Source: Methylomonas fluvii (GTDB taxonomy: Bacteria; Pseudomonadota; Gammaproteobacteria; Methylococcales; Methylomonadaceae). From it: a stretch of DNA of 64,000 bases. Below the pieces are notes generated by a model. That model saw only the letters and a list, made by a program, of their open reading frames with translations. It ran no database searches and was not told where the DNA came from. The translations under genes and the position numbers were made by a program. Positions 1 to 64,000 of this stretch are shown piece after piece (positions within the stretch are counted from its first letter, which is position 1; every line of letters starts with the position of its first letter). The stretch is taken from NCBI RefSeq assembly GCF_014850975.1, contig NZ_JACXST010000003.1:744001-808000 (forward strand). The letters are read 5' to 3'.

Positions 1-271
1 CGTCATCGTAAAAATCGATGAGGTTAGTCACATTGGTTTTCGTCAGAAATTCGCGATCCAGTTTGCTCATGAAGCGCTCGATTCGTCCTTTATGCATCGG
101 CTTGGTTTGTGCAGTTCGCAAACATTCAGCAAAGGCATTTTGGTAATCCAGCGATACCACCTCGTGGTTATCGACATTCATGGTGATTACAATCCAAAGG
201 CGATCGATTGCCAGTTGGTCCACTAGCTTGGGTTTGACGCGGAAGGCGTCGGTAATGGTGTTGGTGCTCAT
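1..271 (-). CDS. Partial phage early gene; possible remnant of a DDE-type transposase
   Basis: An open frame starts with ATG at 271, eight bases after the transposase stop, and runs without a stop for 90 codons off the left edge. Its position downstream of the transposase is where Mu-like phages usually encode the MuB ATPase, but the visible part has no Walker motif. It contains a hydrophobic strand-like stretch (LWIVITMNVD) and, about 35 residues later, the motif KGRIERF, which resembles the segment around the catalytic Glu of rve-fold transposases. The spacing is too short for an intact catalytic core, so it may be an internally deleted transposase or simply an unrelated phage protein. Function is not assigned. 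Confidence 0.55.
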   Translation of the reverse strand, partial: MSTNTITDAFRVKPKLVDQLAIDRLWIVITMNVDNHEVVSLDYQNAFAECLRTAQTKPMHKGRIERFMSKLDREFLTKTNVTNLIDFYDD

Positions 272-279
272 GGGGTTAC

Positions 280-1941
280 CTACTCAAAGTTAAAAAGATC
301 AATCTCAATGGTTTCCGGCAGCGCCGGGGTTTGGTCTAACAAGGTTTGCGCGTCGCTGGCGACGGCGTCGGCGTCGATAACCAGGCCGGCGCGGACTCTC
401 AATTCGTCCAGCTTTTTCTCGATGCGCTTGGCTTGATCCACCACCCGCTTATCGCGGCGTTCTTCCAGGCGGGTTTTATCCACCGCGTCGATGGCGTTGA
501 TCAAATCCGCGTCGCAGATCCAGCGGCCGTCCTGGGTGCGGACCACCGCCACGCGGTTGTCCATCAGGTCGTACTCCAACACCACCTGCATGTGGTTGTA
601 GGCGTGCAGGTCCGGATGGCCGTACTGACGCTTGTTGTGGGTGATGCTGGCCCGTTTGACGGTCAGCACCACCGCTTGGCGCTTCATTTCCAGCAGGTCG
701 GCATGTGGCGGCAGCGGCGACAATTCGCCCCATAGCTGGGCGCGGCTAACCTGCTTGTTCTCCGGATGCTGGCGTTGCACATAGCGGTCTATCCAGGCGT
801 TAAAGGCCTCGGCAAACTCCATCAATGTCGGCGCTTGCAGCTGGCCGGCCTTGACTGACTTAAGGGTGTCGGCGCGGGCTTCGTCACTCATGTCGTCGCC
901 GCAGTAAAACGCCGGCCGCCAGGCTTTTAAAAAGTCGCGTTTCACCTCGACAAAGAAACGCTCGATCCAGCCTTTACCGTGCGGGTTACCAGGGATGGCG
1001 TGTATCACCTCGATGTTATGGCGAGCATAAAAGCCGGTCATGTCATCGCTCATCAGCTTGTTTTTATGGCCGGAGCCGTTATCCACGTACAGAAACAGCG
1101 GTACGTGGTTCCAGCGGGCGAAGGTTTCTGCCCACAAGTTCTGCACGGCCGTGGTGCCTTCGTGCTCGTCAGCCCGCCAACCCACGATAAAGCGGCTGCG
1201 CATATCCATCGCCACGGTCAGCTCAGGCCGCCAAGGAAACTTGCCGTCGATGGGATTGACCAGGTAGATGTCGGCCATGTAACCATCGGCCACGTAGACG
1301 TCACCCGGCAAGGCGCGCTCGGTGCAGCGGCGGATATAGGCCTTCTCGGTCAAGCGGTACAAGCGCCGACCAATCCGCGCCGGGCTGTGGCGGCCCAGCA
1401 TGGCCGGCACGCTGCTCAAGTAGTTGCGCACTTGGTCGTAGGTGCAGGCAAAGCCGTCCACCTCGCTCAGTTGCCGCCACACCACCGACATTTCCGGGTT
1501 GCTGGGCTGGTTGAAATATTCCAGCGCCGGCCCCCACCAAGCGGGTTGTTCGGTGACGACCCGGCCTTTGTGTTGCTCCAACAGATCGACTCTGCCGCCA
1601 CCGGCGTTGACCACTTTCAGCCACTCGAACAACACGCTACGTGTGGGTGCCGTGCGGTTGGCTTTGGCGGCGGTTTTCATGGCGTTTTGTAGGTAGGCAT
1701 GCAAGGAGCCGGTTTCCGCGCGGGCCAAAAGTGTCTCGATAGCCTTATTGGCGCTAAAGCCGTTGCGCTCCATATCCAACACCGTGTTAACGATGTCGAA
1801 CCGCGCCGTGGCGACCGCGCGCTGGCTGTCGTTGGCCTCTTTCCAGGGGTCGCGCTGGCGTAGCGCGATAACCTGAGCAGTGGGCCGCACGGCGGGGCTA
1901 TTACTGTCCATCCTTTGTACGAGTGGGTTGGTGTTGCGCAT
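280..1941 (-). CDS. Mu-like phage DDE transposase (MuA family)
   Basis: The 553-residue product is a MuA/TnsB-type transposase that would cut and join phage ends during replicative transposition. The catalytic triad is visible as Asp219 (YVADGYMAD), Asp287 (LYVDNGSGH) and Glu327 (GKGWIERFF), all in the rve fold. A C-terminal MuA-type beta-barrel region follows (about residues 415-490). The N-terminal 200 residues should hold helix-turn-helix DNA-binding subdomains. It is shorter than Mu A (663 residues), as in BcepMu-type phages. The start has a GAGGG ribosome site and lies 11 bases after the upstream helix-turn-helix gene, so both are in one leftward early operon under the promoter near 3256. 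No frameshift or missing catalytic residue is seen. Confidence 0.93.
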   Translation of the reverse strand: MRNTNPLVQRMDSNSPAVRPTAQVIALRQRDPWKEANDSQRAVATARFDIVNTVLDMERNGFSANKAIETLLARAETGSLHAYLQNAMKTAAKANRTAPTRSVLFEWLKVVNAGGGRVDLLEQHKGRVVTEQPAWWGPALEYFNQPSNPEMSVVWRQLSEVDGFACTYDQVRNYLSSVPAMLGRHSPARIGRRLYRLTEKAYIRRCTERALPGDVYVADGYMADIYLVNPIDGKFPWRPELTVAMDMRSRFIVGWRADEHEGTTAVQNLWAETFARWNHVPLFLYVDNGSGHKNKLMSDDMTGFYARHNIEVIHAIPGNPHGKGWIERFFVEVKRDFLKAWRPAFYCGDDMSDEARADTLKSVKAGQLQAPTLMEFAEAFNAWIDRYVQRQHPENKQVSRAQLWGELSPLPPHADLLEMKRQAVVLTVKRASITHNKRQYGHPDLHAYNHMQVVLEYDLMDNRVAVVRTQDGRWICDADLINAIDAVDKTRLEERRDKRVVDQAKRIEKKLDELRVRAGLVIDADAVASDAQTLLDQTPALPETIEIDLFNFE

Positions 1942-1952
1942 GGGTCATACCC

Positions 1953-3011
1953 TCATTTGCCCTTGTTGCTGGGCCGGCCGACGCGGTTGGGCCTGGCATC
2001 TTCACGCTTGGCCTTGGCCGCTTCGTGTTTGCGCTCGATCAGCGGGTAATCCAACAGCCAGCGCTGCGCTTCGTCGTCGGTGAGCATGTGGTAACCGGTA
2101 ATGGCATTCGGCAGATCGGTCAGACTTTGCAAGCGGATATGCTCTACCAATGCACCGGCGCGGGCGGCAATGACGTTGGCGGCTATCCATATCTGCTCGA
2201 TGCGCAGGTTTTTTTCGGCGATGTGATCGTCGCTCAACTCGCCGGTAAACACCGCTTTCAGGCTGCTTAAGGCCACTTCGCATTCGGCTTGATACGCCAA
2301 ACATTCTTCGCGGACCGTGTGGGTTTTCCAGTGAAACTCGTAGTCGCGGTTGTCTCGCTTTTTGAACTTGTCGATCAGGGCGTCGCGGTGCTCAACCTCT
2401 GCATTCAATTGCTGATTGCGCCGCTCGGCGGTTTTCAGCAGGTCGCGCAGTTGGTCGTAGGTCATGGTTTCGGCTTCGTCGAGCACATCGGTGCCGTTTT
2501 CGGCGACGCGGTCTATCACCTCCTGCGGCATCTTGGCGAGTAGCAATACTTGCTTCTTGCCCAGCTTTAGCGCTTTGGCACGTTGGCTTTCCGGTAGCCT
2601 GGCGTAGTATTTAGCCAAGCGGATGCACTCGTAGACTCGCTCCTTGGTCAAGCCATGATTTTCTATAAACTGTTGAAATGTAACGAGTGCGCCCGGCGCA
2701 CTCGACATTTTTAACGACTCCTGCGCCGCCCAAAACGCCGCACCCGCTTTGCAGGCCTGCATCAAACTGTTGTTCAGCGCCTCGGTGCCGACGGCCACAT
2801 ATTCCTCAACCGTCAAGGCGGCCATGCCAAAGTCTGCCAAGCAGATTTCCAGCTGGTTGCGCTCAGCATCCGTTTGATTAGCGGGCATGAGGGTATCGCT
2901 ATTCACCAACTCGCCATCAACAAAGGTACGCACTGGCGGCAACTCCATATCCAGCTCGCCGTTGGCGATTGGTGCCGCACCAATTCCTAAATCAATTTCC
3001 GGTTCAAGCAT
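1953..3011 (-). CDS. Phage early helix-turn-helix protein of unknown function
   Basis: A 352-residue protein encoded between the Ner-like gene and the transposase. Residues about 115-165 (LTKERVYECIRLAKYY...LGKKQVLLLAKMP) look like a ParB/KorB-style helix-turn-helix, followed by a helical, charged coiled-coil-like part (about 185-225). The C-terminus is basic and ends with VGRPSNKGK, which contains a GRP core like that of an AT-hook. An AAGGAGG ribosome site precedes the start and the gene overlaps the Ner-like stop by eight bases. A role in DNA binding or regulation of transposition is inferred from these motifs and from the location; I do not recognise a named family. Confidence 0.75.
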   Translation of the reverse strand: MLEPEIDLGIGAAPIANGELDMELPPVRTFVDGELVNSDTLMPANQTDAERNQLEICLADFGMAALTVEEYVAVGTEALNNSLMQACKAGAAFWAAQESLKMSSAPGALVTFQQFIENHGLTKERVYECIRLAKYYARLPESQRAKALKLGKKQVLLLAKMPQEVIDRVAENGTDVLDEAETMTYDQLRDLLKTAERRNQQLNAEVEHRDALIDKFKKRDNRDYEFHWKTHTVREECLAYQAECEVALSSLKAVFTGELSDDHIAEKNLRIEQIWIAANVIAARAGALVEHIRLQSLTDLPNAITGYHMLTDDEAQRWLLDYPLIERKHEAAKAKREDARPNRVGRPSNKGK

Positions 3012-3207
3012 TTGCTGCCTCCTTAATCAATTTGTTTAATTTCTCCGCAATCTCGCGGCCTTCGCCAAAGTGCGCGCGGCTAGTGCCCCGAATAACATTG
3101 GATGCATTGCGATAGCCGTAGCCCTGGTCTTTTGCCCATTGCTTGAGCGTACTGCCTTGTTTTCGTAGCGCGTGAAGCGCCGCGTCTCTATCGACTGCTG
3201 CTTTCAT
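3004..3207 (-). CDS. Ner-like phage DNA-binding regulator
   Basis: A 67-residue basic protein, first gene of the leftward early operon. The segment ALRKQGSTLKQWAKDQGYGY then RNASNVIRGTSRAHFGEG has the look of the Ner/Nlp winged-helix family, which in Mu represses early transcription once transposition has begun. I chose the Met at 3207 because it has a GGAG ribosome site eight bases upstream and because the longer open frame runs through the early promoter and into the divergent repressor gene. The gene sits opposite the repressor with only 80 bases between the two start codons, the usual switch layout of Mu-like phages. Confidence 0.8.
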   Translation of the reverse strand: MKAAVDRDAALHALRKQGSTLKQWAKDQGYGYRNASNVIRGTSRAHFGEGREIAEKLNKLIKEAANA

Positions 3208-3241
3208 GTGATAAGCTCCGTTGTGTAATTCAGTTGCGTAC

Positions 3242-3270
3242 ATTGTGGTACTCGATTGAGTACTTGTCAA
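3242..3270 (-). promoter_or_regulatory. Predicted early (Pe-like) sigma70 promoter
   Basis: On the minus strand a perfect -35 box TTGACA (3270-3265) is separated by exactly 17 bases from a -10 box CACAAT (3247-3242), pointing at the Ner-like gene. The spacer contains the palindromic operator. The start codon of the first early gene lies about 35 bases downstream of the -10 box. Confidence 0.7.
3248..3263. promoter_or_regulatory. Palindromic operator GTACTC-GATT-GAGTAC
   Basis: A perfect six-base inverted repeat with a four-base centre lies inside the spacer of the early promoter. A further GAGTACT half-site occurs at 3290-3296, over the start codon of the divergent repressor gene. The natural reader is the adjacent XRE-type repressor or the Ner-like protein; which of them binds is not visible from sequence. 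Confidence 0.65.
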
Positions 3271-3287
3271 GCTTTTTTGGTGTTTAT

Positions 3288-3704
3288 ATGAGTACTTTTG
3301 GTGATCGATTGAAAGAAGAGCGCGAGCGCCTGCGGTTGAACCAACCGGCGTTTGGTGAGTTGGGCGGTGTACGCAAACAAGCGCAGTTGCATTACGAAGG
3401 TAATAAGCGATCGCCGGACGCGGACTATCTGGCAGCGATAGCCGCTGCCGGGGTTGATGTGGCCTATGTTTTAACTGGGAAACGGGCATCTAATGTGGCA
3501 AATACACCGACGGAAGTAGCACTGCTCGATAACTATCGACACAGCGCGTTGGATGTACAGATTGGGGTTAGTAAATTATTGGCGCAAACCGGCGGTGCAG
3601 TGGAGCGGTCTGAATCGATGCGTTATTTACCAGCGCCGGGGGGATTAATGACAGGTATGCAATCGGATGCTGTGCATAGCGTTGATCCAAATAGCCCCGA
3701 ATAA
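3288..3704 (+). CDS. XRE-family phage repressor (c-like)
   Basis: A 138-residue protein with an N-terminal Cro/C1-type helix-turn-helix (about residues 4-65, including LNQPAFGELGGVRKQAQLHYEG). It would keep the prophage lysogenic by blocking the early promoter. I placed the start at 3288, where homology to the XRE fold begins; a more upstream Met at 3234 would lie inside the promoter region. No strong ribosome site is seen, and a GAGTACT half-operator overlaps the first codons, which suggests autoregulation. The C-terminal part (about 75-138) is unlike the LexA-type peptidase repressors, so RecA-stimulated self-cleavage is not predicted. Confidence 0.8.
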   Translation: MSTFGDRLKEERERLRLNQPAFGELGGVRKQAQLHYEGNKRSPDADYLAAIAAAGVDVAYVLTGKRASNVANTPTEVALLDNYRHSALDVQIGVSKLLAQTGGAVERSESMRYLPAPGGLMTGMQSDAVHSVDPNSPE

Positions 3705-3719
3705 CTAGAGCGTGCAGCT

Positions 3720-3965
3720 ATGGGCGGATTAATCGGCTACCTTGGTTTACAAGAATGGTGGCTATCAGAATTCACCGAAGCCGAACGCGATCATATTGAG
3801 AAAAACGGCTTTGGCAAACCAACACTGACTCATGGAGTGATTCAAGCTAGCAGCCATACGCCGCATAGCCTGATAATGGCTATGACCAGCTTTTGGCAAC
3901 CGACGGCTGAGGATGAGCGCTTGATTGTAAAATTAATAATAAAGGCACACCAAATTGGAGGATGA
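3720..3965 (+). CDS. Hypothetical phage-borne protein
   Basis: An 81-residue soluble protein directly after the repressor, in the same direction. It has a WWLSEFTEAERDHI segment and a helical C-terminus, no signal peptide and no membrane segment. The stop codon overlaps the GGAGG ribosome site of the next gene, so the two are probably co-translated. I do not recognise the family. Position next to the repressor fits a cargo gene expressed in the lysogen, but that is inference. Confidence 0.55.
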   Translation: MGGLIGYLGLQEWWLSEFTEAERDHIEKNGFGKPTLTHGVIQASSHTPHSLIMAMTSFWQPTAEDERLIVKLIIKAHQIGG

Positions 3966-4451
3966 ATGAACAAAACACTGAAATGGCATGAAGTAGTGAG
4001 CGGCCTAATTATAGGCGTGGCTGCCGTGGCGTATTTGGCAATGAAAGATATGCAAACTCCACCAACAGTCGCACCGCCAATTACTGTAGCGGAGCCGGTT
4101 AGCGCAACGCCTGTACCGGAGTACCCGTATGGTGTCGATCAAACTGACCAAGATAATTTTGGCCAAGTCATGCAACTAGCTCTGCACGGCAATTACCAGG
4201 CGCAACGTAACGTAGCCTATGGCTTCTCCGCGCAGCCCTATCACGGTCAGCAGAAAAACCCCGTACTAGCCTGTACCTGGTATTTGGTCGTATTGAATTC
4301 TGGCAGTTCGCATTTGGATCTGAGCGATAGCGGAAACGCTCAGACAGTTTGCGGAAAACTGGAACCGGACTTATTGGAAACCGCCAAACAACAAGCAACC
4401 CGCTTCGCGGCAGAGATCGCGGAAAACACCAAACTTGGAAAACTAGACTAA
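3966..4451 (+). CDS. Membrane-anchored hypothetical protein, weak Sel1-like similarity
   Basis: A 161-residue protein with one N-terminal membrane segment (about residues 10-27, VSGLIIGVAAVAYLAM) and a Pro/Val-rich linker (about 31-52). The periplasmic part contains a pattern reminiscent of one Sel1/TPR-like repeat (LALHGNYQAQRNVAYGFSA then NPVLACTWYLVVLNSG). It begins one base after the previous stop with a GGAGG ribosome site. Two Cys residues (in LACTWY and TVCGKL) could form a disulfide in the periplasm. Function unknown; co-location with an exported nuclease-like gene suggests a shared envelope-related role, which is inference. Confidence 0.6.
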   Translation: MNKTLKWHEVVSGLIIGVAAVAYLAMKDMQTPPTVAPPITVAEPVSATPVPEYPYGVDQTDQDNFGQVMQLALHGNYQAQRNVAYGFSAQPYHGQQKNPVLACTWYLVVLNSGSSHLDLSDSGNAQTVCGKLEPDLLETAKQQATRFAAEIAENTKLGKLD

Positions 4452-4463
4452 AACGGAATTTTT

Positions 4464-4955
4464 ATGAAACATGCGATTTTGATGATTACAACTCTAACCG
4501 CTACCTTTATAAGCTGCGCCAATGCCGGCCAAGTGCGCAGCCAAGCTGCCATTAGCGAGTTTAAATATGCGCATCCTTGCCCAGCCAATGGCAATACCAA
4601 AGGTGCATGTCCTGGCTATGTGATTGACCATATAGAACCTCTGGCCTGTGGTGGCGCTGACGATCCGTCGAATATGCAATGGCAAACGGCGGCAGACGCT
4701 AAAGCCAAGGACAAATGGGAGAGATCAGATTGCGACGGGCTTATGGATGTTAAAGGCCGCCGCTCTTCATCCAGTCTGTTCGGACGGCATAAATCGACCA
4801 CTCGCCGACATTCTTCGGGTGGATCAGGGAACTCCGGCAGCGCATTAAGCGCACCTAGTGGTAGCGGCAATTACCACATAGGTCCGCGCGGCGGCTGCTA
4901 TACATATGGTGGCAACGGCAAAAAGCAGTATGTCGATCATTCTTACTGTAGTTGA
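4464..4955 (+). CDS. Exported HNH nuclease-like protein with C-terminal GPRGG domain
   Basis: A 163-residue protein with an N-terminal export signal (about residues 1-21, possibly a lipoprotein signal ending ISCANA). It then has an HNH-type core, VIDHIEPLACGGADDPSNMQ, where the Asp-His pair and the downstream Asn match the beta-beta-alpha metal fold. A Ser/Gly-rich linker (about 98-138) leads to a C-terminal GPRGGCYTYGGNGKKQYV motif seen in the small basic adaptor domain first named in chlorella viruses. This suggests a secreted or periplasmic nuclease. It is unusual in the middle of a Mu-like prophage and looks like lysogen cargo. Substrate and target cell are not visible. Confidence 0.7.
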   Translation: MKHAILMITTLTATFISCANAGQVRSQAAISEFKYAHPCPANGNTKGACPGYVIDHIEPLACGGADDPSNMQWQTAADAKAKDKWERSDCDGLMDVKGRRSSSSLFGRHKSTTRRHSSGGSGNSGSALSAPSGSGNYHIGPRGGCYTYGGNGKKQYVDHSYCS

Positions 4956-4965
4956 TGGGAATCCA

Positions 4966-5364
4966 ATGTCTGAAATTGAATATCGTGATGTAACTGGGGT
5001 AACCGTATATTTTTCCCAAGAGAAGATTTCCGAATTATTAGCAGCAATGTCGCCAGAACAACTGCATTTCTCAGGCATGCTGGCGAATACACTCCAGCAC
5101 CCACACGAAATATGGAAAGCCATGCACGAAGATGAAGCGAACAAAGGTCAATGGCATTGGGTAAGGTCTTATGTGCATTACCTTGATTTGTCTGCATCTG
5201 ATACGGATGCCACTTTTGGTATTGCTGTCATGGGATTTGCCTATCGGTCTCGCTGGGATCTTGAAACGGTTGGCTTGTTACTGGGAAATGAGGCAATCAT
5301 CATGGCGAAAATCAATAAAGATATACGGTCTGGCAGTTGTGAATACTCTGCCAATCGCCATTAA
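4966..5364 (+). CDS. Divergent PBECR-like (phage Barnase-EndoU-ColicinE5/D-RelE) protein
   Basis: A 132-residue protein. Residues about 41-75 (ANTLQHPHEIW then W-x-R-x-YVHYLDLS) line up by eye with the C-terminal domain of the gpF-like head protein in this prophage (IEPDEIW then WRLKRRYLRAF), which I assign to the PBECR2 nuclease fold. The start at 4966 has a GGGA ribosome site; the open frame extends to 4906 but that part overlaps the preceding gene in another frame. If the assignment is right this is a free-standing relative of a virion-borne RNase-type toxin. Catalytic residues cannot be named with confidence, and it may be inactive or act as an inhibitor-like paralogue. Confidence 0.5.
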   Translation: MSEIEYRDVTGVTVYFSQEKISELLAAMSPEQLHFSGMLANTLQHPHEIWKAMHEDEANKGQWHWVRSYVHYLDLSASDTDATFGIAVMGFAYRSRWDLETVGLLLGNEAIIMAKINKDIRSGSCEYSANRH

Positions 5365-5379
5365 AACTTTACTAAAATT

Positions 5380-5718
5380 ATGAATTCCCCACAAAGTGAT
5401 GAATTTAACCAAAAGCTAAATTCATTTAGAGAATCTGACATAAGATATTTAATATTGCAGATACTCAGCCAACAGCCTATCTATACTGCAAATCAAGAGT
5501 TGCTCTTATTTGCATTACGCGAACTAGGTAATGCCATCAGCCACGAACAGATTTATATTGAATTAATATGGCTTGAAAAAGAGGCAGAGGTATTATCTTG
5601 CAAGACTTTCAATCAAATGCATATTGCAAAATTAAACGTTTCCGGTCTTGATGTAGCTAATGGGACAAAAGTTATTTCCGGAATTAGAAGGCCCATGCCT
5701 TACGAAATCGTTGGTTAA
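5380..5718 (+). CDS. VpaChn25_0724-family phage protein
   Basis: A 112-residue protein with a winged-helix-like pattern: RYLILQILSQQPIYTANQELL, then LRELGNAISHEQIYIELIWLE, and a C-terminal GLDVANGTKVISGIRRP. This pattern matches a small family common in Mu-like phages, usually near the lysis or packaging genes, with no defined biochemical role. It is the last rightward gene of the cargo block and ends three bases before the stop of a leftward gene. A role as a small DNA-binding protein is plausible from the predicted fold. Confidence 0.75.
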   Translation: MNSPQSDEFNQKLNSFRESDIRYLILQILSQQPIYTANQELLLFALRELGNAISHEQIYIELIWLEKEAEVLSCKTFNQMHIAKLNVSGLDVANGTKVISGIRRPMPYEIVG

Positions 5719-5720
5719 TT

Positions 5721-5897
5721 TTATCGCCTGTCGACTGGCGGCGGATCATCCCCCGCCGGCAGTCTCAGCATATTACGCCAGACCCGGTTAAAGAAACGAG
5801 GATCGGTGGTGACTTCATACCATTTCGTACCACCGCGACTTTCATAGTGGGCTTTGATGCGCTGGTAATTGCGGTCAACGCGGGCTTGCCAGGTCAT
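5721..5897 (-). CDS. Small hypothetical phage protein, 58 aa
   Basis: A 58-codon frame starting MTWQARVDRNYQRIKAHYES and ending in a Pro-rich tail. It is highly charged and soluble-looking. Its ATG overlaps the stop of a possible small membrane gene upstream (ATGA), the coupling style used throughout this prophage, and it is the last gene of the leftward set starting at 7740. No strong ribosome site of its own is seen. Function unknown. Confidence 0.5.
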   Translation of the reverse strand: MTWQARVDRNYQRIKAHYESRGGTKWYEVTTDPRFFNRVWRNMLRLPAGDDPPPVDRR

Positions 5898-6007
5898 TTG
5901 ACAACTATTGTGTAAACCGTCCAGAACAGGCCGGTTACAAGGCCAAAAAAGAAAGATGCTAGGGGCTTCTGGTATAAATTGTCAGTACACCGAAAATTAA
6001 CCACCAC
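5894..6007 (-). CDS. Possible 37-aa single-pass membrane peptide (GTG start)
   Basis: A short frame with GTG at 6007 (or 6004) encodes a peptide with one hydrophobic segment (SFFFGLVTGLFWTVYTIVV). It fills the space between the DUF2786 gene and the following 58-codon gene and overlaps the latter by four bases. It lacks a clear ribosome site, so it is offered only as a candidate. Confidence 0.3.
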   Translation of the reverse strand: MVVNFRCTDNLYQKPLASFFFGLVTGLFWTVYTIVVK

Positions 6008-6020
6008 CCAATAAGATTAA

Positions 6021-6719
6021 TCACGTAACCCCCGACAGCGCCCTGCGCTTACCCTGCACCGGCTTGTGCAGCGAGACATCCGCCGCTGCTTGGTAGCCGG
6101 CTGCACTAGCCTGCCAATCATTACTGTGTTTTGCCGATGCGCCGGGTCGGGTATCTTTACTCAGTGCGTTACCGTATTTTTGCTGTTCGAAGGCGGCGAT
6201 GGCTTGTTGTTCGGCTTCGTTGCCGGCAAAGTCGTTTACCTGTTTGGCGATGCGGCGTACCCAGGCTTGACAGAACAAATCGGCGCGGCGGATTTTGGTG
6301 GCGCGTTTCAGGCGTTTGCTTTGGCTGGCGTTGAACTCCGTGCGGTCGTGCAGGACATGGCGGCGCAGCACGTCGTAGGTGTATGCCGCCAGTTCCGGCT
6401 TGATGCCGAGGCCAAAAAAACGCACCTGAGTATTGATACTGATGAAACCCAACTCGCAGACCACGCCGCAGCCAAAGGCCTTGGCAATGATGACGGACAG
6501 ATCGCCCAGATAGGGCGGTAGCTTAAACGCCGCACCGGTATCGACGATTTCGTCATGTACATTCGCTGCTGCCACGTCGCCGCTGGTGAGGTTGTATTTT
6601 TTCATCAGCGCGTCGGCTTGGCGCTTGGCGGCCTCGGCTTCCGCCGGGTTGTCGCTGGCCGCTAGTGCGAGGCACTTGGCGATCTTGGCGGCGATCTTTT
6701 TCAGTTCGTCGGCGGTCAT
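6021..6719 (-). CDS. DUF2786 domain phage protein
   Basis: A 232-residue protein whose N-terminus (LKKIAAKIAKCLALAASDNPAEAEAAKRQA, written here as two overlapping parts: LKKIAAKIAKCLALA and SDNPAEAEAAKRQADALM) is the typical DUF2786 helical opening found in Mu-like phage early regions. Residues about 85-160 are basic and contain RSQ-free repeats of Lys/Arg (SKRLKRATKIRRADLF), suggesting nucleic-acid contact. The start overlaps the previous gene by four bases. Role in phage biology is not established. Confidence 0.75.
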   Translation of the reverse strand: MTADELKKIAAKIAKCLALAASDNPAEAEAAKRQADALMKKYNLTSGDVAAANVHDEIVDTGAAFKLPPYLGDLSVIIAKAFGCGVVCELGFISINTQVRFFGLGIKPELAAYTYDVLRRHVLHDRTEFNASQSKRLKRATKIRRADLFCQAWVRRIAKQVNDFAGNEAEQQAIAAFEQQKYGNALSKDTRPGASAKHSNDWQASAAGYQAAADVSLHKPVQGKRRALSGVT

Positions 6720-6889
6720 TGGCGCACCACATCAATTCCCAACGCATAGCCGATTTGCGCGGCTAGTGCTTCAGCTTGTTCCATGACTTCATAGCCATCT
6801 TCATCATGGTTATAGCTACCTACTAATACGCCATTTGCATAAATATCGACCTGGTCTTCTTCTTTGATTTCGATCACGATACTTTGCAT
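6716..6889 (-). CDS. Small acidic hypothetical phage protein, 57 aa
   Basis: A 57-residue acidic protein (MQSIVIEIKEEDQVDIYANG...) that I start at 6889 because a GGAGG ribosome site lies just upstream; the longer frame to 6988 has none. It overlaps the stop of the preceding gene by 16 bases and the start of the DUF2786 gene by four. Predicted beta-hairpin then helix. Function unknown. Confidence 0.6.
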   Translation of the reverse strand: MQSIVIEIKEEDQVDIYANGVLVGSYNHDEDGYEVMEQAEALAAQIGYALGIDVVRQ

Positions 6890-7107
6890 GGCGCAAATCC
6901 TCCCGGCATCACCACCCACAGCGTTAAGCACGGCAGCAGATTGATACACATGCGTTTGTTGGCCGGCGACCAATGCGCGCCGATCCAAATGGAGCCTGGA
7001 CGGATCAGCCAGCCGTAGCGCCAGGTGTTGATAGGGTCCGGCACCTCTTGGTAAGGGTCGGTGTCTCGCTGCATAGGTCGTGCGGGCCTAGTGTGTCGCT
7101 TAGCCAT
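6874..7107 (-). CDS. Small conserved Mu-like phage protein, 77 aa
   Basis: A 77-residue protein with a basic N-terminus and a Trp-rich core (RYGWLIRPGSIWIGAHWSP then NKRMCINLLPCLTLWVVMPGG, read as consecutive parts). The pattern GSxWIGAHxSPxNxRxCINLLP is one I associate with small proteins of Mu-like phages. It follows the 7111 gene by three bases in the same direction. The function is unknown; a membrane association is possible because of the hydrophobic C-terminal half. Confidence 0.6.
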   Translation of the reverse strand: MAKRHTRPARPMQRDTDPYQEVPDPINTWRYGWLIRPGSIWIGAHWSPANKRMCINLLPCLTLWVVMPGGFAPCKVS

Positions 7108-7110
7108 GGC

Positions 7111-7740
7111 TTACTCCGGCTTGTCGTCTTTAAAACGGGTCGTCAGCGTAAATTTGCAATAGCCGTCTATCTCGCCGAACAAGGACCAGCCCCAGAACAG
7201 GTTGAGATACTGGTTGCCCACGGGGATATAGGCGCGCAGCATCCAATAGCCGTCGTCTCGCAGCCAAAACCAGCGGGTGTTTTGTATCGCCAGGTTAAAC
7301 AGCTCGAAGACGCTGTCATTGCGGCAACCCAGGACGTGATAGTTAAACCAGTTAAAGCCGTTGCGGCGTAGCCAAGCAATGCGGTTTTCATCGCTCAATG
7401 GGTCCGATCCGGCCGCGATGTGCTTAGTCTGCCAGTCGTTATCTCCTGACAGAGGATTGTCCGGCGTCATGAACCAGCGTAACCAGGGGTGCAAGTCCAG
7501 CTTGTTTGCCGTGCCGAACCATTTTACGGCCACCCAGGCCAGCCACGGCCGCACAAAAACCACTAAAAACACGTGCAGCGGCAGATAGACCAGCCATTGC
7601 ACAAGGCGACAACCAAACCGAAAGCCGAGCACGGCTGTAGCCCACAGCCGCACCAGCCGAATGGCTACTGGTAATATTTTATGCATCAGCACCAGCGAAG
7701 CGCCGAGTAGATGCGTCACTAAGTAAGCAAAGGTTTTCAT
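7111..7740 (-). CDS. Membrane-associated Mu-like phage protein (DUF7338-like)
   Basis: A 209-residue protein starting at 7740 with a GGAG ribosome site; the extra 17 codons upstream are not needed. Residues about 1-80 are hydrophobic and contain two or three likely membrane segments (YLVTHLLGASLVLM; VYLPLHVFLVVFVRPWLAWV). The remainder is soluble with conserved-looking DNPLSGDNDW and AWLRRNGFNWFNY. I associate this composition with DUF7338 proteins of Mu-like phages. It is the first gene of the leftward set 7740-5721 and diverges from the holin-like gene at 7885. Confidence 0.65.
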   Translation of the reverse strand: MKTFAYLVTHLLGASLVLMHKILPVAIRLVRLWATAVLGFRFGCRLVQWLVYLPLHVFLVVFVRPWLAWVAVKWFGTANKLDLHPWLRWFMTPDNPLSGDNDWQTKHIAAGSDPLSDENRIAWLRRNGFNWFNYHVLGCRNDSVFELFNLAIQNTRWFWLRDDGYWMLRAYIPVGNQYLNLFWGWSLFGEIDGYCKFTLTTRFKDDKPE

Positions 7741-7884
7741 AGATTCTCCGGGGTGTGTATGTGTGCCGCACTTTACGCCGCAGCATTGCACCCGCCAGCC
7801 CTGGAAACGTTTCCCGGCCTGTTTAGCACCTCGCGCGCGCGTAAGCTCTCACCATCTGCAATGCATCAATCACTGGGAGGCGAG

Positions 7885-8055
7885 ATGAAAATTAATTGGC
7901 ATGAAGCATCGACCAAGCGCGGCTTGGTATGCGTGGTCACTGGGCTGTTGGCAGTGGTGTTTTGGTGGTTTGGTAAAGACGTGCAGCCGGTATTGGCTGC
8001 CGGCACGTTTGTGGCCGGCGGGTTGGGCGTGGCATTGCCCGACAGCCAGGTGTAA
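7885..8055 (+). CDS. Small holin-like membrane protein
   Basis: A 56-residue protein with two hydrophobic segments (GLVCVVTGLLAVVFWWF and LAAGTFVAGGLGVAL) and a short charged tail, starting at 7885 behind a GGGAGG ribosome site. It is first in the rightward packaging operon, where BcepMu-type phages carry holin genes. A matching endolysin or spanin gene is not present nearby, which is unusual for an intact lysis cassette. Confidence 0.6.
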   Translation: MKINWHEASTKRGLVCVVTGLLAVVFWWFGKDVQPVLAAGTFVAGGLGVALPDSQV

Positions 8056-8057
8056 CC

Positions 8058-8384
8058 ATGCCGAGACTCTATCTAGCCGGACCGATGACCGGCATTCCTG
8101 ATTACAACTATCCGCTGTTCAATGCGATGGCCGAAAGGCTGCGCGCCAAGGGCTTTGAGGTGGAAAATCCTGCCGAAAACCAGGCGCCGGCATGTGGTAG
8201 CTGGGCGGGCTATATGCGTTTGGCGCTATCTCAGCTAATGACCTGCGAAGTGGTGGCGTTTCTGCCGAACTGGGAAGCGTCGCGCGGCGCACGTTTGGAA
8301 TATCAAGTGGCTAAGGAGCTGGGCTTAAAAATCTGCCTGGTTGACGATCTATTAAACCCGGCTGTATGCAAGGAGGCCGCATGA
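8058..8384 (+). CDS. DUF4406 / nucleoside 2-deoxyribosyltransferase-like protein
   Basis: A 108-residue protein starting MPRLYLAGPMTGIPDYNYP, the signature opening of the DUF4406 family, which shares the fold of nucleoside 2-deoxyribosyltransferases. The segment ASRGARLEYQVAKELG carries the conserved Glu expected near the active site in that superfamily. It lies two bases after the holin-like stop and overlaps the next gene by four. Such genes are frequent in phages and may act on nucleotides, but the substrate is unknown. Confidence 0.8.
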   Translation: MPRLYLAGPMTGIPDYNYPLFNAMAERLRAKGFEVENPAENQAPACGSWAGYMRLALSQLMTCEVVAFLPNWEASRGARLEYQVAKELGLKICLVDDLLNPAVCKEAA

Positions 8385-8716
8385 ATCGAAAACAAATCGT
8401 CTTTTTAGCCGAACGCATTAAGCGTGGTTACCGCGCGATAAGGGCTGCGGCGACTATTCATTCCGCATTGACTATCGAGCACTCGGCATTGGCACGGTCA
8501 TTTATTTGTGAGACCGCGCTAACTCATCAGGTTGACGCGGCCGTCAATCAAAGGCTTGAGGATATGTACCGTGAAAATCAATGTGCGGTTCGCGAGTTTT
8601 GGTTAATGCACGATTCCGTAGCTGAACTGCATGAACAGCTACTTGATGCGATGAACAGCGGCATATCGCACCGGGAGTTCCTAAGCATTGTGCGTTGGAT
8701 AGAGGAGGCCGCATGA
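8381..8716 (+). CDS. Hypothetical phage protein, 111 aa
   Basis: A 111-residue mostly helical protein beginning MNRKQIVFLAERIKRGYRAI with an AAGGAGG ribosome site inside the preceding gene and a four-base overlap at each end. No signal peptide or membrane span. Its place between a DUF4406 gene and a coiled-coil gene in the packaging operon suggests a small structural or regulatory role, but I do not recognise it. Confidence 0.6.
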   Translation: MNRKQIVFLAERIKRGYRAIRAAATIHSALTIEHSALARSFICETALTHQVDAAVNQRLEDMYRENQCAVREFWLMHDSVAELHEQLLDAMNSGISHREFLSIVRWIEEAA

Positions 8717-9042
8717 CTGACCAAAACACTAACGAAGTCGCCCTGGCGCAACAGATCGGCCATTTGACCGGTGAAATCCGCACGATGCATCAAGCGATAC
8801 TGACGAGCTTGGAGCATTTGCGCGAGGACATGCGTCGAGTTGAGACGGCTAGCAATGCGCGCATTGATCGACTGGATGACAAATTAACAGCCCGGCTGGA
8901 TACGGTGAATACTCAAATCACCGATTTGCAAACAGAGGACAAACGCATCATCGCTAAAGTAGCCCGCATCGGTGCTTTCGGCGGCGGTGCCGGCGGCGCG
9001 CTGGTGGCCGGGATGGTTGAATTGCTGAAACGGATGAACTGA
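8713..9042 (+). CDS. Coiled-coil phage protein with C-terminal membrane-like segment
   Basis: A 109-residue protein. Residues about 15-80 form a long heptad-rich coiled coil (IRTMHQAILTSLEHLREDM; ARLDTVNTQITDLQ), followed by a Gly/Ala-rich hydrophobic stretch (RIGAFGGGAGGALVAGMVEL). This organisation recalls small phage proteins such as spanin-like or haemolysin XhlA-like membrane proteins, and the location after the holin-like gene would allow a lysis role. That function is inference. It overlaps its upstream neighbour by four bases. Confidence 0.6.
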   Translation: MTDQNTNEVALAQQIGHLTGEIRTMHQAILTSLEHLREDMRRVETASNARIDRLDDKLTARLDTVNTQITDLQTEDKRIIAKVARIGAFGGGAGGALVAGMVELLKRMN

Positions 9043-9044
9043 GC

Positions 9045-9539
9045 ATGGCGCACACGCCTGAAACGCGAACCAACGTTAGGCGCATGTACATCGAAGGCAT
9101 GGCGCTAACGGCTGCTGCCGCTTGCTGCAATGTCAGTTACGACACGGCGCGCGAGTGGAAACGGCTGGGTAAGGAGCGCGGCGACGATTGGGACACGGCG
9201 CGGGCGGCGTATCGCGTCAGCGAGCAAGGCATCGACGAACTGAATAAGAACATGGTCGAGGATTTCGCCAGGCTAGTGTTGACGACAACCCGCGAGCTGG
9301 ACAATTCGACCATTCCCGCCCACGAGAAAGCCGGCGTGCTGTCGCAGCTGGCTGACGCGCATTCTAAATTTGCCAAGGCGTTTTCGCGCATTAATCCGCA
9401 GTTTAGTGGGCTGAGCGTGGCGCTGGATACGCTGAAAACCATTGTCGATCTGCTGCAAAAGCGCGATCCGCAAGCCTTGCGGGCCTTGCAGCCGCATATT
9501 GAGGAGATTGGGGCGGTGTTGGGGAAAAGGTATGGTTAA
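9045..9539 (+). CDS. DUF1804 protein, putative small terminase subunit (Mu gp27-like)
   Basis: A 164-residue protein with an N-terminal helix-turn-helix-like part (RRMYIEGMALTAAAACCNVS then YDTAREWKRLGKERGDDWD) and a helical C-terminal half. This is the DUF1804 pattern found immediately before the large terminase gene in Mu-like phages, where it is taken as the DNA-recognising small terminase. It starts two bases after the previous stop and overlaps the methyltransferase-like gene by eight bases. Confidence 0.8.
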   Translation: MAHTPETRTNVRRMYIEGMALTAAAACCNVSYDTAREWKRLGKERGDDWDTARAAYRVSEQGIDELNKNMVEDFARLVLTTTRELDNSTIPAHEKAGVLSQLADAHSKFAKAFSRINPQFSGLSVALDTLKTIVDLLQKRDPQALRALQPHIEEIGAVLGKRYG

Positions 9540-10119
9540 GCAAGTTACCGTTTTATTTGCCCGTCAGGACTCCATTTACAAAACACTGGATGGTGTCGAT
9601 GTTTGGGACGCGCAGCGTGACGCGCTCAATTGGCCGGGCGGCGCGCCGGTCGTAGCGCATCCGCCATGCCGCGAGTGGGGACAACTTAGTCATATGGCCA
9701 AACCTCGCGCGGATGAAAAAGAATTGGGGCTGTGGGCTGTCGATATGGTCCGCAAATTTGGGGGAGTGCTTGAACACCCCCGGCAATCGAAATTATGGCC
9801 AGCAAAACAACTCCCGTTACCCAATCAAGTTGATGAGTTTGGCGGTTGGACGTTACCGATTTTTCAATGCAATTTTGGCCACACGTGCGAAAAACCAACG
9901 TTTTTATACATATGCGGGATTACACCTGATCAATTGCCGTTAATGCCAATAACGCCGGGCCCGCAGGCTAAAGTAATTGCCAAAAGCCGTCAGCGAAAAT
10001 CACCGAGCAACCCGCAATATCGAATGGAATGTACCAAGCCTGAGCGAGAGCATACGCCGGGCCCACTAGCTAAATTTTTGGTAGAAATCGCCCGTCGTTG
10101 CGAGGCTCGCCATGTCTGA
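9532..10119 (+). CDS. Phage protein with methyltransferase-like PPC motif
   Basis: A 195-residue protein containing VVAHPPCREWGQLS, which resembles the PPC catalytic loop of cytosine-C5 DNA methyltransferases, followed by GGVLEHPRQSKLW and a Cys pair. The expected SAM-binding Gly-rich motif is not obvious, so activity is uncertain. Similar proteins occur between the terminase subunits of other phages, to my knowledge without proven function. I start it at 9532, overlapping DUF1804; the further upstream frame lies within that gene. It overlaps the large terminase by eight bases. Confidence 0.6.
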   Translation: MVKQVTVLFARQDSIYKTLDGVDVWDAQRDALNWPGGAPVVAHPPCREWGQLSHMAKPRADEKELGLWAVDMVRKFGGVLEHPRQSKLWPAKQLPLPNQVDEFGGWTLPIFQCNFGHTCEKPTFLYICGITPDQLPLMPITPGPQAKVIAKSRQRKSPSNPQYRMECTKPEREHTPGPLAKFLVEIARRCEARHV

Positions 10120-11806
10120 AACCCTCGACATCCAGGAAGTCCGCAACTGGCGCGAGTTTGAAAAAGAACTGGCGGTGCTCGGCGAGCAGATCCGTCAGCA
10201 AATCGAGCTGGAGTGCGAGGCGTTTGCCACCGATCCGGCGGCGAGTAAGGAGCGGCGCGAACGTGCCTGGCACGATTACGGCTATTTTTGCAAAACATAC
10301 TTTCCACACTATGTGCCGACGCCGCATTTCAGCGCGTTTCACCAGTTTATTTTCGAGCGTTTCCCGGCCTGCATCGATAGCCAAGTAGACGCCCGCGAAG
10401 TGCATCAAGCGCCGCGCGGCGAGGCTAAATCGACCTACGAAACCCAGTTGGGTTCGCTGTGGTGCATCGTCACCGGCCGCAAGCACATGATCGGCATCAT
10501 CATGAACACCGAGGAACAGGCGGCAGAGATGTTGGAGAGCATCAAGGCCGAGCTGGACACCAACCCGCGCTTGGCGATGGACTTTCCGGACGCCTGCGGT
10601 CGTGGCCGGGTGTGGCAAGCCACCACCGCCATCACCGCTGGCAACATCAAGATCCGCATTGGCGGTACCGGCAAGAAAATCCGGGGTATGAAGCACGGCC
10701 CGCACCGGCCTGACCTGATCTTCCTGGACGACTTGGAGAACGACGAAAACGTCAAGGATAAGGGCCAGCGCGATAAGGTGCAGAAGTACGTTTTATCGGC
10801 GGTGCTGGGTTTGGCCGGACCGGGCGGCGGCATGGATGTGTTTTGGGTGGGTACCAGTTTGCATTACGACGCTGCCATTAACCGGGTTTCCCGCGCGCCG
10901 GGTTGGCGGCGGCGGATATTCCGCTCAATTCTGAAATGGCCGGACCGCATGGACCTTTGGGACCAATGGGAAGCGCTGTATACCCGCAGCGGCGATGACG
11001 ACGAAAAAGAGCAGTTTGAAGCCGATGCAAAGGCATTTTACGAAGCCAACAAAGCGGCGATGGATGCCGGCGCGGTGTGCAGTTGGCCGGAAGTGCGGCC
11101 GCTGTACCGGCTGATGTGCATGCGAGCGATCAATCACGATGCCTTTTCTCAAGAACAGCAAAACGAGGCCGGTAACGACGAGAACGCGCCATTTAAAGGC
11201 GTGCAGTTTTGGGTTAACCGATTGGCCGATTGGGTGTTCTTCGGCGCGATTGATCCATCGCTGGGCAAGAAAGGCACGGTTAAAGGCGACCCGTCGGCGA
11301 TTCTGGTCGGTGGTTTGGACCGCAAAAAGATGGTGCTGGATGTGGTGGAAGCCGATATCGCCCGCCGGGTGCCGGATTTGATTATCAGCCGGGCGATTGA
11401 TTTGCAGGTTGAGTACGGTTGTTTGGCCTGGGCGCTGGAGACGGTGCAGTTTCAGGCGTTTTTGCATAGCGAGCTGATCAAGCGCGCGGCGTTGCTGGGT
11501 ATAGCGTTCCCGGCTATTCCGGTGGTGCCACATACTGACAAGGGATTGCGCATCATCGGGCTACAGCCGTATGTCAACAACGAGCAGCTTCGGCTGCACC
11601 GCAGCCAGTCCACACTGATCGAGCAATTGAAGTTCTGGCCGGAAGCGGACCACGACGACGGCCCGGACGCGCTGGAAATGCTGTGGCAAATCGCCAAACA
11701 GTTTGGCGGCGAGTGGAATTACACCCCGGCAGGCAGCGGTCGCCGCCAGCGGCGCTCCACCAGCCGGGGGAATAGCGATTATGACGAGGATTGGGATGAT
11801 GATTGA
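10112..11806 (+). CDS. Large terminase subunit (Mu gp28-like)
   Basis: A 564-residue packaging motor. A Walker A-like motif is at about residues 98-108 (HQAPRGEAKST), Walker B at about 202-208 (LIFLDDL), and the C-terminal nuclease has acidic positions in GAIDPSLGKK and DHDDGPDALE, matching an RNase H-fold. It would translocate and cut phage DNA. An Arg-rich, acidic tail ends the protein. It overlaps its neighbours on both sides and is at normal length for Mu-like terminases. All key motifs are present. Confidence 0.92.
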   Translation: MSETLDIQEVRNWREFEKELAVLGEQIRQQIELECEAFATDPAASKERRERAWHDYGYFCKTYFPHYVPTPHFSAFHQFIFERFPACIDSQVDAREVHQAPRGEAKSTYETQLGSLWCIVTGRKHMIGIIMNTEEQAAEMLESIKAELDTNPRLAMDFPDACGRGRVWQATTAITAGNIKIRIGGTGKKIRGMKHGPHRPDLIFLDDLENDENVKDKGQRDKVQKYVLSAVLGLAGPGGGMDVFWVGTSLHYDAAINRVSRAPGWRRRIFRSILKWPDRMDLWDQWEALYTRSGDDDEKEQFEADAKAFYEANKAAMDAGAVCSWPEVRPLYRLMCMRAINHDAFSQEQQNEAGNDENAPFKGVQFWVNRLADWVFFGAIDPSLGKKGTVKGDPSAILVGGLDRKKMVLDVVEADIARRVPDLIISRAIDLQVEYGCLAWALETVQFQAFLHSELIKRAALLGIAFPAIPVVPHTDKGLRIIGLQPYVNNEQLRLHRSQSTLIEQLKFWPEADHDDGPDALEMLWQIAKQFGGEWNYTPAGSGRRQRRSTSRGNSDYDEDWDDD

Positions 11807-12179
11807 GGCAGAGTTTGATATGAGCGAGTTCACCGAAGATGAGCTGGCCGAGATATTGAAGCGCGTCGAAGATGAAAAATTGAAGATTTTGCATCGGCGC
11901 GATTTAATTCAAAAAAGGCATATCGGGCATTTAAACAACGTTGCCCTACTGCAGATTGCAGCTGATTATTTGGAGTGGCTGTATACCAGTGGACGCGGGA
12001 ATACGTTCTCAACATTTGTTAATGAATTTGGTTATGACTCTATGTTGGCCAGAGCTGTTTTTGGGCAGATCGGAAATATATACAACGAAATGGAAAAAAT
12101 GGCTTTTCCAGGTGATGCCTTGTTTAGCGATGTTGATTACCACAAACCGCCGTATGTAGTGGAGAAGGGAGATGATTAA
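11796..12179 (+). CDS. Hypothetical protein inserted between terminase and portal
   Basis: A 127-residue, mainly helical acidic protein (…EFTEDELAEILKRVEDEKLK…) with no recognised domain. I use the ATG at 11796, which has GAGGA upstream and overlaps the terminase stop; 11820 is an alternative. Mu-like phages usually have the portal directly after the terminase, so this gene and the next look like an insertion. Base composition is lower in G+C than its neighbours, supporting acquisition. Function unknown. Confidence 0.55.
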   Translation: MMIEAEFDMSEFTEDELAEILKRVEDEKLKILHRRDLIQKRHIGHLNNVALLQIAADYLEWLYTSGRGNTFSTFVNEFGYDSMLARAVFGQIGNIYNEMEKMAFPGDALFSDVDYHKPPYVVEKGDD

Positions 12180-12438
12180 ACAAGCTAAAGCCGCCCTGGC
12201 CAAGCTAGCCAACCTCAGCAAGAAAAGTTTGTTGCCGATTGAGTTTAAGAAGGTTATCGGTCGCACATACCTTTCTATTCGCCTATCCGATGAACTGTGG
12301 TTCAGCACAACCAAACTGGGTCGCGCGTATCACCTGCTTCGACTGGGCTGGTTCTCTTATAACGAGGGCACGGCGCCGGTTTTCTCGATCAATTTATTGT
12401 GGCTAAGTATTCATGTCGCAGTCGTGAGGTCAGCATGA
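12172..12438 (+). CDS. Small protein whose N-terminus duplicates that of the portal protein
   Basis: An 88-residue protein starting MIKQAKAALAKLANLSKKSL, nearly the same as the portal start MIKQAKAALAALAGVSKKGL, and similar at DNA level for the first 45 or so bases. The rest (about 25-88) is unrelated to the portal and includes a hydrophobic C-terminal segment (FSINLLWLSIHVAVV). It overlaps the previous gene by eight bases and the portal by four. I infer that an inserted gene pair carried or copied the portal translation start. Function unknown. Confidence 0.6.
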   Translation: MIKQAKAALAKLANLSKKSLLPIEFKKVIGRTYLSIRLSDELWFSTTKLGRAYHLLRLGWFSYNEGTAPVFSINLLWLSIHVAVVRSA

Positions 12439-14021
12439 TTAAACAAGCCAAAGCCGCCCTGGCCGCGCTGGCGGGCGTCAGCAAGAAAGGCCTGCAAGTG
12501 TTGCAGGCCGGCGCCCGCTCCACGCAAAGCACGCCGATGAATTACAACAGCGTCAACACGCTGGACCCAACCCGGCTGGCCAACGCCTTTGCCCAGGCCG
12601 ATCAGGGTTACATTACCGACCAGGCGACGTTGTTCGAGCTGGTCGAGGAACAGGACGCGCATATATTCGGTGAGTTAGCCAAACGCCGCCGCGCGGTGAC
12701 TGGGCTGGAGTGGGATCTGCATCCGCAAGACGATGCCACGCAGGCCGAGATCGACCGCACTAAGGAGCTGAAAGATATGCTCTGTCAAATTAAAGGCGAA
12801 GACGATTCTGGCAAGCGTAAATATCAGAGCTTTTCAGATGTATTGTTCGATTTAACCGACGCTATCGGCAAGGGCCTGGCATGCCAAGAGATCCAGTGGC
12901 GCACTGGTGCGGAATGGGTACCCGCAGCGCTGCATTGGGTGCCACAGCGGGAGTTTCAGATTGATATCAACAGCGGCGAGTTGATGTACCGGCGCATGGG
13001 CATGCCGGAACCGCTACGCGATTGGGGCTGGGTGATTCACGAGCACCGCGCCAAATCCGGTTACATCGAGCAAGCGGCGCTATTCCGCGTACTGGCCTGG
13101 ACCTATGCTTATAAAGCCTACAACGCGCGCGACATGCAGCGCTTTTTAGAGGTGTACGGCATGCCGCTGCGGCTCGGTAAGTATCCGGCCGGCATCGGCA
13201 AAACGGAGCGAGACCAGTTGCTAAAGGCGGTACGCAATATCGGCAACGACGGTGCCGGCATCGTACCCAGTACGATGAGCATCGACTTTGTCACCCAAAC
13301 CTCAACCGGCAACGTCACTGACTTTTTAAATGCCATCCAATATTGGGAGCGAAAACAGTCCATGGCGATTTTGGGCGGCACGTTGACCAGCCAGGCGGAT
13401 GGCAAGACCAGCACCAATGCGCTGGGCCAGGTACATGACAAGGTCCGACGCGAGATTATGCTGCACGACGTGCAACAAATTCAGCCGACCGTCAACCGCG
13501 ATATCGTCTTGCCGATTGTGCTGTTAAACGGCATGTTTGCTAAAGGCCGCATGCCGGAGTTTAGATATGACACCTCGGATGAGGTGGATCAAAAAGCCAT
13601 GGCCGAGGTGTTGGACTTAGTAGCGGCGATGGGCATGGAGGTTGACGTGGATTGGGCGCATCAGGCGCTGCAGATCCCGAAAGCGGGCAAGGACGCGAAG
13701 ATTTTGACGGTGTCCGGTAAGTCGCCGGCACCGACTCAGGCGGGCGCGGCCTTGACACGGTTGGCGGCGCTGGCCAAGCAACAAGCGGCGGGCGATATCG
13801 CCGGCAATTATAGCCAGCAACTAGCGGCGTTGTGCATGCCGCATGAAGAGGCCGCAATTCAGCAGATTGCGGCGGTGGTTGCGGCTGCCGGCTCGTTTGA
13901 CGATGCCATTGCCGGGATTGAGGCGTTGAATTTGGATAGTAAAGCCTGGGCTGGGTCATTGCAGTTGGGGATGGCGGCGGCGCATTTGGCGGGACGGGAT
14001 GAAATTGGCGGTGCAAAATGA
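12435..14021 (+). CDS. Portal protein (Mu gp29-like, DUF935)
   Basis: A 528-residue DUF935-type portal, which forms the DNA entry ring of the capsid. Typical segments are DPTRLANAFAQADQGYITDQ near residue 45, a Trp-rich core (GWVIHEHRAK; AWTYAYKAYNARDMQRFLE) and ILGGTLTSQADGKTSTNALG. The start is taken at 12435, in the second copy of the MIKQAKAALA coding sequence; the frame extends 12 codons upstream without a ribosome site. The gene overlaps the small gene before it and the one after it by four bases each. Confidence 0.9.
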   Translation: MIKQAKAALAALAGVSKKGLQVLQAGARSTQSTPMNYNSVNTLDPTRLANAFAQADQGYITDQATLFELVEEQDAHIFGELAKRRRAVTGLEWDLHPQDDATQAEIDRTKELKDMLCQIKGEDDSGKRKYQSFSDVLFDLTDAIGKGLACQEIQWRTGAEWVPAALHWVPQREFQIDINSGELMYRRMGMPEPLRDWGWVIHEHRAKSGYIEQAALFRVLAWTYAYKAYNARDMQRFLEVYGMPLRLGKYPAGIGKTERDQLLKAVRNIGNDGAGIVPSTMSIDFVTQTSTGNVTDFLNAIQYWERKQSMAILGGTLTSQADGKTSTNALGQVHDKVRREIMLHDVQQIQPTVNRDIVLPIVLLNGMFAKGRMPEFRYDTSDEVDQKAMAEVLDLVAAMGMEVDVDWAHQALQIPKAGKDAKILTVSGKSPAPTQAGAALTRLAALAKQQAAGDIAGNYSQQLAALCMPHEEAAIQQIAAVVAAAGSFDDAIAGIEALNLDSKAWAGSLQLGMAAAHLAGRDEIGGAK

Positions 14022-14326
14022 GCGTGCATATCGAATGGACGCAGGGCATTGCGCGGACGTTCGATCCCGGCAAACGATTTGAAGACGCCGCGCCTTTCGT
14101 TTCGGTGGTGAAATTGGACAAAATCGGACCGGATACGGTGTTGCTGTCGGCCGATTTATCTCAGCGAAAACTAACGCGCGGCGATATCGCCGATTTGAAA
14201 GCCGAATTAACCGCGGCCGGGTTTGAGTTGGTGCATTGCTGGCGCAAGATCGGCCGCAAAGTGCCGTATGGCGGGCGAGTGATTCGTACCCGAGGCAAGC
14301 TGGCACTGTGGGAGATTGAGTTGTGA
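14018..14326 (+). CDS. Hypothetical phage protein between portal and gpF-like gene
   Basis: A 102-residue protein with overlaps of four bases at each end. It has a mixed alpha/beta pattern (SVVKLDKIGPDTVLLSADLS then RGDIADLKAELTAAGFELVH) and a basic C-terminal part (RVIRTRGKLALWEIEL). No export signal. Mu itself has no counterpart here that I recognise. It is likely a small morphogenesis or moron gene. Confidence 0.6.
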   Translation: MSVHIEWTQGIARTFDPGKRFEDAAPFVSVVKLDKIGPDTVLLSADLSQRKLTRGDIADLKAELTAAGFELVHCWRKIGRKVPYGGRVIRTRGKLALWEIEL

Positions 14327-15621
14327 CAGATGCGCCGGCCAAATTGCCATTTTCCGAGGCGATTGATTTTTACAAGGCCAAGATCAAGCTGCCGACCGCC
14401 AGTTGGACCGATATATGGGAACAACAGCATAGCCATGCGTTTGTGGTGGCCGGCGCGGCCCATGATGCCCTGGTGGAGGACTTTTATAACGCGATCCACG
14501 ACGCCAAGCAGAATGGCGGCGGGTATGATGATTTTAGGACGCAGTTTGATGACATCGTGGCTAAGCACGGCTGGAGTTATAACGGTTCGGCGGGTTGGCG
14601 TAGCAAGATCATCTATGACACCAATATTAACCAGTCGTATAACGCCGGGCGCTGGCAGCAAATGATGGCCGTGAAGCATCTGCGGCCCTATTTGGAGTAT
14701 GACCATACTTCTATCGAGCATCCGCGACTGGAACACAAGGCATGGGATGGTTTTATTTTTTCAATCGACGATCCGGTTGTTGATGTGATATCGCCGCAGA
14801 ATGGTTGGGGCTGTCGGTGCCGGTGGAATTCGTTGTCACAATGGGAGGCTGAGCAATTGTGGACAGCCAAGGGCATGTCCGGACCTGACAATTTGGTACT
14901 CGAATGGGAAACCAAGACGGTAGGCAGTAAAGGTGCGTCGCCGCGCACTGTGCGGGTACCGAAAGGGATTGATCCTGGGTTTGCGTATAACCCTGGCAAG
15001 GCCTATTTAGAGCCGTTGACGGTGCCGCCGTTGACCGGTTACGACGCAATTTTAAAGCAGCGCGACAAGCCGTGGCCGACTGGGTTTAAGGTGCCGGAAA
15101 TGCCGAAGCCGACTAAAGTTTCGCCCAACATTCTGCTGCCAGCCGATATCGCCCCGGAAGTGGCGGTGGCGGAGTTTTTGTCGATTTTCGGGGCGACGAT
15201 GGAGGACGGGGCGGCGTTTACTGATGCAGTTGGCAGCACGTTGGCCATTACCAAAGCGCTATTCAACGATGGTTCCGGGAATTTTAAATGGTTGGCCAAG
15301 CCGGAAAAGGCGGGCCGGATGCAATATGCCAATTTGGTGGCGATGGCATTAATCGAGCCTGATGAAATTTGGTGGCAATGGGAAGAAGATCAAAGATGGA
15401 CTAATGATAATCCCGATAAACCTAAGCGCTGGCGGCTGAAACGACGCTATCTGCGAGCGTTTGAAGTGGATGGAACCGGCGAGTTTGCTATTTCTGCGTT
15501 TGAATGGGGTCGAACAGGTTGGTTTGGTTCGACTGCGTTTATGGCTGAGCCGAGCAGTGCAAAGCAGCGGTTGAAGTATTTTGACAAGCAACGCATTGGC
15601 CGGTTGCTGTTTAAGAAGTAA
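14323..15621 (+). CDS. gpF-like head morphogenesis protein fused to a PBECR2-like nuclease domain
   Basis: A 432-residue protein starting at GTG (14323), overlapping the previous stop. Residues about 30-180 are the Mu gpF/SPP1 gp7-type minor head domain, ending in the characteristic GWGCRCRWNSLSQWE. After a Pro-rich linker, residues about 282-432 carry EPDEIWWQWEED, RWRLKRRYLRAF and FEWGRTGWFGSTAF, the pattern of PBECR2 domains (phage Barnase-EndoU-ColicinE5/D-RelE-like nucleases). These are thought to be delivered with the virion and attack RNA in the infected cell. The Mu F protein lacks such a domain. The nuclease activity is predicted, not shown. Confidence 0.85.
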   Translation: MTDAPAKLPFSEAIDFYKAKIKLPTASWTDIWEQQHSHAFVVAGAAHDALVEDFYNAIHDAKQNGGGYDDFRTQFDDIVAKHGWSYNGSAGWRSKIIYDTNINQSYNAGRWQQMMAVKHLRPYLEYDHTSIEHPRLEHKAWDGFIFSIDDPVVDVISPQNGWGCRCRWNSLSQWEAEQLWTAKGMSGPDNLVLEWETKTVGSKGASPRTVRVPKGIDPGFAYNPGKAYLEPLTVPPLTGYDAILKQRDKPWPTGFKVPEMPKPTKVSPNILLPADIAPEVAVAEFLSIFGATMEDGAAFTDAVGSTLAITKALFNDGSGNFKWLAKPEKAGRMQYANLVAMALIEPDEIWWQWEEDQRWTNDNPDKPKRWRLKRRYLRAFEVDGTGEFAISAFEWGRTGWFGSTAFMAEPSSAKQRLKYFDKQRIGRLLFKK

Positions 15622-15725
15622 CGGCCGGCTGGTGCTGTAAGCCGGTCTGTGGTTTTGGTTGGGTCTGCCGTACAGTCGGCCAGTCTCCTATCGCCACGCA
15701 CTCATTATATATAGAGGTAGGGATT

Positions 15726-16247
15726 ATGCAATTTGAGATTGAGTTTGATACCAGCCATTCGGAGCGAATTATGGAAGCCGCCCGGCGAGAGATTGCTACA
15801 CCGGGCGAAATGTTGGGCAGTATCGGCGAGTCGTTGTTACGGGTGAATCGGAAGCGGCATGAAAAAGGCGTTGATCCACAAGGGAATGATTGGCAACCTT
15901 TGTCTGAATTGACGCTAGCCGCTGGCAATAGAAAAGGTGGACCGCTGAAAAAAACCGGTCGAATGCTTGCCAGTCTGAATTATCAGGTTTCAGCGGATAC
16001 GTTGATTTTGGGTTTTGATGGGGCTAGGGATGCAAAATTGGCGGGTTTTCATCAAGGAGGAACTGAGCCTTATTTGATCACACCGAGACAACGTAAAGCA
16101 TTGGCATTTGGCGGCATGGTGAGACGGCGGGTTAATCACCCAGGATTGCCGAAGAGGGAGTTAATTGGGTTTCCAGATAGCGATAAAAATCTGGTTGAAC
16201 ATGTGACTATCGATCATCTCACACTGGTTTTAAACCGAGTTCGATAA
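15726..16247 (+). CDS. Virion morphogenesis protein (Mu gpG-like)
   Basis: A 173-residue protein with the gpG pattern: RVNRKRHEKGVDPQGNDWQP, then LKKTGRMLASLNYQVSADTL, then FHQGGTEPYLITPRQRKAL. In Mu, gpG joins heads and tails. A GAGG-type ribosome site precedes the start after a 100-base gap, in contrast to the overlapping genes before it. It is the last recognisable phage gene in the window; Mu-like phages would continue with protease/scaffold and major head genes. Confidence 0.85.
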   Translation: MQFEIEFDTSHSERIMEAARREIATPGEMLGSIGESLLRVNRKRHEKGVDPQGNDWQPLSELTLAAGNRKGGPLKKTGRMLASLNYQVSADTLILGFDGARDAKLAGFHQGGTEPYLITPRQRKALAFGGMVRRRVNHPGLPKRELIGFPDSDKNLVEHVTIDHLTLVLNRVR

Positions 16248-16919
16248 GGTAATAAATGATGTTTAAACGGTATTTATTCACCAATCGCGAGTGGTATTTT
16301 TCGGCTATTACCAGGAATATTCTCCCGAATTGATACCGTTTTTGTCCGGAATTCAATAATTTTTGTGTTTTGGCTGAAAACTAGAGTTTTCGGGGCGTCC
16401 GGGGTGTTTTGTGTTGGTTAATCCTATCCGTTTTTCACCTCCTCCCTTCTAAGGCCCATGATATTTTTGCAAACGACATAAAAGGTTTCCCTGGGTGACA
16501 AGCTTAGGGAAATTCTATCCAGCGCCAGACTCTCTTTAAAAACGATATATTTCGATGTCTATTTCAGATATTGGCATAAAGACAATATGCGGAAGACGCA
16601 CTGCCAAGCACTCCCGTGTGTTTTTATCATCGGGCCCGACACGGCACACCGAGCTGATTCTGCATAAACACCTGAGCAGCAAACATTGTTAGTTGAGCAG
16701 CATATCGCCCTTCGTATCACCCGAAATCATCCACTGACAGACCAGCGTTGGCGGCGTACCGTTAAGCGGCACAGCTCTTGCTGATCTCAGCTCCAATTGA
16801 AATCAATTAGCGCCGGAAACCTAGTAGCGAGATTTACCAACCGGCCAGCATTGGCTGGCAGACAGCCTATTTTGACCCGCGCCGAACCCTACACCTATTT
16901 CAAACCAACAGGAGTTAAC
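16248..16919. other. Prophage/host transition region without recognised genes
   Basis: About 670 bases contain no supported gene. The first 80 bases after the gpG stop could encode a 25-codon remnant (from ATG 16257), possibly the stub of the next phage gene. From 16335 to 16440 the sequence is T/G-rich with repeated TTTTTGT and TTTTGTGTT words, and ends near TTTTTCA at about 16438; Mu-type ends carry clustered transposase sites and terminate in CA, so a phage right end is possible but unproven. The last 100 bases should hold the promoter of the lipoprotein gene; I cannot place its boxes. Confidence 0.4.
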
Positions 16920-18392
16920 ATGCATAAATTGCTATACCGAACGGCGGGTTTAACCGCGCTTATTTTCACTGGCTGTAGTTCGCTGCATCAAAACAGCATC
17001 CAATTAGCCAGCGATGCCGCAGGCGTCACGAACCTCAAATCCATCGAATTTAGCGGCACCGGCCGTTGGTACCAATTTGGTCAGGCGCCGAATCCCGACC
17101 TGCCCTGGCCGCCGTTTGCCATCAAAGACTACACCGCCGACATCAATTACGAGACCGCCAGCGCCCGCGTGCAAATCAGCCGTTTGCAAGAGATTGAGCC
17201 GGGGCGGAATCGGCCGCAACCCACCGAACAAAAGGTTGATCAATACGTCAGCGGCGCTTATGCCTGGAACATTGCCCCCGCTGCTGCCGGTGCCACCAGC
17301 GCTAACCCCGTCATCACCACGCAACCCACCGCTAGCGAAGAACGCGCCGCCGAAATATGGGCCACGCCACAAGGATTTTTAAGAGCAGCGCAACGCCATC
17401 AGGCCAAAATTGAAGACAAAGGCAGCGACACCGAAGTCAGCTTTACTTTGGACGGCAAATACCGCTACCAGGGCACACTGAATGCCCGCCACCAATTAAC
17501 CAATGTTAAAACCTGGATTGACAACCCCGTGCTTGGCGACACCTTGCTGGAAACCCAATACAGCGACTACAAGGAATTTGACGGCGGCTTATTTCCCAGC
17601 CATATCGTGCGTCTACAAGGCGGCTATCCGGTATTGGATTTAAACGTCACCACGGTAAAAGCCAACCCGCCAGTGGACATTGCGGTGCCTGCCGAAGCAG
17701 CCAAAAAACCGAACATTATCGTCGCAGCCAATAAACTTGCGGACGGCGTGTACTATTTGACAGGCGGTACTCACCATAGCGTCGCCATCGAACAGCTAAA
17801 CCATATCGTGCTGGTAGAAGCACCGCAAAACGAAGAACGCTCCTTGGCGCTGATCGAAAAACTCAAGGAGACCATCCCCAATAAACCGATCAAATACGTG
17901 ATCAATACTCACGCGCACTTTGACCACAGCGGCGGCTTGCGCACCTTCGTCGATGCCGGAGCCACTATCGTCACCCATCAGCCCAATCAGGCATATTACG
18001 AGAAAATCTGGGCCGCACCGCATAGCATTAACCCCGACAATCTGGAGAAGTCCAAAAAATCTGCAAACTTCATCAGCTTTGCCGGAAAACAGGTGATTTC
18101 TGACGGTAAACGCAATATTGAAATTCATGCGTTGGCTGAGAATAGCCACAACGACGCTTTTATTGCGGTGTATTTGCCCAAGGAAAAGATATTGATCGAG
18201 GCCGACGCCTACACACCGCAAGCCGCTAACGCGCCGGCACCTTCATCCGTGAACCCTTATTCGCTGAATCTGTATGAAAATATTCAACGGCTGAAATTGG
18301 AAGTTGGACAGATTGCTGCCTTGCACGGTCCACGTGTGGTGACCTTAGGGGATCTGCGTAAAGCCATAGGCATCACCAAAGCTTCGCGATAA
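16920..18392 (+). CDS. Metallo-beta-lactamase-fold lipoprotein
   Basis: A 490-residue protein. The N-terminus is a lipoprotein signal (LTALIFTGCSS, lipid on the Cys at residue 19 or so). An N-terminal domain of about 260 residues of unknown type precedes an MBL-fold hydrolase domain with the zinc motif THAHFDHSGG and a downstream GPRVVTLGD. The start at 16920 has AGGAG upstream; an in-frame Met at 16797 would spoil the signal peptide. It stands alone, with a hairpin after the stop. It probably acts in the periplasm as a zinc hydrolase of unknown substrate; beta-lactamase activity should not be assumed. Confidence 0.8.
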   Translation: MHKLLYRTAGLTALIFTGCSSLHQNSIQLASDAAGVTNLKSIEFSGTGRWYQFGQAPNPDLPWPPFAIKDYTADINYETASARVQISRLQEIEPGRNRPQPTEQKVDQYVSGAYAWNIAPAAAGATSANPVITTQPTASEERAAEIWATPQGFLRAAQRHQAKIEDKGSDTEVSFTLDGKYRYQGTLNARHQLTNVKTWIDNPVLGDTLLETQYSDYKEFDGGLFPSHIVRLQGGYPVLDLNVTTVKANPPVDIAVPAEAAKKPNIIVAANKLADGVYYLTGGTHHSVAIEQLNHIVLVEAPQNEERSLALIEKLKETIPNKPIKYVINTHAHFDHSGGLRTFVDAGATIVTHQPNQAYYEKIWAAPHSINPDNLEKSKKSANFISFAGKQVISDGKRNIEIHALAENSHNDAFIAVYLPKEKILIEADAYTPQAANAPAPSSVNPYSLNLYENIQRLKLEVGQIAALHGPRVVTLGDLRKAIGITKASR

Positions 18393-18404
18393 GCAGATCA
18401 ACAA

Positions 18405-18435
18405 TTGAGGCACTGGCTGAAGACAGGTGCCTCAA
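18405..18435 (+). terminator. Hairpin after the MBL lipoprotein gene
   Basis: A perfect nine-base inverted repeat, TTGAGGCAC and GTGCCTCAA, with a 13-base loop begins 13 bases after the stop codon. It has no T-run, so it could stabilise the 3' end or be a Rho-assisted terminator. Confidence 0.5.
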
Positions 18436-18636
18436 TCTCAGCGCAAACAGGCCTGACTCAGAACTCTTTCGATGCTGGAGAGCGCTGAGCCGGTGCCTCA
18501 GTAACAAGTGGGTTCTGCCCCGCCATCAACACTCTGCAACCAATCGCTGCTGAATTTCAAACAATCCCCCGCCGCAAGCGCGGCTAGACCCTTTAAAGCG
18601 CCACCTTCCCAAAGTTGGCATGTAGCGTGCTTTGTT

Positions 18637-18648
18637 AAATGCGTATTT
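18637..18648. promoter_or_regulatory. Possible TetR operator upstream of the efflux operon
   Basis: The imperfect palindrome AAATGCGTATTT (five of six pairs match) lies about 47 bases before the TetR start codon in an otherwise empty 300-base gap (18393-18694). TetR-type regulators usually bind such dyads near their own promoters; binding here is inferred only. Confidence 0.3.
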
Positions 18649-18694
18649 GAATTAGCAATTTCACATTTATCCACTCATCGTTCCAGCACTACGC

Positions 18695-19354
18695 ATGACT
18701 GACCTAAAAACCAAGTCGGAGAAAACTCGCGAGCGATTGTTGAATGCCGCCGGTCGCATCTTTGCCGAGAAAGGCTATCAGGACGCGACCATCGCCGAGA
18801 TTTGCGAGCAGGCCCAAGCCAATATTGCCTCGGTAAATTATCACTTTGGCGACAAGCAAACCCTTTATCTGGAAGCCTGGCGCCATGCCTTCAACCATGA
18901 ATTAGGCCAGCATCCACCCGACGGCGGCGTGCCCCGACAGGCGCCGGTCGAACAACGGCTGGCCGGGCGTATCAAATCGCTAATCCGCCGCCTGGCCGAC
19001 GACGAATCCTATTCGTTTGCCATCATTCACAAGGAAATGGCGCAACCAACGCGCTTGCTGGCCGACATTCTGGAAAAGGAAATCAACCCGCAGCGTCAGC
19101 AAATGTTTGGCTTGCTACGCGAATGCCTGGGCCAGGACGCCAGCGAACAACAATTGCAATATTGCCACGCCAGCATCATGGGCCAATGCTTTCAATTGCT
19201 ACGCCTGAAACAAATGCAACAAGCCCGGCCGCTGCGCACGCTCCCCAACGACATGAGCGACATCGGCGCCTTTGCCGAACATGTGGTGGACTTTTCGCTG
19301 GCCGGCATCCGCGCCATCCGTTCGCAAACCTTACCTAAACGTATCCAAGCATGA
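18695..19354 (+). CDS. TetR/AcrR-family regulator with CerR-type (DUF1956) C-terminal domain
   Basis: A 219-residue repressor. The N-terminal helix-turn-helix is clear (RERLLNAAGRIFAEKGYQDA then TIAEICEQAQANIASVNYHF). The C-terminal ligand domain (about 85-210) resembles the DUF1956/CerR group often linked to MdtABC-like pumps. It is first in the operon and overlaps the adaptor gene by four bases, so it probably represses its own transcription together with the pump and releases it on binding a toxic compound. The inducer is not visible. Confidence 0.85.
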   Translation: MTDLKTKSEKTRERLLNAAGRIFAEKGYQDATIAEICEQAQANIASVNYHFGDKQTLYLEAWRHAFNHELGQHPPDGGVPRQAPVEQRLAGRIKSLIRRLADDESYSFAIIHKEMAQPTRLLADILEKEINPQRQQMFGLLRECLGQDASEQQLQYCHASIMGQCFQLLRLKQMQQARPLRTLPNDMSDIGAFAEHVVDFSLAGIRAIRSQTLPKRIQA

Positions 19355-20622
19355 ATCAACAAATTTCCGATTTACCTTCGTCGAGCAAGCGCCGGCCCTG
19401 GTTGTGGACCGGCACCCTACTGGCCGTGAGTCTGGCCGGCGCCGGCGTCTATTTTCAGCACAGCGAAGCCGCCCCGGATACTAAAGCGGAGCGCGGCGGC
19501 AGCAAGGGCCGGCGTTTTTTTGAACAACCCGATGCTCCTGCCGTCGTCGCTACCCAGTCCGCCAGCAGTGGCGATTTTCCGGTTTATCTGAACGCGCTCG
19601 GCACCGTCACCGCCTTGCGTACCGTCACTGTCAAACCGCGCGTGGACGGCGAATTGGTGAAAGTAGCGTTCAGCGAGGGGCAAATGGTCAAGGCCGGCGA
19701 TTTGCTAGCGGAAATCGACCCGCGACCGTTTCAGGTGCAATTGCAACAGGCCCAAGGCCAGTTAACCAGGGATCAAGCCTTGTTGAAAAACGCCGAGCTG
19801 GATCATGCCCGTTACGAAACCTTGCTAGCTCAGGATTCCATCGCCGCCCAACAAACCGTCACCCAGGCGTCGCAGGTCAAGCAATATCAAGGCAACGTGG
19901 AAATGGATCAAGCCATGGTCGATAGCGCCAAACTGCAACTTGGCTACGCCAAACTGACCGCGCCGATTTCCGGTCGCACCGGCCTGCGGCAGATCGACCA
20001 GGGCAATATCGTCCACGCCAACGATGCCAACGGCCTGGTCGTCATCACCCAGTTACAACCGATTAGCGTGGTGTTCACGCTGCCCGAGGACAAATTGCCG
20101 GAGGTGGTGAAACGTTATCGCGAATGCCAGGCTATTAATATAGAGGCCTACGACAGAGGCGGCAAACTGAAACTCGCCGAAGGTAAACTCACCGCGCTGG
20201 ACAATCAAATTGACCCGACTACCGGCACCATTAAATTGAAGGCGCAATTCGACAATCTCGAGCAAACCCTGTTCGCCAATCAATTTGTTAACGTGCGCAT
20301 GCATCTGGATACCTTGCACGGCGTCACGCAGATACCCAGCAGCGCCTTGCAGCACGATACCCAAGGCGCATTTGTCTACGTGGTCGATGCCGAGAACATC
20401 GCCCATCTGCGCCGCGTCGAACCCGGCCCCAGCGAGGGAGAAAAGGTAGCTATCGAACATAATCTGGCCCCCGGCGAACAACTAATCCTCACCGGCATCG
20501 ACCGGGTCAAAGACGGCGGCGTGGTGGATGTGGCCGAGAAGGACGGGCAAGCGGTCGCCGCCAAACCCGAGTTGCAACCCAAACCCAATGACGAATCCGG
20601 CAAACGCCGGCGCCGCGGATAA
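19351..20622 (+). CDS. mdtA: RND efflux periplasmic adaptor (MdtA-like)
   Basis: A 423-residue membrane-fusion protein. An N-terminal hydrophobic anchor (WTGTLLAVSLAGAGVYF) is followed by the paired lipoyl halves (GTVTALRTVTVKPRVDGELV; KLTAPISGRTGLRQIDQGN), a helical hairpin in between and the beta-barrel and membrane-proximal domains. The C-terminus is basic (GKRRRRG). It would bridge the two RND subunits to the outer-membrane factor. Order and overlap with the next genes match the mdtABC type. The symbol is given by family resemblance. Confidence 0.85.
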   Translation: MNQQISDLPSSSKRRPWLWTGTLLAVSLAGAGVYFQHSEAAPDTKAERGGSKGRRFFEQPDAPAVVATQSASSGDFPVYLNALGTVTALRTVTVKPRVDGELVKVAFSEGQMVKAGDLLAEIDPRPFQVQLQQAQGQLTRDQALLKNAELDHARYETLLAQDSIAAQQTVTQASQVKQYQGNVEMDQAMVDSAKLQLGYAKLTAPISGRTGLRQIDQGNIVHANDANGLVVITQLQPISVVFTLPEDKLPEVVKRYRECQAINIEAYDRGGKLKLAEGKLTALDNQIDPTTGTIKLKAQFDNLEQTLFANQFVNVRMHLDTLHGVTQIPSSALQHDTQGAFVYVVDAENIAHLRRVEPGPSEGEKVAIEHNLAPGEQLILTGIDRVKDGGVVDVAEKDGQAVAAKPELQPKPNDESGKRRRRG

Positions 20623-20625
20623 ATC

Positions 20626-23600
20626 ATGAGTCTCAGCGATCCGGGCAAGGCCGGTTTCAATCCTTCGCGCCTATTCATCCTGCGGCCGGTAGCCACCTCC
20701 TTGTTGATGGTGGCTTTATTGTTGGTGGGCATACTGGCTTATCGGCTATTGCCGGTCTCGGCGCTGCCGCAGGTCGATTATCCGACCATCCAGGTCACCA
20801 CGCTGTATCCCGGCGCCAGCCCAGAAGTGATGACTTCCATCGTCACCGCGCCGCTGGAACGCCAGTTCGGGCAAATGCCCGGCTTGACGCAAATGAGTTC
20901 CACCAGCTCGGGCGGCGCGTCGGTGATTACCTTACAGTTTAATTTGCACTTGGACCTGGACGTTGCCGAACAAACCGTGCAAGCCGCGATCAACGCCGCC
21001 GCCAACTTTTTGCCCGACGATTTGCCGCAAGCGCCGGTTTACAGCAAGGTGAATCCAGCCGATACGCCGATCATGACGCTGGCGGTCAGCGCCAAATCGC
21101 TGCCCCTATTTAAGGTAGAAGATTTGGTCGATACCCGGCTGGCGCAAAAAATCGCTCAACTACCCGGCGTCGGCATGGTCAGCATCAGCGGCGGCCAACG
21201 GCCGGCGGTGCGCATCCAAGCCAACCACAAAGCGCTGGCCGCTTACGGCATTAGCCTGGAAGACCTGCGCAGCGCGATTGCCGCCGCCAACGTCAACCAA
21301 CCCAAAGGCTCAATCAACGGCCCAACCCGCGCCGCGACGATAGACAGCAACGATCAATTGCGTTCACCGGCCGAATACCGTGAGTTGGTGGTTGCTTACA
21401 AAAACGCCGCGCCGGTCAAACTGGCTGATGTTGCGGAGGTGGTCGATGGCGCCGAAAACGTGCGCCTGGCCGCCTGGGCTAACGACAACGCGGCGGTCAT
21501 CGTTAACATCCAGCGTCAGCCCGGCGCCAATGTCATCGAGGTGGTGGATAGGATTCAAGAATTGCTGCCCAAACTGCAAGCCTCGCTGCCGCCCGGCATA
21601 GAAGTCACGCCATTAACAGACCGCACCGTCACCATTCGCGCCTCGGTGCACGACGTGCAATTCGAGCTATTGTTGGCGGTAGCGCTGGTAGTGATGGTGA
21701 TCTTCCTATTTTTGCGCAATATCCCGGCCACCATCATTCCTGGCATTGCCGTGCCGTTGTCTTTAGTGGGCACGTTTGCGGCAATGTATCTGGCCGATTT
21801 CAGCATCAACAATTTAACCCTGATGGCCTTGACCATCGCCACCGGCTTCGTAGTCGACGACGCCATCGTCGTCATCGAAAACATTTCCCGCCATATCGAA
21901 CGCGGCGAAGCGCCGCTACAAGCCGCATTGAAAGGTTCGGCGCAGATCGGCTTTACCATTATCTCGCTGACTTTTTCACTGGTGGCGGTATTGATTCCAC
22001 TGCTGTTCATGTCCGACGTGGTGGGCCGGCTGTTTCGGGAATTTGCGATTACGCTGGCGGTGGCGATCTTGATTTCAGCGGTGGTGTCCTTGACCGTGAC
22101 GCCGATGATGTGCGCCAAACTGCTGCGCCCCGGCAGCGGTAACCCTAATGAAGACGAAATCGGCGACGACTGGTTCGGCCGTTTAATCAAGACCTACGGC
22201 CGCAGCCTGAATTGGGTAATGCAAAGGCAAACGGCGACCTTGCTGGTGTTTTTTGTGACTGTGGCATTGACCGCGGCGATGTATGTCTGGATACCGAAAG
22301 GCTTTTTCCCCAGCCAGGACACCGGCATCATTCAGGGCTTTTCCGAAGCTCCGCAAAACGTGTCGTTTCCGGCCATGGCCGAGCAACAGCAAAAACTGGC
22401 TAAGCTGATATTGGCAGATCCGGCCGTGGAAAACCTGTCCTCATTCATCGGGGTCGATGGCATCAACACCACGCCCAATAGCGGCCGATTTTTGATCAAT
22501 TTAAAACCGCACGAGCAACGGCCGCCGGCTAACGCGATTATCGCCCGCTTGAAAACCCGTTTGGCCGCATCGCCGCCCGGCAGCGTGTTGTATTTGCAAG
22601 CGGTGCAGGATTTGACGATGGAAAACCGGGTCAGCCGCACCCAATACCAATTTACCCTGGAAGGCGCCGACATCGACGATTTGAACCGCTGGACCGGCAA
22701 GCTGGTAAACGCCTTGCAAGGCCGGCCGGAGTTTGCGGATGTGGTCAGCGACGTGCAGGACCATGGCCGCCAAGTGTTTGTGAAGATCGACCGCGCCACC
22801 GCCAGCCGGCTGGGGGTCAGCACTGCAGCGGTCGACAATGCTTTATACAGTGCTTATGGCCAGCGCCTAGTATCGACCATCTTCACCCAGGCCAATCAGT
22901 ACCGGGTGGTATTGGAAGTAGATCCGACCGAGCAGACCGGTCCGCAAGCCTTGAACGAATTGCGTGTGCCCTCCAGCAACGGCACGCAAGTACCGTTGTC
23001 GGCCATCGCCGAATTGTCCGAGCGGCCCACCACGCTGGCGATCAGCCATCTGGATCAATTCCCGGTGACGACGGTGTCGTTCAATCTGGCGCCCGGTTAT
23101 GCGCTGGGCGATGCGGTCGCCGCCGTCGATGCCGCCAAAACCGAGATCGAATTGCCGCTGGCTATCCGCAGCGAATACCAGGGCGCCGCGCAAGCCTTCA
23201 AGGCCTCGCTGGGCAATACGCTGTGGCTGATTCTGGCCGCCATCGTCACGGTCTATATCGTGCTGGGCGTGCTCTATGAAAGCTACATTCACCCTATCAC
23301 GATCTTGTCCACCCTGCCCTCAGCCGGCGTCGGCGCGTTGCTGGCTTTGCAAGTCTCCGGCGGCGACCTGGGCATCATCGGCATCATCGGCATCATTTTG
23401 TTGATCGGCATCGTCAAGAAGAACGCGATCATGATGATCGACTTTGCGCTGGAAGCCGAACGCAAGGAACACCTGCCGCCCGAGCAAGCCATTTTTCAGG
23501 CTTGTTTGTTACGCTTTCGACCTATTCTGATGACCACCTTGGCGGCGCTATTGGGTGCCTTGCCGTTGATGCTGGGCAACGGCGTTGGCTCGGAGCTGCG

Positions 23601-23769
23601 CCATCCGCTGGGTATCACGATGGTCGGCGGCTTGCTACTTAGCCAATTGTTAACGCTGTACACCACGCCGGTAATTTATCTGGCCATGGACAGACTGGCA
23701 CGCCGGGTTAACGCCGGCCTGGGATTGAATCAAGTCGAACCGGTGGAACAGGACCCAAGCCAGCCATGA
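20626..23769 (+). CDS. mdtB: RND multidrug transporter subunit (MdtB-like)
   Basis: A 1047-residue proton-driven inner-membrane pump of the HAE1 family with twelve expected membrane segments and two large periplasmic loops. Recognisable parts are the N-terminal [19 protein letters not shown], the first loop [20 protein letters not shown], the segment [21 protein letters not shown] (written in part; the Asp pair belongs to the proton relay) and the C-terminal [18 protein letters not shown]. MdtB and MdtC form a heterotrimer in Enterobacteria; the presence of two successive RND genes here suggests the same. Confidence 0.88.
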
Positions 23770-26700
23770 ACCTATCCGAATTATTCATCCGCCGCCCGGT
23801 CGCAACTACCTTATTGACGACAGCTATTGCCTTGTGCGGCGTGTTGGCGTTTTTGAATCTGCCTATCTCCTCGCTGCCGCAAGTGGACTTTCCGACCGTA
23901 TCGGTGCAGGCGCAGATACCCGGCGCCAGCGCCGAGACGATGGCCGCGACGGTCGCCACGCCGCTGGAACGCGCGCTGGGCCGGATCGCCGGCGTTACGG
24001 AAATGACCTCCAGCAGCTCGCAAGGCTCGACACAGATAACGCTGCAATTTGATTTAAACCGCGACATCGACGGCGCCTGCCGCGACGTGCAGGCCGCGAT
24101 CAACGCCGCCGCCAGCATGTTGCCCAGTAATATGCCCAACCGGCCCAGCTACCGGCGCGACAACCCGTCGGACTCGCCGATTCTGATCCTGGCGCTGACC
24201 TCGGACAGTTTCACGCGCGGCCAGATGTACGACTCGGCGTCGACGATTTTGCTGCAAAAAATTTCGCAAATCCCCGGCATCGGCCAGGTACAGATCGGCG
24301 GCGCGGCGCTGCCAGCGGTGCGTGTGGAACTGAATCCCAACGCGCTGAGTAAATACGGCATTGGCTTGGAAGACGTACGTAACACCATCGCCCAAACCAA
24401 CGTCACCCGGCCCAAGGGCGTACTGGAAAGCGCCAACACCCGCTGGCAGATTCAAGCCAACGACCAGGCCCGTAAAGCAGAGGAATATCTGCCGTTAATT
24501 GTGGCTTATCGCAATGGCGCGCCGGTGACGATTGCCGATCTGGGCGAAGCGGTCGATTCGGTGGAGGATTTACGCAACACCGGTGCCAAAAATGGCAAGC
24601 CTTCGGTACTGCTGATCATCCGCAAGCAACCCTTGGCCAACGTCATTCAGACTGTCGATCAGGTGCTGGCCGTACTACCGCAATTGCGCGCAGCCTTGCC
24701 CAGCAATATCGAACTCTCGGTAGTGGTGGATAGATCCTTATCCATCCGCGCATCAATCACCGAAGTCGAACACGGCTTGTTCGTCGCCGTGTTGCTGGTG
24801 ATTCTGGTGGTGCTGGTGTTCCTGCGCAATCCCCGCTCGGCGGCGGTGCCAATCGTCGCGGTACCGGCCTCCCTACTGGGGTCTTGCGCGGTGATTTATT
24901 TGTGCGGCTTTAGCATCAACAACCTGACTTTGATGGCTTTGACCATCGCCACTGGGTTTGTGGTGGACGATGCGATTGTGGTGGTGGAAAACACCAACCG
25001 GCATATCGAGGAAGGCGTACCACCGTTCCGTGCGGCGCTGTTGGCCGCCAAGGAAGTGGGCTTCACCGTATTGGCAATGAGCGCGTCGCTGGTGGCGGTA
25101 TTCCTGCCGATTTTACTGATGGGCGGCGTTCCGGGCCGGTTGTTTCGGGAATTTGCGGTGACTTTGTCGGCGGCGGTACTGGTTTCTTTGCTGATTTCGT
25201 TGACTACCACCCCCATGCTGTGCGCGCGCTGGCTGGGCAAGGAATCCAAAGAGCATGGCGCCGTCTATCACGGCATCGGCGCAGCTTTCGATTGGATACA
25301 AAACATCTACCGGATCAGCCTGAGCTGGGCCTTGCGCCACGACCGCATCATGCTGACTTTGTTGCTGGCGACCATCGCTTTAAATATTTATTTATACGGC
25401 GCCATCGACAAAGGCTTTTTCCCGACCCAGGACGGCGGCCGCTTGCTGGGCGAAATTCAGACCGATCAAAACACTTCGTTCCAAACCCTGCAAAAACAGT
25501 TCGCGCAAATCTCGGACATATTACAAAAGGACCCGGCAGTCGCCAATGTCGCCGGTTTTGCCGGCAGTTCGCAAAGCAGCAACAGCGCGCGGATTTTCAT
25601 CACGTTAATTCCGCACGAACAGCGCGACGGCGTCGAGGTGGTGATGGAACGCTTGCGCAAAGCTGCGGGCCGGGTTCCCGGCGCCAGTTTGCATATGTTT
25701 CCAGCCCAGGAGCTGCGGATTGGCGGACGCATGTCGTTTGGCATGCTGGATTACACTTTGCAGGCCGACGATCTTGATCTATTGCGGGAGTGGACGCCCA
25801 AGGTACAAGCCGCCTTGGCCCGGCTGCCGGAATTAAGCGACGTCAGCACAAGCCAACAGGACAAGGGCGAACAAATCGGCCTGACCGTCAACCGCGATCT
25901 GGCCGCGCGTTACTGCGTCAGCCAGGCCTTGATCGACAATAGCCTGAACAGCGCCTTCGGGCAGCGTCAGGTGTCGGTGATTTATAATCCGCTGAATCAA
26001 TACCGGGTGGTGATGGAACTGGCGCCGCAATATTGGCAATCGCCGGATAGCCTGAAACAACTGTATATCAGCGCACCCGGCCGGGCGGGCACCGACGGCA
26101 CACCGGCGCAGCCCAAGCAAGTACCGCTGTCGGCGCTGGCCGGCTTCGCGCCCAGCAATGCGCCGCTATCGGTGCATCATCAAGGCCAGTTTGCCGTGAC
26201 CGAATTATCGTTTAATTTAAAACCCGGCATTTCGATGTCCACTGCTGATGCTGCAATAAACCAAGCGTTGCGTGACATCGGCCTGCCGGCTGCCATTACC
26301 GGCAGCTTTCAAGGCTCGGGCAAAGCATTTCAGGAAGCCTTGCGCAATCAGCCCTGGCTGGTTTTGGCCGCTCTGATCAGCATTTACATCGTGCTGGGTG
26401 TGCTGTATGAAAGCCTGATACATCCTTTGACGATACTATCCACCCTGCCCTCGGCCGGCGTCGGCGCCTTGCTGGCCTTGATGGCTTGCGACAAGGAGTT
26501 CAGCATCATTGCGCTGATCGGCGTAATTTTGCTGATCGGCATCGTCAAGAAAAATGCGATCATGATGATAGACTTTGCGCTGCTGGCCGAGCGCGAGCGC
26601 GAGCTGGATTCGCGGGAAGCGATCTTTCAAGCCTGCATGCTGCGCTTCCGGCCGATCCTGATGACCACGCTGGCCGCGCTGTTCGGCGCCCTGCCGTTGG

Positions 26701-26891
26701 CCTTGGGCAGCGGTTACGGCGCGGAATTGCGCCAGCCCTTGGGGATTTCCATCGTCGGCGGCCTGATTTTCAGCCAGCTTTTGACTTTGTACACTACACC
26801 GGTCGTTTATGTGTACCTCGACCGGTTCCGGCTGTGGATGCACAGCCGTTTTTCCAACCGCGCCGCCAGCCCGGCGCCACATTCCATCTAA
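23766..26891 (+). CDS. mdtC: RND multidrug transporter subunit (MdtC-like)
   Basis: A 1041-residue RND pump overlapping the mdtB-like gene by four bases. It has the same hallmarks: [60 protein letters not shown] and [20 protein letters not shown]. It is closer to its partner than to AcrB-type pumps in loop sequences, consistent with an ancient duplication that gave a heteromeric MdtBC pump. Both Asp residues of the VVDDA relay are present. Confidence 0.88.
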
Positions 26892-26901
26892 ACCGATAGT
26901 C

Positions 26902-28383
26902 ATGCGTTTAAGAACAAGCCCAGCGTTGATTGCTTCCTTACTGACCTTGCCCTTGGCTGCCTGTACGGTAGGCCCGGATTACGTGCGCCCACAAGCCAAT
27001 ATCTCCGAGGAATTTAAAGAAGTGAAAGGCTGGAAACAAGCCCAGCCGCGCGATACCGGCTTGCCCGGCAAATGGTGGGAGATTTTCAACGATCCCAAAC
27101 TGAACGAACTGGAAGAACAGGTGGCCGCCGCCAACCAGTCCATCGTCCAGGCCGAAGCGCAATACCGGCAAGCCCAGCATCTGGTGCAATCGGTGCAATC
27201 GTCCCTGCTGCCGGTGGCAACGCTGACCGGCACCTTCAACCGCTTCCGCGCCGCCACCGGCCAGAACGTGGCCGTGGGTGGCGTGCGCAACCTGTTTGGT
27301 CAGGCGGTTGGCGTGGCCTGGGAGCCGGATTTGTGGGGCAGCGTGCGCCGCCAAGTGGAAACCAACACCAGCAACGCCCAGGCCAGCGCCGCGACCTTGC
27401 ACGCCTTGATACTATCCAGCCAATCGGCGTTGGCGGACAGTTACTTTCAAATGAAAACCCTGGACGCACAAAAAGCCTTATTGGATGAAACAGTGACGGC
27501 TTTTACAAAAACCCTGGAGATCACCAAAAACCGCTATGCGGTGGGTGTGGTGGCCAAGGCCGATGTGGTGCAGGCGGAAACGCAACTGGAAACCGTGCGC
27601 GCCCAGTCCATAGACCTGGGCGTGCAGCGCGCCAAGCTGGAACACGCTATCGCGGTGCTGATCGGCAAAACCCCTGCCGAGTTGTCGCTGGCGCCGGCAC
27701 CTTTAAGCGCGCAACCGCCAGGCATTCCGGTCAGTCTGCCCTCTGAATTGCTGGAACGCCGACCGGACATCGCCGCCGCCGAACGGAAAATTGCCGCCGC
27801 TAATGCGCAAATCGGTGTCGCCAAAGCGGCTTACTACCCTACTTTGAATCTGGCCTCGACCAATGGTTTTCAATCGACGACTGCCGACACTTTATTCACG
27901 ATTGCCAGACGTTATTGGTCTTTGGGGCCAGCCGGTTTAGCCTTAACTTTATTCGACGGCGGCGCCAAGAATGCCCAGTACAAGCAAGCGATAGACGCCT
28001 ACGACGCCAGCGTGGCCGGCTACCGGCAAACCGTGCTGACCGGTTTTCAAGAGGTGGAAGACAACCTGGCCGCCTTGCGTATCCTGGATGAAGAAACCCA
28101 AGTGCAAGACAAAGCCGTCGCGGCTGCGAAACAGGCCTTGGCCCTGACCAACAATCAATATCAGGCCGGCACAGTCAGCTACATCAACGTGATAACGGCA
28201 CAAACCGCTGCGCTGTCCAATCAACAAACCGCTGTGCAATTGCTCGGGCAGCGTTTGTCGGCCTCCGTGCTACTGGTCAAAGCGCTGGGCGGCGGCTGGA
28301 ATGAAACCTTGGTTCCCACTGAAGATGAAGCCGATGGTGACCGCAAATGGACCGACTATTTGATTTTGCCGCTGGTGGATTAA
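26902..28383 (+). CDS. Outer-membrane efflux lipoprotein (NodT/TolC family)
   Basis: A 493-residue outer-membrane factor. The start at 26902 gives a lipoprotein signal with the lipobox LPLAACTVGPDY. Two OEP repeats follow, with typical segments WWEIFNDPKLNELEEQVAAA, RYAVGVVAKADVVQAETQLE and NNQYQAGTVSYINVITAQTA. It starts ten bases after the mdtC-like stop and completes a tripartite pump that spans both membranes. MdtABC systems in Enterobacteria use an unlinked TolC, so a dedicated channel gene in the operon is a difference. Confidence 0.88.
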   Translation: MRLRTSPALIASLLTLPLAACTVGPDYVRPQANISEEFKEVKGWKQAQPRDTGLPGKWWEIFNDPKLNELEEQVAAANQSIVQAEAQYRQAQHLVQSVQSSLLPVATLTGTFNRFRAATGQNVAVGGVRNLFGQAVGVAWEPDLWGSVRRQVETNTSNAQASAATLHALILSSQSALADSYFQMKTLDAQKALLDETVTAFTKTLEITKNRYAVGVVAKADVVQAETQLETVRAQSIDLGVQRAKLEHAIAVLIGKTPAELSLAPAPLSAQPPGIPVSLPSELLERRPDIAAAERKIAAANAQIGVAKAAYYPTLNLASTNGFQSTTADTLFTIARRYWSLGPAGLALTLFDGGAKNAQYKQAIDAYDASVAGYRQTVLTGFQEVEDNLAALRILDEETQVQDKAVAAAKQALALTNNQYQAGTVSYINVITAQTAALSNQQTAVQLLGQRLSASVLLVKALGGGWNETLVPTEDEADGDRKWTDYLILPLVD

Positions 28384-28384
28384 T

Positions 28385-28440
28385 GATTAACCCGGCCCTA
28401 TTTAACACGGGTACTCGCTTCGGGCTAAGCTGTCGAAGCG
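28385..28440. repeat. REP-like palindromic element, copy A
   Basis: Directly after the outer-membrane factor stop lies GATTAACCCGGCCCT (28385-28399), whose exact reverse complement is at 29794-29808. It continues with the hairpin CGCTTCG...CGAAGCG (28416-28440, seven-base stem) and a smaller GGCGCA/TGCGCC hairpin just beyond. Base by base it resembles the start of the element at 29717. It may act as a terminator or mRNA-protecting element. Confidence 0.55.
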
Positions 28441-28603
28441 GGGCGCATCCTGCGCCAAACGCCCGCCCATTCGTTGACACTCTTCGTGTTTGGACTACAT
28501 TTATCGGCAGTTCGGTTTAGCCGTTAAGCTTTTTGCTACCGGCCGCGGCGATTATCAGTTGAATGAATGCCCATGTTTAAATAATTGACCAAAAGGAATC
28601 TTC

Positions 28604-29011
28604 ATGAATAAAGAAGCGGCGAAGGAACATATTCTGAAAAATTTAATGCCGGGAGACTCTCTGGTCGGATTTTTCATCGCCCAGCAACCTTTCAAACTTT
28701 GGTTGTTTTTTATAATCGGCCCGCTCGCTGTGTTGAGCATGAAGCAGTACTTCATTGCCGTAACGCAAAAAGGCATCCATTTTCACCGCTTAAACTTATT
28801 GGGGAAATTTGCCAACGACGATTTTTTTGACTTCAATGAAATTGCCACCGTCAAAATCGGCAAGGGTATGCTACAAAGACCGATGAAATTTACATTTAAA
28901 AACGGCCGAAATATCTACATAAAAGCGCAACTGAAAGGCGTGGAAAAAGTAGCCAAGCTTGACGAAGCCACTCAAAAGCATATCGAACGCAATATTGCCG
29001 TCATCAAATGA
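28604..29011 (+). CDS. PH-like domain (bPH) small membrane protein
   Basis: A 135-residue protein. After a short amphipathic start there is a hydrophobic region (LWLFFIIGPLAVLSM), then a beta-rich C-terminal part (QYFIAVTQKGIHFHRLNLLG, FFDFNEIATVKIGKGMLQRP, FTFKNGRNIYIKAQ) and a final helix, which is the layout of bacterial pleckstrin-homology-like domains. An AAAGGAA ribosome site precedes it. It overlaps the rhomboid gene by four bases, so the two products are probably made together. Function unknown; an accessory or substrate of the protease is possible. Confidence 0.6.
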   Translation: MNKEAAKEHILKNLMPGDSLVGFFIAQQPFKLWLFFIIGPLAVLSMKQYFIAVTQKGIHFHRLNLLGKFANDDFFDFNEIATVKIGKGMLQRPMKFTFKNGRNIYIKAQLKGVEKVAKLDEATQKHIERNIAVIK

Positions 29012-29721
29012 TATTGTTTTTTTTCGTAACGACAAGCTATACCGCGCTGCTGTTGTTTTACAGACCGTCACCGAGCAGCCTGAAAGACGCCCCGCTAACT
29101 TTCTTGGAAAACTTTAAGCAAATTAAGGCGGCGTTGTTTTCCGGTTTGTGGTTTTTTAGTATTTTTCTAGTGACCAGCGACTTTGGTTTTAATGAGGTCG
29201 ATGAACAGCTTTATCGTTTATTGGCATTAAACAATATTACGGCAGCGGCGATTTTATGGCCGCTGCAAGCCATCACACATTTATTTATCCACATTAACTT
29301 TCCACATGTCCTGACCAATGTAGCCGGCTTGGGCATCGCTGCGGCTTACGAACGACAAGTCGGCTCTGGCCGATTTTTAATGGTGTTGCTGATAGGCGGC
29401 CTGTCCTCTATCCCTTCAATCCTGTTCTATGCCGAGCCCATCGCGATCTGCGGTTTTTCCGGCGGCGTATTCGGTCTGGCTGCCGCTTACTTCACCGACC
29501 AGGAAGGTCTGAGCATCAAAGAATGGCTGTATGCGGTACTGATCTGCAGCTTGTTTTTGGTGTGGTTGTCCTTCGGAAACAGCATAGAATCTAAGGCAAA
29601 CGGCCAACTGCAATTTAAGATCGATTACTACGGTCATGCCCTGGGGGCGCTGGGGGCTATCGTTTACTGCCGTTTCAGACCCAGAAAAACGGCCGACAAG
29701 CCCAAGCTGGCAAACTATTAA
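29008..29721 (+). CDS. Rhomboid-family intramembrane serine protease
   Basis: A 237-residue polytopic protein with six or so membrane segments. The catalytic dyad is visible as Ser in GFSGGVFGLAAAYF and His in YYGHALGALGAIVY; the oxyanion-region HINFPHVLTNVAGLG carries the conserved His and Asn of TM2. These are the rhomboid family hallmarks. It would cleave transmembrane substrates in the inner membrane. Its stop codon lies inside a palindromic repeat. The co-translated PH-like neighbour is not part of the standard GlpG context. Confidence 0.85.
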   Translation: MILFFFVTTSYTALLLFYRPSPSSLKDAPLTFLENFKQIKAALFSGLWFFSIFLVTSDFGFNEVDEQLYRLLALNNITAAAILWPLQAITHLFIHINFPHVLTNVAGLGIAAAYERQVGSGRFLMVLLIGGLSSIPSILFYAEPIAICGFSGGVFGLAAAYFTDQEGLSIKEWLYAVLICSLFLVWLSFGNSIESKANGQLQFKIDYYGHALGALGAIVYCRFRPRKTADKPKLANY

Positions 29722-29810
29722 CCCGACTCTATGTATCACGGCTACACCGTTCGGGCTGAGCCCAGGCCGGCGTGCCCTTCGATAATGTCCTCAAGGGCCG
29801 GGTTAATCAC
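29717..29810. repeat. REP-like palindromic element, copy B
   Basis: The element starts with TATTAACCCG at the rhomboid stop codon and ends with CGGGTTAATCAC, so its ends are inverted copies of each other. The inner part TTCGGGCTGAGC matches TTCGGGCTAAGC in copy A, and a CCCTTCGA/TCAAGGG hairpin lies near the right end. Two related copies, each right after a stop codon, fit a dispersed intergenic palindrome family. Confidence 0.55.
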
Positions 29811-29901
29811 TAGCTGGCTTTGAATGGCTTCCAATATTCGTCCTTAAACAACCGTCGTGGCATCGTTTGCTTAACTGTTGTTTGAAAAACGGCAACAGCC
29901 C

Positions 29902-31203
29902 CTAAAAAGTAACCACCACATCGGCACCAAAGATAAATTGGCTGTCCTTATTCCGTTCGTCGTAAGCATCAACACCTTCCGACCAGTCGTAACGCGCTTC
30001 CGGCCGCAGCATCAACCATTTCGCCGGCTTCCAGTTTACCCCTAGCGTCGCCGCATAATAATTGGCTGGCCCGGTCGCCAGTACCGCGCAACTGGGGCAC
30101 ATTTGGCCGACCCGAACGCCGTCATCATCCCTAAACCATTCGCCGCGCAGACCCACCCCCACCGTATCGGTGACGTCATATTTCATTTGCGAATGGATAC
30201 CGTACCATTCGGCGTCGGCGAAATTATTCAGCGGGTGTTGTTGTTCGATGCCGTGGTCGTGTTGCAACACGTAATGCCAGCGCTCGGCAAAGTTATGTTG
30301 GAGAACCAGGCTGTAAAACGTGCGGTTGTCGCGCTTATTAATACCGGTCTGGCGCTGGAATTCGCGCAAATTGTTGTCGCTGTTGACGTCGCCGGTGATC
30401 ATCGTCGCGGTGAACGAGGTTGCCGCGTCGTCGCTGGTCCAGGTCGCGCCGCCCAGAAAATTCCAGTTTTCCATGTTTTTGTCGAAACCGTCCCAGGCGC
30501 CGTTACCGTCGAGCACGCCGTTCAATTTGGTATGACCGCCGGTGACCGCACCCAGCGTCACGCTGAGATTTTGATGGACCGGATAGGTGGTGGTCATGCC
30601 GAAATGGGTAAATGGTTCGCCGTACTGGAAGGTATAAGGATGGGTGTAGAAGAAATTGTCCGGCGACAAACCGGTTTCGTAACCCATGATCGTGTAAAAC
30701 CGGCCAATACGCGTGGTCAGGCCTTTGCCTATCGGCGTAAAAATATCCAGGTAAGCGTTCGGAATCGCCAGTTTGTAAAAACGTTCGTCGGAACCGATCA
30801 AGCGGTTATCCCAATGGCCGCCGCCGTAGGGATTGATGGTGTTGAAGCGGGCATCGCTGCCGTACATCAAGGTCAGCTTGCCGCCGACATCCCAATGGTC
30901 GCCGCCGGTATTGACGTCGCGGATCAACTCGCCGCCCAGTTGGTGCAGATTGAACTCGTTGGCGCGGTCGGCAAACACCACGGGGCCGTTGTAGCCGTCG
31001 CCGGGGTCATTGGCGTTGTAAACGATACCGGCATCGGCCCAACTGTGGACGCGCAAACCGGCAGCTTTCATCCAGGGCAAATCGTTGATCATCGATAAAC
31101 CGTTCAATAAACCGGCCCGTTCCTCGGCCGGCAACGGCGACATCGCCAACAATAACGGTGCGGCATACAGCCATTCGCGGGTTCGGAAAGATGAGTGTGG
31201 CAT
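29902..31203 (-). CDS. Outer-membrane porin (beta-barrel porin-2 type)
   Basis: A 433-residue protein with an export signal (LYAAPLLLAMSPLPAE) and a long beta-strand-rich body ending in the aromatic C-terminal strand FIFGADVVVTF, the outer-membrane assembly signal. Segments such as RIGRFYTIMGYETGLSPDNF and FTHFGMTTTYPVHQNLSVTL fit the bbp2/OmpL-like porin family. It is the last gene in the direction of the guanidine operon, 120 bases after allophanate hydrolase, with hairpins between. A role in letting guanidine or other small nitrogen compounds through the outer membrane is suggested by position only. Confidence 0.75.
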   Translation of the reverse strand: MPHSSFRTREWLYAAPLLLAMSPLPAEERAGLLNGLSMINDLPWMKAAGLRVHSWADAGIVYNANDPGDGYNGPVVFADRANEFNLHQLGGELIRDVNTGGDHWDVGGKLTLMYGSDARFNTINPYGGGHWDNRLIGSDERFYKLAIPNAYLDIFTPIGKGLTTRIGRFYTIMGYETGLSPDNFFYTHPYTFQYGEPFTHFGMTTTYPVHQNLSVTLGAVTGGHTKLNGVLDGNGAWDGFDKNMENWNFLGGATWTSDDAATSFTATMITGDVNSDNNLREFQRQTGINKRDNRTFYSLVLQHNFAERWHYVLQHDHGIEQQHPLNNFADAEWYGIHSQMKYDVTDTVGVGLRGEWFRDDDGVRVGQMCPSCAVLATGPANYYAATLGVNWKPAKWLMLRPEARYDWSEGVDAYDERNKDSQFIFGADVVVTF

Positions 31204-31228
31204 GGTGTTCTCCTGTCGAAAAATGAAT

Positions 31229-31281
31229 CGTCGAAGTTTTTCGGGCGCAAGCGCTCCCGCCAGCCGGAAAATCCGGCTTGA
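31229..31281 (-). terminator. Hairpins between allophanate hydrolase and porin genes
   Basis: The 120-base gap contains AGCCGGA/TCCGGCT (perfect seven-base stem, three-base loop) and, nearer the porin, GGGAGCGC/GCGCCC with a bulge. Neither is followed by a strong T-run, so partial termination or mRNA processing that lowers or separates porin expression is possible. Confidence 0.4.
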
Positions 31282-31323
31282 ATGGTTGGGGTTAGGGAAA
31301 TTTAAACGAGTAAAACCGTTGTT

Positions 31324-33132
31324 TTAGTCGGGGCGAGCAAGATAGGCGCGCCAGCCGCCGTAATCGGTAATGTCCAGCGCCTCGCGCACGGCGGCCGCTT
31401 CGCAAACAAAGCCCTGCACACTAGTGCCGTCCTGCAATTGCACGCTGCCGATACCCAAGGGTGGCGGGATTTCGGCGACGAATTCCCCGTAACGGCCAAT
31501 CGGCAAAGCCCACACCTCAACGGCAATCGCCGCGCCGGTTTCGTCGCGCACCATGCCCGGCCGCTTGCCGTCCGGCAATGCGTACAGCCGGTAGCTCGGC
31601 GCGGTGTGAGTCCGTTGCAGCAACACGCCGCCTCGGCCTGTCAAGAGACGGTTCAGCGGCAAGCCGGATAGATGCGCGCCGCACACTGCAACCCGAGCAA
31701 AGCCGGTCGCGTCGTCGCTGTCCGCTGCGGGAAATTCTGTGCTTAAGGTTTGGGAGACGCCCAACTTATGCGGCACCGATTGCTCGCGCCGTTTCGCCAA
31801 GGCCAGCAAAGCCTGGTCGGCAAAGGCCGGCGCGCACAAGGTGATGCCGAACGGCAGGCCATTGCCGCGAAAACCGGCCGGCAGTGCAATGGCGCTGAGG
31901 TCGAGCAAATTCATGAAATTGGTGTAATAGCCCAAGCGGTTGTTCAATTCGAGCGGTTCGGCTTCAACGGCGGCAATCGGGTAGATGGTGCCGGTGGTCG
32001 GCGTCACCAATACATCGATTTGGCTCCAGATCGCGTCGCTTCGCACCTTCAATTCCTGCAAGCGGTAAAACGCACGCCAGGCGTCGGCGGCCGACAAGTT
32101 GGCGCCGTTGGCAATGATGGCGCGCGTCACTGGAAATAAGGCTTCGGGCTGGTTTTGCAACAATTCGCCGGCCACCAAATAACGCTCGGCCAGCCACGGC
32201 CCGGCATAGAGCAACTCGGCGGCATCCAGCAAGGGCTGAATGTCCACTTCGACGGGGCTGCCGCCTTGCCCTACCAGTTCCGCAACCGCCTCGGCGAATA
32301 ATGCGCTGGCGGCGGCGTCGCCGAAAAATTGCAGTTGCTCCGGTTTCGGCATGCCGAAACGGAAACGGCCGGCAAAGCCCGGCGGCACCGGCAAGGGCTG
32401 GTCGGGACGGTTATAGGCATCTTCTGCGTCGTAAACGTTGGCGACCCGCATTACTTGCTCGGCGTCGGCGGCCGTCAACGCGAAGATCGACACGCAATCC
32501 AGGCTGCGGCAAGCCGGCACCACACCGGACGTGCTTAACAAGCCCCGCGTCGGCTTGACGCCGACCAGGTTATTGAACGCGGCCGGCACCCGGCCTGAGC
32601 CGGCGGTGTCGGTGCTCAACGCAAAGCTGACCAGACCGGTTGCCACCGCGACCGCCGAACCCGAGCTGGAGCCGCCGGCGATGTAAGCCGGATCGAAGCT
32701 GTTGCGGCAAACACCATAGGGCGAGCGGGTGCCGACCAAACCGGTCGCGAACTGGTCCAGATTGGTCTTGCCGACAGGGATCGCCCCGGCGGTGATCAAT
32801 TGCCGCACCACGAAAGCCGACTGCTGCGGCGAGTAGGCATAGGCCGGACAAGCTGCTGTGGTGGGCAAATCGGCCAAATCGATATTGTCTTTGATCGCAA
32901 ACGGGATGCCGTACAAGGGCAAGTCGTCCGGCGACTGGTCCGCTAGCGCCGCGGCGTAAGCCAGCATGCCTTCGAACGGCAAACGGCTGATCCAGACGCC
33001 GCTCTCCGGCGCGGATTCCAGACGCTGCCAGAGCATTTCCACTAGAGCCGTCGGCGTCAGCGCGCCGTCCCGGTAAGCTTGGCCGAGGTCGGAGATGCTG
33101 AGTACCTCGGGCAATTCGGTCCAGGTCTTCAT
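31324..33132 (-). CDS. atzF: Allophanate hydrolase
   Basis: A 602-residue two-domain enzyme that splits allophanate into ammonia and CO2, the last step of guanidine (or urea) assimilation. The amidase-signature domain (about 1-440) shows the Ser-cisSer-Lys triad: Lys in [24 protein letters not shown], and the nucleophile in [15 protein letters not shown]-terminal domain (about 480-600, [15 protein letters not shown]) is the AtzF/DUR1-type part. It overlaps the carboxylase stop by four bases (ATGA). The symbol atzF is one of several in use for this family. Confidence 0.92.
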
Positions 33133-36100
33133 ACGTCCTCCCCGGCCTGCAGCACCAACAAATCCTGGCCGGCGCTGATTTGGGCGCCTTCATTGCAAAA
33201 TACTTTCCAGACCGTGCCGTCTGCCGGTGCCGTTACCGGGAATTCCATTTTCATCGATTCAACCACCACCAAGGCGTCGCCTTGCTTGACGCTATCGCCG
33301 GCTTGGACCAAAACCTGCCAGACGTTGCCGGCGATATGGCTGGCCACGGCGCGGGCGCCGGCGGGCAAATCCAGTTCGGTATCGATGGCCGCCGCCGCGA
33401 CCGCCTGATCGTCCGCATACACTTGCCCGGCTTGCTCCCAGCGTTCGCGTTCGGCGTCGAAGGCCGCCTGTTGGCGTTGTTTGCATTCGCTGATCTCGTC
33501 GGCGTGTGCGCGCAGAAAGTCGTTGTACTGGCGCAAACTAAAGGTTTCCTCGCGGATATCCAGTTTGGCCTTGCCACTGATCACGTCCTGCCGGTAACGC
33601 AGTAATTCCTCGGCGGATACCGGGAAGAACCGAATCTGATCGAAAAAACGCAGCAGCCAAGGCTTGCCGTCGCGAAAATCGGTAGTTTGCCGGTAGCGGT
33701 TCCACATCGGCACGGTGCGGCCGACGAATTGGTAACCGCCCGGTCCTTCCATGCCATAGACGCACATATACGCGCCGCCGATACCGACCGCGTTCTCCGG
33801 GGTCCAGGTGCGGGCCGGGTTATATTTGGTCGTCACCAAGCGGTGGCGCGGATCGATCGGCGTGGCCACCGGCGCGCCGAGGTACACGTCGCCCAAACCC
33901 ATCACCAGATAGCTGGCGTTGAACAGGATGTCCTTGACCTGACCGATACTGTCCAGGCCGTTGATGCGGCGGATGAACTCGATATTGCTTGGGCACCATG
34001 GCGCGTCCTTGCGCACCGACTGCATGTATTTTTCGATCGCCAGTTTCGTGGATGGGTCGTCCCAGGACAGCGGCAGATAGACGATGCGGGTCGGCACTTC
34101 CATGTCCCCTATGGCCGGCAGTTCGGCTTCGGCTTGCGCCAAGATCCGCATTAATTCGTCCAGCGGCAGGCGGCGGTCATAATGCACCTGCAAGGAACGG
34201 ATGCCCGGCGTCAGGTCGACGATGCCGGGTATGCCGCGCTGTTGCAGCCAAGTCATCAAGGCATGTACTCGAAAGCGCAAATTGATGTCGAGTACCAGCG
34301 GACCGTATTCGACCAGCAGATTGCGGTCGCCGGCTTGGCGATAGGTCACTGCAACCTGATCGGTATTGGCCGGCACCTGAGCAAGGATGCAACTTTCCTC
34401 GAAGCTTGCTGTTACCGGCAGTTCCGGTAACACGGCATGGGCCGGATCGGCTAAAGCCCGCTCAACTTGGGCATCCAGACTCGCCGCCTGTTCGCGGGTC
34501 AGGCGGATAAATCGCACGGTATTACCCGGCTTTAATTGGCCCAGCTTCCAAAGTTCGGCCGCAACCACGGTAGCCGGGCAGACAAAGCCGCCCAGGCTGG
34601 GGCCGTCCGGCCCCAGTATCACCGGCATATCGCCGGTGAAATCCACCGCGCCGATGGCATAGGCGTTGTCGTGGATGTTGGACGGATGCAAACCGGCTTC
34701 GCCGCCGTCGCTACGGGCCCAGCGCGGTTTCGGGCCGATCAGACGGATACCGGTGCGGTTGGAGTTGTAATGCACCTCCCAATCGGTCGCGAAGAATTCG
34801 GCGATGTCTTCGTCGGTAAAGAAATCCGGCGCGCCGTGTGGACCGTACAGCACGCCGATCTGCCAGTGCTCGGAATAAACCGGTAGCGCGGCCGAATTCG
34901 GCACGACTTCCTCGGCCATGGCCGTTTCCGCCGCGACCGGCAACACGTCGCCGACCCTTAGCACCCGGCCGCCGTGGCCGCCGAACTGGCCCAGGGTAAA
35001 GGTGGCGCGGCTGCCCAGATATTCCGGCACGTCGAAGCCGCCTTGGATCGCCAGATAAGCGCGGCAGCCCTGGCCGGCGATAGTGCCCAGTTTCAACACA
35101 TCGCCGGCGGACACTGTTATGGCTTGCCAGAATGCGACGGCCTGGCCGTTCATTTCGGCCTTCATCGCCGCGCCGGCCAATACGATGCGGGTAGCGAAAT
35201 TGAAGCGCAAACTGGGACCGTTGATGGCCATTTCCAGGCCGGCCGCGTGTTCCGGGTTTCCCAAAACCCGGTTCGCCAAGCGAAAGGCCAGCATATCCAT
35301 TGGCCCGGACGGCGGCACGCCGACATCCCAATAACCCAAGCGGCCCGGATAATCCTGAATCATACTTTGCGTGCCGGCTTCCAGTACGTCCAGGGTGCGC
35401 GGTCGATAAGCCAAGCCGGCCAGATAAGCGGTGATCTGGCGGCCGCTGCGAAACACCTCGTCGGCGACGATCTGCCGCAAATAGGCCAGATTGGTTTCGA
35501 TGCCGTATAGGCGAGTATCGGCCAAGGCCGCGTCCATTTGCGCCAGCGCCTGTTCGCGGTCGTCGGCGTGGACGATGACTTTGGCCAGTAAGGGGTCGTA
35601 ATTCGGGGTGACCTCCAGGCCGTTCTCCAGCCAATGATCGACCCGGACGCCGGCCGGAAAACGGCAATCGGTCAACAGGCCGGCCGATGGCTGGAAGTTC
35701 TTGTTCGGGTCTTCGGCGTACACCCTGACCTGCATAGCCCAACCCTGTGGCGCGTGCCGGTACTGATCCAGAAACGTGCTATCGCCGGCCGCCAGCCGCA
35801 GCATCCACTCGACCAAGTCGGTGCCGGTGACTTGTTCGGTCACGCCGTGTTCGACTTGCAGCCGAGTGTTGACCTCCAGGAAATAAAACTCGCCGCTGTC
35901 CTGGTCGTAAACGAATTCGACGGTGCCGGCGGAACGGTAATTCACCGCTTCGGCCAGCGCCAGGGCATGCCGGTAAAGCGCCGCTCGGGTCGCCTCGCTG
36001 AGGCCCGGCGCCGGGGTTTCCTCGATCACCTTCTGGTTGCGGCGCTGCACCGAGCAATCGCGCTCGCCAAGATGAATCACCCGGCCCGCGCCATCGCCGA

Positions 36101-36737
36101 AAATCTGCACCTCGATATGGCTGGCGCGTTCGATGAATTTCTCCAGATACAGGCCGCTGTCCTTGAAATTCGCCGCACTCAAGCGCTGCACCACGGCAAA
36201 GGCCTCTTGCAGTTCGGCGTCGTTACGGCACAGGCGCATGCCGATACCGCCGCCGCCGGCGGTGCTTTTCAGCATTAATGGGTAGCCGATAGCGGCGGCC
36301 GCTTGCACAGCCTGCTCTATGTCCGCCAATAGACCGGTGCCGGGCAGCAACGGCACGCCGCACGCTAGGGCGATCTCGCGAGCGGTGTGCTTCAAACCGA
36401 AGCGGCGCAACTGTTCCGGCGTCGGGCCGATGAAGACAATGCCGGCCGCGGCGCATTGCTCGGCGAACTCGGCGTTTTCGCTCAGAAAACCGTAGCCGGG
36501 ATGAATGGCCTCAGCGCCGGTGCTCAATGCCGCTTCCAGAATCCGCTCGCCGCGCAAATAGCTGTCGGCCGCCGCCGCGCCACCGACGCACACCGCTTCG
36601 TCGGCTTGTTGCACGTGTTGGGCATGGGCGTCGGCTTCGGAATACACCGCGACGCTGGCGACACCCAATTGCTTTAAGGTCCGAATGATGCGGCAGGCGA
36701 TTTCGCCGCGATTGGCGATCAATACCTTGTTAAACAT
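33129..36737 (-). CDS. Guanidine carboxylase (urea carboxylase family), biotin-dependent
   Basis: A 1202-residue biotin enzyme. The biotin carboxylase domain (about 1-445) starts [20 protein letters not shown] and has the Gly-rich ATP loop [13 protein letters not shown]. Then come PxpC/KipA-like ([20 protein letters not shown]) and PxpB/KipI-like carboxyltransferase halves, and a biotinyl domain with the acceptor Lys1163 in ESMKMEF. Databases call this urea carboxylase, but the deiminase pair and ykkC riboswitch point to guanidine. The segment [13 protein letters not shown] has Asn where, as far as I recall, urea-specific enzymes have Asp; that reading needs an alignment. It acts in the cytosol. 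Confidence 0.9.
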
Positions 36738-36749
36738 GAATCCTCTTCT

Positions 36750-36794
36750 GGCGGGCCGTCCCGCCTTGCTTTGCCAACGCCGGGCCGTCCCGGC
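36750..36794. repeat. Tandem hairpins with identical CCGT loops in the operon
   Basis: GGCGGG-CCGT-CCCGCC (36750-36765) and GCCGGG-CCGT-CCCGGC (36779-36794) are perfect six-base stems with the same loop, sitting in the 69-base gap between the smaller deiminase gene and the carboxylase gene. This is the widest internal gap of the operon, so the pair may stabilise or partly separate the upstream and downstream mRNA segments. Confidence 0.55.
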
Positions 36795-36806
36795 GCGGAT
36801 TACGGG

Positions 36807-37445
36807 TCAGTCCCAGATCAACAGGCGCACCGGCGTCGGGTTGTAGGCGTTGCACGGATTATTCAGTTGAGGACAGTTGGAAATCAGCGCGATGACGTCC
36901 ATCTCCGCCCGCATTTCCACGTACTTACCCGGCGCGGAAATGCCGTCGGCAAAGGTCAATTGGCCGTCGGCCGTGACTGGCACGTTCATGAAAAAATTGA
37001 TATTGCTGGCGATGTCGCGCTTGGCCAGGCCGCAGTCGGCATGGCCGACGGCCAGCAAAAAGCTGTCGCGGCAACTGTGCATGTGTTTCTTGTCCAGGGC
37101 GTAACGTACGCTGTTGCTTTCGGCGGCACAGGCGCCGCCCAGTGTATCGTGGCGGCCGCAGGTGTCGGCGACGATGGTCAACAACACCTTGCCCTCGCCG
37201 GACATCAATTTAGAGCCGGCGCTCAGGTACAGATTGCCCTGGTGGCGTATCGTGTCGCTGGCGCTATAGCGTTCTTCATGGTCGGCGGCACTGTAAAACA
37301 GCGTATCGACGGCCTGATTGCCTTCCAGGTCCAGAATACGGAAGATCTGGCCTTGTTTGATGGTATGCAGCCAGGGCTCGCCGGCCGGCAGGGTGTAATC
37401 GTAAATGGCGTTGCTCGGATCGAGCGTACTCTCGACGATGGGCAT
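36807..37445 (-). CDS. cgdB: Carboxyguanidine deiminase subunit (urea carboxylase-associated protein)
   Basis: A 212-residue protein of the DUF1989/urea carboxylase-associated family. Conserved-looking parts are [20 protein letters not shown], the Cys-containing [15 protein letters not shown], the [10 protein letters not shown] strand and the C-terminal [20 protein letters not shown]. Such proteins work as pairs that hydrolyse carboxyguanidine to allophanate, the step between the carboxylase and allophanate hydrolase. It follows the larger subunit by 25 bases. Which of the two is CgdA and which CgdB is my assignment by size and order only. Confidence 0.85.
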
Positions 37446-37470
37446 GGTTTCGTCCTCGTTAGATCGGTGA

Positions 37471-38202
37471 TTACAAAAAATAGCGTTCGGTATTGCTAAA
37501 ACCGCGGCCGTTTTCCGGGCGGAAATTGCGGCATTTGTCGTCTTGGTCCGGCAAGGCGCCGCGATAGGCCTCCAGCAACACCGGTTTGGGCTGGTAATGC
37601 GGATTGGGGTCCAAGGGATGCGGGCAACTGCTCAGCACCACCAGCGTGTTCATTTCGAAGCGCAATTCGACTTGGCTGCCGGGGACGGAATGGCCGGCTT
37701 GATATTGCAGATTGCCTTCCGCGTCGGCGGCTATCTTGCTGAAGAAATTGACGTTGGCGACCAAGTCGCGCTTGCCCAACCCCCATTTCTCCAGTTCGAT
37801 CAACAAACTGTCGCGGCCGTTGCGGTACATTGCATTGCGATGGCTTTGGTAATTGGCCGTGCCGTATTTGGCCAGTACCTGCGCGGCGTCGGACACGCCG
37901 CACACCGTGTCGTGCCAGCCCAATGTGTCGGCGGTAAGCGAGCACAATACCCGGCCCATGTCCGAGTAGCAGACAAAGCCTTCGGTCAGATGAAACGTGT
38001 GTTGCGCTTTTAAAGTGTCCGCCATGTTGTAGCGTTCGGTGCGTTCGTCGTCATTGACGAACAAAGCCGACAAGTTGGCGCCGCCTTCGCTGTCGGTCAG
38101 GCGCAAGCGGTTGCCGCGCCGCATCCGAAACGAAGTATGGGCGCCGCCCGGCAAGGTCTCGCTCCAAAGCAGGTCTGCAGGATTGATTGCAGCTAAAGTC
38201 AT
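37471..38202 (-). CDS. cgdA: Carboxyguanidine deiminase subunit (urea carboxylase-associated protein)
   Basis: A 243-residue paralogue of the neighbouring deiminase subunit: [53 protein letters not shown] and [19 protein letters not shown] correspond segment by segment to the other protein. The Cys/His positions likely bind a metal. It was long annotated as an urea carboxylase accessory protein; the known role of the pair is deimination of carboxyguanidine. Located 18 bases after the transporter ATPase gene. Assignment as CgdA rather than CgdB is tentative. Confidence 0.85.
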
Positions 38203-38220
38203 GTTGGTCTCCTAATAGGT

Positions 38221-39060
38221 TTATGGCGCCGGAACCTGGCCCAGGCGCTCGAGCAGTTCGTAGTCGGTCTGCATGCCGGACGTGTCGCGGATGCCGGCCA
38301 AAATTTGTTTTTTCAAGGCAATGAAATCCGGGGTCTGTTTCATGTCCTGGTCGCGGTGGTCCGGCAACGGCACGGTGTGGACCGCGGCGATGCGTCCCGG
38401 CCGGGGTGCCATCAAAACTACCCGGTGCGCCAGATAAATCGCCTCTTCCACGTCGTGGGTAACAAACAGCACCGTGGTTTTTTCCAGGATGGAAACGTGC
38501 AGGATCAGATCGTGCATGACCTCGCGGGTTTGGGCGTCCAGCGCGCCGAACGGCTCGTCCATCAACAGGATGCGCGGCCGCGCCATCAAAGCCCGGGCAA
38601 TCGCCACCCGCTGCTGCATGCCGCCGGACAACTGATTCGGATAAGCGTCGGCGACGTGGCTTAGCCCCATCAAGCGGATCAGGGCGTCGGCCCGGCCTTC
38701 GGCGGACTCGACATCGCTCAAGGTTGATACGTCTCGATGTACCTTCAATTGCCGACAGAACTTGATGTTCTCGGTCACACTCAACCACGGATACAGGCTG
38801 TAATGCTGGAACACCATGGCGCGGTCGATGCCTGGGCCGGCGATCGGCAGGCCGTCGACGTTGACGCTGCCGCCGCTGGCCGGCTCCAGGCCGCCGACGA
38901 TGCGCAGCAAGGTCGATTTACCGCAGCCGGAGGCGCCGACCAGCGTGACGAACTCGCCGGACGCAAGGTCGAGATCGGCATCCTGCAAGGCGACGATGTC
39001 CGCGCCGTTGGCGGCAAAGCGCTTTTGCAATTGGCGGATTTGTATGATGGGATTCGTCAT
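38221..39060 (-). CDS. ABC transporter ATPase of the guanidine operon (SsuB/TauB-like)
   Basis: A 279-residue ATPase. I set the start at 39060 (MTNPIIQIRQLQKRF), five bases after the permease stop. Walker A is GASGCGKST, the signature LSGGMQQR, Walker [13 protein letters not shown] and the switch VTHDVEEA. It belongs to the nitrate/sulfonate/taurine importer group. With the permease and binding protein next to it, it should power uptake of guanidine or a related cationic nitrogen source, inferred from the riboswitch and operon. Confidence 0.88.
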   Translation of the reverse strand: MTNPIIQIRQLQKRFAANGADIVALQDADLDLASGEFVTLVGASGCGKSTLLRIVGGLEPASGGSVNVDGLPIAGPGIDRAMVFQHYSLYPWLSVTENIKFCRQLKVHRDVSTLSDVESAEGRADALIRLMGLSHVADAYPNQLSGGMQQRVAIARALMARPRILLMDEPFGALDAQTREVMHDLILHVSILEKTTVLFVTHDVEEAIYLAHRVVLMAPRPGRIAAVHTVPLPDHRDQDMKQTPDFIALKKQILAGIRDTSGMQTDYELLERLGQVPAP

Positions 39061-39065
39061 CGCTG

Positions 39066-39884
39066 CTATCTCCGGTACAGCCAAGGGAAGCTGCGGCGAT
39101 GCGCCCAGCGGAAGCATTGGTCGGTAGCCAGCCCGAACAGGCCGATCAAAATGATGCCGGCGAAGATTTTGTCGGTTTGCAGAAAACGTTGCGCCTTCAG
39201 CACGGCAAATCCCAGGCCGGAGTTGGCCGCCACCAGCTCGGCCACCACCAGATAAGTCCAGGCCCAGCCCATCGTCACCCGTAAGGTATCCAGAATGGCC
39301 GGTTTGGCCGACGGCATAATCACCCGCATCACGATTTCGTCGCGGTCGGCGCCCATGGTCTGCGCCGCTTCGATTTGCTCCATCGGCACCCGCCTTACGT
39401 CTTCGGCGATCATCAGCAGCATTTGAAAGAAGGTGCCGATGAAGATAATCGCGATCTTGGCGCCCTCGTCGATACCTACCCACAGCATCACCAACGGAAT
39501 GAAGGCGGCCGCCGGCATGTAGCGGATGAAGTCGGTCAAGGGTTCGAACAGGGCTTTGACCGGTGCATAGGTACCGACCAACACGCCCAAGGGCAAGGCC
39601 AACACCGCAGACAATAAAAACCCGGCCACGACCCGGTAAACGCTAATAGCCACGTCCCCGAGCAAATCGCCGTCGCGCAGCCACGCCCAGGCGCTGTCCA
39701 ACACCAAAGGCGGCGTCGGCAGAAACACCGGGTCTATCGCGCCGCCGGCAGAGACCCACCACCAAGCCAGCAGCGCCGACAGCAAACCGCTCATTGCAAT
39801 CAGCCAATGCGCGCGCCGTTCCAAACTGCCGCGTATCGCCCATAGCGGTCGCCGCGGATTTACATTGCCAGTCATAGTTGCCAC
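39066..39884 (-). CDS. ABC transporter permease of the guanidine operon (SsuC-like)
   Basis: A 272-residue inner-membrane permease with six or so membrane spans. The EAA-like coupling loop EQIEAAQTMGADRDEIVMRV is clear and is followed by IMPSAKPAILDTLRVTMGWA. It lies six bases after the binding-protein gene and five before the ATPase gene. Family members import sulfonates, nitrate or thiamine precursors; the operon suggests guanidine. Confidence 0.87.
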   Translation of the reverse strand: MATMTGNVNPRRPLWAIRGSLERRAHWLIAMSGLLSALLAWWWVSAGGAIDPVFLPTPPLVLDSAWAWLRDGDLLGDVAISVYRVVAGFLLSAVLALPLGVLVGTYAPVKALFEPLTDFIRYMPAAAFIPLVMLWVGIDEGAKIAIIFIGTFFQMLLMIAEDVRRVPMEQIEAAQTMGADRDEIVMRVIMPSAKPAILDTLRVTMGWAWTYLVVAELVAANSGLGFAVLKAQRFLQTDKIFAGIILIGLFGLATDQCFRWAHRRSFPWLYRR

Positions 39885-39890
39885 CCCGAA

Positions 39891-40886
39891 CTAATGAGCG
39901 GCGAGCGCTTCGGCTACCAATGAGGCATCGACGCCGACCGCCAAATCCGGCACGTTTTCTATCAAACGGTTGTCTTTCAAAAAGGCGGCGATGGTGGGGC
40001 CGACCGCTGCCAACGACGCCGGTTCGCTGGCCGGTTCCAAGGCTTTCAGGTTGTCTTCCAATGTGAAGAAGCGGGTGCCGGGCAGAAACACTTTGTAGGC
40101 ATCCGGTTTCATGCCGACCACTTTGGCCATGACGCTAACGGCTTGATCGGGCTGCTCGCGGATAAAGCGTTGGGTATCCTGCCAAGCCTTGATCATGCCT
40201 ACCAACTCGGCACGGTGGGTTTCGATGGCTTTAACCCGAGCCACCAGCAAATCCGGGATCAGGCCGGGCATGTCTTTGGAGGTGAATAAGGCCGTGCCTT
40301 TGCCGCTGGCCTGGATATTGTTGACCCAGGGATTCCACACCACGGTCGCATCGACTCGGCCGCTCAAGAATGCCGCCGCCGCGTCGCCAGCCGACAGGTT
40401 TACGGTTTTGGTGTCGTTGAAACTCAAGCCGTTCTTGCTCAGCGCGGTGGCGAGCACGAAGTGGGAAATCGAATATTGTTCGAGGGCGATGGTTTTGCCT
40501 TTCAGGTCGGCAAAGCTTTTGATGGCGGGATTGACCATCAAGGCGTCGTTGCCGTCGGAGTTGTCGTTGACCAAGATGGCTTTCACCGGCACATTCTTGC
40601 TGAGCGGCGCCATGGTGTCCGACCAGGTCTGGCAATTGGCATCCAGTTGGCCGGCCGACAAGGCCGAGATGGAATCGGTGTAATTGGCAAACCAGATCAG
40701 TTTGACCTTGGCGCCGTATTTTTTGAAATAGCCGTTGTGTTCGGCGACGTACCAGGCCACCCAGCCGGGCCAGTCGCTAACGCCGACCTTTACCTCGGCG
40801 GCAGCCGGTTTAGACAAGCAAAAAAATGCCGCAGCAAGGACAAGCGCAATTAAGCGGGACAGGCAGTGGGAGAAAGTAGATGTCAT
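39891..40886 (-). CDS. ABC transporter substrate-binding protein of the guanidine operon
   Basis: A 331-residue periplasmic protein with a signal peptide (LIALVLAAAFFCLSKPAAA). The mature part (EVKVGVSDWPGWVAWYVAEH) belongs to the NMT1/SsuA-like type 2 binding fold, with the domain crossover around GDAAAAFLSGRVDATVVWNP. It is the first gene of the operon. A GGAG ribosome site lies seven bases before the ATG and next to the riboswitch expression platform. The ligand is inferred to be guanidine; acidic and aromatic residues suited to a small cation cannot be picked out with certainty. Confidence 0.87.
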   Translation of the reverse strand: MTSTFSHCLSRLIALVLAAAFFCLSKPAAAEVKVGVSDWPGWVAWYVAEHNGYFKKYGAKVKLIWFANYTDSISALSAGQLDANCQTWSDTMAPLSKNVPVKAILVNDNSDGNDALMVNPAIKSFADLKGKTIALEQYSISHFVLATALSKNGLSFNDTKTVNLSAGDAAAAFLSGRVDATVVWNPWVNNIQASGKGTALFTSKDMPGLIPDLLVARVKAIETHRAELVGMIKAWQDTQRFIREQPDQAVSVMAKVVGMKPDAYKVFLPGTRFFTLEDNLKALEPASEPASLAAVGPTIAAFLKDNRLIENVPDLAVGVDASLVAEALAAH

Positions 40887-40906
40887 GAGTAGCTCCAGTC
40901 GGGTTG

Positions 40907-40979
40907 AAAAGCTACACGTAGAGGCGGACCGGTTTATAAAACCGTCTGACCTCCCGGGCTTTTATCCCGCCGTGTAGCT
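40907..40979 (-). promoter_or_regulatory. Predicted expression platform of the riboswitch
   Basis: On the minus strand AGCTACACGGCGG (40979-40967), which belongs to the aptamer 3' part, can pair with CCGCC and CGTGTAGCT (40926-40910, with a small bulge), followed by four T residues. This fold and the aptamer exclude each other. A small ACGGTTT/AACCGGT hairpin sits in between. Ligand binding would therefore be expected to prevent a terminator-like stem. Confidence 0.55.
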
Positions 40980-41042
40980 CCCCGAAAGAAGCCGGCAACT
41001 CTCGGTCGCTGACGTTCGAAATCGAACCGGAACCCTAGTCAC
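40945..41042 (-). promoter_or_regulatory. Guanidine-I (ykkC) riboswitch aptamer
   Basis: The minus strand carries the hallmark ykkC conserved blocks in order: ACTAGGGTTCCG (41039-41028), CGACCGAGAG (about 41015-41005) and ACACGGCGGGATAAAAGC followed by CCGGGAGGT (40976-40949). This RNA class binds guanidinium and turns on downstream guanidine-handling genes. It lies 60 bases upstream of the transporter binding-protein gene, in the right orientation. Confidence 0.95.
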
Positions 41043-41094
41043 CATTTTGTAAAGGCGCTTTTATGATCGCGCCTCACGTGCTGTAAAACTATAC

Positions 41095-41110
41095 AGCAAG
41101 CAATATGCCA
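41095..41110 (-). promoter_or_regulatory. Sigma54 (-24/-12) promoter
   Basis: TGGCATATTGCTTGCT on the minus strand (41110-41095) fits the consensus TGGCAYRN4TTGCW at every fixed position, including GG and GC at the correct ten-base distance. Transcription would start near 41084, about 45 bases before the riboswitch core. Confidence 0.75.
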
Positions 41111-41183
41111 TACTTGATTTTATATATAAATCAATAACATATAAAATTATACCAACTGCAAAACCCAGTCTTTTGCGTTTTAG

Positions 41184-41222
41184 TGGTGCAAGTAAAAATA
41201 AAATCAGATCCAACTTGGTGCA
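41184..41222 (-). promoter_or_regulatory. Two NtrC-like enhancer half-sites
   Basis: TGCACCA occurs twice on the minus strand, at 41222-41216 and 41190-41184, 32 bases apart, or three helical turns. Counted from the predicted start near 41084 they lie at about -135 and -103. NtrC sites read TGCACYA-N5-TGGTGCA; only the left halves are well conserved here. The 130 bases between these sites and the next gene, 41223-41356, hold nothing else I can support. Confidence 0.45.
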
Positions 41223-41356
41223 CAAAATTCTAAATTCAGGTTGATTATTTGGATTTTGGCCGGCTTGCGAACTGCCTTGTTTTAAACAAAATCTTGACCA
41301 GCAAGGATGCCGTATTTCCGTTTGCCAGATGACACAAAATGGCCGATTGCAAGCCG

Positions 41357-44300
41357 CTACAATGACCTGATATTTTCGGAGGCATAATAACGCGCGATGC
41401 CTTCCCGAACGTCGCTGCGTAATTCATCGTCGTCCCAAGGCTTTTGGTGGAATTTGTATATTTCGCCTTTGTTAACGGCTTCGGTAATAGTGTTTAGATC
41501 GGCATAGCCGGAAATAATCATTCGCACCGTTCGCGGGTGCATGATTTTAACGCGCGACAATAACTCCGTACCGGTCATATCGGGCATGCGTTGATCGCAA
41601 ATAATCACCATAACGGGATGATTGGCCAATAACTCCAGTGCATCTTGGCCACTGCCGGCCGTCAAAATTTCATAATCATCCCGCCACAAGCAGCGCTTCA
41701 GCGCCGACATGATATAGGGTTCGTCATCCACGATAAGAACTTGCGGTTTTTGTTCATCCGAAGGCAAACGCAGTAGGGTTCCGGCCTGCAATAACTGCCG
41801 AATCTCAGCGCTGGGCAACGGCCGACTGAAATAATAACCCTGTATCTGATCGCAGCGCAGCCTTCTCAGGTAACTGGTTTGCCCCTGGGTTTCCACTCCT
41901 TCTGCGATGACAGCTAGGCCCAAGCTGTGCGCCATGGCGATGGTGGCTTGCACAATCACCGCATCGTTCGAGTCGGTGACGACATTATCGATAAAGCTTT
42001 TGTCTATCTTGAGCTTGTCCACCGAGAATTGTTTAAGGTAGGAAAGCGAAGAATAGCCAGTGCCGAAATCGTCAATCGACAGCTGAATATTCAGATCCTT
42101 CAGCTGTTTCAGCAGCGTCAGGGTTTCGCTTACATTCGTCATCAACAAGCTTTCGGTGAGTTCCAATTCAATACAATGCGCCGGCAAATCGGTGTCCGCA
42201 AATAACTGCTTTAGCAAATCGACCAAGCCACCCGCTTGCATTTGTATGGCAGAGACATTCACAGCAACGGTAAAGCCTTCAGAGATTAGCCCGGCATCAC
42301 GCCATTCCTTGGTTTGCGATACGGCCCGTTTGAGAATCCAATCCCCCAATGGCACGATCAAGCCGGATTCTTCCGCCAAAGGGATAAATTTATTCGGCGG
42401 CATAAATCCTTGCAGCGGGTGATTCCAGCGCACCAAGGCTTCCAGGCCAATGACTTTTCCGCTGCTAAGATCGACCTGAGGCTGGTAATGAAGCTCAAAT
42501 TGTTCCCGCTCGATGGCGTGGCGCATGTCGTTGGTCAGCGCGATTCTGGTCAGTAACCGCTCATTCATGTCCTGCTTAAAGAAACGAAAGCTGGACACTT
42601 TGTCGGCTTTGGCGTGATTTAAAGCAATCCCGGCGCGCTGCACCAACTCGCTGGCCGTTTTCGCATCTGAGGGATAAAAACTGATACCGATCTTGGCTTC
42701 CAGATGGATTTCGTGCTGGGCTAGCACTACCGATTCCGTCACCGCGGCTTGTAGGGCTTCCGCAAATTGTTCGGCTGCCGATGGGCCGTTGATGTCCGAG
42801 CAGGCAATATTGAAATTGTCCTTGGCCATCCGGGTGACGAGGCCTTCGCTGCCAGCGGCCTTGACCAAGCGGTTGGCAATGATTTTCAGCGTTTGATCGC
42901 CGATTTCGTAACCGTAGGTGTCATCAATCGTGTGGAAATTTTCAATATCCAAACGCAATACGGCAATACTGTGTTGCTGATGCTCGGCTTGGGCGATGGC
43001 TGAGGCCAGCAAATCTTCGAAGAAAAATTGATTCGGCAAACCGGTAACCGGATCGTACCGCGATAATTGCAGGATGCGCTCCTGCATTTGCCGAGTGTCC
43101 GTCATATCGTTAATGATGGCCACAAACAATGGGGGCTGGTCATCGATTAATTCCAGATGAACTTCAACCGGATACTCGCTACCGTCTTTACGCCGGTGTA
43201 TCGTTGAGAAATCACAGCGGCTCTTGCTACCCGCCCGCAAAGGCGCGCACAACTGTTCAAAGGCTTCCGCACTTAGCTCAGGGTTAATATCCAACGGCGT
43301 CATCCGTTCAAGCTCTTGAGTCGAATACCCCAGATTGTCGCGCCCGCCCTGGTTCACATCAATAAACCGCAGGGTCTGGCTATCGAAAATATGAATTTCA
43401 TTGGTGGAACGCGCCAACACCTGGCTGAAACGGGCGGCCTTTTTCTCGATGCGCTGGCGTTGGACAATGCGCCACAGGGCATTCGAGATGAGCTGAACAG
43501 TTTCGACATCCAGCTCGGTATAGTCGGTCGCTTTATTCCCTACACCGGTTAGCATAACCACTTTGCCATTCTCGATCACCGGCACGCAAATCAGCCGACG
43601 CAATGCAGGCTGCGCTGCGGAAAAACCAGCAGCAGGAAGCCGGGGCAAGGGTTCTGTGTTGGCTGTTACGACAAACTCCTTAGGGAGATGGGCCGGGACA
43701 TTATTGAAAACCGCTGGTTGACGGCTTTTGACGGCCTCACCCAAGATACCGGCCTGGCTGAGAAGAATACAGCTGTCCGCGGCGGATTTCCCGGCGGGTT
43801 CCTGCGGCGCCCGGGACTGGGCCACCGGTTCCATACTGTCTTCGTCAGTATTGATGAAGTATACAAAGGCCAGTTGGCTGGCAGTCAGATCCTCTGCCAG
43901 AAGCATACCGCGCCGCATGAATTCCGCCTCGTTCAAGTCTTCCGACGCCTTTGGCAGTTCCAACAAAGCTTGCGAACGCCGGGCCTGTAAAATTAGTTTT
44001 TGTTCATTCTCTATACGCTGAGTAACATCGACGCCCACACCATCCCAAACCACGCTGCCATCGGCTTGCTGGTTTGGGCTGGACTGAAAAGCAATCCAGC
44101 GTTGGCCGCCGCCTGGCGGATTGAACAGCACGCTGCCTTTGTAGACTTTTAATTCCCTCAAGCATTCAGCTTCCGCTTCCCGGTATTGCTGAAGCGATTC
44201 GGGCGCCATTTGCGCAAAGAACGGATTAATATCGTCGATCAATTGCGCGGGTTTCAAGCCGTGCAGTTTCTCCACCCCGGCGCTAATGTATTGCAGAGCA

Positions 44301-45628
44301 GCCCGCCCGTCCTGCCAGATTCGGTAACGATACACATAGCCGTCTGGCAGATTGTCGCCCATCACCCGCAATTGATGCTCCCGCTCCCGCAAAGCCAGCT
44401 CGGCTTCGACACGTGCGGTGATGTTATTCAGCAAACCATCGAAGGAATCCACCTCGCCCTGCTCGTTACGGCTTAGCCGGGTAAATTCATCGATCCAGAT
44501 CCAATGGCCGTCACCGTGCAATAAGCGGTATTCCTGATGATATTCGTCCGGACCATGGGCAATGTGTTGAGCGACTTCGGCTTCGATCCGAAACCGGTCT
44601 TCGGGCGGAAGCAAATCCAGGTACTTCACTTTACCCAAGCGCAAATCCTCCGGATGATAACCCCAATCCGCGATATTGGCACTGACGTAACTCACCGGCC
44701 AATCGTCGGCGTTGCGCCAGGTAATCGCGACCACCGGAGACCGGCAGACGATGGAGTCCAAGTGTTGTAACTCGGCGGTGTGCAGCTCAATCAACTGCTC
44801 GAAATGATGGTTCAAGCGGCTAAGTTCCAAATGCGTGCGTATCCGCGCCCGCACTTCATCGATATCAAAGGGCTTGGTAATGTAGTCGGCGGCACCAATC
44901 GAGAAGCCGCGCACTTTGTCCACCGTTTTATCAACCACGCTGACAAATAACACCGGAATCCGGTTACCTACGGCTGTGGCCTTGATACGCCGGCACACTT
45001 CATACCCGTCCATCTCCGGCATCAGGATGTCAAGCAACACCACATCGGGCGGATGGGGGCCCAGCACTATTTCCACCGCCTTGCGACCGTTGTTGGCTAC
45101 CCGGATGCGGTATTCCTCCTTTAGCGCCTCGGCCAATTCGTGGATATTCTCCGGCATATCGTCAACCAACAGCAGCGTCGGCCGCTCCGCTCTGATCAAC
45201 ATCTGTTCATTTAAGGACATCAGCGGCTTGCGGCGATATTGGCGCAATTCCAGTTGCGTCAATATCCGCTGTTTCAGTAGGTCGGGATTAATCGGTTTGG
45301 TGATGTAATCGGCAGCGCCCAATTTAAGGCCGGCGGCCTCGTCGGCCGACTCCGACAGGGCGGTGACGAAGATGACCGGAATATCGGCCGTCATAGGATC
45401 GGTCTTCAGCCGGCGCAACACTTCGTAACCGTCCATGCCCGGCATTTTGATGTCGAGTAATACTAGGTCCGGACCTGGGGCGCGCACTGCCAGTTCCAAG
45501 GCTTTTTCGCCGTTGGTCGCGGCAAGAATGGCGTAGTCTTCGCGCAGAATGCTCAATAAAGCATGCAGATTTTCGTTGACGTCATCTACGATCAAAATAC
45601 TCGGTTTGCTGTTATTCGTCTGGGACAT
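41357..45628 (-). CDS. Triple-receiver PAS/GAF/GGDEF/EAL signalling protein
   Basis: A 1423-residue cytosolic protein: receiver 1 (about 8-125, [13 protein letters not shown]), receiver 2 (about 150-270, [13 protein letters not shown]), two PAS domains (about 290-535), a GAF domain (about 560-735), another PAS (about 745-865), a GGDEF domain (870-1030), an EAL domain (1050-1290) and receiver 3 (about 1300-1420). The GGDEF motif is replaced by AKDNF, so cyclase activity is probably lost. The EAL domain keeps [26 protein letters not shown] and AEGVET, so it should hydrolyse cyclic-di-GMP. It starts one base after the kinase stop and is its likely partner. Confidence 0.88.
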
Positions 45629-45629
45629 G

Positions 45630-50726
<5,097 letters not shown>

Positions 50727-50783
50727 AAACCCTCCTCGTGCGGAGAGTATAGCGACTGCCGGGGGGATTTCTAATTTAAATAG

Positions 50784-50836
50784 CCCGGCTGCTTATTGGC
50801 CGGGTTCTTAAATGTCGTCGTTCCCGCGGGCGGGAA
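50784..50836 (-). terminator. Double hairpin terminator after the alginate-export gene
   Basis: TTCCCGC/GCGGGAA (50821-50836) directly follows the stop and CCCGGC/GCCGGG (50784-50804) comes next in the leftward direction. Only short A/T runs follow. They separate the porin-type gene from the kinase gene. Confidence 0.6.
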
Positions 50837-50839
50837 TCT

Positions 50840-52348
50840 TTATTTGTAAGTAGGCTTACCATCGCCAAAGGCATTTAAAGACACTTCGAAATAGAAGAAA
50901 TTGCTCGGTTCGCTGGTATAAGCGCCCTGCCCGCCTTGCGCTACCGGCAAAGCTCTGGATTCGGTGAAGTCGCCAGGGGTAAACCGCGCGTAGCTCATGC
51001 TCCAATCCACATAGGCATTGAGTTTGTGACGCAGACGGATGTCAAACTCGTGTCCCAAGAAGGCACCGCTACGGCCGGTAGTGTCGCGCAAGCCGGCTCG
51101 GTTCCAGCCACCGGTCTCGCTTTCCTGCCAGTAAGCGTTGTAGCCGGTATCGATACGCACGTCTTTGTAGGGGGTAAACTCCAGCCTGGCCTTGGGCGCG
51201 TGAATATTGTCCCAGGAGAAATAATCATTCCGCGACCAGGGTTGGTTAAAGCCGTAGAAGGCATCGAAGCGTTGGTTGATATTGTCGCCGGCGTTTTTAT
51301 CGCCCGTGCCGTAGCCGTAATAGAGACTGGCGCGGGGTTTCCAATCGTGGTCGAAGCTGTAACCTAATTCCAAGGAGTAGGCTAGCGCGTCGTGCTGGCG
51401 TAAGGTCTCCCGAGTCCCGGACAAGGAGCCGAAGCGCCCGAATTGCTTGTTGATGTCGGCATCGAAATCAAAGCCGCCGCCGAAAAAGCCATAAGCCCTA
51501 AGACCCGGCGCATAAATGTCCATACTGGCCTTGCGATTGGCTGCCACCCGGTTGGCGGGATCACCGTCGGTTTTGCGCCCCAAGAAATAAGGCTGGATGG
51601 TGACAAACTCGGACCATTGTTTCAGACTGAGTACGGCGCCGTAGATCCAGGTGTCTTCGTCAGGTTGGTCGAATTCGTATTTGTAGCGCTCCACCGGTTG
51701 CAAGGCAAAGGTATCCAAATCCCAGTCATTCTGTTTCTTGCCGAAGTGTACCCGGTAACCTTCGAAGTTGTTGGTGGTGTTACGGAACTCGTTGTTACCA
51801 ATCAAACGCCTATCCAGCAATTCCAAGTGCATACGGCCGGCGCGAATGCTGATGGGCCGGTTATGGCCCAAAGCATTGGCGAAATACAACTCACCATAGC
51901 CCTGGATCATCTCAAACTCGTTCACATCGGCATCGGTTTTGGGGTACAAACCGTTATAACTGCGCGCATCTTCCATTTCAACCGCAAAGCGTAAAGGATC
52001 GAGGATTTCTTTAATGCCGACGTAGGCGCGGGTCCTGAGCAGCCACAGGTTATCGGCATCGGGCCGCCACTCTGAGGTGCCTGAGCGTTGCGGCCTAAAG
52101 TCGTTTTCACGGTATTCGTAGCGGGTCCGAAAATCCAGCCCGACATCCAGCCATTTCACATCGCGAAATTGTTCGAACTGGGTTTTGCTCAAGTTGCGCA
52201 CGTACAAAGGCGGATCGGTTGGCACAGGTTCGACGCGATAGCCTTTGGTCGGGACATAATAATCTTCGGCGTTGACCAGGACCGGCCAAGCCAGCAACAA
52301 GCCAACTGCACCTGCTGCCCGTACTGTATAAATTAAAGGTGGTTTCAT
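50840..52348 (-). CDS. Alginate-export-family outer-membrane protein (AlgE-like)
   Basis: A 502-residue beta-barrel with a signal peptide (AVGLLLAWPVLVNAEDYY). The sequence DVGLDFRTRYEYRENDFRPQ, RAYVGIKEILDPLRFAVEME, NRPISIRAGRMHLELLDRRL and the strand-rich C-terminus (FFYFEVSLNAFG) fit the Alginate_exp domain. No other alginate or exopolysaccharide gene is near, so the exported substance may be something else; many proteins with this domain are annotated as porins. It ends with a hairpin pair before the sensor kinase gene and may share function with it. Confidence 0.8.
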   Translation of the reverse strand: MKPPLIYTVRAAGAVGLLLAWPVLVNAEDYYVPTKGYRVEPVPTDPPLYVRNLSKTQFEQFRDVKWLDVGLDFRTRYEYRENDFRPQRSGTSEWRPDADNLWLLRTRAYVGIKEILDPLRFAVEMEDARSYNGLYPKTDADVNEFEMIQGYGELYFANALGHNRPISIRAGRMHLELLDRRLIGNNEFRNTTNNFEGYRVHFGKKQNDWDLDTFALQPVERYKYEFDQPDEDTWIYGAVLSLKQWSEFVTIQPYFLGRKTDGDPANRVAANRKASMDIYAPGLRAYGFFGGGFDFDADINKQFGRFGSLSGTRETLRQHDALAYSLELGYSFDHDWKPRASLYYGYGTGDKNAGDNINQRFDAFYGFNQPWSRNDYFSWDNIHAPKARLEFTPYKDVRIDTGYNAYWQESETGGWNRAGLRDTTGRSGAFLGHEFDIRLRHKLNAYVDWSMSYARFTPGDFTESRALPVAQGGQGAYTSEPSNFFYFEVSLNAFGDGKPTYK

Positions 52349-52482
52349 GTGGGTAACTATGGGTTTAGAGTAGTTAATGACCGGTAGGCAAAAAGATTCT
52401 GCTCATCTCGCCGTCCTTTGGCTGAGTGGAAACAAGCGAACAACTATTTAGTGGCGTTAGCCTTAGTCTCGTTGGAAGCCGC

Positions 52483-52668
52483 TTATGCAGATTCTTTTTG
52501 CTGGCCCAGCCGAAAACGTTCGCGCTTGTCGATCTGGACGATGCGGCCGTCGTGAATCACGACTTCAACCGAGCCAAAACGAATATCCTGCACAATCGTC
52601 GCAATTTGCAATGCAATCTCCTTGTTATCGCCTTGCTTTAATGCATGGCCGTTAAGTTCAATCGCCAT
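52483..52668 (-). CDS. YezD-family (DUF2292) small protein
   Basis: A 61-residue protein starting at 52668 with a strong AGGAGG ribosome site. The core IRFGSVEVVIHDGRIVQIDK followed by ERFRL is the DUF2292/YezD pattern. These small proteins often lie beside sulfate-uptake genes, as here, divergent from cysT with 310 bases between. The biochemical role is unknown. The extra 59 codons of the longer frame cross the regulatory region and are not used. Confidence 0.78.
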   Translation of the reverse strand: MAIELNGHALKQGDNKEIALQIATIVQDIRFGSVEVVIHDGRIVQIDKRERFRLGQQKESA

Positions 52669-52978
52669 ATAGCCTCCTGAGGTATGGTGGGTTATCGTGG
52701 TTTTATGAATCCCTGTCTTGGCAGCATTAGCGCCAATGACCGTGGGACAAATGGTAAGAAAACCACAAAGCGATTGAAAACGATATAAACAGAAATATAT
52801 ATCTGTTAATTGGATATATGCGTTGACGAATAGTTGCTCTCCCATCCCGGCTGCAACCGCCGATATTCGTCTATTTGTTATCTTAAAAAAAGATTATCAA
52901 TTCAATTTATATCATTTCCGTTGGCATTTAAGATTCTCTATCCTGTCAGCACCTACTGACTGTTTCCAGAGAAACGCA
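52669..52978. promoter_or_regulatory. Divergent control region between yezD-like and cysT genes
   Basis: The 310-base region is A/T-rich and gene-free. It contains a 20-base near-perfect palindrome (52788-52807, described separately) and an ATCTT...AAGAT dyad near 52881-52896. CysB-type activators bind degenerate A/T-rich sites around -35 of sulfur genes, so this is the expected place, but I cannot define a CysB box. Confidence 0.5.
52788..52807. promoter_or_regulatory. Near-perfect 20-bp palindrome, candidate operator
   Basis: AACAGA and TCTGTT flank an A/T core so that nine of ten base pairs match. It lies roughly 120 bases upstream of the yezD-like start and 170 upstream of cysT. No regulator can be named from sequence alone. 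Confidence 0.45.
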
Positions 52979-53806
52979 ATGACCCAAAGCAATATCATGC
53001 CGGGCTTTCGACCGGCGCTGGCCTACACCTTGTTCTATCTCGGACTGGTGGTACTGATCCCCTTGAGCACCCTGGTATTTAAGAGCTTGCAACTGGGTTG
53101 GGGCGAGTATCTGGACATCATTACCAATAACCGGGTGGTATCGTCGTTCCGGGTCAGCTTTGGTACGTCGCTGATCGCTGCACTGGTGGCGGGCGTATTC
53201 GGATTTGTCATCGCCTGGGTGTTGGTACGTTATCCCTTTCCCGGCAAGCGCTTTTTGGATGCTTTAATTGATCTACCGTTTGCCTTACCAACAGCAGTGG
53301 CCGGCGTCATCCTGGCGACCATCTTTCAGCCCAGCGGCATGCTGGGTAAATGGTTGATGAGTTCATTGGGTGTGCAAGTGGCTTACAAACCATTAGGGAT
53401 TGTGGTGGCATTGATTTTTATCGGTATCCCCTTCGTGGTGCGAACCGTCGAACCGGTGTTGCAAGAATTCGACACCACCATGGAAGAAGCCGCATCCAGT
53501 CTGGGCGCTACTCGCTTGCAAGTGTTTGCCCAGGTGATCTTTCCCAATATTTTTCCGGCGCTGTTGACCGGCGTATCGCTGGCGTTTGCCCGCGGCGTGG
53601 GTGAGTACGGTTCGGTGATTTTTATCGCCGGCAATCTGCCTTACGTCTCGGAAATCGTCCCGCTATTGATCATTACCAAACTGGAACAGTACCAATACGC
53701 TGGCGCTACCGCGATTGCCTTGACGATGCTGCTGGTGTCTTTCCTGTTGCTGTTGTTCGTTAACTTATTACAACTCTGGGCGCGCCGCCGCTCCGGGCAA
53801 ATTTAG
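52979..53806 (+). CDS. cysT: Sulfate/thiosulfate ABC permease subunit CysT (CysU)
   Basis: A 275-residue inner-membrane permease with six membrane spans. I start it at 52979 (MTQSNIMPGFRPALAYTLFY). The EAA loop EEAASSLGATRLQVFAQVIF then PNIFPALLTG is typical. It pairs with CysW to carry sulfate or thiosulfate inward. No periplasmic binding protein (Sbp/CysP) gene is linked in the window. Confidence 0.92.
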   Translation: MTQSNIMPGFRPALAYTLFYLGLVVLIPLSTLVFKSLQLGWGEYLDIITNNRVVSSFRVSFGTSLIAALVAGVFGFVIAWVLVRYPFPGKRFLDALIDLPFALPTAVAGVILATIFQPSGMLGKWLMSSLGVQVAYKPLGIVVALIFIGIPFVVRTVEPVLQEFDTTMEEAASSLGATRLQVFAQVIFPNIFPALLTGVSLAFARGVGEYGSVIFIAGNLPYVSEIVPLLIITKLEQYQYAGATAIALTMLLVSFLLLLFVNLLQLWARRRSGQI

Positions 53807-53814
53807 GAGGCATC

Positions 53815-54678
53815 ATGCACGCCAATGTTCATGTGATTAGCGACGCCACCGGCCAAGCACACTTCAAAGCACTGCACGACCCGTTTTGGGTACGCTGGAG
53901 CCTGGTCGGCGTCGCGGTAGGTTTTATTGTGTTGTTTCTCTGTGTCCCGCTGGGTTTGGTCTTATATCAGGCGTTCTCCAAAGGTTGGCAAGCCTATTGG
54001 ACGGCGCTGGCACAACCGGATGCCATCGCCGCGATGCAATTGACCTTGGTGGTGGCATTGATAACGGTCCCACTGAATACCGTATTCGGTATCGCCGCCG
54101 CCTGGGCCATCACCCGTTTCGAGTTTTGGGGCAAAAGCTTGTTGACCACCTTGATCGATCTGCCCTTCTCGGTATCGCCGGTTATTTCGGGACTGATTTT
54201 TGTGCTGATGTTTGGCGCTCAAGGCTGGTTCGGACATTGGTTTTCCGCGCATGACCTCAAGATCATTTTCGCGGTACCTGGCATCGTGCTGGCCACCCTC
54301 TTTATTACCTTCCCCTTTGTGGCGCGGGAACTGATTCCGCTGATGCAGGAAATGGGCAGCGAGGAAGAAGAAGCGGCGCTATCGCTGGGTGCCAGTGGTT
54401 GGCAGACCTTCTTTAAAGTGACCTTACCCAATATCAAATGGGCTTTGCTGTACGGCGTCTTGCTCTGCAATGCCCGGGCGATGGGCGAATTCGGCGCGGT
54501 GTCGGTGGTGTCCGGCCATATTCGCGGCGTGACCAATACCCTGCCGCTGCATGTGGAAGTCAGTTACAACGATTACGACGTGATCGGGGCGTTTTCCAGT
54601 GCCTCGATTTTGGCTTCCCTGGCCATCGTCACGCTGGTTTTGAAAAGCTTTTTGGAATGGAAACAGGCCCGTACCTGA
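53815..54678 (+). CDS. cysW: Sulfate/thiosulfate ABC permease subunit CysW
   Basis: A 287-residue permease. The pattern LSLGASGWQTFFKVTLPNIK and the late segment GEFGAVSVVSGHIRGVTNTL, then PLHVEVSYNDYD, are diagnostic for CysW. It follows cysT by eight bases behind a TTTAGGAGG ribosome site, so the two are co-expressed. Confidence 0.93.
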   Translation: MHANVHVISDATGQAHFKALHDPFWVRWSLVGVAVGFIVLFLCVPLGLVLYQAFSKGWQAYWTALAQPDAIAAMQLTLVVALITVPLNTVFGIAAAWAITRFEFWGKSLLTTLIDLPFSVSPVISGLIFVLMFGAQGWFGHWFSAHDLKIIFAVPGIVLATLFITFPFVARELIPLMQEMGSEEEEAALSLGASGWQTFFKVTLPNIKWALLYGVLLCNARAMGEFGAVSVVSGHIRGVTNTLPLHVEVSYNDYDVIGAFSSASILASLAIVTLVLKSFLEWKQART

Positions 54679-54742
54679 AGACGAAAGGCGAAAAACCCCA
54701 GGCGTTCTATCGTCCGATTAACATCCGTTATGAGATAAACAC

Positions 54743-55786
54743 ATGAGTATTCTGCTAAACAACATCAGCAAAAATTTCGGCAAATTTGCCGCCTTGTACG
54801 ACGTCAGCCTGGAAATTCCGGAAGGCGAACTAGTAGCCCTATTGGGCCCATCAGGCTGCGGCAAAACCACCTTGTTACGGATCATCGCCGGTCTGGAAAC
54901 CCCGGATTTCGGCCGGGTGCTGCTCAGCGGCGAAGACAAGACCGAGCAACATGTCAGCCGGCGCGGCATTGGCTTTGTGTTTCAGCATTACGCCTTGTTC
55001 CGGCACATGACGGTGTTCGACAACATCGCTTTCGGTTTGCGGGTCAAGCCGCGCAAAGAACGGCCTACCGAAGCCTTTATCAGCAAAAAAGTCCACGCCT
55101 TGTTGGAGTTGGTGCAACTGGATTGGTTGGCGGATCGGTTTCCGGATCAATTGTCGGGCGGACAGCGGCAGCGGATAGCTTTAGCTAGAGCCCTGGCGGT
55201 GGAACCCAGCGTATTGTTACTGGACGAACCGTTCGGCGCGTTGGACGCCAGTGTGCGTAAAGATCTGCGGCAATGGCTGCGGAATCTGCATCAGGAGTTG
55301 CATGTTACCAGTATCTTTGTCACTCACGATCAGGAAGAAGCCATGGAAGTGGCCAGCCAGGTGGTGGTATTGAATCAAGGCCGTATCGAACAACAAGGCG
55401 CGCCGGCGGAGATTTACGATCATCCGGCCAATGCCTTTGTCTCCAAGTTCATCGGCCAAACCAATATCTTTGACCTGTCGGAAACCGAGAGCAACTGGCT
55501 GCAACGGGCGGGGATTCTGGCGGAAAAGCCGCAAGGGATCTTTGCGCATGTGCGTCCGCATCATATCGAAATCGTTAAGGCCGAAGAGGCTTCCGGCTCG
55601 CCGGTGACTTTGAAAGACTGGCAACATCTGGGGGCAACTATTCGGGTTGAGCTGTTCAACCCGCAGCACAACGGTTCCGGTGCGACGCTGTTTGCGGAGA
55701 TGCCCAACGAACGCTTCAAACAACTGAATTTAAACAAAGGTGACCGCGTGGCGGTACATATCAAACAAGCGCATTGGTTTAATTGA
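54743..55786 (+). CDS. cysA: Sulfate/thiosulfate ABC transporter ATPase CysA
   Basis: A 347-residue ATPase. Walker A is GPSGCGKTT, the signature [16 protein letters not shown], Walker [12 protein letters not shown] and the switch VTHDQEEA. The C-terminal 100 residues carry the TOBE-like regulatory domain ([14 protein letters not shown]). It lies 64 bases after cysW. With CysT and CysW it completes the membrane part of the sulfate importer. Confidence 0.93.
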
Positions 55787-55894
55787 CAGCACCCCCTCAT
55801 AACTCGGGCTATGCCAAACATAGTCCGGATCCGGGATTTGACCCGGTTCGTGATTGTTGCCCCATCGCTCAAATCACCCCATGGAAAGACCGAT

Positions 55895-56797
55895 ATGAAT
55901 CTAAATCAGCTGGAATTATTGCGCGTCCTGAAGGACACCCAGTTCAACCAATCCAAAGCCGCGGAAATCATGCATGTGGTGCAGTCGGCCGCCAGTCGGC
56001 AGTTACAATTATTGGAAGAGGAGTTGGGCTCGCCGCTCTACGAACGCCACGGCAAAAAACTGCTGGGTTTGACACCACTGGGCGAACAAGTGATGGAGCA
56101 GGTAGACAGGATCAATCAAGCCAAAAAGAACATCCTGTCGATAGCCGACGACTTTCGGGAGAATCGCAACGGCGCCTTACATATCGCCACTACCCATACC
56201 CAAGCCAAATACTTGCTGCCGGAACCGGTACAGAAGTTTCGGGAGAAATACCCGGGCATCACCATTTACATGGTGCAATCGTCGCCGCAAGAACTAATCG
56301 AGCAACTGCATCAACACCGCGCCGACATCGCCATCTGCACCGAAAAGCTGGACGAAGACGAGAAATTGGTCGTCAAATCTTGCTACGAATGGCAGCACAT
56401 TGCGGTGGTGCCGCGCCATCATCCTTTAGCACACGGCGATGTGTCACTGGGCCGGCTGGCCGCATTCCCGATTTTGACGTACTCGCAAGGCTATACCGGC
56501 CGCTCGACCATCGAAAAAGCCTTTAAAAATGCTGGCAAGGAACTGGACATCACCCTGTCCGCCGCCGATTCGGACATTATCAAAACCTATGTCAGGCTGG
56601 GCTTGGGGGTGGGTATCATCGCCGGCACGTCGTATGAAGCCCGCACCGACAACGATCTGGTCGTCCGCGATTTATCGCACCTGATCCCAAGATCGGTCAC
56701 AAAAATCGCCTATTTGAAGCAATTGTATTTGCCGACGTATTTGCAATATTTCATTAACGAGCTGCTTGCCAAAGCCGGTAAGGAGCATGAATATTAA
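55895..56797 (+). CDS. cysB: LysR-family sulfur regulator (CysB-like)
   Basis: A 300-residue LysR regulator starting MNLNQLELLRVLKDTQFNQS. The helix-turn-helix (QSKAAEIMHVVQSAASRQLQ) and the co-inducer domain with GALHIATTHTQAKYLLP are those of the CysB/Cbl group, where the TTHTQ segment binds the acetylserine or sulfate ligand. It would activate cysTWA and cysteine-synthesis genes when reduced sulfur is short. It is co-directional with cysA at 108 bases distance. A Cbl-like role is the alternative. Confidence 0.88.
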   Translation: MNLNQLELLRVLKDTQFNQSKAAEIMHVVQSAASRQLQLLEEELGSPLYERHGKKLLGLTPLGEQVMEQVDRINQAKKNILSIADDFRENRNGALHIATTHTQAKYLLPEPVQKFREKYPGITIYMVQSSPQELIEQLHQHRADIAICTEKLDEDEKLVVKSCYEWQHIAVVPRHHPLAHGDVSLGRLAAFPILTYSQGYTGRSTIEKAFKNAGKELDITLSAADSDIIKTYVRLGLGVGIIAGTSYEARTDNDLVVRDLSHLIPRSVTKIAYLKQLYLPTYLQYFINELLAKAGKEHEY

Positions 56798-57129
56798 AAT
56801 CCGGCAGAAATTTCGGTTTTGATTTGCTTATTTATCATAAGAACCGCCATAAAAATTTCGACTTTGCGATGCTTCACGCAAAAACAAAGACTTACAAACA
56901 TCCCAACCACCGCAGCAAGCTTGTTGCACCGAGGTAAATCATATTTTTAGATTTACATATTACAAATAAGCATTATCGAAAACTGAGCGATCAGCCCTTG
57001 TGTTGACAGGCTCTGTTCAAACCCAGTACCGTAATTAAAACGCTGACCGGACCACCGGAAGCCAGTACGCCTTCGCCGGCTGCTGGCTTTTTTTTGGCCC
57101 GCAGAAAATCAAAAGGGAGCAACATCGCC
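56798..57129. other. Intergenic leader upstream of cysK with a TTGACA box and a terminator
   Basis: The 330 bases between cysB and cysK contain no supported gene. The first 200 bases are A/T-rich. A TTGACA box at 57003-57008 has a weak -10 (TACCGT) 18 bases downstream. An intrinsic terminator-like hairpin follows at 57060-57095, in front of the cysK ribosome site. Confidence 0.5.
57060..57095 (+). terminator. Intrinsic terminator or attenuator in the cysK leader
   Basis: AGCCAG (57060-57065) and CTGGCT (57083-57088) form a perfect stem and run straight into eight T residues (57088-57095). The cysK ATG is only 35 bases beyond. A terminator in this place suggests attenuation of cysK-cysE or the end of a short leader RNA. 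Confidence 0.65.
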
Positions 57130-58107
57130 ATGACGCATTGGTATCCAGACAACTCGCAATCCATTGGCAAAACACCGCTGGTTAGACTAAATCGCATCAC
57201 CGACGGCGCACCAGTAACATTGCTGGCCAAGGTCGAAGGCCGAAACCCCGCCTACTCCGTGAAATGCCGGATTGGCGCGGCCATGATTAACGACGCCCAG
57301 CAACGCGGCCTGCTACCCAACGGCAAAGAACTGATAGAACCAACCAGCGGCAATACCGGCATCGCCCTGGCCTTCGTGGCTGCCGCACGCGGGATTCCAC
57401 TGACCCTGACCATGCCGGAAACCATGAGTTTGGAACGGCGCAAATTATTGGTGGCGTACGGCGCCAAATTGGTCCTCACCGAAGGCGCCAAGGGTATGAA
57501 AGGCGCCATAGCCAAAGCCGAAGAAATTGCCGCGTCCGATCCAGACCGCTATGTGTTGTTACAACAATTTAAAAACCCCGCTAACCCCAGCATCCACGAA
57601 CTCACGACTGGCCCGGAAATATGGACTGACTGCGACGGTGCCATCGACATTTTGGTGTCCGGCGTCGGCACCGGCGGCACCATTACCGGCGTATCGCGCT
57701 ATATCAAATTCAAGCAGCGCAAACCGATCATTTCGGTGGCGGTAGAACCCGAAGCCAGTCCAATCTTGACGCAGTTTCGAGCCGGCGAACCGCTGCAGCC
57801 GGCGCCGCACAAAATCCAAGGCATTGGCGCCGGTTTTGTGCCGGAAGTACTGGACTTATCCCTGGTTGACGAAATCGCTTTGGTGAGTAACGACGATGCG
57901 ATCGCCTACTCTCGCCGTCTAGCCCGCGAGGAAGGGATTCTGGCGGGTATCTCCTGCGGCGCAGCGGTGGCTGCGGCGGTGCGGGTTGCCAAGCGTTCGG
58001 AACACGAAGGCAAAACCATCGTGGTCATCTTGCCGGACTCCGGCGAGCGGTATTTAAGCTCAGCACTGTTTGAAGGCCTGTTCGACCCACAAGGTGTAGC
58101 GCTATGA
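57130..58107 (+). CDS. cysK: Cysteine synthase A (O-acetylserine sulfhydrylase)
   Basis: A 325-residue PLP enzyme that makes cysteine from O-acetylserine and sulfide in the cytosol. The PLP Lys is Lys45 in [12 protein letters not shown], the substrate loop [12 protein letters not shown] and the PLP phosphate loop [14 protein letters not shown] are intact. The start at 57130 has a GGGAG ribosome site. It overlaps the serine acetyltransferase gene by four bases, so the two subunits of the cysteine synthase complex are made together. The homologue beside the cyanobacterial encapsulin SrpI is called SrpG. Confidence 0.93.
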
Positions 58108-59033
58108 CCTCAAGCGAACACGGCCAACGCTGGGAAATCGATGCACTGGTCGCCAAACTGCGTGAACTGCGCCTGCAATCCCTGGAAAGCCGCCAGCGCC
58201 GCGAACATCCGCCCAAATTGCCTTCGCGCAAGGTGTTGAGCCAAATCGTCGACAATCTCGGCGCAGCGCTTTTCCCCAATCGGCTGGGGATGCCGGATCT
58301 CACCGACGAAGGTATCGATTATTTCGTCGGCCATACCCTGGATAGTCTGCTACGGCAATTGCAACGGCAAATCGGTCTGGAATTGCAATTCGTTGCCGAA
58401 CAGCAAGGCCTTTCCCTGGACACCTACAGCCAGGCCACCGAGATCACTCGACAATTTGCTGCCCAACTGCCTGCTGTGCGGCAATTGATCGACACCGACA
58501 TTCAAGCCGCTTACGAAGGCGACCCCGCCGCGCGTTGTGCAGACGAGGTCTTGGTTTGCTATCCGGGCATTACCGCCGTGATTCATCACCGGCTGGCGCA
58601 TGTGCTCTACGAATTAGGTTTGCCGCTGGTGGCACGCGTGATTAGCGAGGTCGCGCATTCCGCCACCGGTATCGACATCCATCCTGGCGCGCAAATCGGC
58701 GAAAGCTTTTTTATCGATCACGGCACCGGCGTGGTAATCGGCGAAACCGCAGTTATTGGCCGCAGAGTGCGCTTATATCAAGCGGTCACGCTGGGCGCCA
58801 AACGCTTTGACAAGGACGACAACGGCATTCTGGTCAAGGGTAACGCCCGCCACCCCATCGTCGAAGACGACGTGGTGATTTACGCCGGCGCCACTATTTT
58901 GGGCCGCATCACCATAGGCCGGGGTTCGACGATAGGCGGTAACGTCTGGTTAACCCACAGCGTGCCGCCCGATAGTCTGGTCAGCCAGGGCCAGAATCGG
59001 ACCGAAGTATTTGCCGGCGGCGGCGGGATTTAG
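58104..59033 (+). CDS. cysE: Serine O-acetyltransferase (CysE/SrpH/EpsC type)
   Basis: A 309-residue enzyme that makes O-acetylserine. The N-terminal helical region (about 1-180) precedes a left-handed beta-helix with hexapeptide repeats ([40 protein letters not shown], then [16 protein letters not shown]). The catalytic His is in the IDHGTG segment. It is longer than E. coli CysE at the N-terminus, as in SrpH. The C-terminus is Gly-rich and ends in Ile, which could fit the CysK active site. Confidence 0.92.
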
Positions 59034-59134
59034 CATGCAAACACAACGCGAATATTTTTTAAACCAGCATTTAACTAATTCATAACAAAAACACACAGTT
59101 AACAAACCACCCCACTCAATAAAGGAAAATCACC

Positions 59135-60052
59135 ATGTCAGACATTCATCAAGCCCATACCGCATTAGGCGACGTCGCTGCGCGCACCTTATCCAACGCC
59201 ACCAAAACCGTGCCCATGATGGGTACCATCACCCCGCGCTGGCTAGTGCATTTGATGCACTGGGTGCCGGTCGAGGCAGGTATTTACAGGGTCAACAAAG
59301 TCAAAAGCGAAACCAGCATCGCCGTTGATTGTTCCAGCCTGGATGAAAGAGTGCTGCCGCAAACCTTTGTCGATTACGAAGAATGGGGCCGCGAATACCG
59401 CTTGAACGCGGTCAATACCGTGTTGGATGTTCACACCCGCGTCGCTGATTTGTACAGCAGCCCATACAACCAAATCCACGAACAGTTGCGTTTGACCATC
59501 GAAACCGTCAAAGAACGTCAAGAAAGCGAGCTGATCAATAACACCGAATACGGCTTGTTAAACAACGTCGCACCTGCGCAAAAAGTGCAAACCCGCAAAG
59601 GCTCGCCAACCCCGGACGACCTGGACGAGTTGATTGCCAGAGTCTGGAAAGAGCCCGCTTTCTTCCTGGCCCACCCACGCGCCATCGCCGCGTTCGGCCG
59701 CGAAGCCACTCGCCGCGGTACACCACCACCAACCATTTCCATGTTCGGTTCGCAATTTTTGACTTGGCGCGGCCTGCCTTTGATTCCGACCGACAAATTG
59801 AAAATCACCAACGGTAAAACTAATATCCTGTTGTTGCGCACCGGCGAAAGCCGTCAAGGCGTGGTCGGATTGTATCAACCCAATTTGACCGACGAACTGA
59901 GCATGGGCCTGTCCGTGCGTTTCATGGGCATCAACCACAAGGCTATCGCGTCCTACCTAGTATCCTTGTATTGCTCGCTGGCTGTGTTGACCGAAGATGC
60001 CATCGGCGTATTGGAGAATGTCGAAATAGGCAACTACTATGACTACCAATAA
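59135..60052 (+). CDS. Family 2A encapsulin shell protein (SrpI-like)
   Basis: A 305-residue HK97-fold shell protein. Family 2A features are the N-terminal arm (HTALGDVAARTLSNATKTVP then MMGTITPRWLVHLMHWVPVE), the segment RIAAFG-like AHPRAIAAFGREATRRGTPP and the late QGVVGLYQPNLTDELSMGLS. It has no phage partners and no cNMP-binding insert, so it is 2A rather than 2B or a capsid protein. It would assemble a closed icosahedral compartment around the desulfurase encoded next, whose gene overlaps by 14 bases. An AAAGGAAAA ribosome site and a 101-base upstream gap with TTAACT/AGTTAA repeats suggest its own control. Confidence 0.93.
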   Translation: MSDIHQAHTALGDVAARTLSNATKTVPMMGTITPRWLVHLMHWVPVEAGIYRVNKVKSETSIAVDCSSLDERVLPQTFVDYEEWGREYRLNAVNTVLDVHTRVADLYSSPYNQIHEQLRLTIETVKERQESELINNTEYGLLNNVAPAQKVQTRKGSPTPDDLDELIARVWKEPAFFLAHPRAIAAFGREATRRGTPPPTISMFGSQFLTWRGLPLIPTDKLKITNGKTNILLLRTGESRQGVVGLYQPNLTDELSMGLSVRFMGINHKAIASYLVSLYCSLAVLTEDAIGVLENVEIGNYYDYQ

Positions 60053-61682
60053 CAGTGACCTGGCTGGCCTGGCGCAGCAAGCGCTGAGCGGTGGCACGGT
60101 TCCCGATGGCTTACCGGACACCGCTGAATTGACGCGCTTGGCCAATCAGTTTTTCCGGGAAGTGCCTAATGGTGGCGAAGCCATCGATACCGCGCCGGTC
60201 TCGGCGGCAACTGCCGTACCTTTTAATAACGTCAGTTCCGGTTTCGACTCCCGGCCCGACATAGACGACACGGCTATTTCCGCCCTGGTGCAACGCAGTT
60301 TTGCCTTGCCCGGCACAGCGGATTTGCAAACGGCCCTTGCCACACCGTTTGGTAAAACTCAGCCCACAACGCCCAGCGCTTCATCGTTTTATTTTTTAAA
60401 CGACGTATCGGCATTGGCTCGTGCGGCGCAAATACCGGGTTTAGGCTCTGCGCATCCGCCGTTTGACGTGCATGCTGTGCGGCGAGACTTTCCAATTTTG
60501 CAAGAGCGGGTAAATGGTTATCCGCTGGCCTGGCTGGATAACGCCGCTACCACGCAAAAGCCGCAGGTGGTGATTGATCGGATTTCCGAGTTTTATCAGC
60601 ACGAAAACTCCAACATTCACCGGGCCGCGCATGAATTGGCGGCACGTGCGACCGATGCTTATGAAGGCGCACGACAAATCGTCGCGCGTTTTATCAATGC
60701 CTCGTCCGCCGATGAAGTGGTCTTCGTACGTGGCGCCACCGAAGCCATCAACATGGTTGCCAAAAGTTGGGGTAAGCAAAACATTGGTGCGGGCGACGAA
60801 ATTGTCATCAGCTGGCTGGAACATCACGCCAACATCGTGCCCTGGCAGCAACTGTGCGCGGAAACCGGTGCGGTACTCCGAGTTATCCCGGTCGATGATA
60901 ACGGGCAAGTGATTTTGTCCGAGTATCAAAAACTGCTGAATGCCAAAACCAAGCTGGTGTCGTTTACGCAGGTCTCCAATGCGTTGGGCACCGTCACGCC
61001 GGCGCAGGAAATGATCGAACTAGCCCACCGGGCCGGCGCTAAAGTGTTGCTGGACGGCGCGCAATCGGTGTCGCATTTGAAGGTTGATGTACAGGCTTTG
61101 GATTGCGATTGGTTGGCGTTTTCCGGTCACAAAATCTTCGGTCCGACCGGTATCGGCGTGCTGTACGGCAAGGCGGAAGTTCTGGAGGCTACCCAGCCTT
61201 GGCAAGGCGGCGGGAATATGATCGAAGACGTCACCTTCGAAAAAACCGTCTACCAACCGGCACCGGCCAAATTCGAAGCGGGCACCGGCAATATTGCCGA
61301 TGCGGTGGGCTTGGGTGCGGCGCTGGAATACCTGAACAAGATCGGTATCGAAAATGTAGCCCGCTACGAGCATGAACTGCTGGTTTACACCATGCATGCC
61401 TTGCAAGCCATACCGGGTCTGCGTTTGATCGGCACCGCGCCGGAAAAGACCAGCGTGGCATCGTTCGTGTTGGACGGTCATAGCACTCAAGATGTGGGTA
61501 AAGCCTTGAATGAGGCCGGCATCGCCGTGCGCTCTGGCCATCATTGCGCACAGCCCATTTTGCGCCGTTTTGGCTTGGAAAGTACCGTAAGACCCTCTTT
61601 GGCGTTTTATAACACTTACGAGGAAATCGATAGGTTATCGGCAGCCCTAAAACGGTTGCAGTGCACTTCTCGGCGGTTCTAG
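60039..61682 (+). CDS. Cysteine desulfurase with N-terminal encapsulin-targeting region (SufS-like)
   Basis: A 547-residue cargo enzyme. Residues 1-140 are Ala/Pro/Gly-rich and probably disordered, with short conserved-looking blocks (ELTRLANQFFREVP at 30-43, ISALVQRSFALPG at 80-92, ALARAAQIPGLG at 125-136) that would dock inside the shell. The SufS-type catalytic domain follows, with the PLP Lys365 in SGHKIFGPTGIG and the persulfide Cys503 in RSGHHCAQP. It removes sulfur from cysteine. In known family 2A systems this leads to sulfur stored in the shell. The gene overlaps the shell gene by 14 bases. Normal SufS is about 140 residues shorter. Confidence 0.93.
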   Translation: MTTNNSDLAGLAQQALSGGTVPDGLPDTAELTRLANQFFREVPNGGEAIDTAPVSAATAVPFNNVSSGFDSRPDIDDTAISALVQRSFALPGTADLQTALATPFGKTQPTTPSASSFYFLNDVSALARAAQIPGLGSAHPPFDVHAVRRDFPILQERVNGYPLAWLDNAATTQKPQVVIDRISEFYQHENSNIHRAAHELAARATDAYEGARQIVARFINASSADEVVFVRGATEAINMVAKSWGKQNIGAGDEIVISWLEHHANIVPWQQLCAETGAVLRVIPVDDNGQVILSEYQKLLNAKTKLVSFTQVSNALGTVTPAQEMIELAHRAGAKVLLDGAQSVSHLKVDVQALDCDWLAFSGHKIFGPTGIGVLYGKAEVLEATQPWQGGGNMIEDVTFEKTVYQPAPAKFEAGTGNIADAVGLGAALEYLNKIGIENVARYEHELLVYTMHALQAIPGLRLIGTAPEKTSVASFVLDGHSTQDVGKALNEAGIAVRSGHHCAQPILRRFGLESTVRPSLAFYNTYEEIDRLSAALKRLQCTSRRF

Positions 61683-61690
61683 CCTAACAT

Positions 61691-61724
61691 TTTGAGGTCA
61701 AGGGCATACAGTCTTGACCTCAAA
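61691..61724 (+). terminator. Terminator hairpin after the encapsulin operon
   Basis: TTTGAGGTCAAG (61691-61702) and CTTGACCTCAAA (61713-61724) form a perfect twelve-base stem with a ten-base loop, nine bases after the desulfurase stop. There is no long T-run. Confidence 0.7.
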
Positions 61725-61833
61725 TACTCGCGCTGGACATGCCAAACTATTTTTAGAAGTATTTTCAACGCGAGGAAGTAGGAATAAAGCCGCTATAAAA
61801 CCATCTTGGTTCTAGGCCTTGTATCTGAGGGTA

Positions 61834-61864
61834 TCGGTAACGCCAGTTATCCTGGCGTTACCGA
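61834..61864 (-). terminator. Terminator hairpin of the PepSY gene
   Basis: TCGGTAACGCCAG and CTGGCGTTACCGA form a perfect 13-base stem with a five-base loop, located 13 bases after the leftward PepSY stop codon. It faces the encapsulin terminator, so the two operons converge here. Confidence 0.65.
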
Positions 61865-61876
61865 ACATTTATTATC

Positions 61877-63517
61877 TTAACTACGGGTTTCCGTAGCAAG
61901 TTCCAGCACCGACTGCGGTCCGGTCGCCTTGCGTTTTTTCGGCTTAAAGGTTTTGACCAGCCTTTTCCAACCGACCACCAGCGAACTGGCGCCCAGAACC
62001 AAACCGAACCCCACCCAAGTCAACATCCAGGCATCCCAGATCGGCCGGTGATATAGCCAACCGAAATCCCAATGATGCAAGCCGGAATACAACCAGCGAA
62101 ATACCCGACGGCTTCGATCCAGCTTGGCTAGCAAGCTACCGTCTTGCGGGTCCAGGTAAAACCGGGTGCCAGCTTCATCCGCCAACTGTACCGATACCAC
62201 CGGCAAGGGCTTTTCCACCAAGCTTTGATTATGCCGTGGGTAATAATAGCTGTCGTAGTCGTCCAGCAATTCCTGGCTGGCGATGGGCGTATCTTCTGCC
62301 ACACGCTGAATCGCCTCGGTTACCGAGATTTTATTGAATTGCTGAACCGCCCCATCCACCGCTTGCGGCAATCGCTGACCATCGCGGCCATAGGCCAATA
62401 ACACCGCTTCGCTGCCCAAGCGGCGCCAAGCCAATTCAACAATGTCCTTACCCTCGGCCGTATTCAGCGGGCCGGGCTGCCAATTGCGCATCGCATCGGG
62501 TAACACCTTGCCCAAATAACGGTTCAGCTCTTGACGAGATGGATTAGCTTCGGAAAATAATTTGCCGGGATTAGTATCGATAAATCCGCTCAGCGCCCAA
62601 GAAAGCGCCACAGTACCGCCGATCAAACCACTCCAGAAATGCCATTTAAACCAAAACTCCCGGTACGGTTGCGTACGGCCTTGCGAGTATGTGGGCTTGC
62701 CGTTAAAACCCGGCCGCCAGCGCAACCAACCGATAATTAAACCGGTGATACACGCGATGGTCGCGCCCAAGCCGGACCACAGTTGCACGTCGTGGCGATA
62801 TTGACCCAGACCGATGGCTTCCAGAGGTTTGAACAAATGCAGCCAATTGCCGGCATAGTAAAACGCCCTATCGATGCGGGTCGAGGCATGCAGGACTTCT
62901 CCGGTACGCGCCGAAATCAACAACTCGTCACCGTCGTCGCTCGCCACCCTGTGAAACGGCCGCAAAGCATCCTGGTTGCGCAGAATAATCGGCGCTTCCA
63001 CCGTTTCCACCACTTGCAAATTCTGATTAATACCCTCACGCTTGAACCAATCATCGGCGATGCGTAACGCCTGCTCCACCGAAGTTTCGCGTAAGCTGCC
63101 GTCCAGTGCGGACAGCGCAAAGCGCGCGCCTTTGGTATCTTCAACCAGCCAAAATGGCTCATCGTTTTGCCTTACCAAACGGGCATCGGCTATACCGACA
63201 GCCGCTTCGGCGCCATTGCCCGCTTCGGTTTTAGCTTGCGCGCCGTGTTCACCCATGTTCGCCGGTTTGGATTGATGTTGCGCGACAAACAGCTTGCGCT
63301 GCTCGGCACTGCGCTCCCAGGCTTCGCCCAGGCTCAACCAGCCTGCTTCCGGCGCCAGGCTTTCCGCATGCGCCAATTGCTGACTGCGGCTTTGCGTGGT
63401 CGGCGTCGAATAGATAATCGCGATGCCGGTGAAAAACCAGAAAAACACGAACAAAGCCAACACCACACCCAGCCAGCGGTGGGTTTCATATAACAACCAA
63501 TTCAAAGACTTCTTCAT
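61877..63517 (-). CDS. PepSY-domain inner-membrane protein (PiuB-like)
   Basis: A 546-residue membrane protein. An N-terminal segment HRWLGVVLALFVFFWFFTG is typical of PepSY_TM proteins; several further spans occur (GLGATIACITGLIIGWL; LTWVGFGLVLGASSLVVGWK), with PepSY-like periplasmic parts between (RIDRAFYYAGNWLHLFKPLE). Conserved His residues in the helices could bind haem or metal. Relatives are linked to iron uptake or siderophore reduction. The upstream neighbour is a peroxiredoxin gene in the same direction, which would fit metal or redox stress, by context only. Confidence 0.75.
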   Translation of the reverse strand: MKKSLNWLLYETHRWLGVVLALFVFFWFFTGIAIIYSTPTTQSRSQQLAHAESLAPEAGWLSLGEAWERSAEQRKLFVAQHQSKPANMGEHGAQAKTEAGNGAEAAVGIADARLVRQNDEPFWLVEDTKGARFALSALDGSLRETSVEQALRIADDWFKREGINQNLQVVETVEAPIILRNQDALRPFHRVASDDGDELLISARTGEVLHASTRIDRAFYYAGNWLHLFKPLEAIGLGQYRHDVQLWSGLGATIACITGLIIGWLRWRPGFNGKPTYSQGRTQPYREFWFKWHFWSGLIGGTVALSWALSGFIDTNPGKLFSEANPSRQELNRYLGKVLPDAMRNWQPGPLNTAEGKDIVELAWRRLGSEAVLLAYGRDGQRLPQAVDGAVQQFNKISVTEAIQRVAEDTPIASQELLDDYDSYYYPRHNQSLVEKPLPVVSVQLADEAGTRFYLDPQDGSLLAKLDRSRRVFRWLYSGLHHWDFGWLYHRPIWDAWMLTWVGFGLVLGASSLVVGWKRLVKTFKPKKRKATGPQSVLELATETRS

Positions 63518-63604
63518 TGCCGCCCTCTTAAACGCCCTTTGTTGATGACACTATCCGTTGAAAATAACTTTGCACTTCGCCCCCTAGCACACTTCCCTAA
63601 ACCG

Positions 63605-64000
63605 CTATTGACCAGCCTGCGCGGATTTACCTAAACCTTGCACAATCTCCAAGGCCTTTTCGACATTTTCGGCGGGTTGCAAGTCGCCGACGCTGGCGAC
63701 GATCCTGCCGTCCGCCGCTACCACAAACGTGGTCCGAGCGATGGCACCGTGATTGACTTGTACGCCGCGACTGTCCAAGCGCCCGGTTTTCGACTCGTCC
63801 ACACTCAAGCCGTAAGAATTGGCGATCTTGCCGTCCGCATCCGAGGCCACCGGAAATTTGCTGGCGCAATAATCAGGGTCGGCCGAAAACTCCTTCAGCC
63901 GCTCGATACTGTCCAAGGACACACCCACAATCGTCGCACCGGCGGCGGTAAATTTGTCGTGATTGATCGCAAAAGTTCTTGCCTGAATATTGCAGCCGCG
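63605..64000 (-). CDS. Peroxiredoxin (AhpC/TSA, BCP-like), partial at the right edge
   Basis: The 131 visible residues begin RGCNIQARTFAINHDKFTAA, where Cys3 of the visible part matches the peroxidatic Cys region of Bcp-type peroxiredoxins (GC-x-x-x-A). The later VSLDSIERLKEFSADPDYC, FPVASDADGKIANSYG and the NHGAIARTTFVVAADGRIVA strand pattern are typical. A resolving Cys may be the one in DYCASKFP. The N-terminal part lies outside the window. It detoxifies peroxides using a thiol reductant. Confidence 0.88.
   Translation of the reverse strand, partial: RGCNIQARTFAINHDKFTAAGATIVGVSLDSIERLKEFSADPDYCASKFPVASDADGKIANSYGLSVDESKTGRLDSRGVQVNHGAIARTTFVVAADGRIVASVGDLQPAENVEKALEIVQGLGKSAQAGQ

Follow-up and report, generated by a model that had tools for sequence, protein, structure and literature searches.

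Andreas and Giessen (2021) counted 1281 family 2A desulfurase encapsulin operons, 813 of them in Proteobacteria, with a serine O-acetyltransferase (SAT) and a rhodanese as enriched accessory genes; the parts of that survey covered here do not mention a leader RNA (PMC8346489). In S. elongatus PCC 7942, whose shell protein SrpI and cargo desulfurase CyD are encoded on pANL, shell and cargo are reported to increase on sulfate starvation, and the N-terminal region of CyD is reported to be necessary for loading into the shell (PMC8049743).

The window analysed here, a stretch of 64,000 nucleotides (C3:744001-808000 in genome coordinates), belongs to a Methylomonas-like genome, and Methylomonas loci carry a 99% identical shell. 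Its compartment is a further example of the known type, and the encapsulin itself is ordinary. The shell protein (59135..60052, + strand, 305 aa) scored 529 bits with NF041162 (encap_f2a, cut-off 380), matched the SrpI-like domain PF19307 (E 1.2e-106) and aligned over residues 8-304 with the solved SrpI structure 6x8m (E 7e-148), in agreement with the original prediction of a SrpI-like family 2A shell. Because this alignment to the solved structure is free of gaps, an HK97 fold is considered nearly certain from the sequence; our own AlphaFold2 model of the shell, computed with 19 close relatives, was poor (mean pLDDT 47). The family 2B model was passed as well (427 bits, cut-off 400), only over profile positions 208-449 of 450. 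PF19307 is the sole domain found in the protein, and the cyclic-nucleotide-binding domain that marks family 2B is missing.

The shell is 73.6% identical to that of S. elongatus over residues 10-305, and the pore residues G194 and P196 as well as the cargo-site residues F262 and Y273 are kept. Both systems share the order cysK-SAT-shell-cargo and a 4-base overlap of the first two genes, which here are cysK (57130..58107, +; cysteine synthase A, TIGR01139, 450.3 bits, cut-off 351) and an EpsC/CysE-like SAT (58104..59033, +; NF041874, 169.7 bits, cut-off 150). A desulfurase cargo, with SAT enriched beside it, is also reported for the surveyed family 2A operons (PMC8346489). The locus differs from that of S. 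elongatus in having a leader RNA, in adjoining CysTWA-CysB and in lacking a rhodanese, of which none was found among the scanned neighbours or, with three reference rhodaneses as queries, in the window; examined flanks of related loci contained one in only 3 of 80 cases. A terminator-like hairpin of 13 pairs follows the operon (61834..61864, +).

The cargo cysteine desulfurase (60039..61682, +, 547 aa) reached 895.3 bits with NF041166 (f2_encap_cargo1, cut-off 800). As originally proposed, it is a SufS-like protein of a gammaproteobacterium with intact Lys365 (GHK) and Cys503 (GHHC) and with a motif-bearing N-terminal extension of about 140 residues, a feature common to the S. elongatus cargo, where it measures 225 residues. 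The disorder likewise claimed for this extension is only weakly suggested, by pLDDT values below 50 for residues 42-137 in an AlphaFold2 model based on a shallow alignment. The predicted cargo targeting domain (residues 1-140; 60039..60458, +) contains the elements DGLPDTAELTRLANQFF (23-39), FALPGTADLQTALATPF (88-104) and FYFL (117-120), and it has variants of both Nichols 2021 motifs, LTRLANQFF beginning at residue 31 and FYFL at residue 117. A motif is repeated within the targeting domain: a pattern composed after inspection of the alignment occurs in 108 copies in 77 domains, against 6.4 expected from shuffles. A pattern-free test detected an internal repeat at p <=0.05 in 36 of 79 domains, a group to which the domain of the window does not belong (p 0.069, with a best pair other than the motif). 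The genome's second NF041166 match (C2:500650) was rejected as encapsulin cargo and is an ordinary SufS of the suf operon. The shell and cargo reading frames do overlap by 14 bases, as had been described, whereas annotated starts leave a gap of 235 bases in S. elongatus. This overlap is selected, and its cargo ATG is kept in 72 of 79 related loci. Because its start codon lies within the shell gene, the cargo is probably translated in a coupled manner with the shell.

Upstream of cysK are located cysT, cysW and cysA (52985..55786, +), encoding sulfate ABC transporter permeases and ATPase that exceeded their profile cut-offs (CysT 377.2 bits, CysW 419 bits, sulfate ABC ATP-binding subfamily TIGR00968), and a gene for a CysB-type LysR regulator (55895..56797, +), for which the CysB family model NF009327 was the best NCBIfam match, at 304.5 bits below the cut-off of 402. 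These neighbours are real, as are CysK and SAT; the "complete sulfur-assimilation island" of the original prediction did not hold, with the sulfate-binding protein and reductase-family genes elsewhere in the genome. Sbp is found outside the window at C3:1504654, PAPS_reduct matches lie on C1 and C2 with none at the locus, and the NIR_SIR matches at C1:316631, C1:317498 and C3:615068 are all outside the window. Storage of sulfur in this compartment is probable by analogy with a relative reported to keep elemental sulfur in its encapsulin. A compartment that stores no sulfur and only shields or speeds a desulfurase feeding Fe-S or other sulfur transfer appears rather unlikely: encapsulation is reported to raise the activity of the S. 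elongatus cargo, and knockouts there to be free of a growth defect (PMC8049743), but a canonical SufS operon is separately encoded in the genome studied here, and the storage reported for the relative also speaks against it.

The surprising part of the locus lies outside 59135-61682. It is a leader RNA of 52 nt (57041..57092, +), without an ATG, that heads the cysK-SAT-shell-cargo operon, combines a core hairpin with an intrinsic terminator and looks like an undescribed genetic switch. The window's copy scored 66.5 bits with model R1, which was built from 48 copies including this one. The core hairpin of 21 nt (57042..57062, +) reads GCU-GA-CCGG-ANNA-CCGG-A-AGC and comprises an outer helix GCU:AGC, an internal loop GA/A, an inner helix CCGG:CCGG and a loop ANNA. 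The predicted intrinsic terminator (57059..57092, +), with a structure taken from the 48 copies, has a basal strand AAGCC that overlaps the 3' strand of the outer helix; computed energies place the two folding states of the window's copy about 4 kcal/mol apart. A -35-like box TTGACA (57003..57008, +), kept in 5 Methylomonas loci, is situated 39 bases 5' of the core, with a weak -10-like TACCGT at 57027-57032. TTGAC stands 39-53 bases upstream of 33 of 65 leader copies, whereas a control stretch has it in 2 of 65.

Covariation supports the inner hairpin and the terminator. In the 48 copies, 9 of 16 pairs were doubly changed, 96.6% of the cells were paired, and doubly changed cells numbered 60 versus 12.0 in shuffles. 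Copies of the terminator form show covariation of the inner helix and hardly any variation of the outer one; consequently, the outer pairing rests on 16 terminator-less copies, the form in which most of its variation occurs. There an outer pair alternates between G-C and A-U, and an outer-helix pair is broken in 3 to 4 copies. These 16 were retained from 22 copies first filed as terminator-less, after leaving out L009:8833 and L014 (terminator forms), L110, L121 and L122 (doubtful) and L126, whose core is identical to that of L030. Loop letters among 67 copies were ACAA (31), ACCA (18), ATAA (6) and others, while letters outside the core loop are near-invariant.

A scan of the whole window with Rfam at gathering score gave nothing overlapping the leader, a search of 56780-57180 with Rfam 15 at E up to 10 returned two chance hits, both outside it, and the loci of 11 relatives gave no match at E up to 1. 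The Rfam models include the SAM classes. The leader was not described in the titles and abstract openings searched, a scope that does not establish its absence from print. A study of 224 candidate RNA motifs is reportedly in print. SAM riboswitches are also RNA leaders of sulfur genes (PMC9971707), but their Rfam models miss the present leader. The uORFC-8-2 motif, reported to encode a peptide with two cysteine codons 5' of cysS and to end in a terminator (PMC8632094), is likewise a terminator-bearing leader on cysteine or sulfur genes and differs in this peptide, the leader here having no ATG.

The 80 encapsulin loci examined, from methanotrophs and methylotrophs, include 48 with the leader and 32 without a detected copy. 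The 50 model matches in the 48 loci lie at most 249 bases from the next gene, which is SAT in 26, cysK in 19 and the shell gene in 5 cases; loci that supplied model sequences match by construction, and kinship inflates all counts. L006 and L008 contain two copies each, one 5' of cysK and another 5' of the shell gene. A strict terminator pattern filed L009 and L014 as terminator-less and missed L017; the model recovered all three, L014 weakly (30.6 bits). First-ORF picks in L106, L108 and L116 are probably wrong-frame cysK and were filed under "other". In the survey of the order, which took in 101 Methylococcales genomes, a genome was counted at 40 bits or more (41 with the leader, 60 without), which drops G009, G011, G033, G058 and G059 with all their matches below that value. 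The leader was not detected in 14 of 51 shell-bearing Methylococcales genomes and was present in 4 genomes without a shell; it is thus not encapsulin-specific. A survey of the class (369 genomes) with a limit of E 0.01 yielded 22 matches; 4 of them, in G000 and G003, exceeded 60 bits. None of the other 18 (33.4 bits or less) was accepted as a leader; inspection of 17 of them, all except L151, showed 15 that resemble plain terminators and two, L145 and L148, that have a core-like hairpin without terminator. No leader was found in five plasmid-borne family 2A loci, among them that of S. elongatus.

Of 20 genomes accessed via the loci, 14 have exactly one copy, the one at the encapsulin operon. 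Further copies in relatives precede cysJ, the genes of a sigma-54 activator and an OsmC-like protein, and others, one genome has tandem copies, and a terminator-less form of the core hairpin occurs just 5' of porin start codons. Some genes 3' of the leader (FadL-type, secreted protein) are no obvious sulfur genes. The original suggestion that import, cysteine synthesis and sulfur storage form one regulon gains support in part, because the leader of the operon also precedes cysJ, the sigma-54 regulator and others in relatives; no leader was found for cysTWA-cysB of the window, so import is not placed in that regulon here.

Sequence comparison establishes the genes together with their families, the leader with its covarying stems, and the location of this leader just 5' of cysK, SAT or the shell gene. 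As expected of an attenuator, the leader is conserved, places a predicted terminator ahead of the first gene and offers an alternative pairing that would exclude this terminator. We therefore regard it as fairly likely that this family 2A desulfurase-encapsulin operon is headed by a transcription attenuator. By default, the nascent leader would fold into the inner hairpin and the terminator, and transcription would stop. When sulfur is short, a factor, either an RNA-binding protein or a metabolite, would stabilise the extended core hairpin, and the terminator, which shares the AGC strand of the outer helix at its base, would be unable to close. Read-through would then provide CysK, SAT, shell and cargo together, the translation of the latter two probably being coupled. 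The N-terminal domain would pull the cargo into the shell, where the desulfurase would withdraw sulfur from cysteine, and this sulfur would probably go into a protected store, as reported for the relative.

LicT/SacY and ANTAR proteins are antiterminator families, and the target leaders of LicT/SacY are small imperfect hairpins that overlap the 5' strand of an intrinsic terminator. The present leader has the same overlap of small hairpin and terminator; sequence, loop and gene context differ. The favoured form of the attenuator is a leader bound by a protein in a LicT/SacY- or ANTAR-type manner, with GA/A and ANNA recognised and the core held against the terminator. This form is quite possible, if short of probable: the core is just 21 nt long, its internal loop is asymmetric, its letters other than those of the ANNA loop hardly vary, and the terminator-less hairpin 5' of porin start codons resembles a protein site with two uses. 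A riboswitch that binds a sulfur metabolite such as cysteine, O-acetylserine, APS or sulfide would fit the position of the leader 5' of cysK, SAT, cysJ and a regulator, and the tandem copies in one genome. Sulfur is reported to be managed largely by SAM riboswitches, and the same review expects further sulfur-sensing classes (PMC9971707). As an aptamer, however, the core would be very small, and its loop is variable, which makes such a riboswitch unlikely; a new class for a non-SAM sulfur metabolite that co-activates cysteine synthesis and the sulfur compartment is a similarly doubtful prospect. Still less probable is a role of the core as a DNA operator bound by a transcription factor, the CysB-type regulator for instance, with the terminator ending an unrelated short transcript. 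CCGG-N4-CCGG is a dyad, DNA dyads covary too and a CysB-type gene adjoins, but the core lies 3' of the promoter-like box, it pairs through its flanks with the terminator, and where no terminator follows, the outer pair alternates between G-C and A-U. Repression of the CsrA type, acting on the two GGA trinucleotides (the second kept in 63 of 64 copies, the first in 57), is very improbable, as CsrA sites usually present GGA in a loop and both trinucleotides here lie in or beside a stem, the first missing in 7 of 64.

In S. elongatus, shell and cargo are reported to respond to sulfate starvation, yet the knockouts show no growth defect (PMC8049743). The putative attenuator, a 52-nt leader common to cysK, SAT, shell and cysJ, offers a handle on encapsulin control that can be tested with reporters. 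Encapsulin engineering can draw on the selected overlap of shell and cargo and on the motif repeated in the targeting domain. Whatever its binder, the hairpin delineates a sulfur regulon in methanotrophs and methylotrophs.

The locus comprises, in order, cysT, cysW, cysA, a CysB-type LysR gene, cysK, a serine O-acetyltransferase gene (SAT), a family 2A encapsulin shell (59135..60052, + strand) and its cysteine desulfurase cargo (60039..61682, + strand). Shell and cargo both passed the curated cut-offs for a family 2A encapsulin with desulfurase cargo, in agreement with the original prediction, and by its sequence the encapsulin is a further member of this known type. Residues 8-304 of the shell aligned without gaps to the solved SrpI shell. 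The SrpI residues G194, P196, F262 and Y273, named by Nichols 2021 (PMC8049743), correspond to G195, P197, F263 and Y274, which were invariant in an alignment of 24 sequences. The S. elongatus pANL locus, cysK-epsC-srpI-cyd, has a common gene order with the window's locus and the same 4-base cysK/SAT overlap, but a rhodanese follows its cargo and none is present in the window's locus. A protein annotated as major capsid protein on the Escherichia albertii plasmid NZ_CP099899.1 (91249-92100) resembles the shell with 27.3% identity over 93% of its length (E 1e-6).

One shell gene was found in the 5.59 Mb host genome, in which the window occupies C3:744001-808000. Among its five desulfurase-family matches, the window's copy alone passed the cargo cut-off, and the second-best match was SufS of a suf operon. 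The sulfur-assimilation island had been proposed to be complete; this did not hold, as the matches to the sulfate-binding protein, the PAPS-reductase family and the NIR_SIR family all lie far from the locus. Of the 22 Methylococcales genomes that have a shell and comprise no more than 8 contigs, 12 encode CysT at a distance of up to 15 kb from it, and six of these belong to the window's genus. Across 101 Methylococcales genomes, shell and CysT were both above cut-off in 49 and neither was in 31, with the shell alone in two and CysT alone in 19 (raw counts, uncorrected for kinship). Genome G098, also from that genus, has no shell, no CysT above cut-off and no copy of the leader RNA described below, and is a natural comparison strain. 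Some Methylococcales contain several shell genes or fragments (G053, G045, G021 and G085), with three full shell matches in G053 and full copies plus fragments in G045.

From at least 571 confirmed relatives the best 80 were taken as the sample of related loci; many of these loci end at contig ends, so that the following counts describe close relatives. The closest named loci, L002-L005 from Methylomonas, encode 99% identical shells, which makes the host a methanotroph that belongs to this genus or stands very near it. The cargo lay at most 3 kb from the shell in 78 of the 80. On the strand of the shell and 5' of it, SAT was present at up to 2 kb in 68 loci and cysK at up to about 3 kb in 27; a rhodanese match occurred in the sampled flanks of three. 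An ATG was located exactly 14 bases from the shell gene end in 72 of 79 loci. In 73 loci the C-terminal register is the usual one, and in 72 of these the codon providing the AT of this ATG ended in T, compared with 324 TAT among 667 tyrosine codons elsewhere in the same shells. This bias suggests that the overlap, and hence translational coupling, is under selection, with the reservation that the related loci are not independent. The 14-base overlap is shared by Azospirillum, whereas S. elongatus and Methylosinus lack it according to the annotated starts. The predicted N-terminal targeting domains of the cargo contain zero to four copies of a motif like GLPxExELxxL, spaced 53 to 64 residues apart in several long domains; that of the window (residues 1-140) has two by pattern, which are not significant alone. 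In loci L015 and L016 an FYFL motif is duplicated in this domain (residues 97 and 184 in L015).

A leader RNA (57041..57092, + strand) precedes the cysK-SAT-shell-cargo genes. In the aligned gaps of five Methylomonas loci, an invariant block, GCTGACCGGACCACCGGAAGCCAG, followed by an intrinsic terminator, stands just upstream of the cysK start codon. Over 64 distinct copies, letters 2-11 and 15-23 were near-invariant and the loop variable, while the distal terminator stem varied in sequence and length with its pairing kept. RNAalifold on 48 copies recovered the inner hairpin and the terminator unprompted, with changes on both sides in 9 of 16 pairs. In the pair count on these copies 96.6% of cells were paired, compared with at most 52% in shifted registers; doubly changed cells numbered 60 versus 12.0 in shuffles (reached in 0 of 500), and further pair types showed a less clear excess (20 versus 16.6, reached in 13 of 500). 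The alignment shows the stems to be conserved, one being an intrinsic terminator by form. The outer helix GCU:AGC is almost constant in the terminator form because the terminator shares its letters. In 16 terminator-less copies its first pair was A-U in eight, G-C in three, G-U in two, U-A in one and unpaired in two, and its third pair was unpaired in four. A TTGAC element lies 39-53 bases upstream of the leader in 33 of 65 copies versus 2 of 65 in a control stretch, which puts the hairpin probably near the 5' end of the transcript. An A+T-rich block (56932-56961, GAGGTAAATCATATTTTTAGATTTA), situated about 45 bases 5' of the TTGACA box and near-invariant in the five Methylomonas loci, may serve the CysB-type regulator as an activator site.

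The 80 encapsulin loci, together with five plasmid reference loci (1.4 Mb), were searched with a covariance model built from the 48 copies. Matches numbered 50, spread over 48 encapsulin loci, most of which had themselves contributed sequences to the model; the five plasmid loci had none. All 50 were on the coding strand, at most 249 bases before SAT (26), cysK (19) or the shell (5); L006 and L008 each carry two, before cysK and before the shell. The carriers include methylotrophic betaproteobacteria. Exactly one match (E <=0.001), at the encapsulin operon by coordinates, was present in 14 of 20 whole genomes reached through the loci, and at this threshold there was none in three Nitrosomonas genomes, Novimethylophilus, Nitrotoga and the genome of L050. 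At 40 bits or more, 41 of 101 Methylococcales genomes had a match: 37 of 51 with a shell versus 4 of 50 without (raw counts, uncorrected for kinship), and in 33 of the 37 the leader was no more than 3.2 kb from the shell. Among 369 genomes spread over the class, only two, both Methylococcales, gave matches above 40 bits, but this sample is too sparse to rule out further carriers. Elsewhere in the window, Guanidine-I (40949-41049) and Guanidine-II (36752-36796) riboswitches, both on the minus strand and above gathering score, adjoin an ABC-type substrate-binding protein (39891-40886) and a biotin-dependent carboxylase of 1202 aa (33129-36737).

Other genes also stand behind the leader. A second copy in the window's genome precedes a sigma-54 activator, consisting of activator and DNA-binding parts only, near an arylsulfotransferase-like gene. 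In relatives the genes behind the leader encode a CysJ-like protein (TIGR01931 was the best match, at 422 bits over the first 400 residues and below cut-off), an OsmC-like protein and a FadL-type protein, and in one genome a tandem pair (L187 65-190; G041:C17:70363-70491) precedes a secreted-protein gene. The terminator-less hairpin directly precedes the start codons of porin genes (Porin_O_P and Alginate_exp); in L018 and L021 this is upstream of cysTWA, in the same orientation. Sulfur acquisition is the common theme, with exceptions.

The outer strand AGC of the core hairpin doubles as part of the terminator base, and therefore holding the core hairpin would open that base. For the window's leader, summed values gave about -22.5 kcal/mol for the inner hairpin with full terminator and about -18.3 kcal/mol for the extended core with shortened terminator, a difference that the binding of a protein or ligand could offset. 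The very small size of the core makes a protein somewhat more probable than a metabolite as the binder. The signal would be sulfur shortage, as suggested by the genes behind the leader and by S. elongatus, in which shell and cargo rise under sulfate starvation (PMC8049743, abstract).
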